Of a stretch of 64,000 bases of DNA, positions 1 to 64,000 are shown piece after piece. Every line of letters starts with the position of its first letter. The first letter of the stretch is position 1. The DNA is from Aeromonas enteropelogenes (lineage in GTDB: Bacteria; Pseudomonadota; Gammaproteobacteria; Enterobacterales; Aeromonadaceae): assembly GCF_000819845.1 (NCBI RefSeq), contig NZ_CDCG01000006.1, positions 62,001 through 126,000 on the forward strand. Reading direction: 5' to 3'. The position numbers and the translations under genes were made by a program. The notes under the pieces were generated by a model. It made no database searches, was not told the DNA's origin, and saw only the letters and a list, made by a program, of their open reading frames with translations.

Positions 1-653
1 TCGCGCTGCAAGATGGCATCAAGGCCGAATCCGTCACCCTACTGCCGCAGCTGTGGCCGAACCTCGCCGGGGCCTATGCCGGTCGCCTGTGCAACCGTGC
101 CGTGAGCATTGCCGATACACCTTGCCGGGTACAGACCGGCGCTTTGGTTGGGCTGGGTAACAAGCCAAAGGACAAAGACGGGGTCGAGCTGCCGCTGGCA
201 ACCCTGCAAACCCTGGAACAGAACCGTTATTCGGTGCCGATGTGGTACCCGGACTATGACGGCATCTACTGGGCCGATGGCCGCACCCTGGACGCCGAGG
301 GCGGAGACTACCAGGTGATCGAAAACCTGCGGGTGGTCTACAAGGTCGCCCGCCGGATGCGGGTACGAGCCATTGCCCGAATCGGCGATCGCTCGTTCAA
401 CTCCACCCCGGGCAGCACGGCCGCCGCCATCCTCTACTTTGGCAAAGACCTGCGCACCATGGCCAAGGCAGCCACCATCGATGGTAAGCCGTTCCCGGGC
501 GATATCGCCTCCCCCAAAGACGGCGATATCACCATCCAGTGGATCGATAAAAACCACGTCTCCATCTACGTGAAAGTCCGCACCGTGGACTGCCCCAAGG
601 GGATCGATATCAACATCATGCTCGATTTGAGCATCAACAACGGGGAGGGCTAA
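1..653 (+). CDS. Tail sheath protein (DUF2586 family), 5' end outside window
   Basis: The frame is open from base 3 with no stop upstream, so the gene begins before the window and only about the last 216 residues are seen; the GTG at 102 is internal. The product resembles the DUF2586 proteins that serve as contractile tail sheath in HP1/K139-type phages, and its place directly before the tube gene fits. The C-terminal part of a sheath is the usual region that contacts the inner tube and neighbouring subunits. The next gene starts 3 bases after the stop, indicating one late transcript. Confidence 0.8.
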   Translation, partial: ALQDGIKAESVTLLPQLWPNLAGAYAGRLCNRAVSIADTPCRVQTGALVGLGNKPKDKDGVELPLATLQTLEQNRYSVPMWYPDYDGIYWADGRTLDAEGGDYQVIENLRVVYKVARRMRVRAIARIGDRSFNSTPGSTAAAILYFGKDLRTMAKAATIDGKPFPGDIASPKDGDITIQWIDKNHVSIYVKVRTVDCPKGIDINIMLDLSINNGEG

Positions 654-656
654 CCC

Positions 657-1112
657 ATGACCAGACGCATTTCAGGCCAGAGCTTCGATACCGAACTGAT
701 GGGCGCCATGGTGCACGTCGAGAAAGCCAGCCTATCCATCACCGACAACAGCGCCGTGGCGCAAACCCGTGGGATTCCTGACGGCTATGTCGATGGGGAT
801 GTGGCCGCAGAGCTGGAGTTCGAGCTCGATGCCAAGAACTTCACCCTGCTGAGCGATGCCGCCAAGCGGGCCGGTAGCTGGCGCGGGATGAAGCCTGACG
901 ATGTGCTGTTCTACGCCGACACCGGCGACGAACAGATGAAGGTGGAAGCCTTCGGCGTGAAGCTGCAGATCTCTGACCTGCTGGATGTTGACCCCAAGGG
1001 GGGCAGCAAGGGGGTGCACAAGATCAAGGGTTTCGTCACCTCCCCCGACTTCGTTCACATCAATGGCGTGCCGTACCTCTCCGAAGACGACACCCGCCAC
1101 ATGAAGGGCTAA
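657..1112 (+). CDS. Tail tube protein (DUF2597 family)
   Basis: The 151-residue product matches the DUF2597 family in size and character (N-terminal Met-Thr-Arg-Arg-Ile-Ser-Gly start, central conserved Asp-Val-Asp-Pro). HP1-type phages use this protein as the inner tail tube, and it always follows the sheath gene. Start ATG lies 3 bases after the sheath stop, with GGGGAGGG just upstream as ribosome binding site. The assignment as tube is from gene order and family, not from a visible catalytic motif. Confidence 0.8.
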   Translation: MTRRISGQSFDTELMGAMVHVEKASLSITDNSAVAQTRGIPDGYVDGDVAAELEFELDAKNFTLLSDAAKRAGSWRGMKPDDVLFYADTGDEQMKVEAFGVKLQISDLLDVDPKGGSKGVHKIKGFVTSPDFVHINGVPYLSEDDTRHMKG

Positions 1113-1115
1113 CGG

Positions 1116-1325
1116 ATGGATCTGATCGACCGTGCCACCCAACACGCCGAGCGGATGCTGGCGGCCCAGCTGGATAACCAGCTAGGCCGCAGCCACCACC
1201 AGGGCGAGAGCCTGCACCACTGCGAGGAGTGCGGCGATCCGATCCCGGAAGCGCGCCGCCTGCATGTGCCGGGTGTGCGCCTGTGTGTCAGCTGCAAGAG
1301 CCGCGCAGAACGGCGCGGGCAATAA
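1116..1325 (+). CDS. TraR/DksA-type C4 zinc-finger protein
   Basis: A 69-residue protein with a C-terminal four-cysteine zinc finger (Cys-Glu-Glu-Cys, then Cys-Val-Ser-Cys about 18 residues later), as in phage and plasmid TraR/DksA proteins. Such proteins bind in the RNA polymerase secondary channel and alter initiation; here it might favour phage late expression, which is inference. The N-terminal helix is short, as in TraR rather than full DksA. It begins 3 bases after the tube gene and precedes the lysis cassette. Confidence 0.85.
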   Translation: MDLIDRATQHAERMLAAQLDNQLGRSHHQGESLHHCEECGDPIPEARRLHVPGVRLCVSCKSRAERRGQ

Positions 1326-1337
1326 CGAGAACGGGAT

Positions 1338-1673
1338 ATGAACCCTATGCCAAACAAAGACCCCACCCTCTGGGCTGCCCTGCTGGCCTGGTTGATGGAT
1401 AACTGGCCCGCCGTTTCCGGGGCTCTGCTGGCGTTGAGCATTTCATTTATGCGCATCACCTATGACGGCGGCAGCGGGCGCCGCCGCCTGATCGAATCAA
1501 CCATGTGCGGCCTGATCACCTTGGCCGCCGCATCCGGTACCACCCTGCTCGGCGTCCCCTATGAAGCAGCCCCGTTTATCGGCGGTGTGGTGGGGCTGCT
1601 CGGGGTAGACATCATCCGCGAGCGGGCCAAGTTGGTGTTCAACAAGAAGGGAGACAGCAATGCCGCGCAGTAA
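1338..1673 (+). CDS. Phage holin, lambda-family type
   Basis: A 111-residue membrane protein with three predicted hydrophobic segments (about residues 12-35, 53-70 and 75-92) and a charged, lysine-rich C-terminus, the layout of class I holins. It would form lesions in the inner membrane that let the endolysin reach the cell wall. It sits first in the lysis cassette and its 3' end overlaps the endolysin start by 14 bases. A second Met codon at position 4 could serve as an alternative start, as in lambda S, but this is speculative. Confidence 0.8.
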   Translation: MNPMPNKDPTLWAALLAWLMDNWPAVSGALLALSISFMRITYDGGSGRRRLIESTMCGLITLAAASGTTLLGVPYEAAPFIGGVVGLLGVDIIRERAKLVFNKKGDSNAAQ

Positions 1674-2121
1674 CTGCCACCCGCAGGTGGCCGCCTTTCT
1701 CGACATGATCGCCTTTTCAGAAGGCACCAAGGGCCGGGGCGATGACGGTTACAACAAGCTGGTCAATCCGGCGGGGTTCTTCACCGACTACCGCACCCAT
1801 CCGAACGTGCTGGTGCAGGTCAATCAGACCCTGAAAAGCACCGCTGCGGGCCGCTATCAGCACCTGTCAAAGCACTGGGCCCACTACCGCGATCAGCTCG
1901 GCCTGCCGGACTTTGGCCCCGAGTCGCAAGATGCCTGGGCAATCCAGCTGATCCGCGAGCGCAAGGCACTGGACGATGTGCTCAAGGGCCGCATCAGCCA
2001 AGCGATCGCCAAGTGCGCCAACATCTGGGCCAGCCTGCCGGGCGCCGGTTATGGCCAGCGCGAACACAAGCTGGCTGATCTGCTGGCCAAGTTCACTGAG
2101 TTCGGCGGGGTGCTGGCATGA
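1660..2121 (+). CDS. Endolysin, lambda R-type lytic transglycosylase
   Basis: The 153-residue protein closely follows lambda gpR: the start of the domain reads AFLDMIAFSEGT, giving the catalytic Glu at residue 21, and the conserved blocks FFTDY, STAAGRYQ, SQDAWA and NIWASLPGAGYGQ are all present. It cleaves the glycan MurNAc-GlcNAc bond with formation of a 1,6-anhydro product. There is no signal peptide, so export depends on the upstream holin. The gene overlaps both the holin and the next (spanin) gene by a few bases. Confidence 0.93.
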   Translation: MPRSNCHPQVAAFLDMIAFSEGTKGRGDDGYNKLVNPAGFFTDYRTHPNVLVQVNQTLKSTAAGRYQHLSKHWAHYRDQLGLPDFGPESQDAWAIQLIRERKALDDVLKGRISQAIAKCANIWASLPGAGYGQREHKLADLLAKFTEFGGVLA

Positions 2122-2561
2122 ACATCCTCAAGGAGTTGTTCTCCAACGTGCTGTTCGTACTGGTGCTGGTCCTGCTGGTAACCATACGAGCAGGCTATGG
2201 GGTGCTAAAAGAACGCACCAAGGCGCTGGCTGATGCCGACAGCACCATCAGCACCTTGCAGTTGGCTAACCAGTTGATGGCCGAAGACCTCGAAACTCTC
2301 TCGAAGAAGGAATCGGGCTTGCGCGCCCTGCTTGAACACCAGAACGCCGCCTTGGCCGATCTCGACCAACAGAACAGGAAGACCGCCGATGAACTGCAAC
2401 AAGCCTTGGCCACGCCACCGGAAGGCCGCCCGAACTGCGCTAGTGAGCCTCTGCCTGTTGGCGCTCTGCGCCTGCTCCAGCCAGCCCCAGACCGTGGTGC
2501 AAACCAAGGTGGTGAAGCGGCTACCGCCGCCGGGGCTGGTACCAAACTGCCCGGAACCTGA
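2118..2561 (+). CDS. Inner-membrane spanin (Rz/LysB-like)
   Basis: The 147-residue product has a single N-terminal transmembrane segment (about residues 8-26) followed by a long coiled-coil, Ala/Gln/Leu-rich periplasmic region, the typical i-spanin design. With its outer-membrane partner it fuses the two membranes at the last step of lysis. The ATG overlaps the endolysin stop (ATGA). The partner gene is embedded within it in the +1 frame. The last ~40 residues are low in complexity because they share sequence with the overlapping gene. Confidence 0.8.
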   Translation: MNILKELFSNVLFVLVLVLLVTIRAGYGVLKERTKALADADSTISTLQLANQLMAEDLETLSKKESGLRALLEHQNAALADLDQQNRKTADELQQALATPPEGRPNCASEPLPVGALRLLQPAPDRGANQGGEAATAAGAGTKLPGT

Positions 2562-2688
2562 ATTCACGGGGACGACCTACGGTGATGCCGTGCGGTTTAT
2601 CCCCACCCTGCAGATGGCCATGCGCCGCTGCCAAACCCAAATCAACACCCTGAACCATTGGATTGAACAAGAGGAAACCACCCCATGA
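2389..2688 (+). CDS. Outer-membrane spanin lipoprotein (Rz1/LysC-like), nested
   Basis: This frame lies inside the i-spanin gene and runs past its end. From ATG 2389 (AGGAAG about 8 bases upstream) it gives 99 residues with a basic start, a hydrophobic stretch and a lipobox ending LCAC|SS near residue 30, so it should be processed by signal peptidase II and anchored to the outer membrane. Longer starts (e.g. 2332) would put 19 non-hydrophobic residues before the signal and are less likely. The proline-rich stretch RLPPPG follows the lipobox, as in other o-spanins. Its stop overlaps the next start (ATGA). Confidence 0.82.
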   Translation: MNCNKPWPRHRKAARTALVSLCLLALCACSSQPQTVVQTKVVKRLPPPGLVPNCPEPEFTGTTYGDAVRFIPTLQMAMRRCQTQINTLNHWIEQEETTP

Positions 2689-2948
2689 CCACACCCATCA
2701 TCACCCTGGACGTTGCCGGTAAAGAGTTGAAGTTCGCCCCCACCATGGTGGCCTACAACGGCTTTATCAACGACATGATGCCAAGCGACAAGGTAGCGCC
2801 GGCCCACAACTACCTGAAAAAGATCGTCTGCCAGGAGAGCAAAGAGGCGCTCGATGAGCTGCTCAAACGCCCGGGCGCGGCGCTGCAGTTGGCGGGTGCC
2901 ATTAACCAGCAGTTCGCCCCCGATCTGGAGATCACCGTAAAAAACTGA
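2685..2948 (+). CDS. Tail assembly chaperone, short form
   Basis: The 87-residue product resembles the phage tail assembly chaperones of HP1/K139-type phages (the family once called DUF2765). It lies directly before the tape-measure gene, the invariable position of the lambda G and P2 E chaperones. It should bind the tape measure and guide tail length. The last two sense codons are AAA AAC, part of a slippery heptamer; see the fusion form that extends to 3133. Confidence 0.75.
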   Translation: MTTPIITLDVAGKELKFAPTMVAYNGFINDMMPSDKVAPAHNYLKKIVCQESKEALDELLKRPGAALQLAGAINQQFAPDLEITVKN

Positions 2949-3133
2949 CGGCGCGCGCCGAGGCCATCGAGCGCAATCACCTGGAGCAGGCGCTGGCGCT
3001 GCGGCGCCACTACCTGCCCCATGACGATGACGATATCGACAGCCTGGCCCGCGCTATCTGGTTAGACAAGCACGTAAGAGAGTCCCACACCGCCGCAGTG
3101 GCCGAGGGCATCGCCAAAGCATTCAACGGATAA
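2685..3133 (+). CDS. Tail assembly chaperone, long frameshift form
   Basis: After a -1 shift at 2939-2945, translation would continue from CTG at 2945 for 62 codons to the TAA at 3131-3133, giving a protein of about 149 residues. The extension is not random: it is acidic/helical (for example HYLPHDDDDIDSLARAIW) and uses the same codon style as its neighbours, and its end lies only 6 bases before the tape-measure start. Double-product chaperones made this way are known for lambda G/GT and P2 E/E'. The extension itself has no other start codon with a good ribosome binding site. Confidence 0.75.
2939..2945 (+). promoter_or_regulatory. -1 ribosomal frameshift slippery heptamer A AAA AAC
   Basis: The reading frame of the chaperone gene ends GTA AAA AAC TGA. 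The bases A-AAA-AAC are exactly in the X-XXY-YYZ phase required for simultaneous -1 slippage, directly before the stop codon. The -1 frame is then open for 62 codons. The sequence following the site is GC-rich (gacggcgcgcgccg) and could form a stimulating structure. Confidence 0.85.
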
Positions 3134-3139
3134 CGGCCT

Positions 3140-4915
3140 ATGAACTGGATGGAAAAATTGATGATGCAGGTGACTTTGGTGGATCAGGTCACCAAACCCC
3201 TTGCAGGCATCAATGCCCAGATGGACAAGGTCAGCAAGGCAGGCCGTCAGGGCTGGAGCAGCATGGCAATGGGGGCCACCACGGTGGCCGCCGGTGGCAT
3301 GGCGATCCAGTCTGCTCTGGGCCCAGCCATCGAAATGGATCGGGCGCTGGGTGAAGTGGCCTCGCTCGATGTGAAAAAGGATGTGCTCGGGGCGTTGGGG
3401 CGCGAAGCTCTGGCCCTATCGGTGAAGTACGGCGAATCGGCAACCGAGATTGTCCGTTCCTCCTACGATATCCAATCCGCGATCGCGGGGCTGGAGGGTA
3501 ACGAGTTGCCCGCCTTTACCCGCGCCTCCACCACCTTGGCCAAGGCGACCAAGGCCGACACCGCCACCATCACCAACTACATGGGCACCATGTACGGCAT
3601 CTTCGAGCAGCAGGCCAAGATGATGGGTAAAGCCAACTGGGTGGAAGACTTGGCAGGCAAGACCGCTACAGCGGTGCAGATGTTCAAGACCACAGGCCAG
3701 GGCATGGCCGACGCGTTCGGGGCAATTGGCGCCAACGCCACCGCCGCCGGGATCTCGATGGATGAACAGTTCGCCGTGCTCGGCCAGCTGCAAGCCACCA
3801 TGAGCGGCGGCGAGGCCGGTACCAAGTTCAAGGCGTTTCTGGCTGGTGTGGGCGGTGCCCAGAAGGCTCTGGGTCTGCAATTCACCGATGCAGCGGGAAA
3901 CATGCTGCCGGTGCTCACCGTGCTGGACAAACTCAAGGCACGCTATGGCGAAACCCTGAGCGTGGCCGAGGGTGACGAGCTCAAGAAGGCATTCGGCTCG
4001 GATGAGGCGGTCAGCATGATCAAGCTCCTGATGACCAACACCAAGGGACTCGCCACCAACATCAACGCGCTGGCCAACACCCACGGCATGGGCAAGGCCG
4101 AACAGATGGCCGCAGCCATGACCGACCAGTGGCAGCGGGTCGAGCAAGCCTGGTTTGCCATTCGCGCCGCCGCGTTCGGGGTAGTGTTGCCAGCCATCAA
4201 TGCCGTGGTGGGCGCCTTTGCAGATGGCGCCAACGATGTGCTGCGCTGGACGCACCTCTTTCCGAACCTGACCAAGCTGATCAGCTATGCCGCGCTGGCA
4301 ATCGTGGGTTTGAGCATGGTTACCGGCACTTGGATGCTGGTTGCCGGTATCGCCAAGCTGGCCACGCTGGGGCTAGGTATTGCCTGGTCAATCATCATTG
4401 CCCCGCTCAACCTGCTGAAAGCAGGCCTTGCATCGTTTCGCGCCATCATGCTGGCCGTCAACATCGCCATGTATGCCAACCCTGTCGGGCTTATCGTGGC
4501 GGGCATCGTGCTGCTGATTGGTGCGGTGGCAGCAGTCATCTACTACTGGGACGACCTGAAAAAGACCTTCTCTGACTGGGGCGTGTTCCAGTTGCTAGGC
4601 AAGTCCATCGACTGGCTGATCGACAAGCTGAACATGATCCCGGGCGTCAACATCGAAGCGGGATCGATGCCGGACTTGAACCTGCCGAACCCTGCCAACA
4701 TCAACGCACCGCTCGCTCGCTATCGCGAAGGGAGCAATGGCTCAGGAATTCCGTCCGGTGGTCTGGGCCAGCAGCTGATCCAGGCCAACGCCGCCGCGAC
4801 CAGCGCCAACCAGAAACCGGCAAAAGCTCTGAGCATCGGGGAAGTTCATAACCACTTCCAGAACCCGATGACCCCTGAGCAGATGGCCGAAAACGCCTGG
4901 CTGGAGACCCCGTGA
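3140..4915 (+). CDS. Tail tape measure protein (TP901 type)
   Basis: At 591 residues this is the longest tail gene. The N-terminal part (about residues 50-340) is the conserved phage-tape-measure domain rich in Ala/Gly helices. A strongly hydrophobic stretch at roughly 385-480 contains several potential membrane helices, common for proteins that are injected and cross the host membrane. The C-terminus is flexible and Asn/Pro-rich. Its length sets tail length. It follows the chaperone gene, which is expected to coat it during assembly. Confidence 0.92.
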   Translation: MNWMEKLMMQVTLVDQVTKPLAGINAQMDKVSKAGRQGWSSMAMGATTVAAGGMAIQSALGPAIEMDRALGEVASLDVKKDVLGALGREALALSVKYGESATEIVRSSYDIQSAIAGLEGNELPAFTRASTTLAKATKADTATITNYMGTMYGIFEQQAKMMGKANWVEDLAGKTATAVQMFKTTGQGMADAFGAIGANATAAGISMDEQFAVLGQLQATMSGGEAGTKFKAFLAGVGGAQKALGLQFTDAAGNMLPVLTVLDKLKARYGETLSVAEGDELKKAFGSDEAVSMIKLLMTNTKGLATNINALANTHGMGKAEQMAAAMTDQWQRVEQAWFAIRAAAFGVVLPAINAVVGAFADGANDVLRWTHLFPNLTKLISYAALAIVGLSMVTGTWMLVAGIAKLATLGLGIAWSIIIAPLNLLKAGLASFRAIMLAVNIAMYANPVGLIVAGIVLLIGAVAAVIYYWDDLKKTFSDWGVFQLLGKSIDWLIDKLNMIPGVNIEAGSMPDLNLPNPANINAPLARYREGSNGSGIPSGGLGQQLIQANAAATSANQKPAKALSIGEVHNHFQNPMTPEQMAENAWLETP

Positions 4916-5238
4916 TGAGTGATGCCAAGTACATCGATATTTGGGTGGTAGACGGGGCATGGCAGCTCGATGCCGGTGGCCAGCCCCGTTACACCCAAGA
5001 CCGCCACAGCATCGGTCAGGACATCAAGCACCGGATCATGGAGTCCGGGCTGGCCCGCAAGCTGATTGGCGAGCGCAGCCCGACCCTGCGCGCCGATGTG
5101 ATGACCGAGATCGAGCTGCTGGTTGAGAACGACGAGCGACTGGTGCCGGGCACCATCGTGATCAGCGAAGAAGCCCCCGAGCGGGTACTGGTCACCGCTC
5201 GCACTTATGAATTTGGCGATCTGGAGGTAACCCTGTGA
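4915..5238 (+). CDS. Baseplate protein, DUF2590 family
   Basis: A 107-residue acidic protein of the DUF2590 type found in HP1/K139-like phages. The position between tape measure and gpJ is that of P2 gpW, a gp25-like wedge protein, and a similar role is inferred. The ATG at 4915 overlaps the preceding TGA (TGATG); a GTG one codon upstream is the only longer start and less likely. The gene ends overlapping the next start. Confidence 0.75.
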   Translation: MSDAKYIDIWVVDGAWQLDAGGQPRYTQDRHSIGQDIKHRIMESGLARKLIGERSPTLRADVMTEIELLVENDERLVPGTIVISEEAPERVLVTARTYEFGDLEVTL

Positions 5239-6422
5239 ACCTGCGCCCCAACGTGGATTTTATGACCCTGCTGGCCGAGACCGGCGTGCCGACCACCGAG
5301 CAGGCCATGGAGGCAGAGCTCAAGAAAGAGGTCGAGGCCGCCGGCTCCCTTATCACCAACGACAGCGATGTGAGCCCATTCTGGCGGCTGGTACGCGGCG
5401 TGGTGATTACCCCGGCGCTCTGGCTTATCCGCACTCTACTGGCAGGTCACGTGCTGCCAAACACCTTTGCCGCTACCGCCACCGATGCCTATCTCGACCT
5501 CAAGGCGTGGGATGTGGACTTGACCCGCAAGGGCGCCCAGAAGACCCGCGGGGTGATCAACTTCGTCAAGGCCAACCCGAGCGAAGCAGCCACCATCCCG
5601 GCCGATATCTGGATCAGCACCGAGCGCATCAACGGCACCATCTATCGGGTCAAGCCGCTGCAAGCGGTGGTGAGCCCTGCCGGTGAAGCGGTGGCTCGCG
5701 TGGTGTGCGAGGCAGAGTTCGCGGGCGCCGCCTGGAATCTGGCGCCGGGCTATTACAACCTGCTGAGCGAACCGGTCACCGGCATCTTGTCGGCCCGTAA
5801 CGATGACAAGGAGTGGATCACCACCCAGGGGGCCGATGCCGAGAGCAACGATGCGCTGGGGCTGCGCATTCAGAACCAGTTCTCGGCAGTAGGTCGCTAT
5901 CACATCGATGCCATTTACCGCTCGATGCTGGCAAGCGTCGCGGGCATTCGGGCCGATCACATCTTCTTCGAGCATGAAGCGCCGCGGGGCCCAGGTACCG
6001 CCAACGCCTACATCCTGCTGGAGGTGGGCGCCACACCGGCCAGCCTGATTGCCCAGCTTAACGACTACGTGGGCCGCCAGGGCAACCATGGCCACGGAGA
6101 TGACCTCTTTGTGATGGCGATGCCGGAGACCCAGCACAGCCTCACGCTGGAGCTGTGGCCGGTGGCCAACCTCAACGACGACCAGAAAGCCGCCCTCAAG
6201 CAGGGCGCGGAATCGCTGGTAAAAGCGGCGTTTCGCCAGTCGGCGGATTTTCCGGCCGTGACCAGAACGTGGCCACAGGCCAGATTCTCCATTTCACAAC
6301 TGGGCAAAGAGCTGCATAGCCAGTTCCCGCACCTGCTGAGCCTCAAGTTTGGGCAGGAGGATATCGTCTCGGGGATCTCCATCCCGCGTCTGACCGCGCT
6401 GGAGGTCACCCTGCATGACTGA
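5235..6422 (+). CDS. Baseplate assembly protein J
   Basis: The 395-residue product fits the baseplate_J family (P2 gpJ, Mu gp47), which makes the wedge of the baseplate and bridges hub and fibres. Typical features are the central block around VKANPSEAATIPADIWIST and the AWNLAPG motif. The start is GTG at 5235, overlapping the preceding TGA in GTGA, so translational coupling is likely. The 3' end overlaps the next gene by 8 bases. Confidence 0.88.
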   Translation: MNLRPNVDFMTLLAETGVPTTEQAMEAELKKEVEAAGSLITNDSDVSPFWRLVRGVVITPALWLIRTLLAGHVLPNTFAATATDAYLDLKAWDVDLTRKGAQKTRGVINFVKANPSEAATIPADIWISTERINGTIYRVKPLQAVVSPAGEAVARVVCEAEFAGAAWNLAPGYYNLLSEPVTGILSARNDDKEWITTQGADAESNDALGLRIQNQFSAVGRYHIDAIYRSMLASVAGIRADHIFFEHEAPRGPGTANAYILLEVGATPASLIAQLNDYVGRQGNHGHGDDLFVMAMPETQHSLTLELWPVANLNDDQKAALKQGAESLVKAAFRQSADFPAVTRTWPQARFSISQLGKELHSQFPHLLSLKFGQEDIVSGISIPRLTALEVTLHD

Positions 6423-7098
6423 TTCACCCCGCATAGATCACAACGCCAATGCACCGGCCATGCCCAATGCGTCTGCCCCGTGGTGGGAAGATGGCCAAAC
6501 CATCACCGATGGCGTGAAGGAACCCGCCTTTTTGGCGCGCGGTGTCATGGAGTTCTGGCAGTCGATCCGGCGCTGGTTGCTGGCGCCGCTGGCAGAGCAA
6601 GACCCGCTGACCTGCTCTCTCTCACTGCTCAACCTGCTGGCATGGGAGCGGGACATTACCCGCTTTGAATCTGAACCGCTGGAGCTGTTTCGCAAGCGGG
6701 TCAAGTTCGCCTTTGTGAATGCCCGTGACGCGGGAGAGGTCGCCGGATTCAAGCGCATATTCGAGCGCCTGGGCATCGGCTGGTGTGACATCCACGAACG
6801 GCAAGCCGGTGCGCCGTGGGACGTCATCACCATCGAGGTGACCGATAGCAGCATCGCCAACAACCAGAAGCTGATGGAGACGCTGATCCAGCACTATGGC
6901 CGCACCTGCCGCCGCTATCGCTTTCAGGTGGTTTACCCGGTCGCCGGTCACATCGGCTATGGCCAGTTTGATATGAGTCAGGAGGTATTTGCCGCCAGCC
7001 TCACCCCGCACAAAGCCAGATATCGGCTGGCACCTGGACACATCCAGATGATCCAGCACGTCTATGGCGCAACGCTGAAAACCAAGGAGACCCGATGA
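6415..7098 (+). CDS. Tail protein I
   Basis: A 227-residue protein of the phage tail protein I family: an N-terminal region with LLNLLAWERDITRFES, typical of gpI (the 'LPWLAWALSVD' type segment), followed by a positively charged helix LFRKRVKFAFVNARDAGEVAGFKRIFERLGI. It joins gpJ to the fibre. Gene order J-I-H is that of P2. It overlaps both neighbours by a few bases. Confidence 0.82.
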   Translation: MTDSPRIDHNANAPAMPNASAPWWEDGQTITDGVKEPAFLARGVMEFWQSIRRWLLAPLAEQDPLTCSLSLLNLLAWERDITRFESEPLELFRKRVKFAFVNARDAGEVAGFKRIFERLGIGWCDIHERQAGAPWDVITIEVTDSSIANNQKLMETLIQHYGRTCRRYRFQVVYPVAGHIGYGQFDMSQEVFAASLTPHKARYRLAPGHIQMIQHVYGATLKTKETR

Positions 7099-8780
7099 GC
7101 CAAGTCATCACCAACGCATTCGAGACCTATTGGCAAGGCTGCCTCACCGATCAGGTGCCAGTGGTGCTCGATGAGGTCGTGCTGGCGGATATTCCCAATC
7201 TGGATATCACCGCCCCCATCGACCCGAATACCGGCCTGCCGCCGCAGGCGCAGATTGTCCATCGCCATCCGGTGGATCAGCGCGGCCGCATCAACAACAA
7301 CGCCGTGGCGTATTCCATCGTGATGGATACCACAGTGGGCAACTTCTCATTCAATGCCATGTATCTCATCAACAAGGCCAGCGGCATGGTCGGGATGATT
7401 GTTTACAAGGGGCGAGAGACCAAAACCAAGACTGACCAGGCGACAGGTACCACCGGCAACAGCCTGGTGAAATCGATGCTGATGGAGTACGACCAGGCGG
7501 CCACCGCCACCGTGACCACCGTTGAGGCAGGCACCTGGCAGATTGACTACTCCGCCCGCCTGCTCGGCATGGACGAACAGCTGCGCCTGCAAGCGATCGC
7601 CTGCTTCGGGTCATCGGCCTTCTTTGGCGACGGATTCAAGCTGATCAACAAGGCGGGCAGCTACAAAGTGCAGCCGGGGGTGGCCATGGTCGGCGGCCTG
7701 CGTATTCAGCTGGATGCTGAACTGGCTGTGACGGTTGGGGCCAAGCCGGTCGGAGTGTGGGTGGATGTGCATCACGCCGGCACCATCCTGAGCCGCTGGG
7801 ATAACCATATCGAGTTCAAGACCAGCACCACAGAGCTGACTGATTACACCGACAGCAACGGCTATCGCCACTATGTGGCCAAGCTGGGGGTTGTCGAAGC
7901 CAACGCAACCGTCACGGACAAGCGTCCAGCCAATGAGTCTGCCGACCTGTGGGCCGCGTTGGAGGCGCTTCGCAAGCAGACGGAGCAAAGCGCCAGTGAC
8001 ATGGCGAAAGCGCTGGCAGACCATGCCAAGGGGAGAAACCACCCATCTGCCACCACCACCGAACAAGGGATGGTACGACTGGCCACGGTAGAGGAAGCGC
8101 TAGCCGGAAATAGTAACACCCTCGCAGTGACACCTGAGGGGCTGGATGCGGTGATCGGGGAGAGATTCCTGGCCGCGGGCTCGGCGTTACCAGCAACGAA
8201 CATCGGCCCGATCTGGCATGACGACTATGCCAGTTGGATGACATGGCAGGTATTTACCAAGAATGGGGCGGATTATCGGGGGTATGCCTCGGTGGATCTC
8301 GGTGCCCTGCTGCTCGATACACAGCCGACCCCACGACAAGGCTACATCAAGTCGGGCGTGCAAAACCTCTCTCGCACAACCTATGCCGCTTTGCGCGCCT
8401 GGGCAATGCACCACGGTCGAATGGTTGCGCCTGCTGCATGGCAAGCAGGCTCGATTGTATGTGCAGACAATGCAGACAACTCGACATTTCGGGTATACGA
8501 CGTGCGCGGCGAGTTCATTCGGGCGTTTGATGACGCCAGAGGGGCAGACCCGGCGCGTGTTTTCGGCAGCTGGCAGAACGGGACGCACATCACCGGGGAT
8601 CTCGATATCTCCCCAACAGTGCATGGCATTGGAAACCTAACGTCAACAAACGTTGATCCGGCTGATGGTGTTCCTAGACAAATTTTTACCATCAACCCGA
8701 CCGGTCAATCTACGACAGAGGGCTATTGGGGCAGGGTTAGACCTAGCAACACGGCGCTTTTGGCAACAATAAAGTATTAA
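7095..8780 (+). CDS. Tail fibre protein (gpH-like)
   Basis: The 561-residue product starts with the DUF3751-type fibre attachment domain (first ~150 residues), which binds the baseplate, and has a Thr/Ala-rich linker with the repeat-like motif HPSATTTEQGMVRLAT near residue 315. The C-terminal ~200 residues end with RPSNTALLATIKY, typical of host-binding fibre tips. GC content drops towards the end (after about 8600), as often seen in exchanged receptor-binding parts. Start overlaps the gpI stop (ATGA). Confidence 0.85.
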   Translation: MSQVITNAFETYWQGCLTDQVPVVLDEVVLADIPNLDITAPIDPNTGLPPQAQIVHRHPVDQRGRINNNAVAYSIVMDTTVGNFSFNAMYLINKASGMVGMIVYKGRETKTKTDQATGTTGNSLVKSMLMEYDQAATATVTTVEAGTWQIDYSARLLGMDEQLRLQAIACFGSSAFFGDGFKLINKAGSYKVQPGVAMVGGLRIQLDAELAVTVGAKPVGVWVDVHHAGTILSRWDNHIEFKTSTTELTDYTDSNGYRHYVAKLGVVEANATVTDKRPANESADLWAALEALRKQTEQSASDMAKALADHAKGRNHPSATTTEQGMVRLATVEEALAGNSNTLAVTPEGLDAVIGERFLAAGSALPATNIGPIWHDDYASWMTWQVFTKNGADYRGYASVDLGALLLDTQPTPRQGYIKSGVQNLSRTTYAALRAWAMHHGRMVAPAAWQAGSIVCADNADNSTFRVYDVRGEFIRAFDDARGADPARVFGSWQNGTHITGDLDISPTVHGIGNLTSTNVDPADGVPRQIFTINPTGQSTTEGYWGRVRPSNTALLATIKY

Positions 8781-8788
8781 GGTGGCTC

Positions 8789-9385
8789 ATGATTATCTAT
8801 CACTATGACCCGCGCACTGGTTGCGCAATGGAACAGGGCGTTGCAGACATTAGCCCGCTGGATAACGCCGCCCTGATGCCCGCATTTTCTACCAAGACCC
8901 CTCCGCCTGATGAACTTGGTGAGCATGAGTGCGCCCGGTATTTAACAGCTACCGCTGTAGTGCCTGTGTGTCACGATGATGGTAAATGGGTGCGCTCACC
9001 AGACTGGCGGGCTGTACCGCTATGGAGTACGAAAAGCGGCGCGCCGGTGTCGATCACTGAACCGGGGGTAACGCCTCAACAAATCGATGCGACAACAGAG
9101 CCATATCCGGGCCCCAGCTATATCTGGCGCGATGAACAGTGGCAGGAAGACCCTGCGATAAAGTATCAGCTTGCCGAACAGGCGGCGGAACAGGAACTGG
9201 CCCAGCGTCAGGCATACGCCAGTATCGAGATATCACGTATCAAACCTGCGGTTGATGGTGGCTACGCCAAACCAGAGGATGCTGCACTGTTGCCACAGTT
9301 GCAGCGTTATCTCTACGAACTGCCGGATGTGAAAGGGCAAGCCGGGTGGCCGTTCTCTGTTGCATGGCCGGAGATACCGCAGTGA
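8789..9385 (+). CDS. Tail fibre assembly chaperone-like protein
   Basis: A 198-residue protein immediately after the fibre gene. It has the layout of tail fibre assembly proteins: an N-terminal hydrophilic head, a central PGPSYIWRDEQWQED segment and a helical C-terminus with PEDAALLPQLQRYLYELPDV. Such proteins help the fibre trimerise and may cap it. The GC content is lower than in the flanking genes at its 5' end, suggesting co-transfer with the fibre tip. The family call rests on position and overall character. Confidence 0.7.
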   Translation: MIIYHYDPRTGCAMEQGVADISPLDNAALMPAFSTKTPPPDELGEHECARYLTATAVVPVCHDDGKWVRSPDWRAVPLWSTKSGAPVSITEPGVTPQQIDATTEPYPGPSYIWRDEQWQEDPAIKYQLAEQAAEQELAQRQAYASIEISRIKPAVDGGYAKPEDAALLPQLQRYLYELPDVKGQAGWPFSVAWPEIPQ

Positions 9386-10263
9386 GTTGGACGCAAGGAG
9401 CGCTGCACTGGCCAACAAGCGTCGAGGCGATACACACCAGCGCCAGCGGGGTGCTTGGCCAACTGCCAGACAGCCAGGCTGGCGCCGTGGCCCGCTTGCA
9501 AGCTATGGCGCCAAGGGCACAATACCGCCCCACGTCTATCAGCCAAGCCGCTGCCGCGTTGGCAGGGCTGCGGGTTGAGCTTGATCGGCTGCTGGTCACC
9601 GGTCGCTGCATGACCGTGACCCCCTATCAGCATGGGGTGGGCCAGCACCAGGGCAACCAGTACAGCCTCGCCGCCCCCAACGCGGTGGCCACCCTTGCCG
9701 CCAAGTTGCAGGACGGGGCCGATCCCTTGCTGCCGACTGGCCAGCTGCACGCCATCGCCTGGCTGGTCACCGGTAACAGCGAAACCGCGCTGGCCGATGC
9801 GTTGGCGCCGCTTTGCGCCATCCTGCCGCTGCCGGAGTGGTGCGCGGCTCTGCGCCGCCTCACAGCCAGCAACGATGCCATGAGCAAACCCACCGCCGCC
9901 AAGGTGCCACGCTGGAAGGCTGATGAGCCGCTGGTATGGGATCCGCTGCGCTCGACTCGCTCACTGCTCGGGGGCGAGATCGCCCAGCTGGAGAGCCTGG
10001 CACAGGGGGCCACCACCCCGATCGCCCAACTGGCCACCCTGGCAGAACGACGCTCTGCCAGACTGACCGAGCTCGAACAGGCACTGGGAAAGCTGACGGC
10101 CATCAGTGGCCAGCTGTGGCACTGGCAAGCACAAGGTGATGCTGCAAGCCTGGCCGCCCAACTGGGCCAGAGCAGCCCGCCAGACCATAGCCACAGCGTG
10201 ACGGTCGGCGCCCTGCTGCTCTCCCCCTCCCCGCTCACCTTCTGGCAGGAGTTAACCCGATGA
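9382..10263 (+). CDS. HP1-type tail-module protein of unknown function
   Basis: I chose GTG at 9382, which overlaps the preceding TGA (GTGA), giving 293 residues starting VSWTQGALHW; an ATG at 9346 would overlap the previous gene by 40 bases. The protein is Ala/Leu-rich and helical with a predicted coiled-coil near residues 205-235. It has no motif I can name. Its place between fibre chaperone and the baseplate/hub genes matches an uncharacterised gene of HP1, K139 and phiO18P. Confidence 0.65.
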   Translation: MSWTQGALHWPTSVEAIHTSASGVLGQLPDSQAGAVARLQAMAPRAQYRPTSISQAAAALAGLRVELDRLLVTGRCMTVTPYQHGVGQHQGNQYSLAAPNAVATLAAKLQDGADPLLPTGQLHAIAWLVTGNSETALADALAPLCAILPLPEWCAALRRLTASNDAMSKPTAAKVPRWKADEPLVWDPLRSTRSLLGGEIAQLESLAQGATTPIAQLATLAERRSARLTELEQALGKLTAISGQLWHWQAQGDAASLAAQLGQSSPPDHSHSVTVGALLLSPSPLTFWQELTR

Positions 10264-10829
10264 GCCAAACCGCCATGCTCACCCTGGACGGTGAGCCGAT
10301 TGTGATGAAGTCGATGCGGATCTCTGTATCGATGCAGTTTCAGGACAAGGACAGCAGCGGCCAAACCAGCTCGACCAGTAGTTCGGAGCAGGGGGAAAAG
10401 GCCAAGGAGCTCGATGTCTCTGGCCTTGTTCCATTCAATGACGAGAAGACCCTCGGACGCTTGTTTGAGCTGGCCGATGCTAAAGGCGATGGCGGCAAGC
10501 GCCATATCTACCGGGTCGGGTCGCTGCTGGCCAAGTCGGTTAAGGTGCGTCAGGCCAAGTTCGCCGGGCGCATCACCGCCAGCGAGCAGGAGGGTCTGCT
10601 GGCGTGGCAAGTGCAGTTCACCCTGCGCGAGCACAACTCGGTGCCAGAGAAGCGGGAACAGCGGATGCCAAAGGCACCGGCCACCGTAGGCCAGAGCACA
10701 GCGAATGCCAAACCGGCCAAGCCTGCCGACAGCAACAATGGGAAACCAGCCACTGAGCAAGAGCAACTGAGCTCATGGGAGCAGGCCATCAAGGGACTTG
10801 ATGACAAACTGGGAGACGTGATGGCGTGA
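10260..10829 (+). CDS. Baseplate-associated protein, HP1 type
   Basis: The 189-residue product has a beta-rich N-terminal part (residues ~1-120) and a charged, Pro/Ala-rich tail (PKAPATVGQSTANAKPAKPA) ending in a short helix. The first residues, TAMLTLDGEPIVMKSMRISVSMQFQDKD, look like the baseplate complex proteins next to hub genes in HP1-type phages. The function is inferred only from position. Both ends overlap neighbouring genes by 4 bases. Confidence 0.6.
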   Translation: MSQTAMLTLDGEPIVMKSMRISVSMQFQDKDSSGQTSSTSSSEQGEKAKELDVSGLVPFNDEKTLGRLFELADAKGDGGKRHIYRVGSLLAKSVKVRQAKFAGRITASEQEGLLAWQVQFTLREHNSVPEKREQRMPKAPATVGQSTANAKPAKPADSNNGKPATEQEQLSSWEQAIKGLDDKLGDVMA

Positions 10830-12436
10830 AACTATCGACCTATCTCACTCTGGGCGGCCAACCGGCCAACCTCATCGACCACGATATCGTGCTTGATATC
10901 TCCGCTGGAGGTCGTGCCGCCATCACCATCGAGGGGGCCGCAAAGAAGGGGCAAACCCTGACCGTGGATCTCGGCTACAACGGAGAGCTGCGCCGCTGGT
11001 TTACCGGATATGTCTATGACGTGCAGCCCGCCAGCAATGGCGCCAGCAAGCTGCTTTGCCGAGAGCTGGCAGGGATACTGGGGAGTGCATTTCCGGTCAG
11101 CCTTCAGCATGCCACCCTGCGCGGTCTGCTGGCCTGGTTGAGCGACCAGACCCAACTCACCTTTTTGCTGCCGGATGGGGCCGACTATACCGATCGGCCG
11201 ATCCCCAACTTCACCAGCGCCGGCACCGGCTATCAGCTGCTCAACAACGCCGGTCGCGCCTTTGCGGTGCCGGACTTCATCTGGCATCAGCAACCGGATG
11301 GCGCCATTTTCGTGGGCAGTCATGCCCATAGCCGTTGGGCGGATAAGCCAGTGGAGCTGGATCCGGCTTTCTCTGGCCGCCAGGCGGGCAACACCCTCAC
11401 CACCGCACCGATCCCGGCCATGCGCCCGGGCGCACTCGTCAACGGCAAGCGGGTGGAACGGGTACGCCTGAAGGGTGACGAGATGACCCTCACCACGGCA
11501 ACACCAGGTAAACCGGTGAAGTCGCCGGAGCGGCGCAAGATGGAGGGCGAGTTCCCCGAGCTGGCCGACAATATGCACCTGCCCAAGTTCGGGCGGGTAG
11601 AAGCCATCAGCGACAGCGCGGCCGCTGGCCAGCTCAATGATCCGTTTCGCCCGCGCTATGCGGTGGACGTGCAACTGCTGGGCGAGGATGGCCAGCCGGA
11701 CAAGGCAGCCCCACTCTATCGCGCCGTGCCGCTGCCGGTGATGTTCGGCGGGCCCGAGCAGGGGATGATGCAATTCCCCATCGAGGGAACCATAGTGGAG
11801 CTGGGGTTCGCCTTCGGTCGCGCTGACCGGCCATTCATTCGCACCGTGCTGGGTACCGGCTGGCCGCTGCCGGACATCGCCCCGGGCGAGCAGCTCCAGC
11901 AGCTGCGGGCCGAGGTGTTCAGCCGCACCGATACCGTAGGCAACCAGAGCCGCCATACCGACCGCCGCCAGCATGACAAGGCGCTGCTGATACACCGCGA
12001 GGCGGATGACTACCTGGGCGAGTTCGGCCAGCACCGCCTCACCACCCATCAACACAGCGTGGAGCAGATCGGGGCGATGAAGCGCATCGAGGCGCTCGGG
12101 GCCATTGAACTGCTGGCCGGAGATGACTTGATGGCGGGGAGCCTGGGCAACATGAGCCACACCGCAGCCGGTGATCTGGTGGAGGTGATCGGGCAACTGC
12201 GCCGCAGTGTGGCCGGAGAACTCCAGCACTTCGAGGCACCCCGTTCGTGGATGGGTAGCGAGGGGGTGAACATCTTCGGGCTGCTGCTACAGCTGATGAA
12301 CGTGGTGGAGCAGCTGGCCGCCTCTGCCGCCAGTCACAACCACGGTGGACCAGGGCCAACCAATGCCACCGCATTCAGCAACCAGAGCCAGAAGGCCGCA
12401 GATCTGGCGGCAACCCTATCCCCCATCATCGAATAA
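10826..12436 (+). CDS. Baseplate hub fused to spike (gpD/gpV-like)
   Basis: The N-terminal ~220 residues resemble hub proteins (P2 gpD/T4 gp27 type). The middle (about 255-375) resembles the OB-fold of gpV/gp5 spikes, with GTIVELGFAFGRADRPFIRTVLG. The final ~150 residues are a beta/helical stem ending in a tip with His504-Asn-His506. In P2 gpV the apical His-x-His coordinates iron. In HP1-type phages hub and spike are one gene, whereas P2 uses two. The start overlaps the preceding stop and the gene closes the tail operon. The role of the HNH motif is inferred. Confidence 0.75.
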   Translation: MKLSTYLTLGGQPANLIDHDIVLDISAGGRAAITIEGAAKKGQTLTVDLGYNGELRRWFTGYVYDVQPASNGASKLLCRELAGILGSAFPVSLQHATLRGLLAWLSDQTQLTFLLPDGADYTDRPIPNFTSAGTGYQLLNNAGRAFAVPDFIWHQQPDGAIFVGSHAHSRWADKPVELDPAFSGRQAGNTLTTAPIPAMRPGALVNGKRVERVRLKGDEMTLTTATPGKPVKSPERRKMEGEFPELADNMHLPKFGRVEAISDSAAAGQLNDPFRPRYAVDVQLLGEDGQPDKAAPLYRAVPLPVMFGGPEQGMMQFPIEGTIVELGFAFGRADRPFIRTVLGTGWPLPDIAPGEQLQQLRAEVFSRTDTVGNQSRHTDRRQHDKALLIHREADDYLGEFGQHRLTTHQHSVEQIGAMKRIEALGAIELLAGDDLMAGSLGNMSHTAAGDLVEVIGQLRRSVAGELQHFEAPRSWMGSEGVNIFGLLLQLMNVVEQLAASAASHNHGGPGPTNATAFSNQSQKAADLAATLSPIIE

Positions 12437-12458
12437 CCCACCGAGCAAACAAGCAAAG

Positions 12459-12487
12459 AAGGCCCCGCATCTGCGGGGCCTTATTCT
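12459..12487 (+). terminator. Terminator of the prophage late operon
   Basis: A 10-bp perfect stem AAGGCCCCGC / GCGGGGCCTT with loop ATCT, followed by TTATTCT. It sits 23 bases after the hub-spike stop codon. Confidence 0.85.
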
Positions 12488-13184
12488 ATCTGCCTGACAG
12501 CGCCTGAGCATGGCCAGGGAAGGACGCCGCATGTTAGGGGCACCATCAGGCAGGCGCACAGCATACGTGAAGCACAGGGCCGCGCACAGCCGCCAGCGCA
12601 TGCCAGAGAAGCCCACGGCGGCGGCGGCGTCACGGAATCCGCGCTCTTCCGCTCCCGCCTGCGCGGCTCATCAAATAAATTTTTTGCAAAAGTGGATTAC
12701 CGCAAAACCATATGCCCAGGCCGCGCCAGATAAAGGATCTCGGGCGTGTTGAGGATCTGCAAAGAAGGATCTTTTTTTCACTGTTTTGCAGTTATTGCCA
12801 CCGGATTTAAGCAGGTGAAGAAATGCAAGTTGTTGATTTTTCTGGGGCGTGCGTGTTTTCCGTGTGGATTGGGACGATCTCGGGGGATCTCGTTGTGCGC
12901 GGCAGAATTGGCTAAAGCTCTTATATTTCAGTTTGTTAGGTTCATATTGAGTGATTGTGGAAACTGAAATTTTGAAACAGCACAGAGCAGGAAGGGAGAT
13001 GCGCCGAGTGCACCACGGAAAAGAGGTTTTTTACTATTTGTGTCCGGTCACGCTATGCGTTCACTGCGCAACGCATAAGGATGTGACAAGCGGGATTAAA
13101 GTGACAATAATGCCACAGGCGTGGACAATTTGTGGGCACACAAAAAGAAAAAGCCAATAAAAACAATACCTTAAACAAACAAAA
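12488..13184. other. Gene-free right edge of the prophage
   Basis: No convincing gene in about 700 bases. The first ~170 bases are GC-rich with a run GGCGGCGGCGGCG at 12614-12629 and a CTCTTCCGCTCCCGCC segment. From 12662 the sequence becomes AT-rich and carries repeated GGATCT/GATCTCGG words (near 12736, 12753, 12767, 12871 and 12883). In HP1-type phages cos and then attR follow the last tail gene, so both are expected here; no att core can be confirmed without the left end. Short frames at 12510, 12746 and 12951 lack coding character. Confidence 0.5.
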
Positions 13185-13208
13185 AAGGAGGCCGAAGCCT
13201 CCTTTTAT
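13185..13208 (-). terminator. Terminator of pntAB (bidirectional)
   Basis: The stem AAGGAGGC / GCCTCCTT with loop CGAA is followed by T-runs on both strands (TTTTTTG on the minus strand, TTTTATT on the plus strand). It is 20-odd bases beyond the pntB stop. Confidence 0.85.
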
Positions 13209-13226
13209 TCGTGTTCTGACAGGCAC

Positions 13227-14711
13227 TTACAGTGCTTTCAGGATAGCCTCGACGCTGGCCTTGGCATCGCCAAACAGCATCTGGGTGTTCTCCTTGAAGA
13301 ACAGCGGGTTCTGCACACCGGCATAACCGGTATTCATGGAACGCTTGAAGCCGATGACGTTCTGCGCCTTCCACACTTCCAGCACCGGCATGCCGGCGAT
13401 GGGGCTGCCCGGATCTTCCATGGCGGCCGGGTTGACGGTGTCGTTGGCACCGATCACCAGTACGGTATCGGTATCGCTGAAGTCTTCGTTGATCTCGTCC
13501 ATTTCCAGCACGATGTCGTACGGGACCTTGGCTTCCGCCAGCAGCACGTTCATGTGACCCGGCAGACGACCGGCCACCGGGTGGATACCGAAGCGTACCT
13601 TGACGCCACGATCACGCAGCTTCTGGGTGATCTCGGCCACCGGATACTGGGCCTGCGCCACCGCCATGCCGTAACCCGGGGTGATGATGACGGAGCTGGA
13701 GCTCTTGAGCAGCTCGGCCACGTCTTCGGCGCTGGTCTCGCGGTACTCGCCCATCTCCTGGTCGCCGCTGGAGGCAACGCCGTCGGAGCCGAAGCCACCG
13801 GCGATCACGGAGATGAAGGAGCGGTTCATCGCTTTACACATGATGTAGGACAGGATGGCACCGGAAGAACCCACCAGGGCACCGGTGACGATCAGCAGGT
13901 CGTTGGAGAGCATAAAGCCCGCCGCCGCCGCCGCCCAACCGGAGTAGGAGTTCAGCATGGAGACCACCACCGGCATGTCGGCGCCGCCGATGGAGGCAAC
14001 CAGGTGCCAGCCGAAGGCAAACGCGATCAGGGTCATCACCAGCAGGGCGAAGGTGGAGCCACCCGCGTTGACGAAGTAGATCATCAGCAGCACAGAGACC
14101 ACCACGGCCAGCAGGTTCAGCTTGTGGCGGTGCGGCAGCATCAGCGGCTTGGAGGAGATGAGACCACGCAGCTTGCCGAACGCCACCACGGAACCGGTGA
14201 AGGTCACCGCACCGATGAAGACGCCCAGGAACACTTCAACCAGGTGGATGTTCAGCATGGCGCCGGTCAGGTGCTCAACTTGGGCCACGCTGGCCGCCTG
14301 TTCGAACGCCGCACGGGCGGCCGCCAGGGTGGCGTCCAGATTGGAGGTGATGGGCACCACCACCTCGGCCGGAGCCGACGGGTGCAGATCGATGAAGCTG
14401 TTAAAGCCCACCAGCACGGCCGCCATACCCACGAAGCTGTGCAGCACGGCTACCAGCTCGGGCATCTCGGTCATCTCGACCTTGAGTGCCAGACGCACGC
14501 CGATGGCACCGCCGATCACCATGGCCAGAATGATCCAGTGGACACCACTGGTTTCCGGGTTGAACACGGTGGCGAGCAGGGCGATGGCCATACCCGCGAT
14601 ACCGAACAGGTTGCCATGCTTGGCCGTCTCTTGCTTCGACAGTCCCGCGAGACTGAGGATGAAGAGCACGGCGGCAACGATATAGGATGCTGTTACCAGT
14701 CCTTGAGACAC
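13227..14711 (-). CDS. pntB: NAD(P) transhydrogenase subunit beta
   Basis: PntB forms, with PntA, the proton-pumping transhydrogenase that transfers hydride between NADH and NADP at the inner membrane. The 494-residue product has the membrane domain (N-terminal ~300 residues, about nine helices) and the NADP-binding dIII domain with [15 protein letters not shown] and [15 protein letters not shown]. It is about 32 residues longer than E. coli PntB; the extra piece (roughly residues 105-140, Ala-rich [20 protein letters not shown]) sits in a loop between helices. Start is GTG ([10 protein letters not shown]), 12 bases after pntA. Confidence 0.96.
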
Positions 14712-14722
14712 GTTAAACCCCC

Positions 14723-16249
14723 TTAATCCTTACGGAACATCTTCAGCATGCGCTGAGTGACGGTGAAGCCGCCGAAGATGTTGATACTGGCAATCAGCAC
14801 GGCAATAAACGCCAGCGCGGTGACCAGAGTCGACCCTTGCCCGATCTGCAGCAGGGCACCGACCACGATAATGCCGGAGATGGCATTGGTGACCGACATC
14901 AGCGGCGTGTGCAGGGCGTGAGAGACGTTCCACACCACGTAGTAACCGACCACGCAGGCCAGAACGAACACGGTGAAGTGAGAGAGGAACGCGGCCGGCG
15001 CCACGGCAGCTACCCAGCCAAAGGCGGCGATGCCCAGGGCACCCCAGACAAATTTCTTGTTGGAGGGCTTGGCCTCTTCTTTCTTGGCAGCCGGTTTGGC
15101 GGCGGCCGGGCTCGAAGGGGCGGCAGAGACGGAGATGGCGGGCGGCGGGAAGGTCACTTCACCGGCCTGGATCACCGTCATGTTGCGCTGCACCACGTCT
15201 TCGAAGTTGATGGCGACGTTGCCGTCCTTCTCCTTGCACATCAGCTTCATCAGGTTCACCAGGTTGGTGCCGTAAAGCTGGGAGGATTGGGCAGGCAGAC
15301 GACCCGGCAGATCGGTATAGCCGATCACCTTGACGCCACGATCGGTGACGTGCAGCTGGCCCGGCACCGTGTATTCGCAGTTGCCACCGGCCTGAGCGGC
15401 CATGTCCACGATCACCGAGCCCGGCTTCATGCTGTCGACCATCTCTTTGGTGATCAGCTTGGGTGCTGGCTTGCCCGGGATCAGGGCGGTGGTGATGATG
15501 ATGTCCACCTCTTTGGCCTGCTGGGCGAACAGCTCCATCTCGGCCTTGATGAACTCTTCGCTCATCACCTTGGCATAACCATCGCTGGAGGAGCCATCCT
15601 CGCCACCGAAGTCCAGCTTGAGGAATTCCCCACCCATGGATTCGATCTGCTCGGCCACTTCCAGACGGGTGTCGAAAGCGCGCACGATGGCGCCGAGGGA
15701 GCCGGCGGTACCGATGGCGGCCAGACCGGCCACACCAGCACCGATCACCAGCACCTTGGCGGGCGGGACCTTACCGGCTGCGGTGATTTGACCGGTAAAG
15801 AAGCGGCCGAACTCGTGGGCGGCTTCCACCACGGCGCGATAGCCACCGATGTTGGCCATCGAGGAGAGGGCGTCGAGGGACTGGGCACGGGAGATCCGCG
15901 GCACCATGTCCATCGCCATCACATTGATGTTGCGCTCGGACAGCTTCTTGACCAGCTCGGGGTTCTGGGCGGGCCAGATGAAGCTCACCAGGGTGGCACC
16001 ATCCTTAATTTGTGCGATCTCGGCATCGGTCGGCGCGTTGACCTTGAAGATAAGGTCGGCTTGCCAGACATTCGGCACCACGCTGGCACCGGCCGCCTCG
16101 AAGGCAGCATCATCGAAGCTGGCCAACTGGCCTGCGCCAGACTCGATGGCGACCTCGAAGCCGAGCTTTTTCAGCTGCTCGACGGTAGCCGGGGTCGCTG
16201 CGACCCGGGTTTCACCGGCGAGACTCTCTCTCGGTATTCCAATCTGCAT
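14723..16249 (-). CDS. pntA: NAD(P) transhydrogenase subunit alpha
   Basis: PntA carries the NAD(H)-binding dI domain (residues 1-~380; Rossmann motif [18 protein letters not shown]) and a C-terminal membrane part of four helices ending [16 protein letters not shown]. From ATG 16249 ([16 protein letters not shown] five bases upstream) it is 508 residues, matching E. coli PntA (510). A longer frame from 16276 adds nine residues not found in the family. It is the first gene of the pntAB operon. Confidence 0.97.
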
Positions 16250-16276
16250 GACTATTCCCTGATGGTTAATAAACAA

Positions 16277-16755
16277 TCGCTGCCCAGTGTCTCATTTCTG
16301 ACGAAACAAGACAGGACCAAAGTGCAGGTCCAGGGCTCTTTGTTATGAAAATCAGTAGGCTTTACCGCAACCTCCTGTCATGGTCAGGCCCCCGCTTTTC
16401 AGGCGCGAAGGTGATTAGTATCAAATTTTGGAGTTTTATTACAACCGCAGTCCCGACGGCGCTCGTACAGAATTCAGCCCATCCCTGGTCGCGATTAAAA
16501 AAAACAAACCAAATTAGAGGCTTATACCAGTAAAAACGGCTGAAAAAAGTGATCCAACCAGTCAAAAAAAATGTTTTACCGGCCCTCTATCTTAGCGTTT
16601 TTTGTTATTACGAAATCCGGCCGTGTCTCATTTTTCGCAACGAAATGCCATAAAGTAACAATTTAATAACGAAAGAGGGCCGTTCGACCGCCAAATGGCG
16701 GGCGTAGGCCCCACGTATTCAATCGTTTCGCGCAGATGATGGTAAGGGTATGCCG
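16277..16755. other. Intergenic region between pntA and yqhD
   Basis: About 480 bases without a gene. It is AT-rich (several A- and T-runs) and must hold the pntAB promoter. A 9-bp inverted pair CGGCCCTCT (16580-16588) and AGAGGGCCG (16674-16682) brackets an 85-base AT-rich stretch. No clear terminator for yqhD is seen. No candidate small gene. Confidence 0.4.
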
Positions 16756-17919
16756 TTACCAGGCGGCTTCATAAATATGCTGACTCTGCACCAGGTCGAT
16801 GTCGCCGTGCTCGCCGAGTCGGGTCATGCCGTGTTCCGCCAATTTGCCCAGCAAGGCATCGATGTCGAGCGAACCCAGATCGTAATCCCGCAGCCGGGTC
16901 TTGAGCCCCATCCGGGTGAAGAAGTCGCGGGTGGCGGCAATGGCCCCGTCGATGCGCTCCGCTTCGCTGCCCTCGCGCAGATCCCACACCCGCTCGGCGT
17001 ATTGCAGCAGCTTGGCGTGTTTCTGCTCGCGCTTGGCCTCGAGCAGGGCAGGCAGCACTACCGCCAGGGTCTGGGCATGATCCAGGCCATAGAGTGCAGT
17101 GAGCTCGTGACCCAGCATGTGGGTGGCCCAGTCATGGGGCACACCGGCACCGATCAGGCCGTTGAGGGCCATGGTGGCACTCCACATGATGTTGGCGCGC
17201 ACGTCGTAGTTTTCCGGCTCGGTCAGCGCCTTGGGCCCCTCCTCGATCAGAGTCAGCAGCAGCCCTTCGGCGAAGCGATCCTGCACCTTGGCGTTGACCG
17301 GGTAGGTGAGGTACTGCTCCAGAATGTGGATGAAGGCATCCACCACGCCGTTCGCCACCTGACGCGCCGGCAAGGTATAGGTGAGCACGGGGTCGAGCAC
17401 GGCGAAGCGCGGCATCACGAAGGGGGAGAAGAAGTGCTGCTTGTCGCCGGTGCGCTTGCGAGTGATGACGGCCCCCATGTTCATCTCGGAGCCGGTGGCA
17501 GGCAGGGTCAGCACAGTGCCGAGCGGGATAGCGGAACGCACCTCGCTGCCGACCGTCTCGAGAATGTGCCAGGGATCCCTGGCCGGATCGTAAGGGGTAG
17601 CTGCGGCGATAAATTTGGTGCCATCCAGCACGGAACCGCCACCGACAGCGAGCAGGAAGTCGACCTTCTCGGCACGGGCCAGTTCGACCGCGCCCATCAG
17701 GGTCTCGTAGGCGGGGTTGGGCTCGATGCCGCCAAACTCGAACAGGGTCATGCCCGCCAGTTCAGTGCGGATCTGCGCCAGCAGGCCGCTGCGCACCACG
17801 CTGCCACCACCATAGGTGATGAGAACACGGGCATCGGCGGGCAGCTGCTCGCGCAGTTGGGCGATCTGGCCCTTGCCAAACAGGACCTTGGTCGGGGTAT
17901 GCAGGGTAAAGTTGTTCAT
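16756..17919 (-). CDS. yqhD: NADPH-dependent aldehyde reductase/alcohol dehydrogenase
   Basis: The 387-residue protein follows E. coli YqhD almost block for block (MNNFTLHTPTKVLFGKG start, FLLAVGGGSVLDGTKFIAAA, GAGVPHDWATHMLGHELTA, GLDHAQTLA), including the Asp and His ligands for the metal. It reduces short toxic aldehydes with NADPH in the cytoplasm. ATG 17919 is preceded by AAGGTG at 6 bases; the frame start three codons earlier is not needed. It is divergent from an AraC-type gene, the YqhC homologue. Confidence 0.95.
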   Translation of the reverse strand: MNNFTLHTPTKVLFGKGQIAQLREQLPADARVLITYGGGSVVRSGLLAQIRTELAGMTLFEFGGIEPNPAYETLMGAVELARAEKVDFLLAVGGGSVLDGTKFIAAATPYDPARDPWHILETVGSEVRSAIPLGTVLTLPATGSEMNMGAVITRKRTGDKQHFFSPFVMPRFAVLDPVLTYTLPARQVANGVVDAFIHILEQYLTYPVNAKVQDRFAEGLLLTLIEEGPKALTEPENYDVRANIMWSATMALNGLIGAGVPHDWATHMLGHELTALYGLDHAQTLAVVLPALLEAKREQKHAKLLQYAERVWDLREGSEAERIDGAIAATRDFFTRMGLKTRLRDYDLGSLDIDALLGKLAEHGMTRLGEHGDIDLVQSQHIYEAAW

Positions 17920-18065
17920 CGGTATCACCTTCTCTGACAGCTGTGCGGCAGGGCCGCGAAATCATGATTGCATTTTTCTCCTGAACAGCCATACCATCAA
18001 GGTCACATTCTGCTTTTTTATTGCCTATTTCTGCAAGCGCACCAATTTAAAGAACAAGGGGTTCC

Positions 18066-18968
18066 ATGCCTGACCGTTACACCGACCTGGCCACCAGGCT
18101 GACTCGCCACGTCACCGCTCCCGGCATCACCCCCTCCCCGGTGGAGCAGGTGAACCTCATCTACACCACCGAGTACCATGGCCGTACCCCGGTGCTCTAC
18201 CAGCCGCGGATGATAGTGATCCTGCAGGGGCACAAGGTGGGTTACCTGGCGGATCAGGTGTTTCGCTACGATCCCAACCATTATCTGCTGATGACCCTGC
18301 CGCTGCCTTGCGAGTGCGAATGCTTCGCCTCCTCCGAGCAGCCCCTCATCGGCTTCACCCTCGAGATCAATCTGGTCACCCTGCAGGAGTTGCTGCTGGA
18401 GTTGGGTGATGCCCTGCCCGCGCCGGCCCCGCAGAAGAGCGGCGTACACTCGGTTCCCATGTCTGAGGCCATGTTCTGCGCTGCCGAACGGCTGATCGAT
18501 CTGATGGACAACCCCCTCCACGCCAGAGTGCTGGGGCCACAGACGGTGCGGGAAATGCTGTTCTATGCTCTTGGCGAGGGAGGTGGCCCGGCCCTGCAGG
18601 CGCTGGCCAACCGTCACAACCATGTGGGTCAGATCGCCCGGGTGCTGCGTATGATAGAGCAACGTTTCGCCGACAACCTGACCATGGAAGAGTTGGCGCG
18701 GGAGGTAAACATGAGCGTGTCTGCCTTCCACCACCACTTCAAGGCGGTCACCTCTACCTCACCGCTGCAGTACATCAAGTCGTTTCGCCTGCACAAGGCG
18801 CGCCTGATGATGCTGCATGACGGCGTCAAGGCGGGGGCGGCGGCTGCCCGGGTCGGTTACGAGAGCAACTCCCAGTTCAGCCGGGAGTTCAAACGCTTTT
18901 TCGGCAGTACGCCGACGGATCAGGCCTCCCGCTTCCGGGAAGGCCAGCTGCGTATCATCGAAGGATAA
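18066..18968 (+). CDS. yqhC: AraC-family regulator of yqhD
   Basis: The 300-residue product has an N-terminal AraC_N ligand domain (residues ~20-165) and two C-terminal helix-turn-helix motifs (NMSVSAFHHHFKAVTST and RVGYESNSQFSREFKRFFG), very close to E. coli YqhC. In E. coli, YqhC senses reactive aldehydes, probably through Cys in the N-terminal domain, and activates yqhD; this protein keeps Cys residues in PLPCECECF. Divergent placement (146-base gap) supports the same role. Confidence 0.92.
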   Translation: MPDRYTDLATRLTRHVTAPGITPSPVEQVNLIYTTEYHGRTPVLYQPRMIVILQGHKVGYLADQVFRYDPNHYLLMTLPLPCECECFASSEQPLIGFTLEINLVTLQELLLELGDALPAPAPQKSGVHSVPMSEAMFCAAERLIDLMDNPLHARVLGPQTVREMLFYALGEGGGPALQALANRHNHVGQIARVLRMIEQRFADNLTMEELAREVNMSVSAFHHHFKAVTSTSPLQYIKSFRLHKARLMMLHDGVKAGAAAARVGYESNSQFSREFKRFFGSTPTDQASRFREGQLRIIEG

Positions 18969-18985
18969 CAAGAGAGGGACTACCC

Positions 18986-19498
18986 ATGCGTTCACTGTTT
19001 TGTCTGCTTGCCACCTTGTTGCTGACGGCCTGCACCGGCCTTGCCGACGGCATTCGCCCGGTCACCGGCTTCCAGCTCGACCGCTATCTTGGCACCTGGT
19101 ACGAAATCGCCCGCCTCGATCACGGCTTCGAGCGGGGACTGGAGCAGGTGAGCGCCACCTACAGCCTGCGGGACGATGGCGGCGTCAGGGTGATCAACCG
19201 CGGCAAGCAGAGCGATGGCAGCTGGCGCGAGGCCAAGGGCAAGGCCTACTTCGTCGATCGGCCGGATGAGGCCCGGCTCAAGGTGAGCTTCTTCGGGCCC
19301 TTCTATGGCGGCTACAACGTCATCGATCTTGACCCCGACTACCAGCTCTCCCTGGTGACCAGCTACAACCACGACTACCTCTGGATCCTCGCCCGCTCCC
19401 CCAATCCGCCCAAGGAGAAGGTGGCTGCGCTGGTCGCCAAGGCCAAGGGGCTGGGCTTTGCCACCGACCAGCTGATCTGGGTCAAGCAGACTCCCTGA
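18986..19498 (+). CDS. blc: Outer-membrane lipocalin
   Basis: The 170-residue protein has a lipoprotein signal with lipobox LLTAC (Cys16) and the lipocalin signature GTWYEIARLDHGFERG, followed by YNVIDLDPDYQLSLVTSYNHDYLWILAR. Blc binds lysophospholipids or fatty acids on the outer-membrane side. It lies 17 bases after yqhC with AGAGAGGG ahead of the ATG, so it may be co-transcribed with the regulator. Its own terminator follows. Confidence 0.93.
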   Translation: MRSLFCLLATLLLTACTGLADGIRPVTGFQLDRYLGTWYEIARLDHGFERGLEQVSATYSLRDDGGVRVINRGKQSDGSWREAKGKAYFVDRPDEARLKVSFFGPFYGGYNVIDLDPDYQLSLVTSYNHDYLWILARSPNPPKEKVAALVAKAKGLGFATDQLIWVKQTP

Positions 19499-19512
19499 AT
19501 CGTCAGGATCAA

Positions 19513-19541
19513 CAAGGGCAGCCCGCAGGCTGCCCTTTTTC
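19513..19541 (+). terminator. Terminator after blc
   Basis: Stem AAGGGCAGCC / GGCTGCCCTT with loop CGCA, followed by TTTTTCATG on the plus strand; it may also serve the converging chemoreceptor gene. Confidence 0.8.
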
Positions 19542-19559
19542 ATGAAAATAACCGGGAGG

Positions 19560-21452
19560 TCAGAGCCGGAAGCGGCCTATCTCCTGCTCCAGCCGCTCGG
19601 TCAGTGCCTTGAGCTCGGCCGCCTGGGCTGCTTCTGCACCTGCCTGCTCGGCCAGCTCCTGGGAGACATGGCGAATGTTCTCGGTGTTGCGACTGATCTC
19701 GCTGGTGACCGAGGTCTGCTCTTCGGCCGCCGCTGCGATCTGGGTCGCCATGTCGCTGATGGAGCCGATCGCCTCGTTGATCCGGGCCAGGCTGTGGTTG
19801 GCGGACTCGGCATCCTCCACGCTGGTGCCCGCCAGCTGACGGCTGGTCTCCATGCCGTCGACCGCGCGCCGGGTAGTCTGCTGCAGGGTCTCGATCATCT
19901 GCTGGATCTCGGCGGTAGAGTCGTGGGTGCGGCGCGACAGCACCCGTACTTCGTCCGCCACCACCGCAAAGCCGCGCCCCTGCTCACCAGCCCGGGCTGC
20001 TTCGATGGCGGCATTGAGCGCCAGCAGATTGGTCTGCTCGGCGATCCCGCTGATGGTCGCCAGAATGCCGCTGATCTTCTGGGCATGGGAATCCAGTTCA
20101 TGGATGACCTGGCTGGCATCGGCCACTTCATCTGCGAGCCCGGTGATGCTGCGCTGGCTCTGGCCCACCTGGGATTGACCGGCGATGGCCAGCTGCACCG
20201 CTTCTCCGGCGGTAGTGGCCGCAAACTCGGCATTGCCGGCGATCTCCTGGGTGGCGGAGGCCATCTCGGTCACTGCGGTGGCCACCATGACGATCTCGTC
20301 CTGCTGCTGGCGTACCCGCTGACTACGGGCATGGGCGCCGGCGGCCTGGGTGCGGGACTGGCCAGCCAGCTCCAGGGTGACGTCCCGCAGCCGGCTGACG
20401 ATGCCGTGCAAGCGGGCCACAAACTGGTTGAAGCTCTCGGCAAGCTGGCCCACCTCATCCTGACTGCGGGTCTTGATATGAACGGTGAGATCCCCCTCGC
20501 CATGGGCGATGTCGTGCAGGGCGTTTGCCACCCGGCCCAGATCCGCAAACAGATATTTGAACAGGGCGGTCAGCAGGGAACTGAACAGCAGCAACAACAC
20601 CAGGGTCAACCCCATCAGTTGCCACAACAGGGTGGTGAGCGGCGCTTCCAGCACGTCGCGGTACATCACCATGGCGAGCAACCAGTCGGTACCGGGCACT
20701 GGCTGCACCGCCAGCAATACATCGCGACCATCTATGTTGGCGGCATGCAGCTCGCTGTTTTCACGTCCCCACTGCTGGAAGGTGGCGGCCGACAGATCAG
20801 GCGCCAGTTCGGAGACCTGCTTGAGTGCCAGCTTCTTGTTCGGGTGGCCGACAATCAGGCCGCTGTTGTCGAGCAGCATGGCGTAGCCTTCCCCCTGCAC
20901 CTGCATCGCCAGCACTTCATCGATCAGCTTGTCGAGCGCCAGATTCGCCCCCACTGCCCCCACCAGCGTCCCCTGATGACGAACCGGCTCGGAGAGAGTC
21001 ACCACCAGCTTCTGCATGGTGACGCTGACATAGGGGGCAGTGATGATGAGTTGGCCCGCCTTGAGCGCATCCTGATACCAGGGGCGCTCGCGAGGGTCAT
21101 AGTTGCCGGTATTGAGCGAGGGATCCTGGCGGGTCATCACCCCCTGCTCCGAACCGAAATAGGTGAGCCCGAAGCCCCCCGAGGTGAAGGCCTGCTTCAG
21201 GTGAGGTACCAGTTCGGCCTGGGGATTGTCGGCGATCAGGCTGACCAGGGCGTGCACCACATTCTTGCGGTCCGCCATCCAGTCACCGATGGCCACCGAA
21301 TAGGCGTGACCATAGTTGACCGCTTCGCTCTGGATGGCGTTCATGGTCCGGGATTTGAGGGTGTGAAATGCCACCACACCGAGCAGTGATGCCATCAGCA
21401 GCACCACGCCAAGGCTGGTTGCCAGCAATTTGCCGCGCAAAGAGAGTGTCAT
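19560..21452 (-). CDS. Methyl-accepting chemotaxis protein (Cache sensor)
   Basis: The 630-residue receptor has a first membrane helix (residues ~8-30), a periplasmic double Cache-like sensor domain (35-275, with [16 protein letters not shown], the dCache motif for small ligands such as amino acids), a second helix (~280-305), a HAMP linker and a cytoplasmic signalling domain with the hairpin tip [32 protein letters not shown]. No CheR-binding pentapeptide ends the protein (it stops at QEIGRFRL). The ligand is not predictable here. It stands alone, converging on blc. Confidence 0.93.
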
Positions 21453-21688
21453 GACTACGAATCCTTGTTGTTGTATCGGGCAGGGAAAAGGCCCTACTCA
21501 TTTGTGGTTATCGGCGGCGAGATGAACAGACTTTAGTGAATCTGTATATTTTCACATCCATCAACAACACAAGGCGCTATCGGTGAGAAAAGAGACAAAA
21601 TTCCATGCTGACAAGCAGAGGTATGCCGCCAGATTGATGACAGCGACGCAGAGGGCAAATGGGGTCAAAGGAAGGTGCAGAAATGCGA

Positions 21689-21718
21689 AAGGCCAGCTCA
21701 ATGAGCTGGCCTTTCTGA
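21689..21718 (-). terminator. Terminator of tRNA-Trp
   Basis: A 12-bp stem AAAGGCCAGCTC / GAGCTGGCCTTT with short AT loop; on the minus strand it follows the tRNA by a few bases and runs into CGCATTTC. Confidence 0.8.
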
Positions 21719-21721
21719 AAA

Positions 21722-21798
21722 TGGCAGGGGCGGCAGGACTCGAACCCGCAACCATCGGTTTTGGAGACCGCTGTTCTACCAATTGGAACTACGCCCCT
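21722..21798 (-). tRNA. trpT: tRNA-Trp (anticodon CCA)
   Basis: Read on the minus strand, the 77-base sequence folds as a cloverleaf: acceptor AGGGGCG paired with CGCCCCU, anticodon arm GCGGUCUCCAAAACCGA.. with CCA, T-loop GGUUCGAGUCC, and an encoded CCA end. It closely matches E. coli tRNA-Trp, with one extra base in the D-loop. A single isolated gene, not in an rRNA operon. The window has no neighbouring secE/nusG. Confidence 0.95.
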
Positions 21799-21813
21799 GC
21801 AACAAACGAGGCG

Positions 21814-21842
21814 TAGTATACAAAGTGGAGATCAAAGGTAAA
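21814..21842 (-). promoter_or_regulatory. Promoter of tRNA-Trp
   Basis: On the minus strand, -35 TTTACC (21842-21837) and -10 TATACT (21820-21815) are 16 bases apart, and the predicted start lies about 10 bases before the tRNA. Confidence 0.6.
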
Positions 21843-21999
21843 GGCTTTTTTCACACTTTCGCTGCGATTGCACAAATCCCGAACAAGTCGCGGTGATTTG
21901 CGCAGCAATGCGGGATAACTTGCTGTATTTGCAGCCTCATCAGGGTAGGAATGGGCCATAAATGGGGGTAGGGTAAAGTGTGGAACAGGGAGGTTGTCC

Positions 22000-22542
22000 A
22001 TGCTCAATTACCGATTGCTCCAGCAACTGGCGCCGCTTAACTTCAGGGATGAAAGCAAAACGGAGTCGCTGTCCGATTATCTCGCCCGGGTAGCCCCGCT
22101 GGTGCCCTTTATTCCGGAAAATGTGCTTTCTCAGTGGATTTATCGCCATTGGCGCGGTTTTGAGTCCAACTGGAGCTTTATCGATCTCGCCAACTACCGC
22201 TTCGAGTGTGAACGCTGGCCCACCGAGCGCCTGATCACCCAAGTCGATTCCCGTCATATGGAGGTGATCGAACGCTGGGGCGAGATGCTGCAAAACAATC
22301 GTTACGTGCGTCGCTCCTGGCTAGGTGACTACATGCTGGGCCATGGCACCTGGCCCGAACCCATCATAGTGCTGATCCCGGGGGAAGAGGATCACCACCC
22401 GAGTGGACAACCGCTGCCAGGTCCCTGTTGTCTGCTGGAGGGACACCACAGACTCGGTTATCTGCGCGCAATGGCCCGTGACAGCGAGCCATTGCAAAGC
22501 GAACACCAGGTGTGGGTTTGTCGGCAACTTCACGACACATAA
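22000..22542 (+). CDS. Unrecognised protein with a ParB-like EGHHR motif
   Basis: I chose ATG 22000 (GGGAGG nine bases upstream); a TTG two codons earlier is possible. The 180-residue protein is soluble, Trp-rich (about eight Trp) and contains CCLLEGHHRLGYLRAM near residues 143-158. An acidic residue followed by GHHR-L is the hallmark of ParB/sulfiredoxin-like folds, where it binds a nucleotide; nothing else of that family is evident. No signal peptide. It stands alone between tRNA-Trp and pyrB, with its own start region. Confidence 0.6.
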   Translation: MLNYRLLQQLAPLNFRDESKTESLSDYLARVAPLVPFIPENVLSQWIYRHWRGFESNWSFIDLANYRFECERWPTERLITQVDSRHMEVIERWGEMLQNNRYVRRSWLGDYMLGHGTWPEPIIVLIPGEEDHHPSGQPLPGPCCLLEGHHRLGYLRAMARDSEPLQSEHQVWVCRQLHDT

Positions 22543-22580
22543 ACGTTTTTCAACACCAAAAAGGCATCTGAAATAAAATT

Positions 22581-22608
22581 TTGACAAATAAAAAACCAGC
22601 CCTATAAT
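22581..22608 (+). promoter_or_regulatory. pyrL-pyrBI promoter
   Basis: A near-consensus sigma-70 promoter: TTGACA (22581-22586), 16-base spacer, TATAAT (22603-22608). Transcription would start near 22615, about 26 bases before the leader peptide. Confidence 0.85.
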
Positions 22609-22640
22609 CTGTCCGGTTTTGAAAAAGGTCGGGACATAAG

Positions 22641-22796
22641 ATGCCGTTTTTATTGCAAACAACAGCCTTGCAAACGGGTGGAACACACCAGTGCGGCCCC
22701 GTTGTTTCCGGTTTCCGACCCAAAGATCTCCCGTTATTTTTTGAAAAAAGCCCCTGTTTCAGGGGCTTTTTTTTGTGCCTGAAAAACCTTCATTGA
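22641..22796 (+). CDS. pyrL: PyrBI leader peptide
   Basis: ATG 22641 opens a 51-codon frame that runs through the attenuator and ends TGA at 22794-22796, about 20 bases before pyrB. In E. coli the 44-residue leader works the same way: when UTP is low, polymerase stalls in U-rich tracts, the ribosome catches up and prevents the terminator hairpin. Here the U-rich tract TTATTTTTTG (22734-22743) lies just before the terminator stem. The amino acid sequence is not like that of E. coli, which is expected because only the frame length matters. Confidence 0.8.
22744..22776 (+). terminator. pyrBI attenuator
   Basis: Stem AAAAAGCCCCTG / CAGGGGCTTTTT around TTT, then further T's, lying inside the leader frame and about 40 bases before pyrB. 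This is an intrinsic terminator in the position of the E. coli pyrBI attenuator. Confidence 0.9.
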
Positions 22797-22816
22797 TGCC
22801 AAAGGGAATGCAGACG

Positions 22817-23737
22817 ATGACCAATCCACTCTATAAGAAACATGTCATCTCCATCTCGGACCTGACCCGGCCCGAAATGGAACTGGTAGTCGAAACCGCA
22901 CAACGGTTGAAGGCTGAACCCAACACCAGCCTGTTGCAAAACAAGCTGGTCGCCAGCTGCTTCTTCGAAGCGTCAACCCGTACCCGCCTCTCGTTCGAGA
23001 CTGCGGTCCAGCGCCTGGGCGGCAACATCATCGGCTTTGCCGACGGTGGCAACACCAGCGCCAAGAAGGGCGAGACCCTGGCCGACTCCATCAAGATCAT
23101 CGGCTCCTACAGCGATGCGGTAGTGATGCGCCACCCGAAGGAAGGCGCAGCTCGCCTCGCCTCCGAGTTCTCTCGCGTGCCGGTCATCAATGGCGGTGAT
23201 GGTTCCAACCAGCATCCGACCCAGACCCTGCTCGACCTCTTCTCCATCCGCGAGACCCAGGGCAAGCTGGACGGCCTCAACGTCGCCTTCGTCGGTGACC
23301 TGAAATATGGCCGCACCGTGCACTCCCTGGCTCAGGCCTTAAGCCTGTTCAACTGCCGTTTCTTCTTCATCTCCCCGGAAGCGCTGGCGATGCCGGACTA
23401 CATCTGCGAGGAGCTGGAAGAGAAAGGCATCCAGTTCAGCGTCCACGAGACCATGGAAGAGGTGATGCCCGAGCTGGACATCCTCTACATGACCCGCGTC
23501 CAGAAAGAGCGCTTCGACGAGACCGAATACAAGCACATGGCCGCCAAGTTCGTGCTGGAAGTGGCCACCCTGGAAGGGGCCAAGCCCACCATGAAGATCC
23601 TGCACCCCCTGCCCCGCGTCGACGAGATCGATGTGGCGGTCGACAAGACTCCCCACGCCTACTACTTCGAGCAGGCGGAAAACGGGGTCTATGCACGCCA
23701 GGCTCTGCTGGCACTGGTACTGAACGAAACTGTCTGA
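22817..23737 (+). CDS. pyrB: Aspartate carbamoyltransferase catalytic subunit
   Basis: Catalyses carbamoyl phosphate + aspartate to carbamoyl aspartate, the first committed step of pyrimidine synthesis. The 306-residue product carries the carbamoyl-phosphate motif STRTR, HPTQ, and the C-terminal [12 protein letters not shown] 22817 ([15 protein letters not shown]) aligns with E. coli PyrB and has AAAGGGA ten bases upstream; upstream in-frame starts would overlap the leader. pyrI follows after 10 bases. Confidence 0.97.
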
Positions 23738-23747
23738 GGGGAACATC

Positions 23748-24212
23748 ATGTCTGAGAAGAACCAACTGCAAGTCGAAGCCATCCGTCACGGCTCCGTCAT
23801 CGACCACGTCCCCGCCGGCCAGGGCATCAAGATCCTCAAGCTGTTCCAGCTGGTGGAGACCCAGGAGCGGATCACCGTCGGCTTCAACCTGAAATCCGGC
23901 GCGCTGGGCAAGAAAGACCTCATCAAGATCGAGAACACCCGCCTGACCGAACAGCAGGCCAACCAGCTGGCGCTGTTCGCCCCCAAGGCGACCGTCAATA
24001 TCATCGAAGACTTCAACGTGGTGAAGAAGCACCAGCTGGAACTGCCCGAGTTCATCGCCGGCGTGTTCCACTGCCCCAACTCCAACTGCATCTCCCACAA
24101 CGAGCCGGTGGACAGCTACTTCCGGGTACGCGAGGTAAAAGGCGTGGTCCGGATGAAGTGCAAGTACTGCGAGAAATCCTTCACCCAGGATATCGTCAGC
24201 GAGCGTTATTGA
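23748..24212 (+). CDS. pyrI: Aspartate carbamoyltransferase regulatory subunit
   Basis: PyrI binds ATP, CTP and UTP and assembles with PyrB as the allosteric dodecamer. The 154 residues comprise the nucleotide-binding N-terminal domain ([16 protein letters not shown]) and the zinc domain with Cys-x4-Cys and Cys-x2-Cys (CPNSNC ... CKYC), as in E. coli. The GGGGAACATC region ahead of the ATG provides the ribosome binding site. Confidence 0.97.
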
Positions 24213-24218
24213 TATCTG

Positions 24219-24246
24219 AATGGGCCCTACGGGGCCCATTTTTGAA
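24219..24246 (+). terminator. Terminator of pyrBI
   Basis: Stem AATGGGCCC / GGGCCCATT with loop TACG(G), followed by TTTTTG. Confidence 0.85.
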
Positions 24247-24276
24247 CCCTGTCACATCACCAGATTCCCAGTCAGT

Positions 24277-24282
24277 TATAAT
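24277..24282 (+). promoter_or_regulatory. Possible -10 box of argR
   Basis: A perfect TATAAT, about 130 bases before argR, with no good -35 match 16-18 bases upstream. ARG boxes are not clear here. Confidence 0.4.
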
Positions 24283-24412
24283 TTGCCATCCAAAGATGGT
24301 TATCCCAGCTCATTCCCTGCCAGCATCATGATTGCCAGTATTTTTTGCTGCTAACCAGCGAATATGGCAGATATCGAGCACTTGTTTCCTGTCATCGTCA
24401 AAGGAAGTTGCC

Positions 24413-24904
24413 GTGGTCAAAACACTCAGCCGCCCCGTTGCCCAGGAGCCCGAACTGGCCCAGCTGGATGCCTGTCGCCAGATCATCGGCCAGCACTGTT
24501 ACAGCACTCAGGAAGAGATCCGTCGCGAGCTGTCGGAGCGCGGCTTCGCCGATATCAGCCAGTCCACCATCTCCCGTCTGCTGCGCCGCCTCGGCGTCGC
24601 CAAGGCGCAAAATGCCAACGGCAAGAAGGTCTACACCCTGGTGGACGAACAGCTGGAACCGGCCGGCAGCACCCGCTCCATCCACGAGATGGTGCGCGCC
24701 GTGGTGCACAATCAGCAGATGGTGCTGATCCATACCACTCCGGGCGCCGCCACCGTGGTGGCCCGTCTGCTGGATCGCAACGCCAACCCGGAGATCATGG
24801 GCGCCGTCGCGGGCAACGACGTGGTACTGGTCGCCCCCCGCCACATCAGCCGCACCCGCCAGGCCCATGCCGCCGTGGTGCGTACCCTGGAGCAGGCGCG
24901 CTAG
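24413..24904 (+). CDS. argR: Arginine repressor ArgR
   Basis: The 163-residue product has the N-terminal winged helix-turn-helix (YSTQEEIRRELSERGFADISQSTISRLLRRLGVAK) and the C-terminal hexamerisation/arginine-binding core with HTTPGAATVVARLLD. The chosen start is GTG 24413, with AAGGAAG six bases upstream; the longer frame from 24332 has no support. It is next to the arginine deiminase operon, in converging orientation, and very probably controls that operon and the arginine biosynthesis genes elsewhere. Confidence 0.93.
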   Translation: MVKTLSRPVAQEPELAQLDACRQIIGQHCYSTQEEIRRELSERGFADISQSTISRLLRRLGVAKAQNANGKKVYTLVDEQLEPAGSTRSIHEMVRAVVHNQQMVLIHTTPGAATVVARLLDRNANPEIMGAVAGNDVVLVAPRHISRTRQAHAAVVRTLEQAR

Positions 24905-24921
24905 GCCCTCCCCCGCATGCA

Positions 24922-24952
24922 GCGAGGCGACCCCAGGGTCGCCTTTTTATTG
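24922..24952 (+). terminator. Terminator of argR
   Basis: Stem AGGCGACCC / GGGTCGCCT with short CA loop, followed by TTTTTATT. Confidence 0.85.
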
Positions 24953-25042
24953 CCCGCTTGTCACCGGGAGCGCTCTTCCGCTTCGCTTGCCCCTCCCCTT
25001 ATGACCCAGGCGATAGAACCACAGCCGCCTGTTGCACATATA

Positions 25043-25074
25043 AAAAAACGGGAGCCTGCAGGCTCCCGTTTGAA
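25043..25074 (-). terminator. Terminator of the arc operon
   Basis: Stem AAACGGGAGCC / GGCTCCCGTTT with TGCA loop; on the minus strand the 3' side runs into TTTTTTAT. Confidence 0.85.
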
Positions 25075-25090
25075 TATGGAAAGAGGGTGG

Positions 25091-26494
25091 TCAGATCAGG
25101 GTACCCACGCTCAGGCAGACCACGATCAGTATGGTCAGGATGCCGAGCAGCGGTGCCACCCACTTCAGCCAGCGCACATACGGCACCTTGGCGATAGCCA
25201 GGCCACCCATGACCACGGCGGAGGTCGGGGTTACCAGATTCACCAGACCGGAGGCGGACTGATAGGCAGTCACTACCAGGTCGCGGCCCACGTTGGCGAA
25301 GTCGGCCAGCGGCGCCATGATCGGCATGGTCAGCACAGCCAGACCGGAAGAGGACGGCACCAGGAAGGAGAGCACCACTTCCAGCGCGAACATCACGTTG
25401 ATGAATACCACGGTGGAGAGGCCGGTCACGATCCCTTCTGCGCTGTTCAGGATGGTGTGGGTGATCATGCCGTTGTCCATCACCACCACGATACCGCGGG
25501 CGATACCGATGATGAGGGCCACACCGAGCAGGTCGCGGGCACCGTCAATAAAGTTGGAGGTCAGCTCTTCCTCGCTCATGCGGGAGATGAGGCCCACGAT
25601 GATGGCGGAAGCCAGGAACACACCGGAAATCTCGGCCATCCACCAGCCCAGTACGGCCACACCGTAGATCATCACGGCGAAGGCTGCGACGAAGATACCC
25701 AGCACGATTTTGCGGGTAGTGGTGAACTCCAGCATCTCGTCGCTCTTGTTGCCGAGGAAGTGGGCACGGTTCTCTTCCCACTTGTCAGCCACCAGGGACT
25801 TGCTTGGATCGTTGCGCACCATCTTGGCGTAACGCATCACGTAGGCAACGCAGATCAGCCAGCCGGCGATCAGCATGGCCACGCGCAGCCAGATACCGTC
25901 GGTGAAGGAGATGCCGGCGGCGTTGGCGGCGATAACGGTAGCAAACGGGTTGATGGTGGAGCCCAGGGTACCGATACCGGCACCGAGCAGCACGGTGGCG
26001 GCGGCGACGACCGGGTCAAAACGGGCGGCCATCATCACCGGTACCAGCAGGGTGTAGAACGGCAGGGACTCTTCCGCCATGCCGTAGATGGTGCCCCCTG
26101 CGGCGAACAGCGCCATCAGGATGGGGATCATCCACTCTTCGCGGCCGCGCAGGCGAGCGGTGACACGCTCGATACCGGCGTCGATGGCGCCAGTCTTGGT
26201 CACGATGCCGAGAAAGCCACCGATGATCAGGATAAAGAGGGAGACGTCGATGGCGCCTGCCTCATAGGTATCGTGGTTGTAGAGACCATCGATAGGGGCC
26301 AGCAGCACGTCGACGATCCCCTGGGGATTGCTCTCAACCTGCTTGTAGGTACCCGCCACCGGCACTTCCTTGCCGAGGGCTTCGTTCATGGTCATCTCGT
26401 ATTTGCCGGCAGGCACTACCCAGCTCAGGGCGGCTACCAGGGCGATCAGCACAAACAGTATCGTGTAGGCTGACGGGAACTTGAATTTGGTCAT
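25091..26494 (-). CDS. arcD: YfcC-family transporter, likely arginine/ornithine exchanger of the ADI operon
   Basis: The 467-residue product has about twelve membrane helices and belongs to the YfcC/C4-dicarboxylate-carrier-like group (PF03606), e.g. VPAGKYEM near the N-terminus and FLVPSSSGLAVLTMPIMAPLAD near residue 350. This is not the APC-type ArcD of Pseudomonas; YfcC proteins occur in ADI operons of several gammaproteobacteria and some firmicutes (ArcD2). Being last in arcACBD it should swap arginine for ornithine, but the substrate is inferred from context. Confidence 0.82.
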   Translation of the reverse strand: MTKFKFPSAYTILFVLIALVAALSWVVPAGKYEMTMNEALGKEVPVAGTYKQVESNPQGIVDVLLAPIDGLYNHDTYEAGAIDVSLFILIIGGFLGIVTKTGAIDAGIERVTARLRGREEWMIPILMALFAAGGTIYGMAEESLPFYTLLVPVMMAARFDPVVAAATVLLGAGIGTLGSTINPFATVIAANAAGISFTDGIWLRVAMLIAGWLICVAYVMRYAKMVRNDPSKSLVADKWEENRAHFLGNKSDEMLEFTTTRKIVLGIFVAAFAVMIYGVAVLGWWMAEISGVFLASAIIVGLISRMSEEELTSNFIDGARDLLGVALIIGIARGIVVVMDNGMITHTILNSAEGIVTGLSTVVFINVMFALEVVLSFLVPSSSGLAVLTMPIMAPLADFANVGRDLVVTAYQSASGLVNLVTPTSAVVMGGLAIAKVPYVRWLKWVAPLLGILTILIVVCLSVGTLI

Positions 26495-26581
26495 GGTCCA
26501 GCTTCCTTCTGTGGTGTGGTATCCATGCTGGCTGCGGGTTGTAGGGTTAGAGGTATTATTCCGCTGTCACATGGTCGAAAA

Positions 26582-26601
26582 GCCGGGGGTCACCCCCCGG
26601 C
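26582..26601 (-). terminator. Hairpin between arcB and arcD
   Basis: Stem GCCGGGGG / CCCCCGGC with TCA(C) loop; read on the minus strand it is followed by TTTTCG. It could act as a partial terminator that lowers arcD transcription, or stabilise the arcB end. Confidence 0.6.
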
Positions 26602-26616
26602 ACCACTACTGCGACC

Positions 26617-27621
26617 TTAGTCGCCCAGCGTAGCAACCATCACTGCCTTGATGGTGTGCATCCGGTTTTCGGCCTCGTCGAACACGATGCTGTGCTCGGA
26701 TTCGAACACGTCCTCGGTCACTTCCAAGCCTTTCATGCCATATTTGTCAGCCACTTCCTTGCCCATGGTGGTTTCATCGTTGTGGAACGCCGGCAGGCAG
26801 TGCATGAACTTCACATCCGGGTTCTTGGTGGCGTTGATGACGTCCATGTTGACCTGATACGGAGTCATCAGTTTGACGCGCTGATCCCAGGCTTCTTTCG
26901 CTTCACCCATGGATACCCAGACGTCGGTGTAAAGGAAGTCGGCACCCAGCACGCCCTCTTTCACATCTTCGGTCAGGTGGATACGGGCACCGGTCTCTTC
27001 GGCGATCTGGCGGCACTGGGCAACCAGCTCTTCTTCCGGCCAGAAGGCTTTCGGAGCAACCAGGCGGATGTCCATGCCCATCTTGGCAGCGCCGACCATC
27101 AGGGAGTTACCCATGTTGTTGCGGGCATCACCCAGGTAGGCGAACTTGATTTGATCCAGACGCTTGCCCTTGCCGTGCTCCAGCATGGTCATGAAGTCGG
27201 CCAGAATCTGGGTCGGGTGGAACTCGTTGGTCAGGCCGTTCCATACCGGTACACCGGCATAGGCACCCAGCTCTTCCACGATTTCCTGGCCGTAGCCACG
27301 GTATTCGATACCGTCATACATGCGGCCCAGTACACGGGCGGTGTCCTTCATGGACTCCTTGTGACCGATCTGGGAACCGCTCGGGCCAAGGTAGGAAACC
27401 TGGGCCCCCTGGTCGAAGGCCGCCACTTCAAAGGCACAACGGGTACGGGTAGAGGTTTTTTCGAAGATCAGGGCGATGTTTTTGCCGACCAGGTGCTTGC
27501 GCTCGTAGCCACCGTATTTGGCTTTTTTCAGGTCGATGGCCAGGTCGATCATGTATTGGATTTCGCGCGGGGTGAAGTCCAGCAGTTTCAGGAAGTTACG
27601 GTTACGCAGATTAAAAGCCAT
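26617..27621 (-). CDS. arcB: Ornithine carbamoyltransferase, catabolic
   Basis: The 334-residue enzyme interconverts citrulline + phosphate and ornithine + carbamoyl phosphate. Motifs: [12 protein letters not shown] (carbamoyl phosphate), HPTQ, and HCLPAF with the catalytic Cys. The length and position between arcC and arcD in an ADI operon suggest the catabolic direction; sequence alone cannot separate it from anabolic ArgF. It starts ATG 27621. Confidence 0.95.
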
Positions 27622-27670
27622 GATGAGTTCTCTCTATATTTATTCAGACCAAGTAGGGCAGTGTTATTGA

Positions 27671-28597
27671 CTACGCATTCACGGTGCGAGTGGCGACGAT
27701 GTTGGTACCGGCTTCACCCTTGAGGATGGCCAGGCCATCTTCCAGAGAACCGATCCCGACCATGCCACCGGTCGCTTTGACAAATTCACAGGACGCTTCG
27801 ATCTTCGGCCCCATGGAACCGGCATCGAACTTGACCCCTGCCAGCTCGTCCGGGCTGGTCACCCGCAGCGGGTGCTGGGTCGGCTTGCCCCAATCCAGAT
27901 AGACGGCATCGGCATCGGTCAGGATCAGCAGGGCGTCGGCCTTGATCTGCTTGGCCAGGTAGGCGGCAGACATATCCTTGTCGATGACGGCTTCGATACC
28001 GGTCAGGGTCTGACCGTTCCAGGTCACCGGAATACCACCACCACCGGTACAGATGATGAGGTGGCCCTGGGCGATCAGGGTTTCGATGGCATCGCCTTCC
28101 ACGATCCGCTGGGGCAGCGGGGACGGCACCACGCGACGGAAGAACTTGCCGTCAGCCTTGACCACCCAGTGCTTCTCTTCGGCCAGGGTGCGGGCTTCGG
28201 CTTCTTCATAGACGGGGCCGATAAATTTGGTCGGATTGGCGAACGCCGGATCCTGCGGGTCTACCTGCACCTGGGTCAGCAGGGCGGTGACGTTGCGGCT
28301 CGGCATCAGGTTCTTCAGCTCCTGGATCAGCATGTAGCCGATCATGCCCTGGGACTCGGCGCCCAGCACATCCAGGGGATAGGGAGAAACCTTGGTATAG
28401 GCGCTATTTTGCAGGGCGAGCAGGCCGACTTGCGGGCCGTTGCCGTGCACCAGCACTACGTTGTACTCCTCGGCGATGCGAGCGATGGTCTTGGCGGCAG
28501 TTGCAATATTCTTGCGCTGGATGTCGGCTTCAAGCGGCTCACCACGACGGAGCAGTGCATTACCACCCAGAGCGACGACGACAGTTGGTTTTTTCAT
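27671..28597 (-). CDS. arcC: Carbamate kinase
   Basis: Converts carbamoyl phosphate + ADP to ATP, CO2 and ammonia, the energy-yielding step of the ADI pathway. The 308-residue product shows the amino acid kinase signature at the N-terminus (VVALGGNALLRRGE) and ICTGGGGIPV and DKDMSAAYLA. ATG 28597 (MKKPTVVVALGG) is the family start; the longer frame extends into the arcA-arcC gap without support. Confidence 0.96.
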   Translation of the reverse strand: MKKPTVVVALGGNALLRRGEPLEADIQRKNIATAAKTIARIAEEYNVVLVHGNGPQVGLLALQNSAYTKVSPYPLDVLGAESQGMIGYMLIQELKNLMPSRNVTALLTQVQVDPQDPAFANPTKFIGPVYEEAEARTLAEEKHWVVKADGKFFRRVVPSPLPQRIVEGDAIETLIAQGHLIICTGGGGIPVTWNGQTLTGIEAVIDKDMSAAYLAKQIKADALLILTDADAVYLDWGKPTQHPLRVTSPDELAGVKFDAGSMGPKIEASCEFVKATGGMVGIGSLEDGLAILKGEAGTNIVATRTVNA

Positions 28598-28659
28598 AGT
28601 GGTTGATCTCATGTGCTTGTCTGTGTGGCGCCAGCCTCTGCCGGCGCCACGCCGTATCA

Positions 28660-29880
28660 TCAGATGCTGTCGCGTTCCATCGGGCAGCTCATGCAGCGGG
28701 CGCCGCCGCGGCCACGGCCCAGTTCTTCACCCGGGATGGGCAGAACTGTGATGCCAGCTTTGTCGTACTTCTCGTTGGTGTAGGTGTTGCGCTCGTAACC
28801 CACGACCACGCCAGGACGTACGGTCAGTACGTTGTTGGCATCGTTCCATTGCTCGCGCTCGGCCTCGAAGCTGTCGCCACCTGTGGTGATGAGCTTGAGC
28901 TGATCCACGCCCAGAGCCTTCTCGATGGCGGTAACGAAGTAACCCTCTTCCTTGATGTTCATGCCGGTAGCACCACCCGGAGTCAGGCTCCAGCAGTTCA
29001 CATCTTTACGGATGACTTCCGGATAGACGGAGAAGGTGTCGATATCCATGTGGGTCATGACGGTATCCAGGTGCATGCAGCTGCGGTGTTTCGGCAGTTC
29101 CATGGCGATGACCTGTTTGGCCTGACCGTGTTTGAACAGGTTGCGGGCAAGGTGCTCAACCCCTTGCGGAGTGGTGCGCTCGGACATGCCGATGAGCACG
29201 GAGCCGCGGCCAATGACCAGTACGTCACCCCCTTCGATGGTGGAGTTGTCGTAGTCACGCTCCTCGTCACCGAAGTACTTGATGAAGTCCTGACCGGCGA
29301 ACATGGGGTGCCAGCGGTAGATGGCCTTCACATGGTTGGTTTCGCGGCGACGAGCCGGTTTGGCCATCGGGTTGATGGAGACGCCACCATAGACCCAGCA
29401 GGAGGTGTCACGGGTAAAGAGGTGGTTGGGCAGTGGCTCGATGATGAAATCGGTCGGTGCGTGCATGCCGACTACCATGTTGACGCCACTGTAAGGCATC
29501 TCGGAGTAGGTCAGGCCACCGGAAAGAATGCGGGCCAGTTCGCGATGCGGCATGTCAGCCAGGAAGCAGCGCACATCGTTGGCAAAAGAAGTACCGAGGC
29601 GATAGTCGGAGACCTGGTTTTGCAGCAGCCAGGCTTTGGCTTCTGGCACATCCAGGGTTTCGGCCAGCAGATTGGTCAGCAGGAAAACTTCGACATTCTG
29701 ATCGCGCAGCACCTGAGCGAATTTGTCATGCTCCTGACCGGCGCGTTCAACAGACAAGACGTCATCAAACAGCAGGTCCTGGCAGTTGGAGGGGGTCAGA
29801 CGCTTCAGACTGAGGTTGGGGCGGTGCAACATGACACGGCGCAGTTGGCCAACTTCAGAACCTACATAAAATTTGCTCAT
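28660..29880 (-). CDS. arcA: Arginine deiminase
   Basis: Hydrolyses arginine to citrulline and ammonia. The 406-residue product has all guanidino-modifying motifs: [18 protein letters not shown], the EGGD core ([14 protein letters not shown]), MHLDTVMTH, and the C-terminal catalytic Cys396 in GGARCMSCP. It is the first gene of arcACBD; the arc enzymes give ATP anaerobically and raise pH. Confidence 0.97.
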
Positions 29881-30628
29881 GATTATATTCCGTTTAGCAG
29901 TGGTCCATGCGAGTGATTGAATAGATTCCTTCTATTCATGCTCGTGGCTAAGGCGGGATATTCTTTATGTAGGGTATTCGGCTTGTGTTCTATCCTGCCT
30001 TTGCCTTTCGAGAGCGAGGTTAGACCTGCCAATGAAGTTAAACTTAGACATTGATCACATTCACTCAGAACTGAATAAATTCACGAAGAGATCTTTGACT
30101 GGGGTAGCAGAAATGGCATTTCCCCATTCAGACAACTTGAATAGATAGCTAAAAAAACGCCTTTAAATTTCATAAATAAATCTATTTGATTCAATCGCCC
30201 CCTCTCTAAAGGGGTAATCCAAAACAATTAAATTGTTAAATTTCAATAAATTAACTTCATAATTAATTTTAATGTGAATTTTGCATTCACTTTTATGAAT
30301 AATTCACTATTTTTATTCCGCTATCGAGAGAAATAAATAGTCATATTTCAAATTTTCACTGCATAAATCTTTTCTTGCTCCAGATCATGGCATTGTCGTC
30401 ACGCCCCATGAGCCTTGCCTCATATCCTCCTCCTGATGCCTGTCTTGCTCCATGAATATGCACACAGCCAGCATCTTGCCAATCAACCATTCATCCTGCG
30501 ACAGAGGGACCAGTTCGGCACTTTTTTCATTAATTGAATTTATTCATCCTCCTTGCGCCACTCCAAACCTCGGCTTAACTCAAAAAGTGATTTAGATCAC
30601 ATATAAACGGTGTTAACAAGGAGTCGTT
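29881..30628. promoter_or_regulatory. Control region of the arc operon
   Basis: About 750 AT-rich bases with no gene. It contains at least five inverted TGAAT...ATTCA pairs with varying spacers (29918-29938, 30071-30082, 30275-30289, 30296-30306, 30535-30546), the half-site of the ArgR box. A symmetric AGTGATTTAGATCACA (about 30587-30602), right before the small downstream gene, fits CRP and, less well, FNR sites. Which gene each site serves is not known. Confidence 0.55.
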
Positions 30629-30805
30629 ATGAAGATGAAATCCTTACTGCTGCTCGCCAGCCTGTTGCTGCCCGTGGTACCGGGTATCAGTCTGGCGGAG
30701 GGAGCCCCAGCCATGCCCATGGTGGTCTGCCAGGTCGATCAGGCTCCCCAGATGCTGGTGCCCGAATATGTCTGCCGCTGGCAAGGTGGCATCCAGCGTT
30801 ACTAG
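30629..30805 (+). CDS. Small exported protein, 58 residues
   Basis: ATG 30629 has AAGGAG six bases upstream. The product starts MKMKSLLLLASLLLPVVPG, a classic signal peptide, likely cut after SLA (residue 23), leaving about 35 residues with two Cys (VVC and YVCRW) that could form one disulfide in the periplasm. The -10/-35 region overlaps a CRP-like palindrome about 30 bases upstream. I do not recognise the family. It is followed by a hairpin at 30814-30837. The clean ribosome binding site and signal make it a real gene. Confidence 0.75.
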   Translation: MKMKSLLLLASLLLPVVPGISLAEGAPAMPMVVCQVDQAPQMLVPEYVCRWQGGIQRY

Positions 30806-30813
30806 CCCGCTGC

Positions 30814-30840
30814 GCGAGAGGAGCCATCTCCTCTCGCCTT
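30814..30840 (+). terminator. Hairpin after the small exported protein
   Basis: A perfect 10-bp stem GCGAGAGGAG / CTCCTCTCGC with CCAT loop, then CTTGTCTT. The T-tract is weak but the stem is strong. Confidence 0.65.
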
Positions 30841-30866
30841 GTCTTGAAGAAAGCCCCTCCTATACT
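30839..30866 (+). promoter_or_regulatory. Promoter of parA-like gene
   Basis: TTGTCT (30839-30844), 16-base spacer, TATACT (30861-30866); predicted start about 30 bases before the ParA ATG. Confidence 0.55.
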
Positions 30867-30902
30867 CAAAACAGCTGTGTCATCAGGGAAAGGGGCGCGA
30901 CA

Positions 30903-31550
30903 ATGATCCTGCTGGTTGGTGGAGAGAAGGGAGGCAGCGGCAAGAGTTGCCTGGCACAAAATCTGGCTGTCTATCTCAGGACCCAGTTTCAGGGGGAAGT
31001 GCTACTGGTGGACTGCGATCCGCAGCGCACCACCTCGGACTGGATCCAGGAACGCAACGACAATCCCGACCTACCCCAGATCAATTGCGTGCAGCTGTAT
31101 GGCAATATCCGCAACGATCTCATCAGCCTGAAGAATCGCTACGACTACGTCATCGTCGATTGTGGCGGCCAGGATAACCGGGCATTGCGCTCCACCATGG
31201 CAGTCGCCACCCATGCCCTGATCCCCCTTCGCCCCAAACGCCGCGATCTCAAGACCCTGCCGCATATGGAAGATCTCATTACGACCTGCAAAATGGTCAA
31301 TCCGACCCTCAATGCGGCCGTGGTGCTGACCCAGTGCCCCGCCCTACCCAACCAGGCAAAGCGTATTCTGGAGGCGAAGGAGGTCTGTGCATCGTTTGGC
31401 GTCGATGTACTCAATGCCATTACTTATGGCCGCAATGTCTACGACGACAGCGAGGAGAAGGGGCTCTCGGTAATGGAGATAGAACCGGATGGCAAATCCG
31501 CCGAGGAGATCCGGACCATCGCCAAAGAATTTCTGACATTGGGAGTGTGA
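30903..31550 (+). CDS. ParA-family ATPase (ParF-like)
   Basis: The 215-residue protein has the deviant Walker A GGEKGGSGKS (Lys9 and Lys14), Walker A' LLVDCDPQRTTSDW and Walker B YDYVIVDCGG, and no N-terminal DNA-binding domain. This is the short type Ib ParA/ParF class that moves plasmids or protein cargo on the nucleoid. ATG 30903 is the natural start (AAAGGGGC nearby); a longer frame from 30768 has no support. The partner gene begins one base after its stop. It is on the chromosome and away from any replicon genes, so the cargo is unknown. Confidence 0.85.
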   Translation: MILLVGGEKGGSGKSCLAQNLAVYLRTQFQGEVLLVDCDPQRTTSDWIQERNDNPDLPQINCVQLYGNIRNDLISLKNRYDYVIVDCGGQDNRALRSTMAVATHALIPLRPKRRDLKTLPHMEDLITTCKMVNPTLNAAVVLTQCPALPNQAKRILEAKEVCASFGVDVLNAITYGRNVYDDSEEKGLSVMEIEPDGKSAEEIRTIAKEFLTLGV

Positions 31551-31551
31551 T

Positions 31552-31920
31552 ATGGGCCTTGCCGATCTGAAGAAAAAGCACCAGTTGCATCACCAGAAGA
31601 AATTTACCGTCGACGAATTCATTGAGGACGCGGAGTTCTATGCCAAGGGCAAACCCAAGGTGGTCAGCCTGGAGCTAAGCCTGCACAGGGATGAGGCTCT
31701 CTCGGCGTTGGCATTCATCGAGCGCGGCGATCATCTGAAGCCCAGCTATAAAAAGGCTACCTTCTCCATGAGTACGGCGGCCATCAGCGAGCTGGGCAGC
31801 CTGACACAACAGGATGGCATGAACAAATCCCTGTTGCTGCGTCTTTTCACCCACTACTTCGCCTCCCTTAGCCCTGAGGAGCGCCAGACCATCTATGAGC
31901 GACTGAACCAGCAACTTTAA
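31552..31920 (+). CDS. Ribbon-helix-helix partner of the ParA-like ATPase
   Basis: A 122-residue basic protein. Residues ~68-110 fit a ribbon-helix-helix domain: strand KKATFSM, helix TAAISELGSLTQQD, turn, and second helix KSLLLRLFTHYFASLS. The first ~60 residues form a charged head (MGLADLKKKHQLHHQKKF) that could contact the ATPase, as the flexible tail of ParG does. Only one base separates it from the ParA gene, so they are coupled. Its DNA target (a parS-like site) is not evident here. Confidence 0.7.
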   Translation: MGLADLKKKHQLHHQKKFTVDEFIEDAEFYAKGKPKVVSLELSLHRDEALSALAFIERGDHLKPSYKKATFSMSTAAISELGSLTQQDGMNKSLLLRLFTHYFASLSPEERQTIYERLNQQL

Positions 31921-32014
31921 TACCCTCTTTCACCTCGCCATTACCTATGGCATCCCTCCTGACTTCATTCCTGGCAAGCCCCCTATCCTGTTGCACCAGC
32001 AACCAACCAGCGCA

Positions 32015-32034
32015 TGTAAGAGATCTGCCATACA
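32015..32034 (+). promoter_or_regulatory. GacA/UvrY-type activator site of csrB
   Basis: TGTAAGAGATCTGCCATACA. The first half TGTAAG and the AGATCT core match the site known upstream of csrB/rsmZ genes (TGTAAG-N6-CTTACA); the second half is degenerate. The same element occurs before csrC (35725-35744, minus strand). Confidence 0.7.
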
Positions 32035-32190
32035 AACCGTAAGCAAATGCCGTAAAAGCTCCTCGAAATAATCGGAAAAGGCGATCCTAAAAAATGACAA
32101 CAACACACTTAATTAATTGTTTTCATACAAAAAATAAAAACATTAGCACTTTCTTAAATTAGCAAAATAAAAACGTTTTTCACCCTGGCG

Positions 32191-32218
32191 TTGTACGCAA
32201 CCGGAAAATCCTTATAGT
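32191..32218 (+). promoter_or_regulatory. csrB promoter
   Basis: TTGTAC (32191-32196), 16-base spacer, TATAGT (32213-32218). The start of transcription should be near 32226. Confidence 0.7.
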
Positions 32219-32225
32219 TACTCAT

Positions 32226-32499
32226 GCACGGACGCGATGAAGTCGGTCAGGAAGACTGGCTGCTAGGGTTGGGCAAATGGACTCACCACAGGATGTGGTA
32301 AAGGACACCTCCCGGGATGGAGAAAGTGCGGCGAGAAAGGATGACTCGTCAGGCCAAGATGGCTAAAGGACACCCCAAAGGATTGGGAAGGGGAAACCTA
32401 AAGGAAGAGGTAAACAGTCAGGGATTGCAGGGAGCAACTTCGTTCAAGGATCTGAGCGATACGACTACCGGGGGCGACGCAAGTCGCCCCCATCTTTTT
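32226..32499 (+). ncRNA. csrB: CsrB-type sRNA that sequesters CsrA
   Basis: About 275 bases with some sixteen GGA trinucleotides, many in AGGA/GGGA hairpin loops. The block AAAGGACACCTCCCGGGATGGAGAA is nearly identical to one in E. coli CsrB, and the 3' part AGGGAGCAAC also matches. It ends in a strong terminator (stem GGGGGCGAC / GTCGCCCCC, 32470-32491, then ATCTTTTTA). CsrB binds many CsrA dimers and so relieves CsrA control of translation. A GacA-type site lies about 200 bases upstream of the start. Confidence 0.9.
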
Positions 32500-32548
32500 A
32501 TCTGCGTTTTCCGCTCACCCCATATCGAGCGTGTTTCCCAGTCGCAAA

Positions 32549-32582
32549 TACACAGCGGGCGCCAAATGGCGCCCGCTGTGTA
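32549..32582 (-). terminator. Terminator of hemN
   Basis: A long stem (about 13 bp, ACACAGCGGGCGCC / GGCGCCCGCTGTGT) with AAAT loop, just beyond the hemN stop on the minus strand. Confidence 0.75.
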
Positions 32583-32585
32583 TTG

Positions 32586-33959
32586 TCAGATCACCCGCGA
32601 AAACTGCTGTTGGCGCGCCTTGTTACGCAAGTAGACATCGAAACACATGCAAATGTTGCGAATGAGTAGATGCCCCGTGGACGAAACTTCCAAGCCTTCA
32701 TCGGTCATACGAACCAGGCCATCGTCGACAAAGGTCTGCAACAGCTTGAGGTCATCGGCGAAGTACTCTTTGAAAACCAGACCATGCTCTTGCTCTACCG
32801 CAGCAAAGTTCAGACGAAAATCGCAGATCAGCCGCTTGATTACCTCACGGCGGATTAGGTCATCCCGATTGAGCGAGCATCCCTTCCACTGGGCATGGCC
32901 CAGCTCGTTCACTTGGGCGTAATAAGCCTTGAGCTCTTTCTGGTTCTGGGAATAGGCATCGCCGATCATACTGATGGATGAAACCCCCAACCCCAACAGA
33001 TCGCAGTCACCCTGAGTAGTATAGCCCTGGAAGTTGCGGTGCAGCTTGCCTTCACGCTGGGCTACGGCCAGCTCGTCATCAGGTTTGGCAAAGTGATCCA
33101 TGCCGATAAACTGGTAACCCCGCCCGGTCAGGAAGGCGATGGTGTCCTGCAGCATGGCCAACTTCTCTTGTGGCGCAGGCATATCCTCTTCTTTCAGCTT
33201 GCGCTGGGCAGCAAAACGGCTTGGCAGATGCGCATAATTGAAGATGGAGAGACGCGCAGGATCCGTTTTGAGCACTTCTTTCAGGGTGTGATGGAAGCTG
33301 CTCTGATCCTGATGTGGCAGACCATAGATAAGGTCGAGGTTGGTAGAACGAAAACCGAGTTCACGCGCCCGCTCCAGCATGGCGCGAATAAAGTCGTTAT
33401 CCTGTTCGCGATTGACGGCTAGCTGCACATCCTTGTTGAAGTCCTGCACACCCAGGCTGATGCGGTTGAAACCAACCTCCCGCAGTACATCCAGCATGGT
33501 GAGTTCGATCTCGCGGGGGTCGACCTCGATGCTGAACTCCCCCTGTTCGGCAAACCGGAAGTGTTCACGCAACATGCCCATCAAACGACGGGTTTGGGCT
33601 TCGTTTAGATAGGTTGGTGTACCACCTCCCCAATGCAGCTGGGTCACCAGACGATGTTTGAACAGGGGGGCCTGCGCCTTGATCTCTTGCTCAAGGTGAT
33701 CAAGGTATTCATCGGCCTTGTGCTGGTGGCGAGTGATCACCTTGTTGCAACCGCAGTAATAGCAAAGCTTGTGGCAGAAAGGGATGTGCACGTAGAGCGA
33801 CAGATTGCGTTCGGGATACTGACTGGCGGCCTGGACAAAATCGTCGTAACCGAAGCTCTCATTGAACTCCAGCGCGGTAGGATAGGAGGTATATCTCGGG
33901 CCACTGTAGTTGTATTTTTCGATCAGGGCCTGATCCCACACAATCTGTTCTGCTTGCAC
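32586..33959 (-). CDS. hemN: Oxygen-independent coproporphyrinogen III oxidase
   Basis: A radical-SAM enzyme that decarboxylates coproporphyrinogen III to protoporphyrinogen IX without oxygen. The 457-residue product has the CHKLCYYCGC iron-sulfur motif near residue 62-71, GGGTPTYL, and the HemN C-terminal domain. ATG 33959 (MQAEQIVWDQALIEKYN) fits the E. coli start. The aerobic isoenzyme HemF is also in this window (39216-40124). In E. coli hemN neighbours yihI, as here. Confidence 0.97.
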   Translation of the reverse strand: MQAEQIVWDQALIEKYNYSGPRYTSYPTALEFNESFGYDDFVQAASQYPERNLSLYVHIPFCHKLCYYCGCNKVITRHQHKADEYLDHLEQEIKAQAPLFKHRLVTQLHWGGGTPTYLNEAQTRRLMGMLREHFRFAEQGEFSIEVDPREIELTMLDVLREVGFNRISLGVQDFNKDVQLAVNREQDNDFIRAMLERARELGFRSTNLDLIYGLPHQDQSSFHHTLKEVLKTDPARLSIFNYAHLPSRFAAQRKLKEEDMPAPQEKLAMLQDTIAFLTGRGYQFIGMDHFAKPDDELAVAQREGKLHRNFQGYTTQGDCDLLGLGVSSISMIGDAYSQNQKELKAYYAQVNELGHAQWKGCSLNRDDLIRREVIKRLICDFRLNFAAVEQEHGLVFKEYFADDLKLLQTFVDDGLVRMTDEGLEVSSTGHLLIRNICMCFDVYLRNKARQQQFSRVI

Positions 33960-33990
33960 GCTCGCTTCCTCTCTTCTTGTTATTGACGGC

Positions 33991-34443
33991 TCACTGACTC
34001 AACTGCAGATCTTTCAACTGGGCGACATCCTTGAGGATCTGGGTCTCCAGCTCGGCTTCATAGCCACTGCGTTCAAGATCCAGCTTCATCACCTCGTTGC
34101 GTTTGAGCGCACGGCGTGCCTCGTGAGTCGGCATCTCTTTCACCTTCTCGTAGAGGCCATAAAGGCCCGGGAATTCAGCAGCAAAAGCGCGTCCTTCCTT
34201 GATCTGCAAGGCATCCAGCAGATTAGTCAGGCGAATAGCCCCTTCGGAATAATCACACTGTCCTTCCAACACGGCATGGGCGATCACTCGCACGCTATCC
34301 AGGATCCGCTCGTTACGCGCCTTGATCGCCTGTAACTGCATCTCTTGCTGCCGTTTCAACCGGGCCAGCAGCATGCCGGCATAAATCGCCAGACCTGACA
34401 AAATCAGGCCGCCCAACAGGGCGGCCAGCATCCATCCACTCAT
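33991..34443 (-). CDS. DUF2489 family membrane-anchored protein
   Basis: A 150-residue protein with one N-terminal membrane helix (residues ~5-25) followed by a cytoplasmic helical domain with the DUF2489 pattern (ARLKRQQEMQLQAIKARNERILDSVRVIAHAVLEGQCDYSEGAIRL). I took ATG 34443, which overlaps the yihI stop (TGATG); a GTG one codon earlier is possible. The function is unknown, but the gene is often found next to yihI and hemN. Confidence 0.8.
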   Translation of the reverse strand: MSGWMLAALLGGLILSGLAIYAGMLLARLKRQQEMQLQAIKARNERILDSVRVIAHAVLEGQCDYSEGAIRLTNLLDALQIKEGRAFAAEFPGLYGLYEKVKEMPTHEARRALKRNEVMKLDLERSGYEAELETQILKDVAQLKDLQLSQ

Positions 34444-35015
34444 CACTTCTTCTTCGGTTCGGGTTGATAATCAACCTGGGTGAAACGATCCCACAGCTCC
34501 TCTTCAGAGGCCGGCTGTTGAGGTTCATCGTATTCAGCTTCCTCATCGGCGAAGGAGAACTCCTCTTCATCATCGTCGTTGTCGATGATGCCAAGTTCAT
34601 CCATCAGCTCCTGATAACGATCAACACGCTGATCGACCCAGGCCTGCTCGGCGGCATCCAGCGTCTCACCGGCATCGAGACGATCCAGCAGGGCATTCAG
34701 ACGATCATCATTCTCGATGGCCGCCAGTTCCTGCTCCGGAGTCATCGCCAGCTTCTTCTCTTTCACCGGCTTGGATGCTGCCGCCTTGATGCTCTTCTCT
34801 TCAACAATCAGAGCAATCGGCTTGCGAGAGCCGATACGGGGATCTTTTGCCTGTTTGGCGCCGGATTTTTTGCCTTGCTGTTCGACCTGCTGGCGAGAGC
34901 CCGCCTTCAGCCCCTTACGTTTGGCAGCCCGTTTACGCTCACGACCTTCCTGAGCACTGGCTTCTGATTCTTTGCGCTTGCCAGCAGGCTTGCGAGTGGG
35001 TTGTTTGGCAGACAT
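34443..35015 (-). CDS. yihI: Der GTPase-activating protein YihI
   Basis: YihI stimulates the GTPase Der during 50S ribosome assembly. The 190-residue product has the typical strongly basic N-terminal half (KRKESEASAQEGRERKRAAKRKGLKAGSR) and an acidic C-terminal half with LNALLDRLDAGETLDAAEQAWVDQRVDRYQELMDELGI. It lies between csrC and hemN as in E. coli. ATG 35015 is the only reasonable start. Confidence 0.93.
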   Translation of the reverse strand: MSAKQPTRKPAGKRKESEASAQEGRERKRAAKRKGLKAGSRQQVEQQGKKSGAKQAKDPRIGSRKPIALIVEEKSIKAAASKPVKEKKLAMTPEQELAAIENDDRLNALLDRLDAGETLDAAEQAWVDQRVDRYQELMDELGIIDNDDDEEEFSFADEEAEYDEPQQPASEEELWDRFTQVDYQPEPKKK

Positions 35016-35228
35016 GAATGGCTAACTCCGAAAATAACTTGGTTTGAACCCTATCCGGGGTGGTGTCACCCGGCGGGACACGATACGGGGAGCAGTGAGG
35101 CTGGAACAAGAGCAGGAACCCGCACCAATCCGGCCTTTTCAGGCCACTGAACACCGCAGGATCGGTATCCTCTGGGCATATTGCTGGTATTTTGACACAG
35201 AATGGCGGGCTGGGTTAATGACCCAACA

Positions 35229-35580
35229 GAAAAAAGGCAGCCGAAGCTGCCTTGATATGTGTATGCGAACACCTCCCGAAATGGCAAGACCGCGTATTTC
35301 ATCCGTCCGTAACGGCAAATGATCACATCATATCCGGGTAGGGTCTTCCTGACCTTGTTATTGAGTCGTCCTGAATGTGCGTGTGCTTGCTTGACCCACG
35401 CCGACAACATCCTGTTATCGCGAAGGAGAATGCGCATCCCGCCCCCCCATCCCGCTCCGGAGATGGTCACCATCCTGATCCTTCAATCCCTTGCCGACTC
35501 CAAAGAGCCCATGGCGTCCACCATGCCTGACATCCTGTTGTCACTGCGTCCTGCAATGAGCCTTTCGGAGAAATCCTTTG
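35229..35580 (-). ncRNA. csrC: Second CsrB/CsrC-type sRNA
   Basis: No coding gene covers this stretch. The minus-strand sequence has about eighteen GGA trinucleotides, many as CAGGAT/CAGGAC or CGGGAT (e.g. 35537-35531, 35478-35460), and ends in a clear terminator. It lies between yihI and engB (yihA), the same place as E. coli csrC. The upstream GacA-type element (35744-35725) matches that of csrB. The exact 5' end (35540-35580) is inferred; a -10-like TACCAT is at 35592-35587. Two competing ORFs (35066-35473 minus, 35319-35603 plus) are rejected. Confidence 0.82.
35230..35253 (-). terminator. Terminator of csrC
   Basis: Stem AAGGCAGC / GCTGCCTT with TTCG loop on the minus strand, followed by TTTTTTCTG. 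Confidence 0.85.
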
Positions 35581-35724
35581 CATTAATGGTATCAACACCA
35601 TAAAGCGGCTCAATCACTCAGGGATCAATTCTATGCATCATAAAAGTGCATTTTCAATTTAACTACATGATTAATTGAGGCTATTTGAAAAGACACAGAG
35701 ATATTTGAGCCTTGGCCGACCCGA

Positions 35725-35744
35725 TAAATGGAAGATCTCTTACA
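35725..35744 (-). promoter_or_regulatory. GacA/UvrY-type activator site of csrC
   Basis: Minus strand TGTAAGAGATCTTCCATTTA, sharing TGTAAGAGATCTnCCATnnA with the csrB site at 32015-32034. It lies about 165 bases upstream of the presumed start. Confidence 0.7.
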
Positions 35745-35787
35745 AACAACAAGGACTATTACGAGAATGGAAAGGTGAAAGCAAAAA

Positions 35788-35814
35788 CAACGGGGAGCAG
35801 AAGCTCCCCGTTAT
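35788..35814 (-). terminator. Terminator of cytochrome c4 gene
   Basis: Stem AACGGGGAGC / GCTCCCCGTT with TTCT loop on the minus strand, then GTTTTTGC. Confidence 0.8.
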
Positions 35815-35839
35815 GCAACCCTACAATGCAATCGTCTAA

Positions 35840-36457
35840 TCAGTGCAGTCCGGCAATATACTTGGACAACACATCGATATCTTGATCGGTCAGTTTCTTG
35901 GCCACATCGCGCATCATGCCATTCGGATCGTTATCCCGAGTGCCAGCACGGAACTTGGTCAACTGATCCTTGATGTAAGCCGGATGCTGCCCGGACAAAT
36001 TCGGATACTTGGCCTGCTCAACTCCGGAACCGCGCGGACCATGACAGGCGGTACAGGCAGCCAAACCACGACTCAAGTCACCTCCCATATAGAGAGCCTT
36101 GCCTGCTTCGACGACATCGTCAGGGACGGCGATCGGCGTCACCTTCTGGCTGGAGAAATAAGCCGCCAGATCATCCATGTCCTGTTCAGACAAAGGCAAT
36201 GCCATCGGCCCCATCACGGGCGCGACCCGACCAGTTTGGCCGGAAGCGGCTGCCTTGAGTTCAATCAACTGCTTTTTGATATATGATGCGTGCTGACCAG
36301 CAATTTTGGGGTACATATCAACCAGGCTGTTTCCGTCCGGTCCATGACAAGCCGCACAAACGGCAGCCTTGGTCTGTCCCGCAGCGGCATCGCCTGTGGC
36401 TTGTGCCATCCCCGTTACGCCAACCATCAGAGCAAGAGTAATGACTAGGTTCTTCAT
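35840..36457 (-). CDS. Cytochrome c4 (dihaem)
   Basis: A periplasmic electron carrier with two c-type haem domains, CAACH near residue 34-38 and CTACH near residue 135, each followed by a methionine-containing ligand loop. From ATG 36457 (MKNLVITLALMVGVTGMAQA, cut after AQA) it has 205 residues, typical for cytochrome c4. The longer frame from 36496 adds residues before the signal and is unlikely. It sits between csrC and engB, a place occupied by nothing in E. coli. Confidence 0.92.
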   Translation of the reverse strand: MKNLVITLALMVGVTGMAQATGDAAAGQTKAAVCAACHGPDGNSLVDMYPKIAGQHASYIKKQLIELKAAASGQTGRVAPVMGPMALPLSEQDMDDLAAYFSSQKVTPIAVPDDVVEAGKALYMGGDLSRGLAACTACHGPRGSGVEQAKYPNLSGQHPAYIKDQLTKFRAGTRDNDPNGMMRDVAKKLTDQDIDVLSKYIAGLH

Positions 36458-36599
36458 GGCGTTCCAACTTTTCGTTATTAGGCTTCCAGATCCCATGCCG
36501 CTGAAGGCATGTTAAAATAAACGCGTTTAAGCGACGCCATTTTACACTATTTTACAAAAAAGTAACTCCATAACCCTCTATCTCCATAGGGAATTTACG

Positions 36600-37256
36600 T
36601 TGGATACACAAATTCTGAATTTCAATAAGGTGCATTTTGTGACCAGCGCACCCGACATCCGCCACCTGCCAAATGATGGGGGTGTCGAGATCGCGTTTGC
36701 AGGCCGTTCCAATGCCGGCAAGTCATCTGCTTTGAACACCTTGACCAAACACAAGAACCTGGCTCGGACCAGTAAGACCCCAGGTCGTACCCAGCTCATC
36801 AATCTGTTCGAACTGGAACCGGGCAAACGCTTGGTCGACCTGCCAGGCTATGGTTATGCCCAGGTTCCGCTGGAAATGAAGCTCAAGTGGCAAAAGTCAC
36901 TGGCAGAGTATCTGCAGCGTCGTGAGTCATTGAAAGGACTGGTGATCCTGATGGACATTCGCCACCCGCTCAAAGACACCGATATGAATATGCTGGAGTG
37001 GAGTACTCACCGCGAGTTGCCGGTAATGCTGCTGCTGACCAAGGCGGACAAATTGAGCCCGGGCCCCCGCAACAATCAGGTGATCAAGGTACGTCAAGCT
37101 GTTGCCAGCCTGGGTCCGCAGATCCAGGTGGAAGCCTTCTCGTCACTCAGCAATATCGGCGTAGAAAAGCTGGCGAAGACCCTGACCGACTGGTATCTGG
37201 CCGGTGCGGATGAAGGTCTCGTCGATGCCGACGAACAGGAGTCTAGCGAGGAGTAA
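36600..37256 (+). CDS. engB: Ribosome biogenesis GTPase EngB (YihA/YsxC)
   Basis: A GTPase needed for 50S subunit maturation. The 218-residue product has G1 [11 protein letters not shown]2 [10 protein letters not shown]3 DLPGYGYA and G4 TKAD. The start is TTG 36600 ([24 protein letters not shown]), supported by AGGGAA seven bases upstream and by the family's N-terminus. Divergent from cytochrome c4 and converging on the Spot 42 gene. Confidence 0.96.
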
Positions 37257-37534
37257 TCCGCTCCTCGTCTTTCCTTGCAATTGGCGGAGATCCCCCTCCG
37301 CTGATTGAAAGGGTTTCAGATTGATATTTTCTCTCCATTCTTTCTCCCTATCCCCACCCCTTAGTCGCATCAACAGAGTCATCCTTAATTATCAGATAGA
37401 TAGAGATTTAATTCTCAAAGAGAATTAACATTTCAAAATTCTGATATCGTTTTCACACTGGTGCGTGCAAGAAGTAATAAAATCATCTAAAAAGACAATA
37501 TTGTAATTTAATTACATTGCACGCACGAGACGGG
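37257..37534. other. Intergenic region after engB
   Basis: AT-rich; no gene. Contains a perfect palindrome TTAATTCTC-AAA-GAGAATTAA (37408-37428) and a pair of 10-bp inverted arms GTGCGTGCAA (37461-37470) and TTGCACGCAC (37517-37526) around an AT-rich core. No clear terminator for engB is visible; GGCGGAG..CTCCGCT (37283-37303) has no T-run. Confidence 0.4.
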
Positions 37535-37647
37535 ATAAAAATGAGGCCGAATGACAGTGCTGTCACCCGGCCTGAAACAAGAAGTTCAAAAAATTGGGAA
37601 GAAGCTGATTCTTGAGAACCACGACGATAGGTATTTCCTCAAGAAGC
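37535..37647 (-). ncRNA. Candidate sRNA downstream of spf
   Basis: Minus-strand element with its own parts: an extended -10 promoter (TGTTAGAAT, -10 at 37658-37653), a 5' hairpin with 8-bp arms TTCTTGAG / CTCAAGAA, a single-stranded pyrimidine-rich middle (CTTCTTCCC...TTTTTTG), and a strong terminator (stem GGCCGggtGACAG / CTGTCattCGGCC, then CATTTTTATC). There is no open frame of note. The size (about 110 bases), structure and place next to Spot 42 fit an Hfq-type trans-acting sRNA. No function can be given from the sequence. Confidence 0.6.
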
Positions 37648-37703
37648 ACCTCATTCTAACAAATGCACTGACAAATTAAAGCATTTACTCTAAATGCTGC
37701 GCA

Positions 37704-37809
37704 TAAAAAAACACCCCGACGAGAATCTCATCGGGGCTGCTATTCAGCCACATTCAATTACGTGAAATAAAAGGTCTGAAAGATAGAACATCTTACCTCT
37801 GTACCCTAC
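37704..37809 (-). ncRNA. spf: Spot 42 RNA
   Basis: The minus-strand sequence starts GTAGGGTACAGAGGTAAG and continues TTCTATCTTTCAGACC and TTTCACGTAATTG, nearly identical to E. coli Spot 42 (109 bases). It ends with a terminator: CCCCGATGAG / CTCGTCGGGG, then TGTTTTTTT. Spot 42 works with Hfq to repress genes of central and secondary carbon metabolism when glucose is present, under CRP control. Position next to engB is as in E. coli, but polA is not on the other side here. Confidence 0.95.
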
Positions 37810-37909
37810 GCCGAGAATCGTACAACAAAGCAGCAAAAAGTGAAAGGAATTTATGTAATTAAATTCCAAACACAAGATTGAACAAAAAATCTTTATTTTT
37901 CATTTAGAT

Positions 37910-37938
37910 AAAAAAATCCCCAGTACGAATACCGGGGA
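37910..37938 (-). terminator. Terminator of the lysM...yrdB operon
   Basis: Stem CCCCGGTA / TACTGGGG with TTCG loop on the minus strand, followed by ATTTTTTTATC. About 95 bases beyond the last gene stop. Confidence 0.8.
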
Positions 37939-38033
37939 GTTATAAAGGTGACTAGCTAGCACTTCCTCAACTATCTAGTTAGTCCACGGCGGGCCATGGA
38001 AGTTCCGACGCAAAGAAAAAAAACTTGAAAAAA

Positions 38034-38294
38034 TCAAAGATAGATGGCGCCATCTTCGCCAAACTCTTGTTCTTCAATGAGTTTTTCCGCTATATCCTCA
38101 ATGTCAAAGCGCACACTTTCGAATGCCCGCACTATGTCATCTTCCTTCGTCAGTACAAGCCCGGTCATTTTCTCCAGTCTGCGGCGGCTGATGTAGCAAT
38201 TGATCAGCGCACCCATCTGCTGGGCCGGGAAGTGCACCCGCTGCTCTTGAGCTTGCCACTCCATCAAGTCGGGAAAAAAAATACCTTGGTTCAT
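38034..38294 (-). CDS. yrdB: DUF1488 family protein (YrdB)
   Basis: An 86-residue acidic protein of the DUF1488 family (VHFPAQQMGALINCYISRRRLEKMTG and CDIED-like helix near the C-terminus). No function is known. It overlaps the aroE stop (ATGA), so it is translated with aroE, as yrdB is in E. coli. Confidence 0.85.
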   Translation of the reverse strand: MNQGIFFPDLMEWQAQEQRVHFPAQQMGALINCYISRRRLEKMTGLVLTKEDDIVRAFESVRFDIEDIAEKLIEEQEFGEDGAIYL

Positions 38295-39112
38295 AGGATC
38301 CCCAGATTACGCTTCAGCTCTCTCAATACTTGTTTAGTACCTGGCCGGATGCCACGCCACACGGTGAACGCCTCTGCGGCTTGCTCCACCAGCATGCCCA
38401 GTCCGTCCATGGTATGACGGGCCCCCTGTTGCCTGGCCCAGGTGATGAAAGGCGTGTCCGTAGCACCATACATCATGTCATAGATGGCGATATCAGCATG
38501 GATCAGGGCAGGCGACAGCGGAGGCAACTCACCTTGCAAACTGGCAGAGGTTGAATTGATGACAAGATCGAAAGATCCGCTCAGCTGTTCATAAGTTTGC
38601 GCCGTTACCGTGCCCAAATCACTAAACTCGGCAGCCAGCTGTTCGGCTCTGGCGTGAGTACGGTTGGCAATCACCAGTTCGCGTGGTTGTTCTGCTAATA
38701 ACGGCGCCAAGGCCCCACGAGCCGCGCCACCTGCACCCAGCAACAAGATCCGGCAACCAGCCAGAGACACCCCATGGGATTTCAGGTCGGCTACCAGGCC
38801 GGCGCCGTCGGTATTGTCTCCAAGCAACACACCATCGTCAGTCAGCTTGATGGTATTGACGGCCCCGGCCCGCTTGGCCCGAGGGCTCAGTTGATTCACC
38901 AATGCGAACGCCTGCTCTTTAAATGGCACCGTGACGTTGCACCCCTTGCCCCCCTGGACAAAAAAATCGTGCAAGGCCGCGGCAAATTGATCGACGGCAG
39001 GCTCGGCCAGCCCATATTCCAACTCTTGTTGAGTCTGTCTGGCAAACAGGGTGTGGATGAAGGGAGATTTGCTATGGCGCACCGGGTGGCCAAAAACCAG
39101 ATAATGATCCAT
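38291..39112 (-). CDS. aroE: Shikimate dehydrogenase
   Basis: Reduces 3-dehydroshikimate with NADPH in aromatic amino acid synthesis. From ATG 39112 (MDHYLVFGHPVRHSKSPFIH) it is 273 residues, with SKSP substrate motif, Lys in NVTVPFKE, and the NADP motif LLGAGGAARG. The longer frame from 39292 has no family support. It follows hemF after about 100 bases and is coupled to yrdB. Confidence 0.96.
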   Translation of the reverse strand: MDHYLVFGHPVRHSKSPFIHTLFARQTQQELEYGLAEPAVDQFAAALHDFFVQGGKGCNVTVPFKEQAFALVNQLSPRAKRAGAVNTIKLTDDGVLLGDNTDGAGLVADLKSHGVSLAGCRILLLGAGGAARGALAPLLAEQPRELVIANRTHARAEQLAAEFSDLGTVTAQTYEQLSGSFDLVINSTSASLQGELPPLSPALIHADIAIYDMMYGATDTPFITWARQQGARHTMDGLGMLVEQAAEAFTVWRGIRPGTKQVLRELKRNLGIL

Positions 39113-39215
39113 CAAAGCATTCCAGCAGAGGGCGATGTCCCGATTTAACGGGTTTTCCCTCTCAGGGACAAGCCGAATCTCGGCAACAGAAAGGGGCCGC
39201 AGGCGGCCCCTTTTG

Positions 39216-40196
<981 letters not shown>

Positions 40197-40225
40197 TCAT
40201 AGCCAAGCCAGGTTCACCACCCGGG

Positions 40226-40786
40226 TCAGGAAGCCCGGATGATGGCGCCGGTTCTGGCATCCTTGATTTCTGATGGATTCGCCTGACCACCAACCTCTCC
40301 GGGCAGAATATAGGCCAGCTGACTTGCCAGCAATTCTCCGATATCCGCCACTCGGCGGGCAGGCTCCTCACCGGTCAGGTTGGCACTGGTAGAGACCAGC
40401 GGCTTGCCAAAAGCACGGCACAGGGCCTGCACCTGAGGATGTGCCGTCACCCGAACAGCCAGAGTATTGAACTGGCCAGTCAACCATGAAGGGGTATTTG
40501 GTTTGGCGGGCATGATCCAGGTAAAGGGGCCAGGCCAGCTCTCTTCAACCCGTTGACGCTGTTCATCGCTCAGCTGATCCAGGTCGATATAATCCTGCAA
40601 CTGCGCCAGCTCGGCTGCGATCAGGATAAGGCCCTTCTCCACCGGACGTTGCTTGATGGCCAGCAAGCGCTGGACCGCCGGCTCGGAATCAGGATCACAA
40701 CCCAAACCAAATACGGCCTCGGTGGCATAGGCAATCACCCCTTCCTGGCGAAGGGCGGCAACGGCGAGTTCAAATTCATTGGACAT
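40226..40786 (-). CDS. tsaC: Threonylcarbamoyl-AMP synthase
   Basis: Makes threonylcarbamoyl-AMP for t6A37 in tRNAs that read ANN codons. The 186-residue product is a YrdC-type protein: [43 protein letters not shown] and [12 protein letters not shown]. It lies between yrdD and hemF on the minus strand; there is a 100-base gap to hemF. Confidence 0.95.
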
Positions 40787-40907
40787 AACACATGCGGCAG
40801 TCGGGCTGCCACCTCATCATTGGGTTGAACCTGTTACATGACAGCCACCGCTGTGATCTCCTTTCCAGAGAGGAAAATAGCGCTCAATCGGATAACAGTC
40901 ACATCAT

Positions 40908-41286
40908 TTAATCTACGTTGAGTCGTACTTGCAGTGCCGCATCCCTGGCTACCTTCTCCTCGACCTTGAGCTGGCGTTTGGCACACCCTTGGCTGCCCAC
41001 GCATCATCCCTCACCACCAGCATCTGAGCAACCAGCTCTTTGAGTAAACCACTATCGATGGGACCCCCCATCATGGAGCGGGCGCGATGCCGGCAATGAC
41101 CTGTCTGCTGAACCGCTCGGCCAATGGCACATATTGAGACCTGGCAGCCACGGGCCTCTAGGTCGGTCACCGACTGGGAGATGACTGGCAGAGTACGGAG
41201 ATGACGCTGACTGCAGCCTTGATCTCAAACGAGTTGAGCTTATCGAAAGCAGTCTGCATTACGGGAAAGGTTGGATCAGAACCCAT
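40908..41286 (-). pseudogene. Possible decayed gene between tsaC and yrdD
   Basis: Three short protein-like pieces lie in succession in different minus-strand frames: an N-terminal piece from ATG 41286 (MGSDPTFPVMQTAFDKLNSF), a middle piece ARSQYVPLAERFSRQVIAGI, and a C-terminal piece QLKVEEKVARDAALQVRLNV ending at the TAA 40910-40908. The frames shift and stops intervene, so this looks like a broken gene, but I cannot name the parent and it may be non-coding. Confidence 0.3.
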
Positions 41287-41380
41287 TGATACGTTAATGA
41301 AAGGCTATGTATGGCAGGTATTACACTAACCTAAGGAATTGAATTTACTAGCAATGCTGCAACTTGGTTGTGCAGCGGAC

Positions 41381-41938
41381 TTATAATCGCTCACTTTGAT
41401 GGCCACATTTCTTCTGCGGGCACACCCAGCGCAACGCCCCCCTCACTTTTTTCTCCACCATGATGCCCCAACCACACTCGGGACATGGCATGGGGATGGG
41501 TTTGTCGTTCACCACATATTTGCAATGGGGGTAAGCATCACAGGAGTAAAACTGCTTGCCATAGCGGGAGGTTCGGCTCACCAGATGCCCCTTGCCACAA
41601 TCAGGACACAGGATCTGGGTGTCATCGCTTTCCTGCAGGGATTCGATATGCTGGCAGGCCGGATACTGGGTGCATCCCACAAACAAGCCATAACGCCCCT
41701 TTTTGATCGCCAGGGGATGACCACAATCTGGGCAGGCCGAACCTTCGAGCACTTTCTCTATGTCGCGACCGGATGGCGTCAGGGAGCGGATATAGTCGCA
41801 GGAAGGGTAGGCGGAGCAGCCAAGAAACAAGCCATGTTTGCCCTGACGGATCACCAGCTCGGCGCCACATTGCGGGCAGGGCTCGCGCTCGAACGCATGC
41901 TCATGGGCAGAGAAGAGGTGGTGATCGATTTTTGACAT
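41381..41938 (-). CDS. yrdD: Topoisomerase-type C4 zinc finger protein
   Basis: A 185-residue protein made of four zinc-finger repeats of the topoisomerase I C-terminal type: CPQCGAELVIRQGKHGLFLGCSAYPSC, CPDCGHPLAIKKGRYGLFVGC, CPDCGKGHLVSRTSRYGKQFYSC and CPECGWGIMVEKK. No catalytic domain; its role is not settled. Position next to smg and dprA matches E. coli yrdD. It lies 600 bases from tsaC, separated by the decayed stretch. Confidence 0.9.
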   Translation of the reverse strand: MSKIDHHLFSAHEHAFEREPCPQCGAELVIRQGKHGLFLGCSAYPSCDYIRSLTPSGRDIEKVLEGSACPDCGHPLAIKKGRYGLFVGCTQYPACQHIESLQESDDTQILCPDCGKGHLVSRTSRYGKQFYSCDAYPHCKYVVNDKPIPMPCPECGWGIMVEKKVRGALRWVCPQKKCGHQSERL

Positions 41939-41993
41939 GTGCCGCGCCTTGAAATCCAGATGTTCCAGATTCTACCAGCGCGGCGGCGGACTG

Positions 41994-42467
41994 TCAGTGG
42001 ATGACGCCGTCTGACTCGTCAAACACCAGCTCTTCCATCTGCTGATAAGCGTTTTCACTGCCGGGGACGTTGAACAGCACCATCATGACAACCCATTTCA
42101 GGTCATCCAGCTCGATATCCGGCTTGTCCAGCTCGAGCAGGCGCTCGATGCAGATTTCACGGGTTTCGGCATTCAGTACCTGAGCCTGCTCCAGGAAGAG
42201 CAGGAAGCCACGACATTCTGTGCTGAGGCGTGCTAGCTCTTGCGGGGCGTAGATACGCATCGAGCCTTGCGCGCTGGCGGTGACGTACACCTCCCGCTCG
42301 CTATCATGCAGATTGGCCAGCCGCTCCAGCCAGCTGAGCGCTTTTTCGATCTCGTCTTTGTCGAAACCGGCACGGCTCAACTCGTCGGTGAGCTCGTCCT
42401 GTTCCACCATCACATCTGCATCGCTGTGGATGTAGGTCTCGAAAAGGTACATCAATACATCAAACAT
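41994..42467 (-). CDS. smg: Smg protein (DUF494)
   Basis: A 157-residue acidic helical protein of the Smg family (MFDVLMYLFETYIHSDADV start). Function unresolved; it is conserved next to dprA. ATG 42467 was chosen over 42497 because it fits the family N-terminus; the ATG overlaps dprA's 3' end by 8 bases, so the two are coupled. Confidence 0.92.
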   Translation of the reverse strand: MFDVLMYLFETYIHSDADVMVEQDELTDELSRAGFDKDEIEKALSWLERLANLHDSEREVYVTASAQGSMRIYAPQELARLSTECRGFLLFLEQAQVLNAETREICIERLLELDKPDIELDDLKWVVMMVLFNVPGSENAYQQMEELVFDESDGVIH

Positions 42468-43575
42468 GATTCGCCCTCCTCGTTCTGACGTATCCACCGG
42501 CTACCGCCATCACTGCCCCGGCCAGTTCCAGCTCCACCAACCTGCCCAGTACCACTTCGACAGGGAGCTGAGCCCGTTCGGCGACGGTATCCACGCTCGT
42601 GGTCTCATAACCTACGTTATCCAACAAATCGGCATAAGGCAATTCGCTATTAATCTGTGACGAAGGAGCCACTCGTTGCCTTTGCCAAGATCCCATCAAC
42701 ATGGGCAGCTCTTCCACTATATCGGCTGCATTCAGCACAAGTTTGGCACCTTGTTGAATTAATCTGTTGCAGCCCGTCGCTTGTTCATTTTGAGGGGCAC
42801 CGGAAACCGCAAAAACCTCGCGCCCCTGCTCAAGCGCATAACGAGCGGTGATCAGCGAGCCACTCTGCTCGGTCGCCTCCACCACCAGAGTCCCCAAAGA
42901 GAGGCCGCTGATAATGCGATTACGGCGAGGAAAATGCTCGGCAAGCGGCCCCTTGTCCGGCGCAAACTCGGAGATAAGCAAACCACCACGCTCCAGGATA
43001 CTAACCGCCAGCCCCTGATGACGCTTGGGATAGATGCAGTCAAGACCGGAGCCCAATACGGCAAGTGTGACACCGCCACTCGTCAAGGCCTGCTGATGAC
43101 AGACGCCATCGATCCCCAGTGCCAATCCTGAGGTTATCGCCAGCCCGCACGTTACCAGCTCTGCACACAGACGCACTGCATTGTCTTTGCCGGCATAGGT
43201 AGGATGACGTGTGCCGACCATGGCCAGCTGCGGCAATGCCAAGGCTGACAAATCGCCACGACAATAGAGCAGCAAGGGTGCCGCCGGGATTTCCCCCAGC
43301 AAGACCGGGTAGGCAGGATGATCACAAGGAACAAGATGATTACCGGGATCACTGGCCCACCTCAGCCCCCCTTCAACAACCGGTGATGGCCATCTTAACT
43401 GTCTGATCTGCTCGGAGGAGAGTCCCATGCCATGCAGACTGGCTTCATCGCTCTCAAACAATGTCAGGATGTCGCCACCCACCCGTTCCAGCAAACGAGA
43501 AGCCGTCACGGGGCCAATACCCGTGACGGCTTCCAATGTCAGCCAGAGGGCCAGCCGCCCGTCGGGATAGTTCAC
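42460..43575 (-). CDS. dprA: DNA processing protein DprA
   Basis: Protects incoming single-stranded DNA during natural transformation and loads RecA. The 371-residue product has the Rossmann-like core (MVGTRHPTYAGKDNAVRLCAELV, SGLALGIDGVCHQQAL, FPRRNRIISGLS) and a C-terminal winged-helix-like region. The start is GTG 43575, one base after the stop of the LysM gene. Present also in species that are not transformable. Confidence 0.95.
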   Translation of the reverse strand: MNYPDGRLALWLTLEAVTGIGPVTASRLLERVGGDILTLFESDEASLHGMGLSSEQIRQLRWPSPVVEGGLRWASDPGNHLVPCDHPAYPVLLGEIPAAPLLLYCRGDLSALALPQLAMVGTRHPTYAGKDNAVRLCAELVTCGLAITSGLALGIDGVCHQQALTSGGVTLAVLGSGLDCIYPKRHQGLAVSILERGGLLISEFAPDKGPLAEHFPRRNRIISGLSLGTLVVEATEQSGSLITARYALEQGREVFAVSGAPQNEQATGCNRLIQQGAKLVLNAADIVEELPMLMGSWQRQRVAPSSQINSELPYADLLDNVGYETTSVDTVAERAQLPVEVVLGRLVELELAGAVMAVAGGYVRTRRANHV

Positions 43576-43576
43576 C

Positions 43577-44668
43577 TCAGAAATGGGTAACCTGATAACC
43601 CGAACTCACCATGTCGTTGCTCTGCATGATGAGACCGTAACTCAGCTTGTCATACACCTTGAACAACATGACTCTGGCAATGGCTTCAGAAGGCAGAGCC
43701 GCTTTGCGGTTGTTGCTGTGAAACACCTTGTCATAGACAGATGACAGCTCTCTGTACTGCACCTTGCCATTCTTGGTCACCAATCCAGCCCCCGGGCGAC
43801 GTATGTCCAGCACATCCCCCGCCGCCAGCAGATCCCGGCTTCCCTTGTTGATGAGCACCACATCAAATTTGCCACCACCGCGCGTTTTGTTTGGCAAGTC
43901 AACAATATAGCCAGGGGTAATGGTCGGCGCAGCCTTGGGCATAAATACCGCGGGCAGGCTCTCTTGCTCGGGCAATACCATCACCTTGTCACCCTGCATG
44001 ACTTCACGCTGGTTATGGGTGAGGGTTGCCTCGGTCCGGTTGCCATCCAGGCGGGCCACGGCACGGATCGTGCCAGCAAAAATCGCTTCCTGGCCAAGCA
44101 ATTCACCCGTTTCGCGATCCTTGTAGATGACGCCGGGATGATAGATGCCATAATTCTGGCCCGGAACCAGATCCCCTTGCACGTAGAGGGTATCCCCCTC
44201 CAGCATGCCAATATGTTTCTTGTCCGACCCCAGCACATAAGGCAAGCTCTTCTGCTGGCGAGTGTCCGCCAGAATATGATCGGTTTGCAGGAAGGGGCCT
44301 ATCTCGCTGATGGGCAGCGTGGGAATCGGGTTGGCCTTGTTCTCGTAACGGCTCTTGGGGCTGAGACGGATGACCTGCTTGCCCCCCTGCGTCGCTTTGC
44401 CCAAGCGTGGTTCGCCATTGACCCAGCTCAGGTGCAGCACATCACCGGGGTAGATCCAGTGCGGATTGGCAATCTGCGGATTGATGTTCCAAAGACGGGG
44501 CCAGAGCCAGGGCTCGGCCAGATACTTGCCGGAGATATCCCACAGGGTGTCTCCTTTCTGCACCACATAGCTCTCGGGGTAGCCTGCTTTCAGCTTCAGC
44601 TGATCGGCCAGAATGCCCTGACTCACGGTGGCCAGCAGGCAGGCAAAGATGGTTTGCTTCAGATACAT
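43577..44668 (-). CDS. LysM domain protein, exported
   Basis: From ATG 44668 (MYLKQTIFACLLATVSQGILA, cleaved after ILA) the product has 363 residues: one LysM domain (YVVQKGDTLWDISGKYLAEPWLWPRLWNINPQI..NPHWIYPGDVL, residues ~45-90) and a beta-rich C-terminal part. It should bind peptidoglycan in the periplasm. Homologues sit upstream of dprA in many gammaproteobacteria. Divergent from def. Confidence 0.9.
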   Translation of the reverse strand: MYLKQTIFACLLATVSQGILADQLKLKAGYPESYVVQKGDTLWDISGKYLAEPWLWPRLWNINPQIANPHWIYPGDVLHLSWVNGEPRLGKATQGGKQVIRLSPKSRYENKANPIPTLPISEIGPFLQTDHILADTRQQKSLPYVLGSDKKHIGMLEGDTLYVQGDLVPGQNYGIYHPGVIYKDRETGELLGQEAIFAGTIRAVARLDGNRTEATLTHNQREVMQGDKVMVLPEQESLPAVFMPKAAPTITPGYIVDLPNKTRGGGKFDVVLINKGSRDLLAAGDVLDIRRPGAGLVTKNGKVQYRELSSVYDKVFHSNNRKAALPSEAIARVMLFKVYDKLSYGLIMQSNDMVSSGYQVTHF

Positions 44669-44776
44669 AACACTCCCTGTTACTTCTGCGCGCAAAGTGT
44701 TGCTGTTTTTTGTCGGCGTAAATGACTAGAATTACGCCAATATTGACTGCATTTATACGAAACTAAAGAAAAAACT

Positions 44777-45289
44777 ATGGCCATTCTAGATGTATTGCGT
44801 TTCCCCGATGAGCGTCTGCGTACAATCGCAGCCCCTGTCGAGACCTTTACACCCGAGTTACAACAGATTGTAGATGATATGTTCGAAACCATGTACGCGG
44901 AGGAAGGCATTGGCTTGGCCGCGACTCAGGTCGACATTCATCAGCGCATCATAGTGATCGATGTCTCTGAAAACCGTGAACATCCTCTGGTATTGATCAA
45001 CCCGGAGATAATTGCGCAGAGTGGCAGCACTGGTATCGAAGAAGGCTGCCTCTCCGTCCCGGGCAGCCGGGCTCTGGTTCCCCGTTTCGAACAGGTCAAG
45101 ATCCGGGCTCTGGATCGTCACGGCAAGCCCTTTGAACTGGAGGCCGACGATCTGCTCGCCATCTGCATCCAGCATGAGATGGATCATCTGATGGGCAAAC
45201 TCTTTGTGGATTACTTGTCGCCGCTCAAGCGCCAGCGCATCCGCCAGAAGCTGGAAAAAATGGCCCGAGAAGATCGCAAAGCCCTTTGA
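44777..45289 (+). CDS. def: Peptide deformylase
   Basis: Removes the formyl group from new proteins. The 170-residue product has motif [10 protein letters not shown], motif [10 protein letters not shown] and motif [15 protein letters not shown], the metal ligands Cys and two His. The C-terminus ends in the basic helix seen in E. coli PDF. It is followed by fmt after 12 bases. Confidence 0.97.
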
Positions 45290-45301
45290 GGATCTGCTGC
45301 A

Positions 45302-46246
45302 TTGAATAAGTTGAAACTGATTTTTGCCGGTACTCCCGACTTCGCCGCCCGTCACCTGGCGGCGTTGTTGTCTTCCGACCATGAGGTCGTCGCCGTTTAC
45401 ACCCAGCCGGACAAGCCGGCCGGCCGCGGCCAGAAACTCACCGCCAGCCCGGTCAAGGAACTGGCCCTCGCCCATAATCTGCCGGTCTACCAGCCCGCCT
45501 CCCTGCGCAACGAAGAGGCGCAAGCTGAACTGGCGTCACTGGGCGCCGATCTGATGGTCGTGGTGGCCTATGGCCTGATCCTGCCCAAGGCCGTGCTCGA
45601 TACCCCCCGCCTCGGCTGCATCAATGTGCATGGCTCCCTGCTGCCGCGCTGGCGTGGTGCTGCTCCTATTCAGCGTGCTATCTGGGCTGGCGATGCCGAG
45701 ACCGGCGTGACCATCATGCAGATGGATGTGGGGCTGGATACCGGCGCCATGATCCGCAAGGTGAGCTGCCCCATCGCAGCCGACGAGACCTCCACCAGCC
45801 TTTATGACAAGCTGGCCGAGCTGGGCCCACAAGCCTTGGTCGATACCGTCGATGCCATGGCAGCCGGCAACACGACCGCCGAGCCGCAGGACGATGCCCT
45901 GGCCAACTATGCCCAGAAGCTCTCCAAGGAGGAGGCCCGCATCGACTGGACGCTGGATGCCGTCGCCATCGAGCGCTGCATCCGCGCCTTCAATCCCTGG
46001 CCCATCAGCTGGTGCGAGGTCGCCGGCCAGACCATCAAGGTGTGGCAGGCCGAGGTCATCGAGCACGAACACGGCCAACCGGCCGGCACCCTGCTCAAGG
46101 CCGACAAGCAGGGAATCGACATCGCCACCGGCAAGGGTGTGCTGCGCCTGCTGACCCTGCAACCGCCCGGCAAGAAAGCCATGTCCGTCACGGATCTGCT
46201 CAACTCTCGCCGCGACTGGTTTGAACCCGGCACGCAATTAAATTGA
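45302..46246 (+). CDS. fmt: Methionyl-tRNA formyltransferase
   Basis: Formylates Met-tRNAfMet. The 314-residue product has the N-terminal hydrolase-like domain with [15 protein letters not shown] and the signature [20 protein letters not shown], and a C-terminal OB-fold. Start is TTG 45302 ([14 protein letters not shown]); an ATG is not available upstream, and GAGG lies before it. A short hairpin (46252-46269) separates it from rsmB. Confidence 0.96.
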
Positions 46247-46291
46247 AACAAGCGGGGCTCAGGCCCCGACTTGCGCATTTAAGGTAATCAT

Positions 46292-47584
46292 ATGAAAACA
46301 CGTGCACAGGCCGCTCTCGTCATTCAACAGGTGCTGGATCAGGGCCAGTCCCTCTCAGCCGTACTGCCTGCTGCCCAAGAGAAGGTTGCGCCTCGCGATC
46401 GCGCCCTCCTGCAAGAACTCTGCTACGGCACCCTGCGCTGGCTGCCCCGCCTCGATGCGGCGGTCGGAGAGATGATGGACAAACCGCTCAAGAACAAGAG
46501 CCGCATCTTTCACTACCTGATCCTGGTCGGCCTCTACCAGCTCATTTACACCCGCATTCCGGCCCACGCCGCCGTGGCCGAGACCGTCAATGCCGTCAAG
46601 CTGCTCAAGGGATCTTCCTTGCGCGGCCTCATCAACGGCGTGCTGCGCAACTTCCAGCGCAGCGCCGAAGTCATTCTGCTGCGCATCGACCGCGTCCCCA
46701 GTATTCGCCTCGGTCATCCCGAGTGGCTCACCAAGCGCCTGCGTCAGGCCTATCCCGACGAGTGGGAATTCATCATGGAGGCCAACAACCAGCGCCCGCC
46801 CATGTGGATCCGCAACAATAACCAGCGCCAGAACCGCGACCAGATGCTGGCACGCATGGCCGAAGCCGGCATCAATGCGGTGGCTGGTGAAGAGGGTGAG
46901 GATTGCATCCTGCTGGAACGCCCCTGCGACGTGACCAAGCTACCCGGTTTCGAGGTGGGTGACTGCTCGGTACAGGATGGTGCGGCCCAGCAGGCCGCAG
47001 CCCTGCTCGACCCGCAGCCGGGTGAGTGGGTGCTGGATGCCTGCGCCGCCCCCGGCGGCAAGACAGCACACCTGCTGGAGCGCCAGCCCAAGCTGGCAGG
47101 CGTTGTCGCGGTCGATGCCGACGAACATCGCTTGACTCGAGTACGGGAAAACCTGGAGCGCATCGGCCTCACCGCCCAAGTGATCCACGGCGATGCCAGC
47201 GCGCCGGAACAGTGGTGGCCAGAGGGGCAGTTTGATCGAATCCTGCTGGATGCTCCCTGCTCCGCGACCGGCGTCATCCGCCGTCACCCCGACATCAAGT
47301 GGCTGCGCCGGGATCAGGACATCCGTGAACTGGCCGAGCTGCAGCGCCGCATCCTCAACGCACTCTGGGCAAAGCTGAAGAGCGGCGGTACCCTGCTCTA
47401 CGCAACTTGCTCCGTACTGCCGGAGGAAAATCGCGAACAGATCCGCGCCTTCCTGGCGGCGACGCCGGATGCCACCCTGGTGCCGCTGCACGCCCAAGAC
47501 ACGCCGGAGTGCCCGGGGCGTCAGTTCCTGCCGGGCGAGGCCGAAATGGACGGCTTCTACTATGCCAAGCTGATCAAGCAGTGA
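46292..47584 (+). CDS. rsmB: 16S rRNA (cytosine-967-C5) methyltransferase
   Basis: The 430-residue product has an N-terminal NusB-like RNA-binding domain and a C-terminal m5C methyltransferase domain with VLDACAAPGGKTAHLLE (SAM), LDAPCSATGVIRRHPDIKW (motif IV Cys) and YATCSVLPEEN (catalytic Cys). Same order after fmt as in E. coli. Confidence 0.96.
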   Translation: MKTRAQAALVIQQVLDQGQSLSAVLPAAQEKVAPRDRALLQELCYGTLRWLPRLDAAVGEMMDKPLKNKSRIFHYLILVGLYQLIYTRIPAHAAVAETVNAVKLLKGSSLRGLINGVLRNFQRSAEVILLRIDRVPSIRLGHPEWLTKRLRQAYPDEWEFIMEANNQRPPMWIRNNNQRQNRDQMLARMAEAGINAVAGEEGEDCILLERPCDVTKLPGFEVGDCSVQDGAAQQAAALLDPQPGEWVLDACAAPGGKTAHLLERQPKLAGVVAVDADEHRLTRVRENLERIGLTAQVIHGDASAPEQWWPEGQFDRILLDAPCSATGVIRRHPDIKWLRRDQDIRELAELQRRILNALWAKLKSGGTLLYATCSVLPEENREQIRAFLAATPDATLVPLHAQDTPECPGRQFLPGEAEMDGFYYAKLIKQ

Positions 47585-47671
47585 GCCCGGCATGTCCGGC
47601 ATCATTCTGGAGTCCCGCCTGGCCTGTGCTGGCGGCCCCTTTTACCGCACCAACGTGAGTAAACGGTCCGT

Positions 47672-49048
47672 ATGAAGATCATCATTTTGGGCGCCGGCCA
47701 GGTCGGCGGCACCCTGGCCGAGAACCTGGCCGGGGAGAACAACGACATCACCATCGTCGACACCGACAGCGAGCGGCTGCGCGAGTTGCAGGACAAGTTC
47801 GATCTGCGGGTGGTCAATGGCCACGGCGCCCACCCCAAGGTGCTGCGCGAGGCTGGGGCCCAGGATGCCGACATGCTGGTAGCCGTCACCAACAGCGACG
47901 AAACCAACATGATCGCCTGCCAGGTGGCCTACTCCCTGTTCAACACGCCGAACAAGGTGGCGCGGATCCGCTCGCCGGCCTATCTGACCGAGCGGGATCG
48001 TCTGTTCTTGCCGGAATCCGTGCCGGTGGATCACCTGATCGCCCCCGAGCAACTGGTGACCGACTATGTGCGGCGCCTCATCGAATATCCGGGGGCTCTG
48101 CAGGTAGTGGATTTCGCCGGTGGCCGGGTCGGCCTGGTGGCGGTCAAGGCCTACTACGGCGGCCCGCTGGTGGGCAATGCCCTCTCCACCCTGCGTGAAC
48201 ACATGCCCAACATCGAGACCCGGGTGGCTGCCATCTTCCGTCAGGGACGCCCCATCCGCCCGCAAGGCACCACCATCATAGAAGCGGATGACGAGGTCTT
48301 CTTCGTCGCCGCCGCTGGCCATATCCGTGCCGTGATGTCGGAGCTGCAGCGACTCGAGAGCCCCTACCGGCGCATCATGATCGTCGGGGGCGGCAATATC
48401 GGCGCCGGCCTCGCTCGCCAGCTGGAGAAGCGCTATAGCGTCAAGCTCATCGAGCGCAACCTGAAGCGGGCCGAGCAGCTCTCCGAGTTGCTGGAAAACA
48501 CCATCGTCTTCTGCGGCGATGCGGCGGATCAGGAACTGCTGGCCGAGGAGCACATCGACCAAATCGACGTCTTCATCGCGGTGACCAACGAGGACGAGGC
48601 CAACATCATGTCGGCCCTGCTCGCCAAGAAGATGGGCGCCAAGAAGACCATGGTGCTGATCCAGCGCGGCGCCTACGTGGATCTGGTGCAGGGTGGCTCC
48701 ATCGACATCGCTATCTCGCCCCAGCAGGCCACCATTTCGGCCCTGCTGACCCATGTGCGACGGGCTGATATCGCCAACGTCTACAGCCTGCGCCGCGGTG
48801 CCGCCGAGGCCATCGAGGCCATCGCCCACGGCGACGAGAACACCTCCAAGGTGGTGGGCAAGACGGTGGGCGAGCTCAAGCTGCCGCCCGGCACCACTAT
48901 CGGTGCCGTGGTTCGGGGAGATGAAGTACTGATCGCCCACGACCGCACGCAGATCCAGCAAGATGACCATGTGGTCATGTTCCTGGTGGACAAGAAGTAC
49001 ATTCCGGAAGTGGAGCGACTGTTCCAGCCAAGCCCCTTCTTCCTGTAA
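47672..49048 (+). CDS. trkA: Trk system potassium uptake protein TrkA
   Basis: The cytoplasmic regulatory subunit of the Trk potassium transporter. The 458 residues contain two RCK modules: residues ~1-220 with [19 protein letters not shown] and ~230-458 with [18 protein letters not shown]. It is followed by trkH after a terminator-like hairpin. Confidence 0.96.
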
Positions 49049-49077
49049 CGTTCAAATGCGTACAAACAGCCAAATCC

Positions 49078-49121
49078 GACCCGGCCTGCTTCCTCCAAGG
49101 GAATGGTCCGGGTCTTTTTTT
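49078..49121 (+). terminator. Terminator between trkA and trkH
   Basis: Arms GACCCGG (49078-49084) and CCGGGTC (49108-49114) followed by seven T's. The loop is long (23 bases), so termination may be partial. Confidence 0.6.
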
Positions 49122-49144
49122 AATCAACGACCAGGTTATCCGGC

Positions 49145-50587
49145 ATGATCAAGCTGCGACCTATCATCTTCACCCTCGGACTGGTGCTCTCCAAGCTGGC
49201 GCTCTTCATGTGGCTGCCCACCCTGCTGGCACTGCTGACCGGCTCCGAAGGCTTCGTCGAATTTCTCAAGTCGGTGCTCATCACCCATGGCGCCGCCCTG
49301 CTCTGCCTCCACTATGGCCGCAAGGCGGAGTTTCACCTCGGCGTACGGGAGATGTTTCTGCTCACCACCTCGGTCTGGGTGGTGGCCTGCGTCTTCGGCG
49401 CCTTGCCGTTCGTTTTCATCACTCACATCACGTTTGTTGACGCCTACTTCGAGACCATGTCGGGAGTGACGACGACCGGATCCACTGTGCTCTCCGGGCT
49501 CGACAACATGGCCCATAGCATCCTCTTGTGGCGATCCATACTGCAGTGGCTCGGCGGGGTCGGTTTCATCGTGATGGCGGTAGCGGTACTGCCCTACCTC
49601 AACGTCGGAGGCATGAAGCTGTTCCAGACCGAAAGCTCGGATTGGTCCGACAAGAGCGCCCCGCGCGCCAAAACGGTGGCCAACAATATCGTCGTGGTCT
49701 ATCTGGTGCTCTCCATGCTCTGCTTCATGGCCTACTGGGCGAGCGGCATGACCATGTTTGAGGCGGTCAATCACGCCATGACTACCCTGAGTACCGGCGG
49801 CTACTCCACTTCTGACCAATCCATGTCCCACTTCTCCCCCTCTGCCCACTGGATCGGTACCGTCTTCATGTTCCTGGGCGGCCTGCCCTTCCTGCTTTAT
49901 GTGCAGAGCCTCAATCACAGGGACTACAGCCTGTTCAAGGATGCCCAGGTACGGGGCTTCTTCTGGCTGGTGGTCTGGGTCACCCTCATCATGACCCTCT
50001 ACCTGTGGCAGCGGGACGTATTCGATTTCTGGGATGCCCTGCGCATCAGCAGCTTCAATATCGTCTCTGTACTCACCACCACGGGTTACGGCCTCGGCGA
50101 CTTCGGCACCTGGGGGCCGCTCACCAGCATTCTCTTCATCGTGCTGCTGGCGCTGGGGGCCTGCTCCGGCTCGACGGCAGGGGGGCTGAAGATATTCCGG
50201 ATCCAGGTTGCCTTTGCCCTGTTCAAGAAGCAGATGCGCCAGCTGATGCACCCCTCCGCGGTGTTTCCACAAAAATACAACGGCCGCACCGTCAATGACG
50301 CCATCATCCGCTCCATGATCTCCTTCGTGCTGGCCTACTTCGCCATCATACTGGTGATCGCCGCCCTGCTCGGCGCCATCGGGCTGGACCCGCTCACCGC
50401 CATCTCCAGCGCCATCACGGCGGTGGCCAACGTGGGCCCCGGGATGGGACCTGTGGTCGGTCCCAGCACCAACTTCGCCAGCCTGCCCGATTCGGCCAAG
50501 TGGTTGATGTCGTTCGGCATGCTGTTGGGGCGCCTCGAGATCCTGACCGTCGCCGTGCTCTTCTTCCCCTCATTCTGGCGCCAGTAA
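49145..50587 (+). CDS. trkH: Trk potassium transporter membrane subunit
   Basis: The 480-residue channel-like subunit has about ten membrane helices and the four potassium filter loops, for instance ETMSGVTTTGSTV, MTTLSTGGYST, SVLTTTGYG and AITAVANVGPG. Start ATG 49145 (MIKLRPIIFTLGLVLSKLAL). In E. coli trkH lies elsewhere, next to fadBA; here it adjoins trkA. Confidence 0.96.
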   Translation: MIKLRPIIFTLGLVLSKLALFMWLPTLLALLTGSEGFVEFLKSVLITHGAALLCLHYGRKAEFHLGVREMFLLTTSVWVVACVFGALPFVFITHITFVDAYFETMSGVTTTGSTVLSGLDNMAHSILLWRSILQWLGGVGFIVMAVAVLPYLNVGGMKLFQTESSDWSDKSAPRAKTVANNIVVVYLVLSMLCFMAYWASGMTMFEAVNHAMTTLSTGGYSTSDQSMSHFSPSAHWIGTVFMFLGGLPFLLYVQSLNHRDYSLFKDAQVRGFFWLVVWVTLIMTLYLWQRDVFDFWDALRISSFNIVSVLTTTGYGLGDFGTWGPLTSILFIVLLALGACSGSTAGGLKIFRIQVAFALFKKQMRQLMHPSAVFPQKYNGRTVNDAIIRSMISFVLAYFAIILVIAALLGAIGLDPLTAISSAITAVANVGPGMGPVVGPSTNFASLPDSAKWLMSFGMLLGRLEILTVAVLFFPSFWRQ

Positions 50588-50608
50588 ACGCTACCAACGA
50601 GGCAATGA

Positions 50609-50643
50609 AAAAGCCGCGAGTCTCACGACCCGCGGCTTTTGTT
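50609..50643 (+). terminator. Terminator of trkH
   Basis: Stem AAAAGCCGCG / CGCGGCTTTT with loop AGTCTCACGACC, then TGTTT. Confidence 0.8.
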
Positions 50644-50707
50644 TATCCACTGCCCTGCCGCGCCATCAGTAATGCATAGGTTGAACATAGCAGTGCCAGA
50701 CAATAAA

Positions 50708-50740
50708 AACGGGCCCAAACCAGAGGTTTGGGCCCGCTTG
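50708..50740 (-). terminator. Terminator of bipA
   Basis: A 13-bp stem GCGGGCCCAAACC / GGTTTGGGCCCGT with CTCT loop on the minus strand, followed by TTTTTATTG. Confidence 0.85.
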
Positions 50741-50777
50741 CCTGCATGGAGTGGCCATGGCCACTCAACGCATCATA

Positions 50778-52589
50778 TCAACCACGGCCGGCGCGCTTGC
50801 GATCCAGCTCGGTCAGCAACTTCTTGCGAATGCGGATGCTCTTCGGAGTGACTTCTACCAGTTCGTCGTTGTCGATGAACTCGAGGGCCTGTTCCAGAGA
50901 CATGCGGATCGGCGGAGTCAGCACCTGGGCTTCGTCGGTACCGGAGGCACGCATGTTGGTCAGCTGTTTGCCCTTCAGGCAGTTGACGGTCAGATCGTTG
51001 GAGCGGGAGTGGATACCGATCACCTGGCCTTCGTACACTTCGGTCGCGTGACCGATGAACAGACGACCACGGTCTTGCAGACCGAACAGGGCGTAGGTCA
51101 GGGCCTTGCCGGTTGCGTTGGAGATCAGCACGCCGTTCTGACGCTCACCGATGTTGCCACCCTTGTGCGGACCGTAGTGATCGAAAGTGTGGTACAGCAG
51201 ACCGGTACCTGAAGTCAGGGTCATGAACTCGGTCTGGAAGCCGATCAGGCCACGGCTCGGGATCATGAAGTCAAGGCGAACACGACCCTTGCCATCCGGG
51301 GTCATGTTGGTCATTTCGCCTTTACGCAGACCCAGTTGCTCCATGACGGAACCCTGGTGCGCTTCTTCCACGTCCACGGTAACGGTTTCGAACGGTTCTT
51401 GTAGTTCGCCGTCGACGGTGCGCAGGATAACTTCCGGACGGGATACCGCCAGCTCGTAGCCTTCGCGACGCATGTTTTCGATCAGGATGGAGAGGTGCAG
51501 TTCACCACGACCGGATACGCGGAACTTGTCCGGATCATCGGTCTCTTCCACGCGCAGGGCCACGTTGTGGACCAGCTCCTGGTTCAGACGCTCCAGGATG
51601 TTGCGGGAAGTCACGAACTTGCCTTCTTTACCGGCGAACGGCGAGGTGTTGACCTGGAAGGTCATGTTCACGGTCGGCTCGTCAACGGAGAGCGGCGGCA
51701 GCGCTTCAACGGCACCGGTGTCGCAGATGGTGTCGGAGATCTTCAGCTCGCCCAGACCTGTGATGGCGATGATGTCGCCCGCTTGCGCGTCGGTCACTTC
51801 GGTACGGGACAGACCCAGGTAACCCAGCACCTGGCCAACCTTGCCATTGCGAGTCTTGCCATCGGCGCCAACCACAGTCACCTGCTGGTTGGTCTTGACG
51901 CGACCACGGGTGATGCGGCCGATACCGATAACGCCCACGTAGGAGTTGTAGTCCAGCTGGGAGATTTGCATCTGGAATGCGCCGTTGGTGTCAGCTTTCG
52001 GAGCTTCCACGTTATCGACGATGGCCTGGAACAGGGGTTCCATGTTCTCGGACGGAGTGTCCAGATCCATGGTGGCCCAACCGTTCAGTGCAGAGGCGTA
52101 AACAACTTTGAAGTCCAGCTGCTCGTCGGTGGCACCCAGGTTGTCGAACAGGTCGAATACCTGATCCATTACCCAGTCAGGACGGGCACCCGGACGGTCA
52201 ACCTTGTTGATCACCACGATCGGCTTCAGACCTTGGGCAAATGCCTTCTGGGTCACGAAACGGGTCTGCGGCATCGGGCCGTCTACCGCGTCAACCAGCA
52301 GCAGCACGGAGTCAACCATGGAGAGTACGCGCTCAACTTCACCACCGAAGTCGGCGTGACCTGGGGTATCCACGATGTTGATGCGGTAGTCGTTCCAGCG
52401 GATCGCAGTGTTCTTGGCGAGAATGGTGATGCCACGTTCCCGTTCCAGATCATTGGAGTCCATGATCCGTTCCTGACCTTCCGTGGAGCGGTCCAGGGTA
52501 CCGGACTGCTGCAGCAGCTTGTCCACCAGCGTGGTTTTGCCGTGGTCAACGTGCGCAATAATCGCAATATTGCGTAAATTATCTAACAT
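50778..52589 (-). CDS. bipA: Translational GTPase BipA/TypA
   Basis: A ribosome-associated GTPase with stress- and cold-related roles in 50S assembly. The 603-residue product begins [26 protein letters not shown] (G1) and contains G3 DTPGHADF, G4 NKVD, and the BipA C-terminal domain. I took ATG 52589; the longer frame from 52670 runs into the promoter region. Divergent from glnA with a 350-base gap, as in E. coli. Confidence 0.97.
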
Positions 52590-52746
52590 TCTCGCCTCAA
52601 TACACCGGGTAAAATTGGGCGCTAATTGTACTCTCGCCTTTGTGATCTGCCTAGCAGAATTGCAGTACATTCGCGCACATCAACGGATCTGGATCATAGA
52701 CCCGTCCCACAAAGCCTGCTTGGGCGCCTCGTGACTCCGTTATTGC

Positions 52747-52761
52747 GCACCATTTCAGTGC
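52747..52761 (+). promoter_or_regulatory. NtrC-binding site 1 upstream of glnA
   Basis: GCACC-ATTTC-AGTGC, close to the consensus GCACC-N5-GGTGC. Confidence 0.75.
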
Positions 52762-52780
52762 ACCAAAACGATCCAGTGAC

Positions 52781-52795
52781 GCACTAATTTGATGC
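52781..52795 (+). promoter_or_regulatory. NtrC-binding site 2 upstream of glnA
   Basis: GCACT-AATTT-GATGC, a weaker match, 34 bases (about three helical turns) downstream of site 1, placing both sites on the same face of the helix. Confidence 0.65.
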
Positions 52796-52869
52796 ATTCC
52801 GACGCGAAAGCGCCTACTTTTGGGGAGCCATCCTGCCGGGACTGCCCTGAAATCAAGCTGTCACAAACT

Positions 52870-52885
52870 TGGCACGATACTGGCT
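52870..52885 (+). promoter_or_regulatory. Sigma-54 promoter of glnA
   Basis: TGGCAC-GATAC-TGGCT with invariant GG and GC 10 bases apart, 60-odd bases before the glnA start; the two NtrC sites lie about 80-125 bases upstream. Confidence 0.85.
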
Positions 52886-52943
52886 TATGTGAATACGACG
52901 ACGCATTCACCCAAAAGAGTTTTAACACCGGAGGTTACTTAGC

Positions 52944-54353
52944 ATGTCAGCCCAGAACGTTTTGGCCCTGATCCAGGAACACGAAGTCAAGTTTGTTGAT
53001 CTGCGCTTTACCGACACCAAGGGTAAAGAGCAGCACGTATCCATCCCTGCTCATCAGGTTGATGAAGATTTCTTCGAAGACGGCAAGATGTTCGATGGTT
53101 CTTCCATCGGCGGCTGGAAGGGCATCAACGAGTCCGACATGGTACTGATGCCGGACCCGGCCTCCGCCAAACTGGATCCCTTCACCGAAGAGACCACTCT
53201 GAACATCGTCTGTGACGTGCTGGAACCTGCTACCATGCAAGGCTATGACCGCGATCCGCGCTCCATCGCCAAGCGTGCAGAAGATTTCCTGAAGTCCAGC
53301 GGCATCGCTGACACCGTGCTGTTCGGGCCGGAGCCGGAATTCTTCATGTTCGACAACATCACCTTCTCCAACACCATGGGTCACAGCTTCGTGAAGATCG
53401 AATCCGAAGAAGCTGCCTGGAACTCCGGTACCAACTACGAGCACGGCAACAAGGGTCACCGTCCCTTCGTCAAGGGTGGCTATTTCCCGGTTGCCCCGGT
53501 TGACTCCTCCCAGGACATCCGTGCCGCCATGTGTCTGGTGTTGGAAGAGATGGGCCAGGTTGTTGAAGCTCACCACCACGAAGTGGCCACTGCCGGTCAG
53601 AACGAGATCGCGACCCGCTTCAACACCCTTACCCTGAAGGCTGACGAAGTACAGGTGCTGAAGTACGTGATCCACAACGTGGCTCACGCCTACAACAAGA
53701 CCGTCACCTTCATGCCGAAACCCATGTTCGGTGACAACGGCTCCGGCATGCATTGCCACCAATCCCTGGCCAAGAACGGCGTCAACCTGTTCGCCGGCGA
53801 CCTGTACGGCGGTCTGTCCGAGATGGCCCTGCACTACATCGGCGGCATCATCAAGCACGCCAAGGCCATCAACGCCTTCGCCAACCCGACCACCAACTCT
53901 TACAAGCGTCTGGTGCCGGGCTATGAAGCCCCGGTCATGCTGGCCTACTCCGCCCGCAACCGCTCAGCTTCCATCCGTATCCCGGTGGTACCGAGCCCGA
54001 AAGCCCGTCGTATCGAAGTGCGCTTCCCGGACCCGGCTGCCAACCCGTATCTGGCGTTTGCAGCCCAGCTGATGGCCGGTCTGGACGGTATCATCAACAA
54101 GATCCATCCGGGCGATGCCATGGACAAGAACCTGTATGATCTGCCGCCGGAAGAAGCCGCAGAAGTGCCGACCGTGGCCGGTTCTCTGGACGAGGCCCTG
54201 GCAGCCCTGAACAGCGATCGCGAGTTCCTGACCCGTGGTGGCGTGTTCAGCGATGACTTCATCGACTCCTACCTGGAGCTGAAGCAGCAGGATGTTGACC
54301 GCGTGCGCATGACCCCGCACCCGCTGGAGTTCGAGCTGTACTACTCCGTCTAA
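52944..54353 (+). CDS. glnA: Glutamine synthetase (type I)
   Basis: Makes glutamine from glutamate and ammonia, the main entry of ammonia at low concentration. The 469-residue product has the family motifs [29 protein letters not shown], and the adenylylation site Tyr in [10 protein letters not shown]. Expression should depend on sigma-54 and NtrC (see upstream sites). GGAGGTTACTTAGC provides the ribosome binding site. Confidence 0.98.
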
Positions 54354-54402
54354 ACCCGGACAGTCTGCCCGTTTAAATCCGGCTAGCTTGCCTAATCGTG
54401 AC

Positions 54403-54429
54403 AAAACCCGCCATCTGGCGGGTTTTTTC
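54403..54429 (+). terminator. Terminator of glnA
   Basis: Stem AAACCCGCC / GGCGGGTTT with loop ATCT, then TTTCTC. It separates glnA from the DUF4124-glnLG genes. Confidence 0.88.
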
Positions 54430-54468
54430 TCTGATAGGATTAAGCAAAATACCGTCAAGGAGAGATGG

Positions 54469-55047
54469 ATGAACAGAAGCTACATCGCATGGACGCTCAC
54501 CCTGTTGCTGATCACTGCCGGTGCCGAGGCCGCCAAGGTTTATTCCTGGGTTGATGGCAATGGTGTGACCCACTACACGGATGCCCCGCCCCCCGGCAAG
54601 AAGGCCCAGGAGGTCGATCTGCGCACGGCCCCCCTCATCGGCAGCTCACCCCGTTCGGTGCAGGTGGAGAACTTCAATGCCCTGACCGGCGCCGATGCCA
54701 AGAAAGAACAGGAGGCCGCCAAGCTGGTCATTGAGCTGCTCTCCCCCGAACAAGGCAGCACCCTGCGCGACAACACCGGCAACATAGTGTTTCAGGGACA
54801 GATCACCCCCCAGCCGCCGACGCAATATGACGTACGCCTGAAACTTGATGGCAAGGCCGCTCCCATCGTCAGCAACAGCCTGGCGATCCGGGTTGAAAAC
54901 CTCGATCGCGGTGCCCACGAGGCGCAGCTCGAGCTGCTCGCCAAAGACGGTACGATCCTTGCTAAATCCACTCCAGTCACCTTTTACCTGCATAGAGCGA
55001 GTGTGGCTGCGGCTCCCAAACCCACCCCAAAGGCCAATCAGGGGTGA
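54469..55047 (+). CDS. DUF4124 domain exported protein
   Basis: From ATG 54469 (AAGGAGAG six bases upstream) the 192-residue product has a signal peptide (MNRSYIAWTLTLLLITAGAEA, cut after AEA) and a DUF4124 domain (KVYSWVDGNGVTHYTDAPPPGKKAQEVDL). Such proteins are often found between glnA and glnL. The remaining part is beta-rich (about residues 90-175). No known enzyme activity. Confidence 0.85.
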   Translation: MNRSYIAWTLTLLLITAGAEAAKVYSWVDGNGVTHYTDAPPPGKKAQEVDLRTAPLIGSSPRSVQVENFNALTGADAKKEQEAAKLVIELLSPEQGSTLRDNTGNIVFQGQITPQPPTQYDVRLKLDGKAAPIVSNSLAIRVENLDRGAHEAQLELLAKDGTILAKSTPVTFYLHRASVAAAPKPTPKANQG

Positions 55048-55075
55048 TATAGCGCACCGATGCGGGTAAACTTAA

Positions 55076-55092
55076 TGCACCATATCGGTGCA
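55076..55092 (+). promoter_or_regulatory. NtrC site before glnL
   Basis: TGCACC-ATATC-GGTGCA, a perfect match to the NtrC consensus, 36 bases before the glnL start codon. In E. coli an NtrC site at glnLp represses the glnLG promoter; the same is inferred here. Confidence 0.8.
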
Positions 55093-55127
55093 TTACAGGT
55101 GCAAAGCACCGTTTTAGGGAGAAACCT

Positions 55128-56183
55128 GTGCCAACCCGCTCGGATAGTGCCAAGACACTCTTGGATAATCTGCTGACCGCCGTGATCCTCATGGATGAGC
55201 GGCTCTGCATTCAATTCGTCAACCCGGCGGCCGAACAGCTGCTCTCCCTCAGTGAACGGCGGCTGATCGGCATCGAACTGCCCCACCTGCTGGAGCACAT
55301 CTCCCTCGATCTGCAGCGGCTCAAGCATTGCCTCATCTCGGGGCAGGGCTTCACCGATAGCGAAGTCACCCTGGTGGTGGAAGGGGAGCCCCGCCTGGTG
55401 GAACTCAGCGCCACCCCCATGGCCGATCACGAGCAGCGGCTCCTGGTGGTGGAGCTGCGCAAGATCGATCAGCAGAAGAAGATTAGCCAGGAACAGCAGC
55501 AACACGCCCAGCAGCAGGCGGCCAAGGAGCTGGTACGTGGCTTGGCCCACGAGATCAAGAACCCCCTCGGCGGTCTGCGCGGCGCAGCCCAACTACTGCA
55601 AAAGGAACTGCCAGATCCTTCCTTGCGCGAATACACCGGCATCATCATCGAGCAGGCCGACCGGCTGCGGGTACTGGTCGATCGCCTGCTCGGCCCCCAG
55701 CGCCCCGGTCGCCACCAGATGCACAATGTCCACTCGGTGCTGGAGCAGGTGCGCCGTCTGGTGGAGCTGGAGTTGCCCCCCTCGGTACGCATCGAGCGAG
55801 ATTACGATCCCAGCATTCCCGAGTTCGAGATGGAGCCGGACCAACTACAGCAGGCGTTTCTCAACATGGTGCGCAACGCCGCCGAAGCCATCGGCGATCA
55901 GACCGGCCTTATTCGCATCAAGACCCGCACCGCCTTCCAGATCACTATCCACGGCCAGCGTTACCGGCTGGCGGCGGAGATCAAGATCATCGACAACGGC
56001 CCCGGCATTCCCGATGCCATCCGCGACACCCTGTTTTATCCCATGATCACCGGCAAGGAGGGGGGCACCGGGCTCGGTCTCTCCATCGCCCAGAACCTGA
56101 TCGACCAGCACAAGGGGCGCATCGACTGCATCAGCTGGCCCGGCCATACCGAATTCACCATCTTTCTACCGCTTCGCAAATAA
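55128..56183 (+). CDS. glnL: Nitrogen regulation sensor kinase NtrB
   Basis: A cytoplasmic kinase/phosphatase that reports nitrogen status (through PII) to NtrC. The 351-residue product has an N-terminal PAS domain (residues ~10-110), the H-box LVRGLAHEIKNPLGGLRGAAQLL with the phosphorylated His, and N and G boxes (DNGPGIPDAI, GTGLGLSIAQNLI). Start GTG 55128 with AGGGAG nine bases upstream. glnG follows after 9 bases. Confidence 0.96.
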   Translation: MPTRSDSAKTLLDNLLTAVILMDERLCIQFVNPAAEQLLSLSERRLIGIELPHLLEHISLDLQRLKHCLISGQGFTDSEVTLVVEGEPRLVELSATPMADHEQRLLVVELRKIDQQKKISQEQQQHAQQQAAKELVRGLAHEIKNPLGGLRGAAQLLQKELPDPSLREYTGIIIEQADRLRVLVDRLLGPQRPGRHQMHNVHSVLEQVRRLVELELPPSVRIERDYDPSIPEFEMEPDQLQQAFLNMVRNAAEAIGDQTGLIRIKTRTAFQITIHGQRYRLAAEIKIIDNGPGIPDAIRDTLFYPMITGKEGGTGLGLSIAQNLIDQHKGRIDCISWPGHTEFTIFLPLRK

Positions 56184-56192
56184 GGGAACGTC

Positions 56193-57611
56193 ATGACAGC
56201 AAAAGTGTGGATCGTCGATGACGACAGTTCTATCCGCTGGGTGCTGGAGCGCACCCTCGGCAGCGAAGGCTTCACCTGCGAGAGTTTCGCCGATGGCGAA
56301 GCCCTGCTCCATGCCCTGGAGCTGCGCTCCCCCGACGTTATCCTCTCCGATATCCGGATGCCCGGGATCGACGGCCTGAGCCTGTTGGAGCAGATCCATC
56401 GCCGTCAGGCCGACCTGCCCATCATCATCATGACCGCCCACTCGGACCTCGACAGCGCGGTCAACGCCTACCAGCGCGGCGCCTTCGAATACCTGCCCAA
56501 GCCGTTTGACATCGACGAGGCCGTGGCCCTGGTTCGGCGCGCCGAGAATCACCTCAAGGAGCAGCGCACCAAGCGCAAGGCGCGCCAGCAGGAGGCCAGC
56601 AGCACCCCGGAGATCATCGGCGAGGCGCCAGCTATGCAGGAGGTGTTCCGCGCCATCGGCCGTCTGTCGCGCTCCAGCATCTCGGCGCTGATCAATGGCC
56701 AGAGCGGCACCGGCAAGGAGCTGGTCGCCCATGCCCTGCACAAGCACAGCCCGCGCGCCCACAAGAATTTCATCGCCCTCAACATGGCGGCCATCCCGAA
56801 AGATCTCATCGAATCCGAACTGTTCGGCCACGAGAAGGGAGCCTTCACCGGCGCCAACAACATCCGTCACGGCCGCTTCGAGCAGGCTGACGGCGGCACC
56901 CTGTTTCTCGACGAGATAGGCGACATGCCCCTTGATGTGCAGACCCGACTGCTGCGGGTGCTGGCGGATGGCCAGTTCTACCGGGTCGGTGGCCATCAGC
57001 CGGTGCAGGTAGATGTGCGGATCATCGCCGCCACCCACCAAAACCTGGAGAAGCGGGTCGCCGACGGCGAGTTTCGTGAAGACTTGTTCCACCGCCTCAA
57101 CGTCATCCGTATCCATATTCCGGCCCTCAAGGAGCGCCGCGAGGATATCCCCCAGCTGGCCCGCCACTTCCTGCTGCGCGCAGCCAAGGAGCTGAACGTA
57201 GAAGCCAAGAGTCTGCATCCGGATACTCAGGCCTACATCAGCCGCCTGCCTTGGCCGGGTAACGTCCGTCAGCTGGAAAACGTCTGCCGCTGGCTCACCG
57301 TGATGGCCTCAGGGCAGGAGGTGCTGGTAAGCGACCTGCCCACCGAGCTGCTCACCCCCATCACCAATACCGCCGAGCCGGGCCAGCCAGCCCTGTCCGG
57401 CGGCTGGCAACAGCAGTTGCAGGAGTGGGTGGCCGCCAAGCTGGCGCTGGGGGAGATCGACATCCTGGCGGATGCCATGCCCCAGTTCGAACGGATCATG
57501 CTGGAGACAGCGCTGGAACATACCCACGGCCACAAGCAGGAGGCCGCCCGCCTGCTCGGCTGGGGTCGCAACACTCTGACCCGCAAGCTGAAAGAACTCG
57601 ACCTCTCCTGA
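56193..57611 (+). CDS. glnG: Nitrogen regulator NtrC
   Basis: A sigma-54 activator. The 472-residue product comprises a receiver domain (acceptor Asp53 in LSDIRMPG), an AAA+ domain with Walker A GQSGTGKE and the sigma-54 contact loop GAFTGA, and a C-terminal Fis-type helix-turn-helix ([23 protein letters not shown]). It should act at the glnA sites 52747-52795 and the glnL site 55076-55092. Confidence 0.97.
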
Positions 57612-57666
57612 GTCCAGAGGAAAAACGATTCCCATCACGCCTTGGTAAATCATTGCGCAACAAGAG

Positions 57667-57699
57667 CCCCGTTTGATTTCAAACGGGGTATCTTTTTTG
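57667..57699 (+). terminator. Terminator of glnLG
   Basis: A 10-bp stem CCCCGTTTGA / TCAAACGGGG with TT loop, then TATCTTTTTT. Confidence 0.88.
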
Positions 57700-57753
57700 A
57701 AAGCCCCCCCTAGAATGGCAGGCTTTCAACCCCGACTCGAAGAAGGCGACATC

Positions 57754-58755
57754 ATGATTGACAGATCTCTCCCCCTGACCGACCTGCACCGCCATCTGGA
57801 CGGCAACATCCGCCCGCAGACCATCCTCGAGCTGGGACGTCAGCACAATATCCGGCTGCCTGCCGATGAGCTGGAGGCGCTGCGCCCCCACGTCCAGATC
57901 GTCGAGAACGAGCCGAGCCTGGTCGCCTTCCTGAAGAAGCTGGACTGGGGCGTGGCCGTGCTGGCTGACTATGACGCCTGTCGCCGGGTCGCCTACGAAA
58001 ACGTGGAAGATCTGCTGCGCGCCGGCATCGATTATGCCGAGCTGCGCTTCAGCCCCGCCTACATGGCAATGGCCCACAAGCTGCACCCGCAAGGAGTGGT
58101 GGAAGCCGTCATCGACGGCGTGGCCGCCGGCAGCTGCGATTTCGGTATCAAGACCAACCTCATCGGCATCATGAGCCGCACCTTCGGCACCGAACAGTGC
58201 CGCAGCGAGCTGGAAGCCTGCCTGGCCCATCGCGACAAGCTGGTCGCCATCGATCTGGCCGGCGACGAGCTGGGTTTCCCGGGCGAGCTGTTTACCGATC
58301 ACTTCCGCCAGGTGCGGGATGCCGGCATGCGCGTCACCGTGCACGCCGGTGAGGCCGCAGGCCCCGAGAGCATGTGGCAAGCCATTCGCGAGCTGGGTGC
58401 CGAGCGTATCGGTCACGGCGTCAAGGCAATTCAGGATCCGGCCCTGATGGCCTATCTGGCCGAGCACCGCATCGGCATCGAGTCCTGCCTCACCTCCAAC
58501 CTGCAGACCACCACGGTGGCGAGCCTGGCCGAGCACCCGATCCGCCAATTCCTGGCCGCCGGCGTACTGGCCTGCCTCAACACCGACGATCCGGCGGTGG
58601 AAGGCATCGATCTGCCCTACGAATACGAGGTAGCCGCCCCGGCCGCCGGCATGACGGCGAGCGAGATCCGCACCGCCCAGCAAAATGGCCTGACCCTGGC
58701 CTTCCTGAGCGATGCCGAAAAAGCCGAGCTGAGCGCCCGCGCCGCCAATCGCTGA
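57754..58755 (+). CDS. add: Adenosine deaminase
   Basis: Hydrolyses adenosine to inosine. From ATG 57754 ([18 protein letters not shown], with GAAGGCG ahead) the product has 333 residues and all zinc and catalytic motifs: [19 protein letters not shown] (His and Glu), RIGHG and NTDDPAV. The longer frame from 57673 is not supported. Confidence 0.96.
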
Positions 58756-58775
58756 TTAGCTTCCCATTTAAATAA

Positions 58776-58806
58776 AAACGGCCCACTTCGGTGGGCCGTT
58801 TTTATT
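58776..58806 (+). terminator. Terminator of add
   Basis: Stem AAAAACGGCCCAC / GTGGGCCGTTTTT with TTCG loop. Confidence 0.88.
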
Positions 58807-58910
58807 TGGCTATGACGACTCATAGTTTCAAAAACATCGTGCTCTCCACAAATTCAATATCGACAACATGAGATATCTTGGCCGAGTTTGGCATGAGGGA
58901 GGACATAGCC

Positions 58911-59582
58911 ATGGGAAAGAATCTGGATATATTCGGCAAGGCTCTACGAGATCACTACCTGAATCAAGGTAATGAGATGCTACAAATTAATATTGAGGGA
59001 CAAGAATCATACCGTCTCCCATTATCGATATTTTTTCGACCGGCAGATTACTATGCCATTGATCGTTTAGCCTTGTCTCTGTGTTCCGGACGTATTTTAG
59101 ATATAGGCGCGGGGGCAGGTGAACACTCGTTATTCCTGCAAAAGCATCGCCGTGATGTGACCGCGTTGGACATATCACCATTGGCTTGTGAAGTGATGCG
59201 TTGGAGAGGGGTCAACAGGGTCATCAACGCGGACATCTTTTCCGCCCGTTTCGATGCAGAATTCGATACATGGTTGCTTTTGGGCCGTAGCATAGGCGCG
59301 GTGGGGAGCCTTCCCATGCTCGCTTGCTTTCTCTCTCTTGCCCATCAATATCTGTCGGCAAATGGCCGTCTCATTCTGAATTCCACCAACGGCACAACCA
59401 ACCTGACGACAATACGAAAACTCTCTTTTGAATATAAAGGTGAATGTGATGAAACTGTCAGCTGGCTGGATATCGATCAGGAGACATTGCGCCACCAGGG
59501 TGAAATATATGGCTTCTCAACTGAAATACTTCATAAGGAGGACGATGGTAATTACGTGGCTATTTTGAAAAAACAGCCATGA
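58911..59582 (+). CDS. Class I SAM-dependent methyltransferase
   Basis: From ATG 58911 (AGGGAGG eight bases upstream) the protein has 223 residues and the Rossmann methyltransferase core: motif I RILDIGAGAGEHSLFLQKH (about residues 60-78), motif II DVTALDIS and the acidic residue of motif III in INADIF. The substrate is not predictable. It is much less GC-rich than its neighbours (about 45%), with A/T-ending codons, which points to recent transfer. Longer starts at 58878 (TTG) and 58893 are possible but lack a good ribosome binding site. Confidence 0.85.
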   Translation: MGKNLDIFGKALRDHYLNQGNEMLQINIEGQESYRLPLSIFFRPADYYAIDRLALSLCSGRILDIGAGAGEHSLFLQKHRRDVTALDISPLACEVMRWRGVNRVINADIFSARFDAEFDTWLLLGRSIGAVGSLPMLACFLSLAHQYLSANGRLILNSTNGTTNLTTIRKLSFEYKGECDETVSWLDIDQETLRHQGEIYGFSTEILHKEDDGNYVAILKKQP

Positions 59583-59693
59583 CTATTTCCCCTGGTAATG
59601 AAGACGCTGGCAAGCCATCGCGTATGATTCCCCTCCCCTGGAGTGCATAGCGCTCATGGTTGGGCCTTGGCTGACGCCGAAGAAAGTGAGCGA

Positions 59694-61034
59694 TTAATCC
59701 CGCGCCTGGTCACGCTCCAGCGCCCGCTCCACCAGCGGCTCGGGCAGAGTCTTGGTTACCTCCACCCCCAGCTCGCGAAAACGCTCGGCCTGGGCGATCA
59801 AGTTGCCACGGCCATTGACCAGCCGCCCCATCGCTTTGTCATAGCTCTCCTGCGCCTTGTGCAGGCTGCCGCCCATCTGCTGCATCTCTTCGACAAACAG
59901 CCGCAGCTTCTCGTAGAGGCGGCCGGCCCGCTCGGCGATCTGGCGGGCATTCTGGTTCTGCCGTTCGTAGCGCCACAGATTCTCTATGGTGCGCAGCGCC
60001 ACCATCAGGTTGGTGGGGCTCACCAGCAGGATGTTGTTGTCGAGACCGTAGCGTACCAGCGAGGGGTCGGCCTCCACCGCGGTGAGGAAGGCGGGCTCCA
60101 CCGCCACGAACATCAGCACGTAATCGAGGGTGCGCACCCCGGGCAGCTGCTGGTAATCCTTGCGGCCCAGCTCGCGGATGTGGTTGCGTACCGAGGCGAC
60201 GTGCTCTTTCAGCGCTACCGCCTTCTCCAGCTCGTCAGCGGCGTTGTACCAGCGCTCATAAGCGGTCAGCGACACCTTGGCATCGATGATGATGTCCTTG
60301 TCCTGCGGCAGGTGGACGATGACGTCGGGCTGATAGCGCTTGCCCTTGTCCACCTCGATGTTGACCTGGGTGTGGTACTCGTGACCCTCGCGCAGACCGC
60401 ATTCGCTGAGGATGCGCGCCAGCACCACCTCGCCCCAGTTGCCCTGCTGCTTGCTGTCGCCCTTGAGGGCGCGGGTCAGCGCCGCCGCCTCCTCGGTCAT
60501 GCGGGCGTTGAGCTCGGCGAGGCGCTCCAATTCGAACTTGAGGCTGTGGCGCTGGGCCGTCTCCTGGGCGTGGGTTTCCCCTACCTGACGACGAAAACCC
60601 TCGAGCTGCTCTTTCAGCGGTGTCAGCAGCAGATCGAGACTGTTCTGATTCAGTTCGCGGAAGTTGCCCGAGTTTTGCTCGAAGATGCGGTTGGCGAGAT
60701 TTTCGAACTGCTGGCTGAGGCGTTGCTCCGCTTCCTGCTGCAACTGCAGCTTCTCGGCGGCAGCCAGCCGCTCGCTGCGCAGGGTCGCCTCGGCATCCTT
60801 GAGACGGGCGGTGAGCTTGATCAGCAGGGTCTGCTGCTGATCCAGCTTCTGCTGACCCAGCATCCGCTCATCCTGCAGCTCGTCGAAACGATCCTGCAGC
60901 GCCTGATAACGCTCCTGAGCCAGCAACAGCTCCCTGGCCTGGGCGGCACTGGCGCGGCGCCCGGCCAGCCAGCCAATCCCCAGGGCCAGCACGGCGGCAG
61001 GCAGCAGGATCCCCCAGAGCCCGGGCTCGATCAT
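59694..61034 (-). CDS. rmuC: DNA recombination protein RmuC
   Basis: The 446-residue product has a single N-terminal membrane helix (residues 8-24), a long coiled-coil region (~25-170) and the conserved C-terminal RmuC domain (LARILSECGLREGHEYHTQV, VIVHLPQDKDIIIDAKVSLTAYE, FVAVEPAF). RmuC limits recombination at inverted repeats; the domain resembles PD-(D/E)xK nucleases. It overlaps the preceding small gene (ATGA). Confidence 0.94.
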   Translation of the reverse strand: MIEPGLWGILLPAAVLALGIGWLAGRRASAAQARELLLAQERYQALQDRFDELQDERMLGQQKLDQQQTLLIKLTARLKDAEATLRSERLAAAEKLQLQQEAEQRLSQQFENLANRIFEQNSGNFRELNQNSLDLLLTPLKEQLEGFRRQVGETHAQETAQRHSLKFELERLAELNARMTEEAAALTRALKGDSKQQGNWGEVVLARILSECGLREGHEYHTQVNIEVDKGKRYQPDVIVHLPQDKDIIIDAKVSLTAYERWYNAADELEKAVALKEHVASVRNHIRELGRKDYQQLPGVRTLDYVLMFVAVEPAFLTAVEADPSLVRYGLDNNILLVSPTNLMVALRTIENLWRYERQNQNARQIAERAGRLYEKLRLFVEEMQQMGGSLHKAQESYDKAMGRLVNGRGNLIAQAERFRELGVEVTKTLPEPLVERALERDQARD

Positions 61035-61246
61035 TTGCGACTCCGTTGACGCAGAAAGAGTTCAAGATAGCGGTTGGCCAGCAACCAGATCACCACATAG
61101 AGGAGATAGGCGGCCAGCACCACCCACTTGTGCATGTTGACGCCGGTATCAAGCTCGACAAACTCGATACCCTTGATGCGACAGTAGATCCACATCAGCA
61201 GAGGAAACACATACAGCAGGGAGGCACGCCAGAGAAATAACCACAT
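61031..61246 (-). CDS. Small membrane protein upstream of rmuC
   Basis: A 71-residue protein with two membrane helices (about residues 4-20 and 42-60) and a basic C-terminus (LELFLRQRSRK). I do not recognise the family. It ends overlapping the rmuC start (ATGA), so both are translated from one message. Confidence 0.65.
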   Translation of the reverse strand: MWLFLWRASLLYVFPLLMWIYCRIKGIEFVELDTGVNMHKWVVLAAYLLYVVIWLLANRYLELFLRQRSRK

Positions 61247-61361
61247 ATGTTTTCATTCAGTCACGCAAAAAGACCCGCCTAGCTTACACAAGGGCAACCG
61301 CCCTTGCGATCCTGACGGCCGCGATTCTCTGGCCTACGTTCAGAAACTCCGATAAAATTAA

Positions 61362-61381
61362 CCCCTAATAGGTATTAGGGG
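61362..61381. promoter_or_regulatory. Palindrome overlapping the napF ribosome binding site
   Basis: CCCCTAATA-GG-TATTAGGGG, a perfect 9-bp inverted repeat. Its right arm is the AGGGG that would bind the ribosome, 5 bases before the napF ATG. Confidence 0.6.
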
Positions 61382-61386
61382 CGGGC

Positions 61387-61911
61387 ATGACTCATTATTT
61401 CCTCCGTTGGCTGACACAAGGTTGGCAGGCTTCCCGCGCACCCGCCGTAGTGTGCCAGGAAGCACGCCCGCCATGGGCTATCGAGGAATCCCAGTATCTT
61501 TCCCTCTGTACCCGCTGCGGTGAGTGCTTCAAGGCATGCCCGCGCGGCCTGCTCAAACCCGCCTCTCGGGAAAAATATCAAGGCAGCCCGATCGCCGGCA
61601 CCCCGGTGCTGGATCTCGAATGCGGCCAGTGCAGCTACTGTGGCAGTTGCGCCAGAGCCTGCCCCACCGGCGCCCTCGACCTGCAGCTGGGACGCCAGGT
61701 GCAAACCCGGGTCCAGATCGACGAGGCCAGCTGCCAGGCCCGTCAGGGGTTCTACTGCCTGCTGTGTGAAGATGCCTGCCCCCAGCAGGCGATCAAGGCC
61801 ACCACCGATGGAGTCAGCGTCAATATGGAAGCGTGTGACGGCTGTGGCGCCTGCGGACTGGCCTGCCTGCACGGTGCCATCACCCTGATCCGCCAGCCGG
61901 GCAACCGCTGA
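61387..61911 (+). CDS. napF: Ferredoxin-type protein NapF
   Basis: A cytoplasmic iron-sulfur protein of periplasmic nitrate reduction; in E. coli it interacts with NapA before export. The 174-residue product has four [4Fe-4S] Cys groups: CTRCGECFKACP, CGQCSYCGSCARACP, CLLCEDACP and CDGCGACGLACL. The other nap genes are not adjacent: nsrR converges on it and a small membrane gene diverges from it. This may mean that the gene was separated from its operon. Confidence 0.92.
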   Translation: MTHYFLRWLTQGWQASRAPAVVCQEARPPWAIEESQYLSLCTRCGECFKACPRGLLKPASREKYQGSPIAGTPVLDLECGQCSYCGSCARACPTGALDLQLGRQVQTRVQIDEASCQARQGFYCLLCEDACPQQAIKATTDGVSVNMEACDGCGACGLACLHGAITLIRQPGNR

Positions 61912-61916
61912 TACGA

Positions 61917-61944
61917 AAAAGGAGCCAGCAAGGGCCCCTCTTAT
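61917..61944 (-). terminator. Terminator of nsrR
   Basis: Minus-strand stem GGGGCC / GGCTCC (with one G-U pair) and loop CTTGCT, followed by TTTTTCG. Confidence 0.5.
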
Positions 61945-61967
61945 GTCTTGTTCGTTCCCGTTTCGGA

Positions 61968-62420
61968 TCACGCCATCGCCAGGATGGACTCCTGTTCTAT
62001 GCCCAGCAGGTGGCACAGGCGGGTGGGATCGCGTACCGCATCGGCCAGGGTGTATTCACCCAGCACTTCCAGGAAGGCGTTCATGGCGCGACGCAGGATC
62101 CCCTGAATGCGGCAGCCGCCGGAGAGGCGACAGTTCTCGCGCTTGCAGTCGACCGGACAGAGCACATGCTCCATGTCCATCACCACGTCCCGCAGATTGA
62201 TGGATACCGCCGCACGGCCAAGGCGGATACCGCCATGCTTGCCACGTACCGTCTCTATGTACCCCTTGATCCCGAGCTGGTGCACTATCTTGACCACGTG
62301 GTTGCGGGAGATACCGAAGGTGTCGGCAACTTCGGTGATGGTCGACAGGCGGTCGCTCGGCTGAACGGCCAGGAAGGTCAGGGTACGCAGGGCATAGTCG
62401 GTAAATCGTGTCAGTTGCAT
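61968..62420 (-). CDS. nsrR: Nitric-oxide-sensing repressor NsrR
   Basis: An Rrf2-family regulator with a [4Fe-4S] or [2Fe-2S] cluster sensitive to NO. The 150-residue product has the N-terminal winged helix (MQLTRFTDYALRTLTFLAVQ and EVADTFGISRNHVVKIVHQL) and the cluster Cys in CKRENCRLSGGC, with a fourth Cys in CPVDC. It would repress NO-detoxification genes such as hmp or hcp elsewhere. It converges on napF. Confidence 0.92.
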   Translation of the reverse strand: MQLTRFTDYALRTLTFLAVQPSDRLSTITEVADTFGISRNHVVKIVHQLGIKGYIETVRGKHGGIRLGRAAVSINLRDVVMDMEHVLCPVDCKRENCRLSGGCRIQGILRRAMNAFLEVLGEYTLADAVRDPTRLCHLLGIEQESILAMA

Positions 62421-62708
62421 GGTCGCACTTGCCTCTTACTACAAGCCAGAAATCAGGACGACAACATTGAGCTAAGAGGCAGGAGACAACCGCGTCGCCT
62501 GTGCGGGCCTGTCTCTTAATCTGAGTTGCGGAATGACAGGTTAAGAGCAGCACCACCGGGTGTCGATGAAGATGCACATAAATCGACACTTTCTTTGATT
62601 GATCGCAAACTTGCCGGGTTATCCCGGCGTTTGGTGGCATTATGGCGGGGAAATTTCCAGAACTTGGCACACTGCCAGCTCCCGCGTTCACCCCTTGTCA
62701 GGGGAACC

Positions 62709-63548
62709 TCAATGGGGCTGTTTCAGCCATTTCTTGAGGGCAAGGGAGGGGATGGAGCTCTCGGAGGCGACCGCAAAAGCGCCCCAATCCACCGCGCACT
62801 GCAGAGCCTCCTCGATTGCCATGCCCCGCGCCAACCCGTGGATCAGGCCACCGGCAAAGGCATCCCCCGCCCCCGTGGTATCGACCACGGAGACAGGCCG
62901 CGCCGCCACCCGGATCTGCTCCTCGTCATGAATGGCCACGGCGCCGGCCTTGCCTTCCGTCAGCACCAGCCACTCCAGCTGCTCACCGGCCAGCTGGCGG
63001 GCATGTTGCCAGGGGTCCCCCACCTCCCCGAGATCGGAGCGAGAGGCGATCAGCACGTGACAGGGGCGGCGCACCTGCCCGCCCTTGGGGTACTGGGCTA
63101 CCACGAAGCTCTTGCCGAGCATCTGGCGCATATAACCCACCATGGCGGTGCCCGGATAGTTCACATAGAGGCAGTCCACCCCCTCCAGCGGCATGTCGCC
63201 GGGCAGATCCGGGCGCCGAGGACGCCTGAGGATGGTGCGCTCGCCGGTGGCATCCACCAGGATCAGCAGTTCGCCGGTCTCGCCGCCGAAGCGCTCCACA
63301 TGGCTGCAATCCAGCCCGTAACCGGCCGCCTGTTCCAGCAACCAGTCCCCCGTCTCGTCCAACCCGATGCGAGAGGCGATAGTCACCTCATGACCGGCCC
63401 AGACCAGCCCGATGCCGGTGTTGGCGGCGCCGCCACCCAGCCTGCGCCCCTGATCCACATATTGCAGACGGGCACCGGCCACCAGGGGTTCGGAGAGGGA
63501 GAGCACATGATCACAGTTGAGATTGGCAAGCAGCAGAATGCGGGACAT
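62709..63548 (-). CDS. PfkB-family carbohydrate kinase
   Basis: The 279-residue product has the two PfkB signatures, GGGAANTGIGLVWAGHEV near residue 37 and DTTGAGDAFAGGLIHGL near residue 233, the second with the catalytic Asp. The substrate (ribose, nucleoside or other sugar) is not predictable. From ATG 63548 (MSRILLLANLNCDH) the family length fits; the longer frame from 63590 is unsupported. It stands between nsrR and the CysB gene. Confidence 0.9.
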   Translation of the reverse strand: MSRILLLANLNCDHVLSLSEPLVAGARLQYVDQGRRLGGGAANTGIGLVWAGHEVTIASRIGLDETGDWLLEQAAGYGLDCSHVERFGGETGELLILVDATGERTILRRPRRPDLPGDMPLEGVDCLYVNYPGTAMVGYMRQMLGKSFVVAQYPKGGQVRRPCHVLIASRSDLGEVGDPWQHARQLAGEQLEWLVLTEGKAGAVAIHDEEQIRVAARPVSVVDTTGAGDAFAGGLIHGLARGMAIEEALQCAVDWGAFAVASESSIPSLALKKWLKQPH

Positions 63549-63659
63549 AGCGACCTCTGACGACGAGTCTGAAAACGGCACTGGCAGCATCCGGAGTAGA
63601 ACTCAGCCAGCCGAGCGCTGCAACCGGCAGAGGGGCATGAACCGATCCGGATCACCGAA

Positions 63660-64000
63660 TCAATAGATGGGCAGCTCCACCCCGGCCATCAGCTCATCGA
63701 TGCGCGCCTGGGTCGGCTGCTGCATCACATTCTGGATCACCTCCTTGGTGAGGTGGGGCGAGAAGGAGCTGATGAAGTCATACATGTAGTTCTGCAAGAG
63801 GATGCTCTTGCTGAAACAGATCTGCGCCGGGCAGGGTTTGAACAGGTGCTCCAGATTGATGGAGACCAGCCCGGGGCTGTCGGTATCGTTGGCCACCAGC
63901 GACGAGATGATGCCGATGCCAAAGCCCAGCTCCACGTAGCGCTTGATCACCCCCGCATCCATCACCGTCATGTAGTAGCTCGGCGAGAGGCCCGCGGCCT
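63660..64000 (-). CDS. cysB: CysB-type LysR regulator, cut by window end
   Basis: Only the C-terminal ~113 residues are seen; the frame is open to the window edge. The segment DAGVIKRYVELGFGIGIISSLV and KSILLQNYMYDFISSFSPHLTKEVI match the end of the CysB/Cbl effector domain. CysB activates cysteine biosynthesis genes and senses N-acetylserine. The N-terminal DNA-binding domain lies to the right. Cbl is the alternative identity. Confidence 0.85.
   Translation of the reverse strand, partial: AAGLSPSYYMTVMDAGVIKRYVELGFGIGIISSLVANDTDSPGLVSINLEHLFKPCPAQICFSKSILLQNYMYDFISSFSPHLTKEVIQNVMQQPTQARIDELMAGVELPIY

Follow-up and report, generated by a model that had tools for sequence, protein, structure and literature searches.

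A probable uncatalogued small RNA gene directly downstream of spf in Aeromonas, with a predicted pairing site in the fadL leader

Several regulatory RNAs have been described in the chromosomal surroundings of spf, the gene for Spot 42, or in connection with fatty acid metabolism. In E. coli, CsrC is encoded near spf and engB and sequesters CsrA by means of many GGA loops. In Aliivibrio and Vibrio, the gap between spf and engB includes VSsrna24, an RNA of about 60 nt which is repressed by glucose, independently of cAMP (PMC3295665). The E. coli fadL mRNA is paired with and repressed by RybB (reviewed in PMC9329746), FadZ of Salmonella is processed from the 3′ UTR of fadBA and acts as a repressor of porins (PMC10703908), and FarS of V. 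cholerae is cited in PMC9329746 as acting on fadE.

The window analyzed here is a 64,000-nucleotide stretch of DNA from Aeromonas enteropelogenes. The sequence just 3′ of its Spot 42 gene very probably corresponds to a real sRNA of Aeromonas and of several related marine bacteria, and this sRNA is very probably uncatalogued. None of the Rfam 15 models gave a family match with it; model RF00021, when run against the locus, matched spf alone, the sRNA showing neither sequence nor structural match. In the open-access literature searched, the sRNA is not mentioned for Aeromonas or Photobacterium. The features of the locus are listed in Table 1.

Table 1. Positions of the sRNA gene, its elements and its neighbors in the window
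Feature	Position	Strand	Remarks
Spot 42 (spf), upstream neighbor	37819-37705	(-)	RF00021, 102.5 bits, E 3.4e-20; own terminator
18-bp near-palindrome TTAGAGTAAATGCTTTAA, probable operator	37693-37676	(-)	about -47 to -30; 3′ end doubles as -35
-35 element CTTTAA	37681-37676	(-)	3′ end of the near-palindrome; far from TTGACA
-10 element TAGAAT, extended TG-T-TAGAAT, TGTTAGAAT	37658-37653	(-)	17 bp from -35; read from sequence
sRNA gene	~37647-37537	(-)	~110 nt; predicted start 7 nt past -10; end at the T-run after the terminator
5′ hairpin	37645-37609	(-)	arms TTCTTGAG (37645-37638) and CTCAAGAA (37616-37609)
Seed CAGCUUCUUCCCAAUU	37607-37592	(-)	mostly single-stranded; 16-nt perfect complement of the fadL 5′ leader
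Terminator stem-loop	37573-37544	(-)	13 pairs, then CATTTTTAT (UUUUU in RNA)
HexR-type palindrome TGTAATTAAATTACA, exact	37516-37502	(-)	just past the sRNA terminator

The near-palindrome begins twelve bases past the end of spf, and the sRNA is predicted to start with GCUUCUUGAGGAAAUACC; a U/C-rich stretch (CAGCUUCUUCCCAAUUUUUUGAAC) lies between the 5′ hairpin and the terminator. The fold has an MFE of -36.0, compared with -21.7 +/- 2.9 for shuffled sequences (z -4.88; 0 of 200 shuffles as good). A covariance model built from the sRNA (R1) scores 112.6 bits at the window locus (E 3e-22). The next gene, engB, is convergent to the sRNA gene, which lies in the spf-engB gap. A preliminary description of this DNA had proposed an sRNA gene here, made up of an extended -10, a 5′ hairpin, a pyrimidine-rich single strand and a terminator. 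The minus strand carries all of these elements, and the proposal is supported by the conserved promoter, fold and terminator together with the lack of an Rfam match. Both sequence and conservation are those of a free-standing gene with its own promoter and intrinsic terminator, and we infer from the sequence that it is transcribed. The only small open reading frame in the region has 19 codons and a GTG start. As the T-run following CCCAA varies from 4 to 6 T within the genus, any reading frame is broken, and the locus thus holds no protein gene, as had been claimed.

Thirty-five of the 37 Aeromonas species genomes carry the unit complete, promoter and hairpin being kept as the preliminary description had asked to be checked. 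In one A. media genome, the unit is interrupted in the loop of the 5′ hairpin; the interruption has insertion-element-like ends (GTAAGCGCC / GGGCGCTTAC) flanked by repeated AAAACC, and represents a natural gene disruption. Genome G006 is the only one from which the unit is absent. Base pairs are kept in 97% of the cells of the genus alignment. The covariation expected of the 5′ hairpin was borne out only in part: pairing of this helix is maintained in 98.6% of the cells, but its changes are G-U-compatible only, and two-sided compensatory changes are found instead in the terminator stem (four pairs). The seed is near-invariant and among the least variable parts of the sRNA. Outside Aeromonas, model R1 gave just two weak matches in other Aeromonadaceae genera (E 0.029 and 0.52), which were not accepted; its best match at Vibrio and other spf loci (E 0.14) lies upstream of spf and was taken as chance.

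The 18-bp near-palindrome, missed in the preliminary description, is conserved in nearly all genomes of the genus while the 17-nt spacer to the -10 drifts; the -10 itself is kept as TAGAAT, TAAAAT or TATAAT across 36 genomes. Judging from the sequence, the near-palindrome is a probable operator, and as such it implies a dedicated regulator. In each genome of the genus the pattern occurs solely at the sRNA promoter, save for one extra copy in the window's own genome. This copy, which precedes vipA, a gene of type VI secretion, is missing from every other genome of the genus and was taken as chance.

BLAST and pattern searches with the sRNA over the window's own whole genome revealed, outside the locus, a single 16-nt perfect complement (contig C18, 296581-296596). 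It is located in the leader of a gene identified as fadL by its PF03349 match; other near-matches to the seed complement lie within coding sequences or on the wrong strand. The target search suggested earlier with the CTTCTTCCC stretch was therefore well aimed, as this stretch is the seed and its match the fadL leader. FadL is the outer-membrane importer of long-chain fatty acids. The start codon follows ~97 nt after the site, which is just past the predicted transcription start (about +8 to +24), and GGGAAGAAGCU is conserved in the fadL leader across the genus. An exposed conserved seed thus faces a complementary, conserved leader site. The predicted duplex energy is -29.0 kcal/mol; among the 104 other gene starts compared, the best value is -21.4, and fadL ranks first of 105.

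Changes in the seed are matched in the site. In G028, taken as A. sobria, pair 11 has gone from C-G to U-A, the seed C having become U and the site G having become A. Pair 1 of the duplex is C-G in 13 genomes, U-G in 11 and U-A in 2, the latter being the deep lineages G009 and G029; G029 has CCCU facing AGGG where the others have CCCA facing UGGG. In G006, which lacks the sRNA gene, the fadL site GGGAAGAAGCT has changed to AGGTAATAAGCT. As G006 is nested well inside the sRNA-bearing species in a rooted fadL tree, the loss is derived, sRNA and site having been lost together. When fadL sites were permuted among the Aeromonas genomes, 513 pairs were observed versus a mean of 505.6, and 12 of 2000 permutations were as high, a modest support that is uncorrected for kinship. 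Two-sided changes of seed and site are few, though clear, and G005 and G024 show only weak pairing.

The operator and -10 pattern was then scanned over 84,980 species genomes. Downstream of spf it is present in Aeromonas, Photobacterium, Enterovibrio, Grimontia, Veronia, one Vibrio, Plesiomonas, Rheinheimera/Arsukibacterium and one Shewanella, a few contigs ending too early to place spf and the spf of Algicola being missed by the simple spf pattern used. Operator and spacing, followed by TATAAT, are identical in other families. The remaining matches, a handful in unrelated groups, were counted as chance. In Photobacterium the sRNA starts with AGCUUCUUGUUCAUAUUUG, a 5′ end for which a single-stranded state is predicted; in Aeromonas the equivalent GCUUCUUG is taken up in the fold, and it is a second copy, AGCUUCUUCCC, that lies exposed. 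At eight loci of other families (f21, and f10, the latter Shewanella-like by content), different conserved units with a strong terminator were observed downstream of spf, for example GTGCTTTGTCC... and AGTGCTTTCAG...; these units suggest that the spf gap holds more sRNAs. At two loci of another Aeromonadaceae genus (g2), a TPP riboswitch is located closely 3′ of a weak Spot 42 match, on the same strand.

The fadL match extends to other genera. In Photobacterium, the differing 5′ end of the sRNA (AGCUUCUUGUUC) matches GAACAAGAAGCU in the fadL leader, where GAACAAGAAGC(U), just upstream of the Shine-Dalgarno sequence, is its complement; AAGAAGC is found in a fadL leader in 18 of 24 Photobacterium genomes, about a quarter being without the site. 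Second fadL-like genes, noticed at five Photobacterium loci, begin with ATGAACAAGAAGCGT or sequences close to it, which come near to full complementarity with the sRNA 5′ end over the start codon. These genes could be further targets, or merely reflect a common Met-Asn-Lys-Lys start. In Grimontia, up to 14 pairs form over the Shine-Dalgarno sequence (-27.0 kcal/mol), and in Plesiomonas the match covers the start codon. Here two genomes were compared, G046 (taken as Plesiomonas) and its genus-mate G071: in one, CUUGUU of the RNA faces AACAAG in fadL (AUGAACAAGAAG), and in the other CUUAUU faces AAUAAG (AUGAAUAAGAAG), that is, a G-C to A-U swap. Matching changes of this kind in RNA and target indicate, at the level of sequence, that the sRNA pairs with the fadL mRNA. 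Compared with ~150 other gene starts, fadL was among the best 2% for 19 genomes out of 39 (0.8 expected), with the caveat that CUUCUU seeds pair easily with purine-rich gene starts; it does not stand out in G231 or in Veronia pacifica, and some Photobacterium and Veronia genomes show no pairing. The fadL site was not found in five Vibrio genomes that lack the sRNA gene.

We consider it likely, from gene anatomy, conservation, complementarity, compensatory changes and coupled loss, that the locus encodes a stand-alone, trans-acting sRNA of about 110 nt, transcribed from a regulated promoter of its own immediately 3′ of spf, whose exposed U/C-rich seed would pair with the 5′ leader of the fadL mRNA and most likely represses its translation. 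Pairing would block access of the ribosome, by masking the Shine-Dalgarno sequence in Grimontia, the start codon in Plesiomonas and the region just upstream of the Shine-Dalgarno sequence in Photobacterium, and translation would fall. Sites so placed imply repression, and the sRNA probably shuts down the fadL mRNA. In Aeromonas, pairing over the first ~25 nt of the leader, at its 5′ end and with a conserved hairpin between the site and the Shine-Dalgarno sequence, would rather block a standby or entry site of the ribosome. By analogy, the sRNA is probably Hfq-dependent; its tail, of just five U, is short for Hfq. The distance of ~97 nt that separates the Aeromonas site from the start codon, and its position at the very start of the leader, upstream of that hairpin, would also fit an sRNA that activates fadL or stabilizes its mRNA, by protecting the 5′ end or releasing an inhibitory fold. 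We regard this as unlikely, considering where the sites are placed in the other three genera and that the Aeromonas seed site has no predicted pairing to the Shine-Dalgarno sequence.

Slightly less probable still is that the sRNA is real but acts mainly on other mRNAs or on Spot 42, and that the fadL match is of minor importance or has been kept on other grounds, ribosome standby for instance. It would account for the good conservation of the fadL leader on both flanks of the site and for Rheinheimera, Arsukibacterium and Algicola, which carry the sRNA gene and no fadL ortholog at E 1e-60; the co-change of seed and site in G028, G029 and Plesiomonas, the decay of the site where the sRNA was lost and a match that follows the seed in Photobacterium argue against it. 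That there is no gene at all, but a chance promoter-like string next to a spare terminator or a read-through 3′ end of spf, is very improbable: a consensus promoter scan did not call the promoter and its -35 is weak, but spf is closed by a terminator of its own, the promoter elements have been kept where the spacer has drifted, and the near-invariant seed is tied to fadL. Least credible of all is that the sRNA is the Aeromonas version of VSsrna24, a relationship that the preliminary description had raised on account of the shared intergenic region downstream of spf (PMC3295665). The VSsrna24 core TCTCTCCCGTTGCCCC, read by eye from Vibrio loci, is present with its terminator ~420 nt downstream of the sRNA promoter and operator, within the same gap, in Photobacterium, Enterovibrio, Grimontia hollisae, one Vibrio and Plesiomonas, the order in several genera being spf - sRNA gene - VSsrna24. 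As both co-occur in one gap they are separate genes, and orthology was rejected; the ~60-nt core-plus-terminator unit is absent from the sRNA locus of the window.

The HexR-type site past the sRNA terminator has the motif quoted as a HexR site in PMC11906056. It is conserved across genera as TGTAATTAAATTCCA, preceding VSsrna24 where the latter exists, and it probably belongs to the next unit and not to the sRNA gene. Control of VSsrna24 by HexR would explain glucose repression independent of cAMP. Between this site and engB, at 37500-37260 (-), the window has genus-conserved boxes (TGAAAACGNTATCA, GTTAATTC), possibly another transcription unit; a VSsrna24-like terminator is absent from this interval. 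On the other side of spf, a hairpin with a strong terminator is located at 38030-37917 (-), between spf and a small ORF (38034-38294), and either terminates the aroE unit or represents a further small RNA.

It is about an even guess that the spf-engB gap as a whole constitutes an island of carbon-source sRNAs, comprising Spot 42 (CRP), the new sRNA (with its own regulator and a palindrome unique to its promoter) and, in many genera, VSsrna24 with a HexR-type site in front of it, the seed of the new sRNA having been rewired from genus to genus (CUUCUUCCC in Aeromonas, GCUUCUUGUUC in Photobacterium, CUCUUCUUG in Plesiomonas) with fadL as the constant target. To a locus that is among the longest known for sRNAs, the work adds a probably uncatalogued sRNA conserved across several gammaproteobacterial families, and offers for it a specific, testable target; if true, control of carbon use of the Spot 42 type would be tied to fatty acid uptake. 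It may also represent one of the rare instances where a seed and its target can be followed as they change in step, down to the site disappearing once the RNA was gone.

With respect to known systems, the sRNA shares with CsrC its chromosomal neighborhood, but has a single GGA and a single-stranded CUUCUUCCC seed where CsrB and CsrC have multiple GGA in hairpin loops. Like VSsrna24, it is a second sRNA in the spf-engB gap on the strand of spf; VSsrna24 differs in its length, promoter and core (TCTCTCCC), and lacks the TTAGAGTAA operator. Spot 42 adjoins it on the same strand and is likewise a carbon-metabolism sRNA with its own terminator, with a different seed and promoter. FadZ and FarS are also sRNAs of fatty acid metabolism, whereas the new sRNA has its own promoter and the importer as predicted target. 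RybB, lastly, is also a base-pairing sRNA on the fadL mRNA, which the new sRNA is predicted to repress as well; RybB is sigma-E dependent and enterobacterial, and differs in sequence, locus and promoter.
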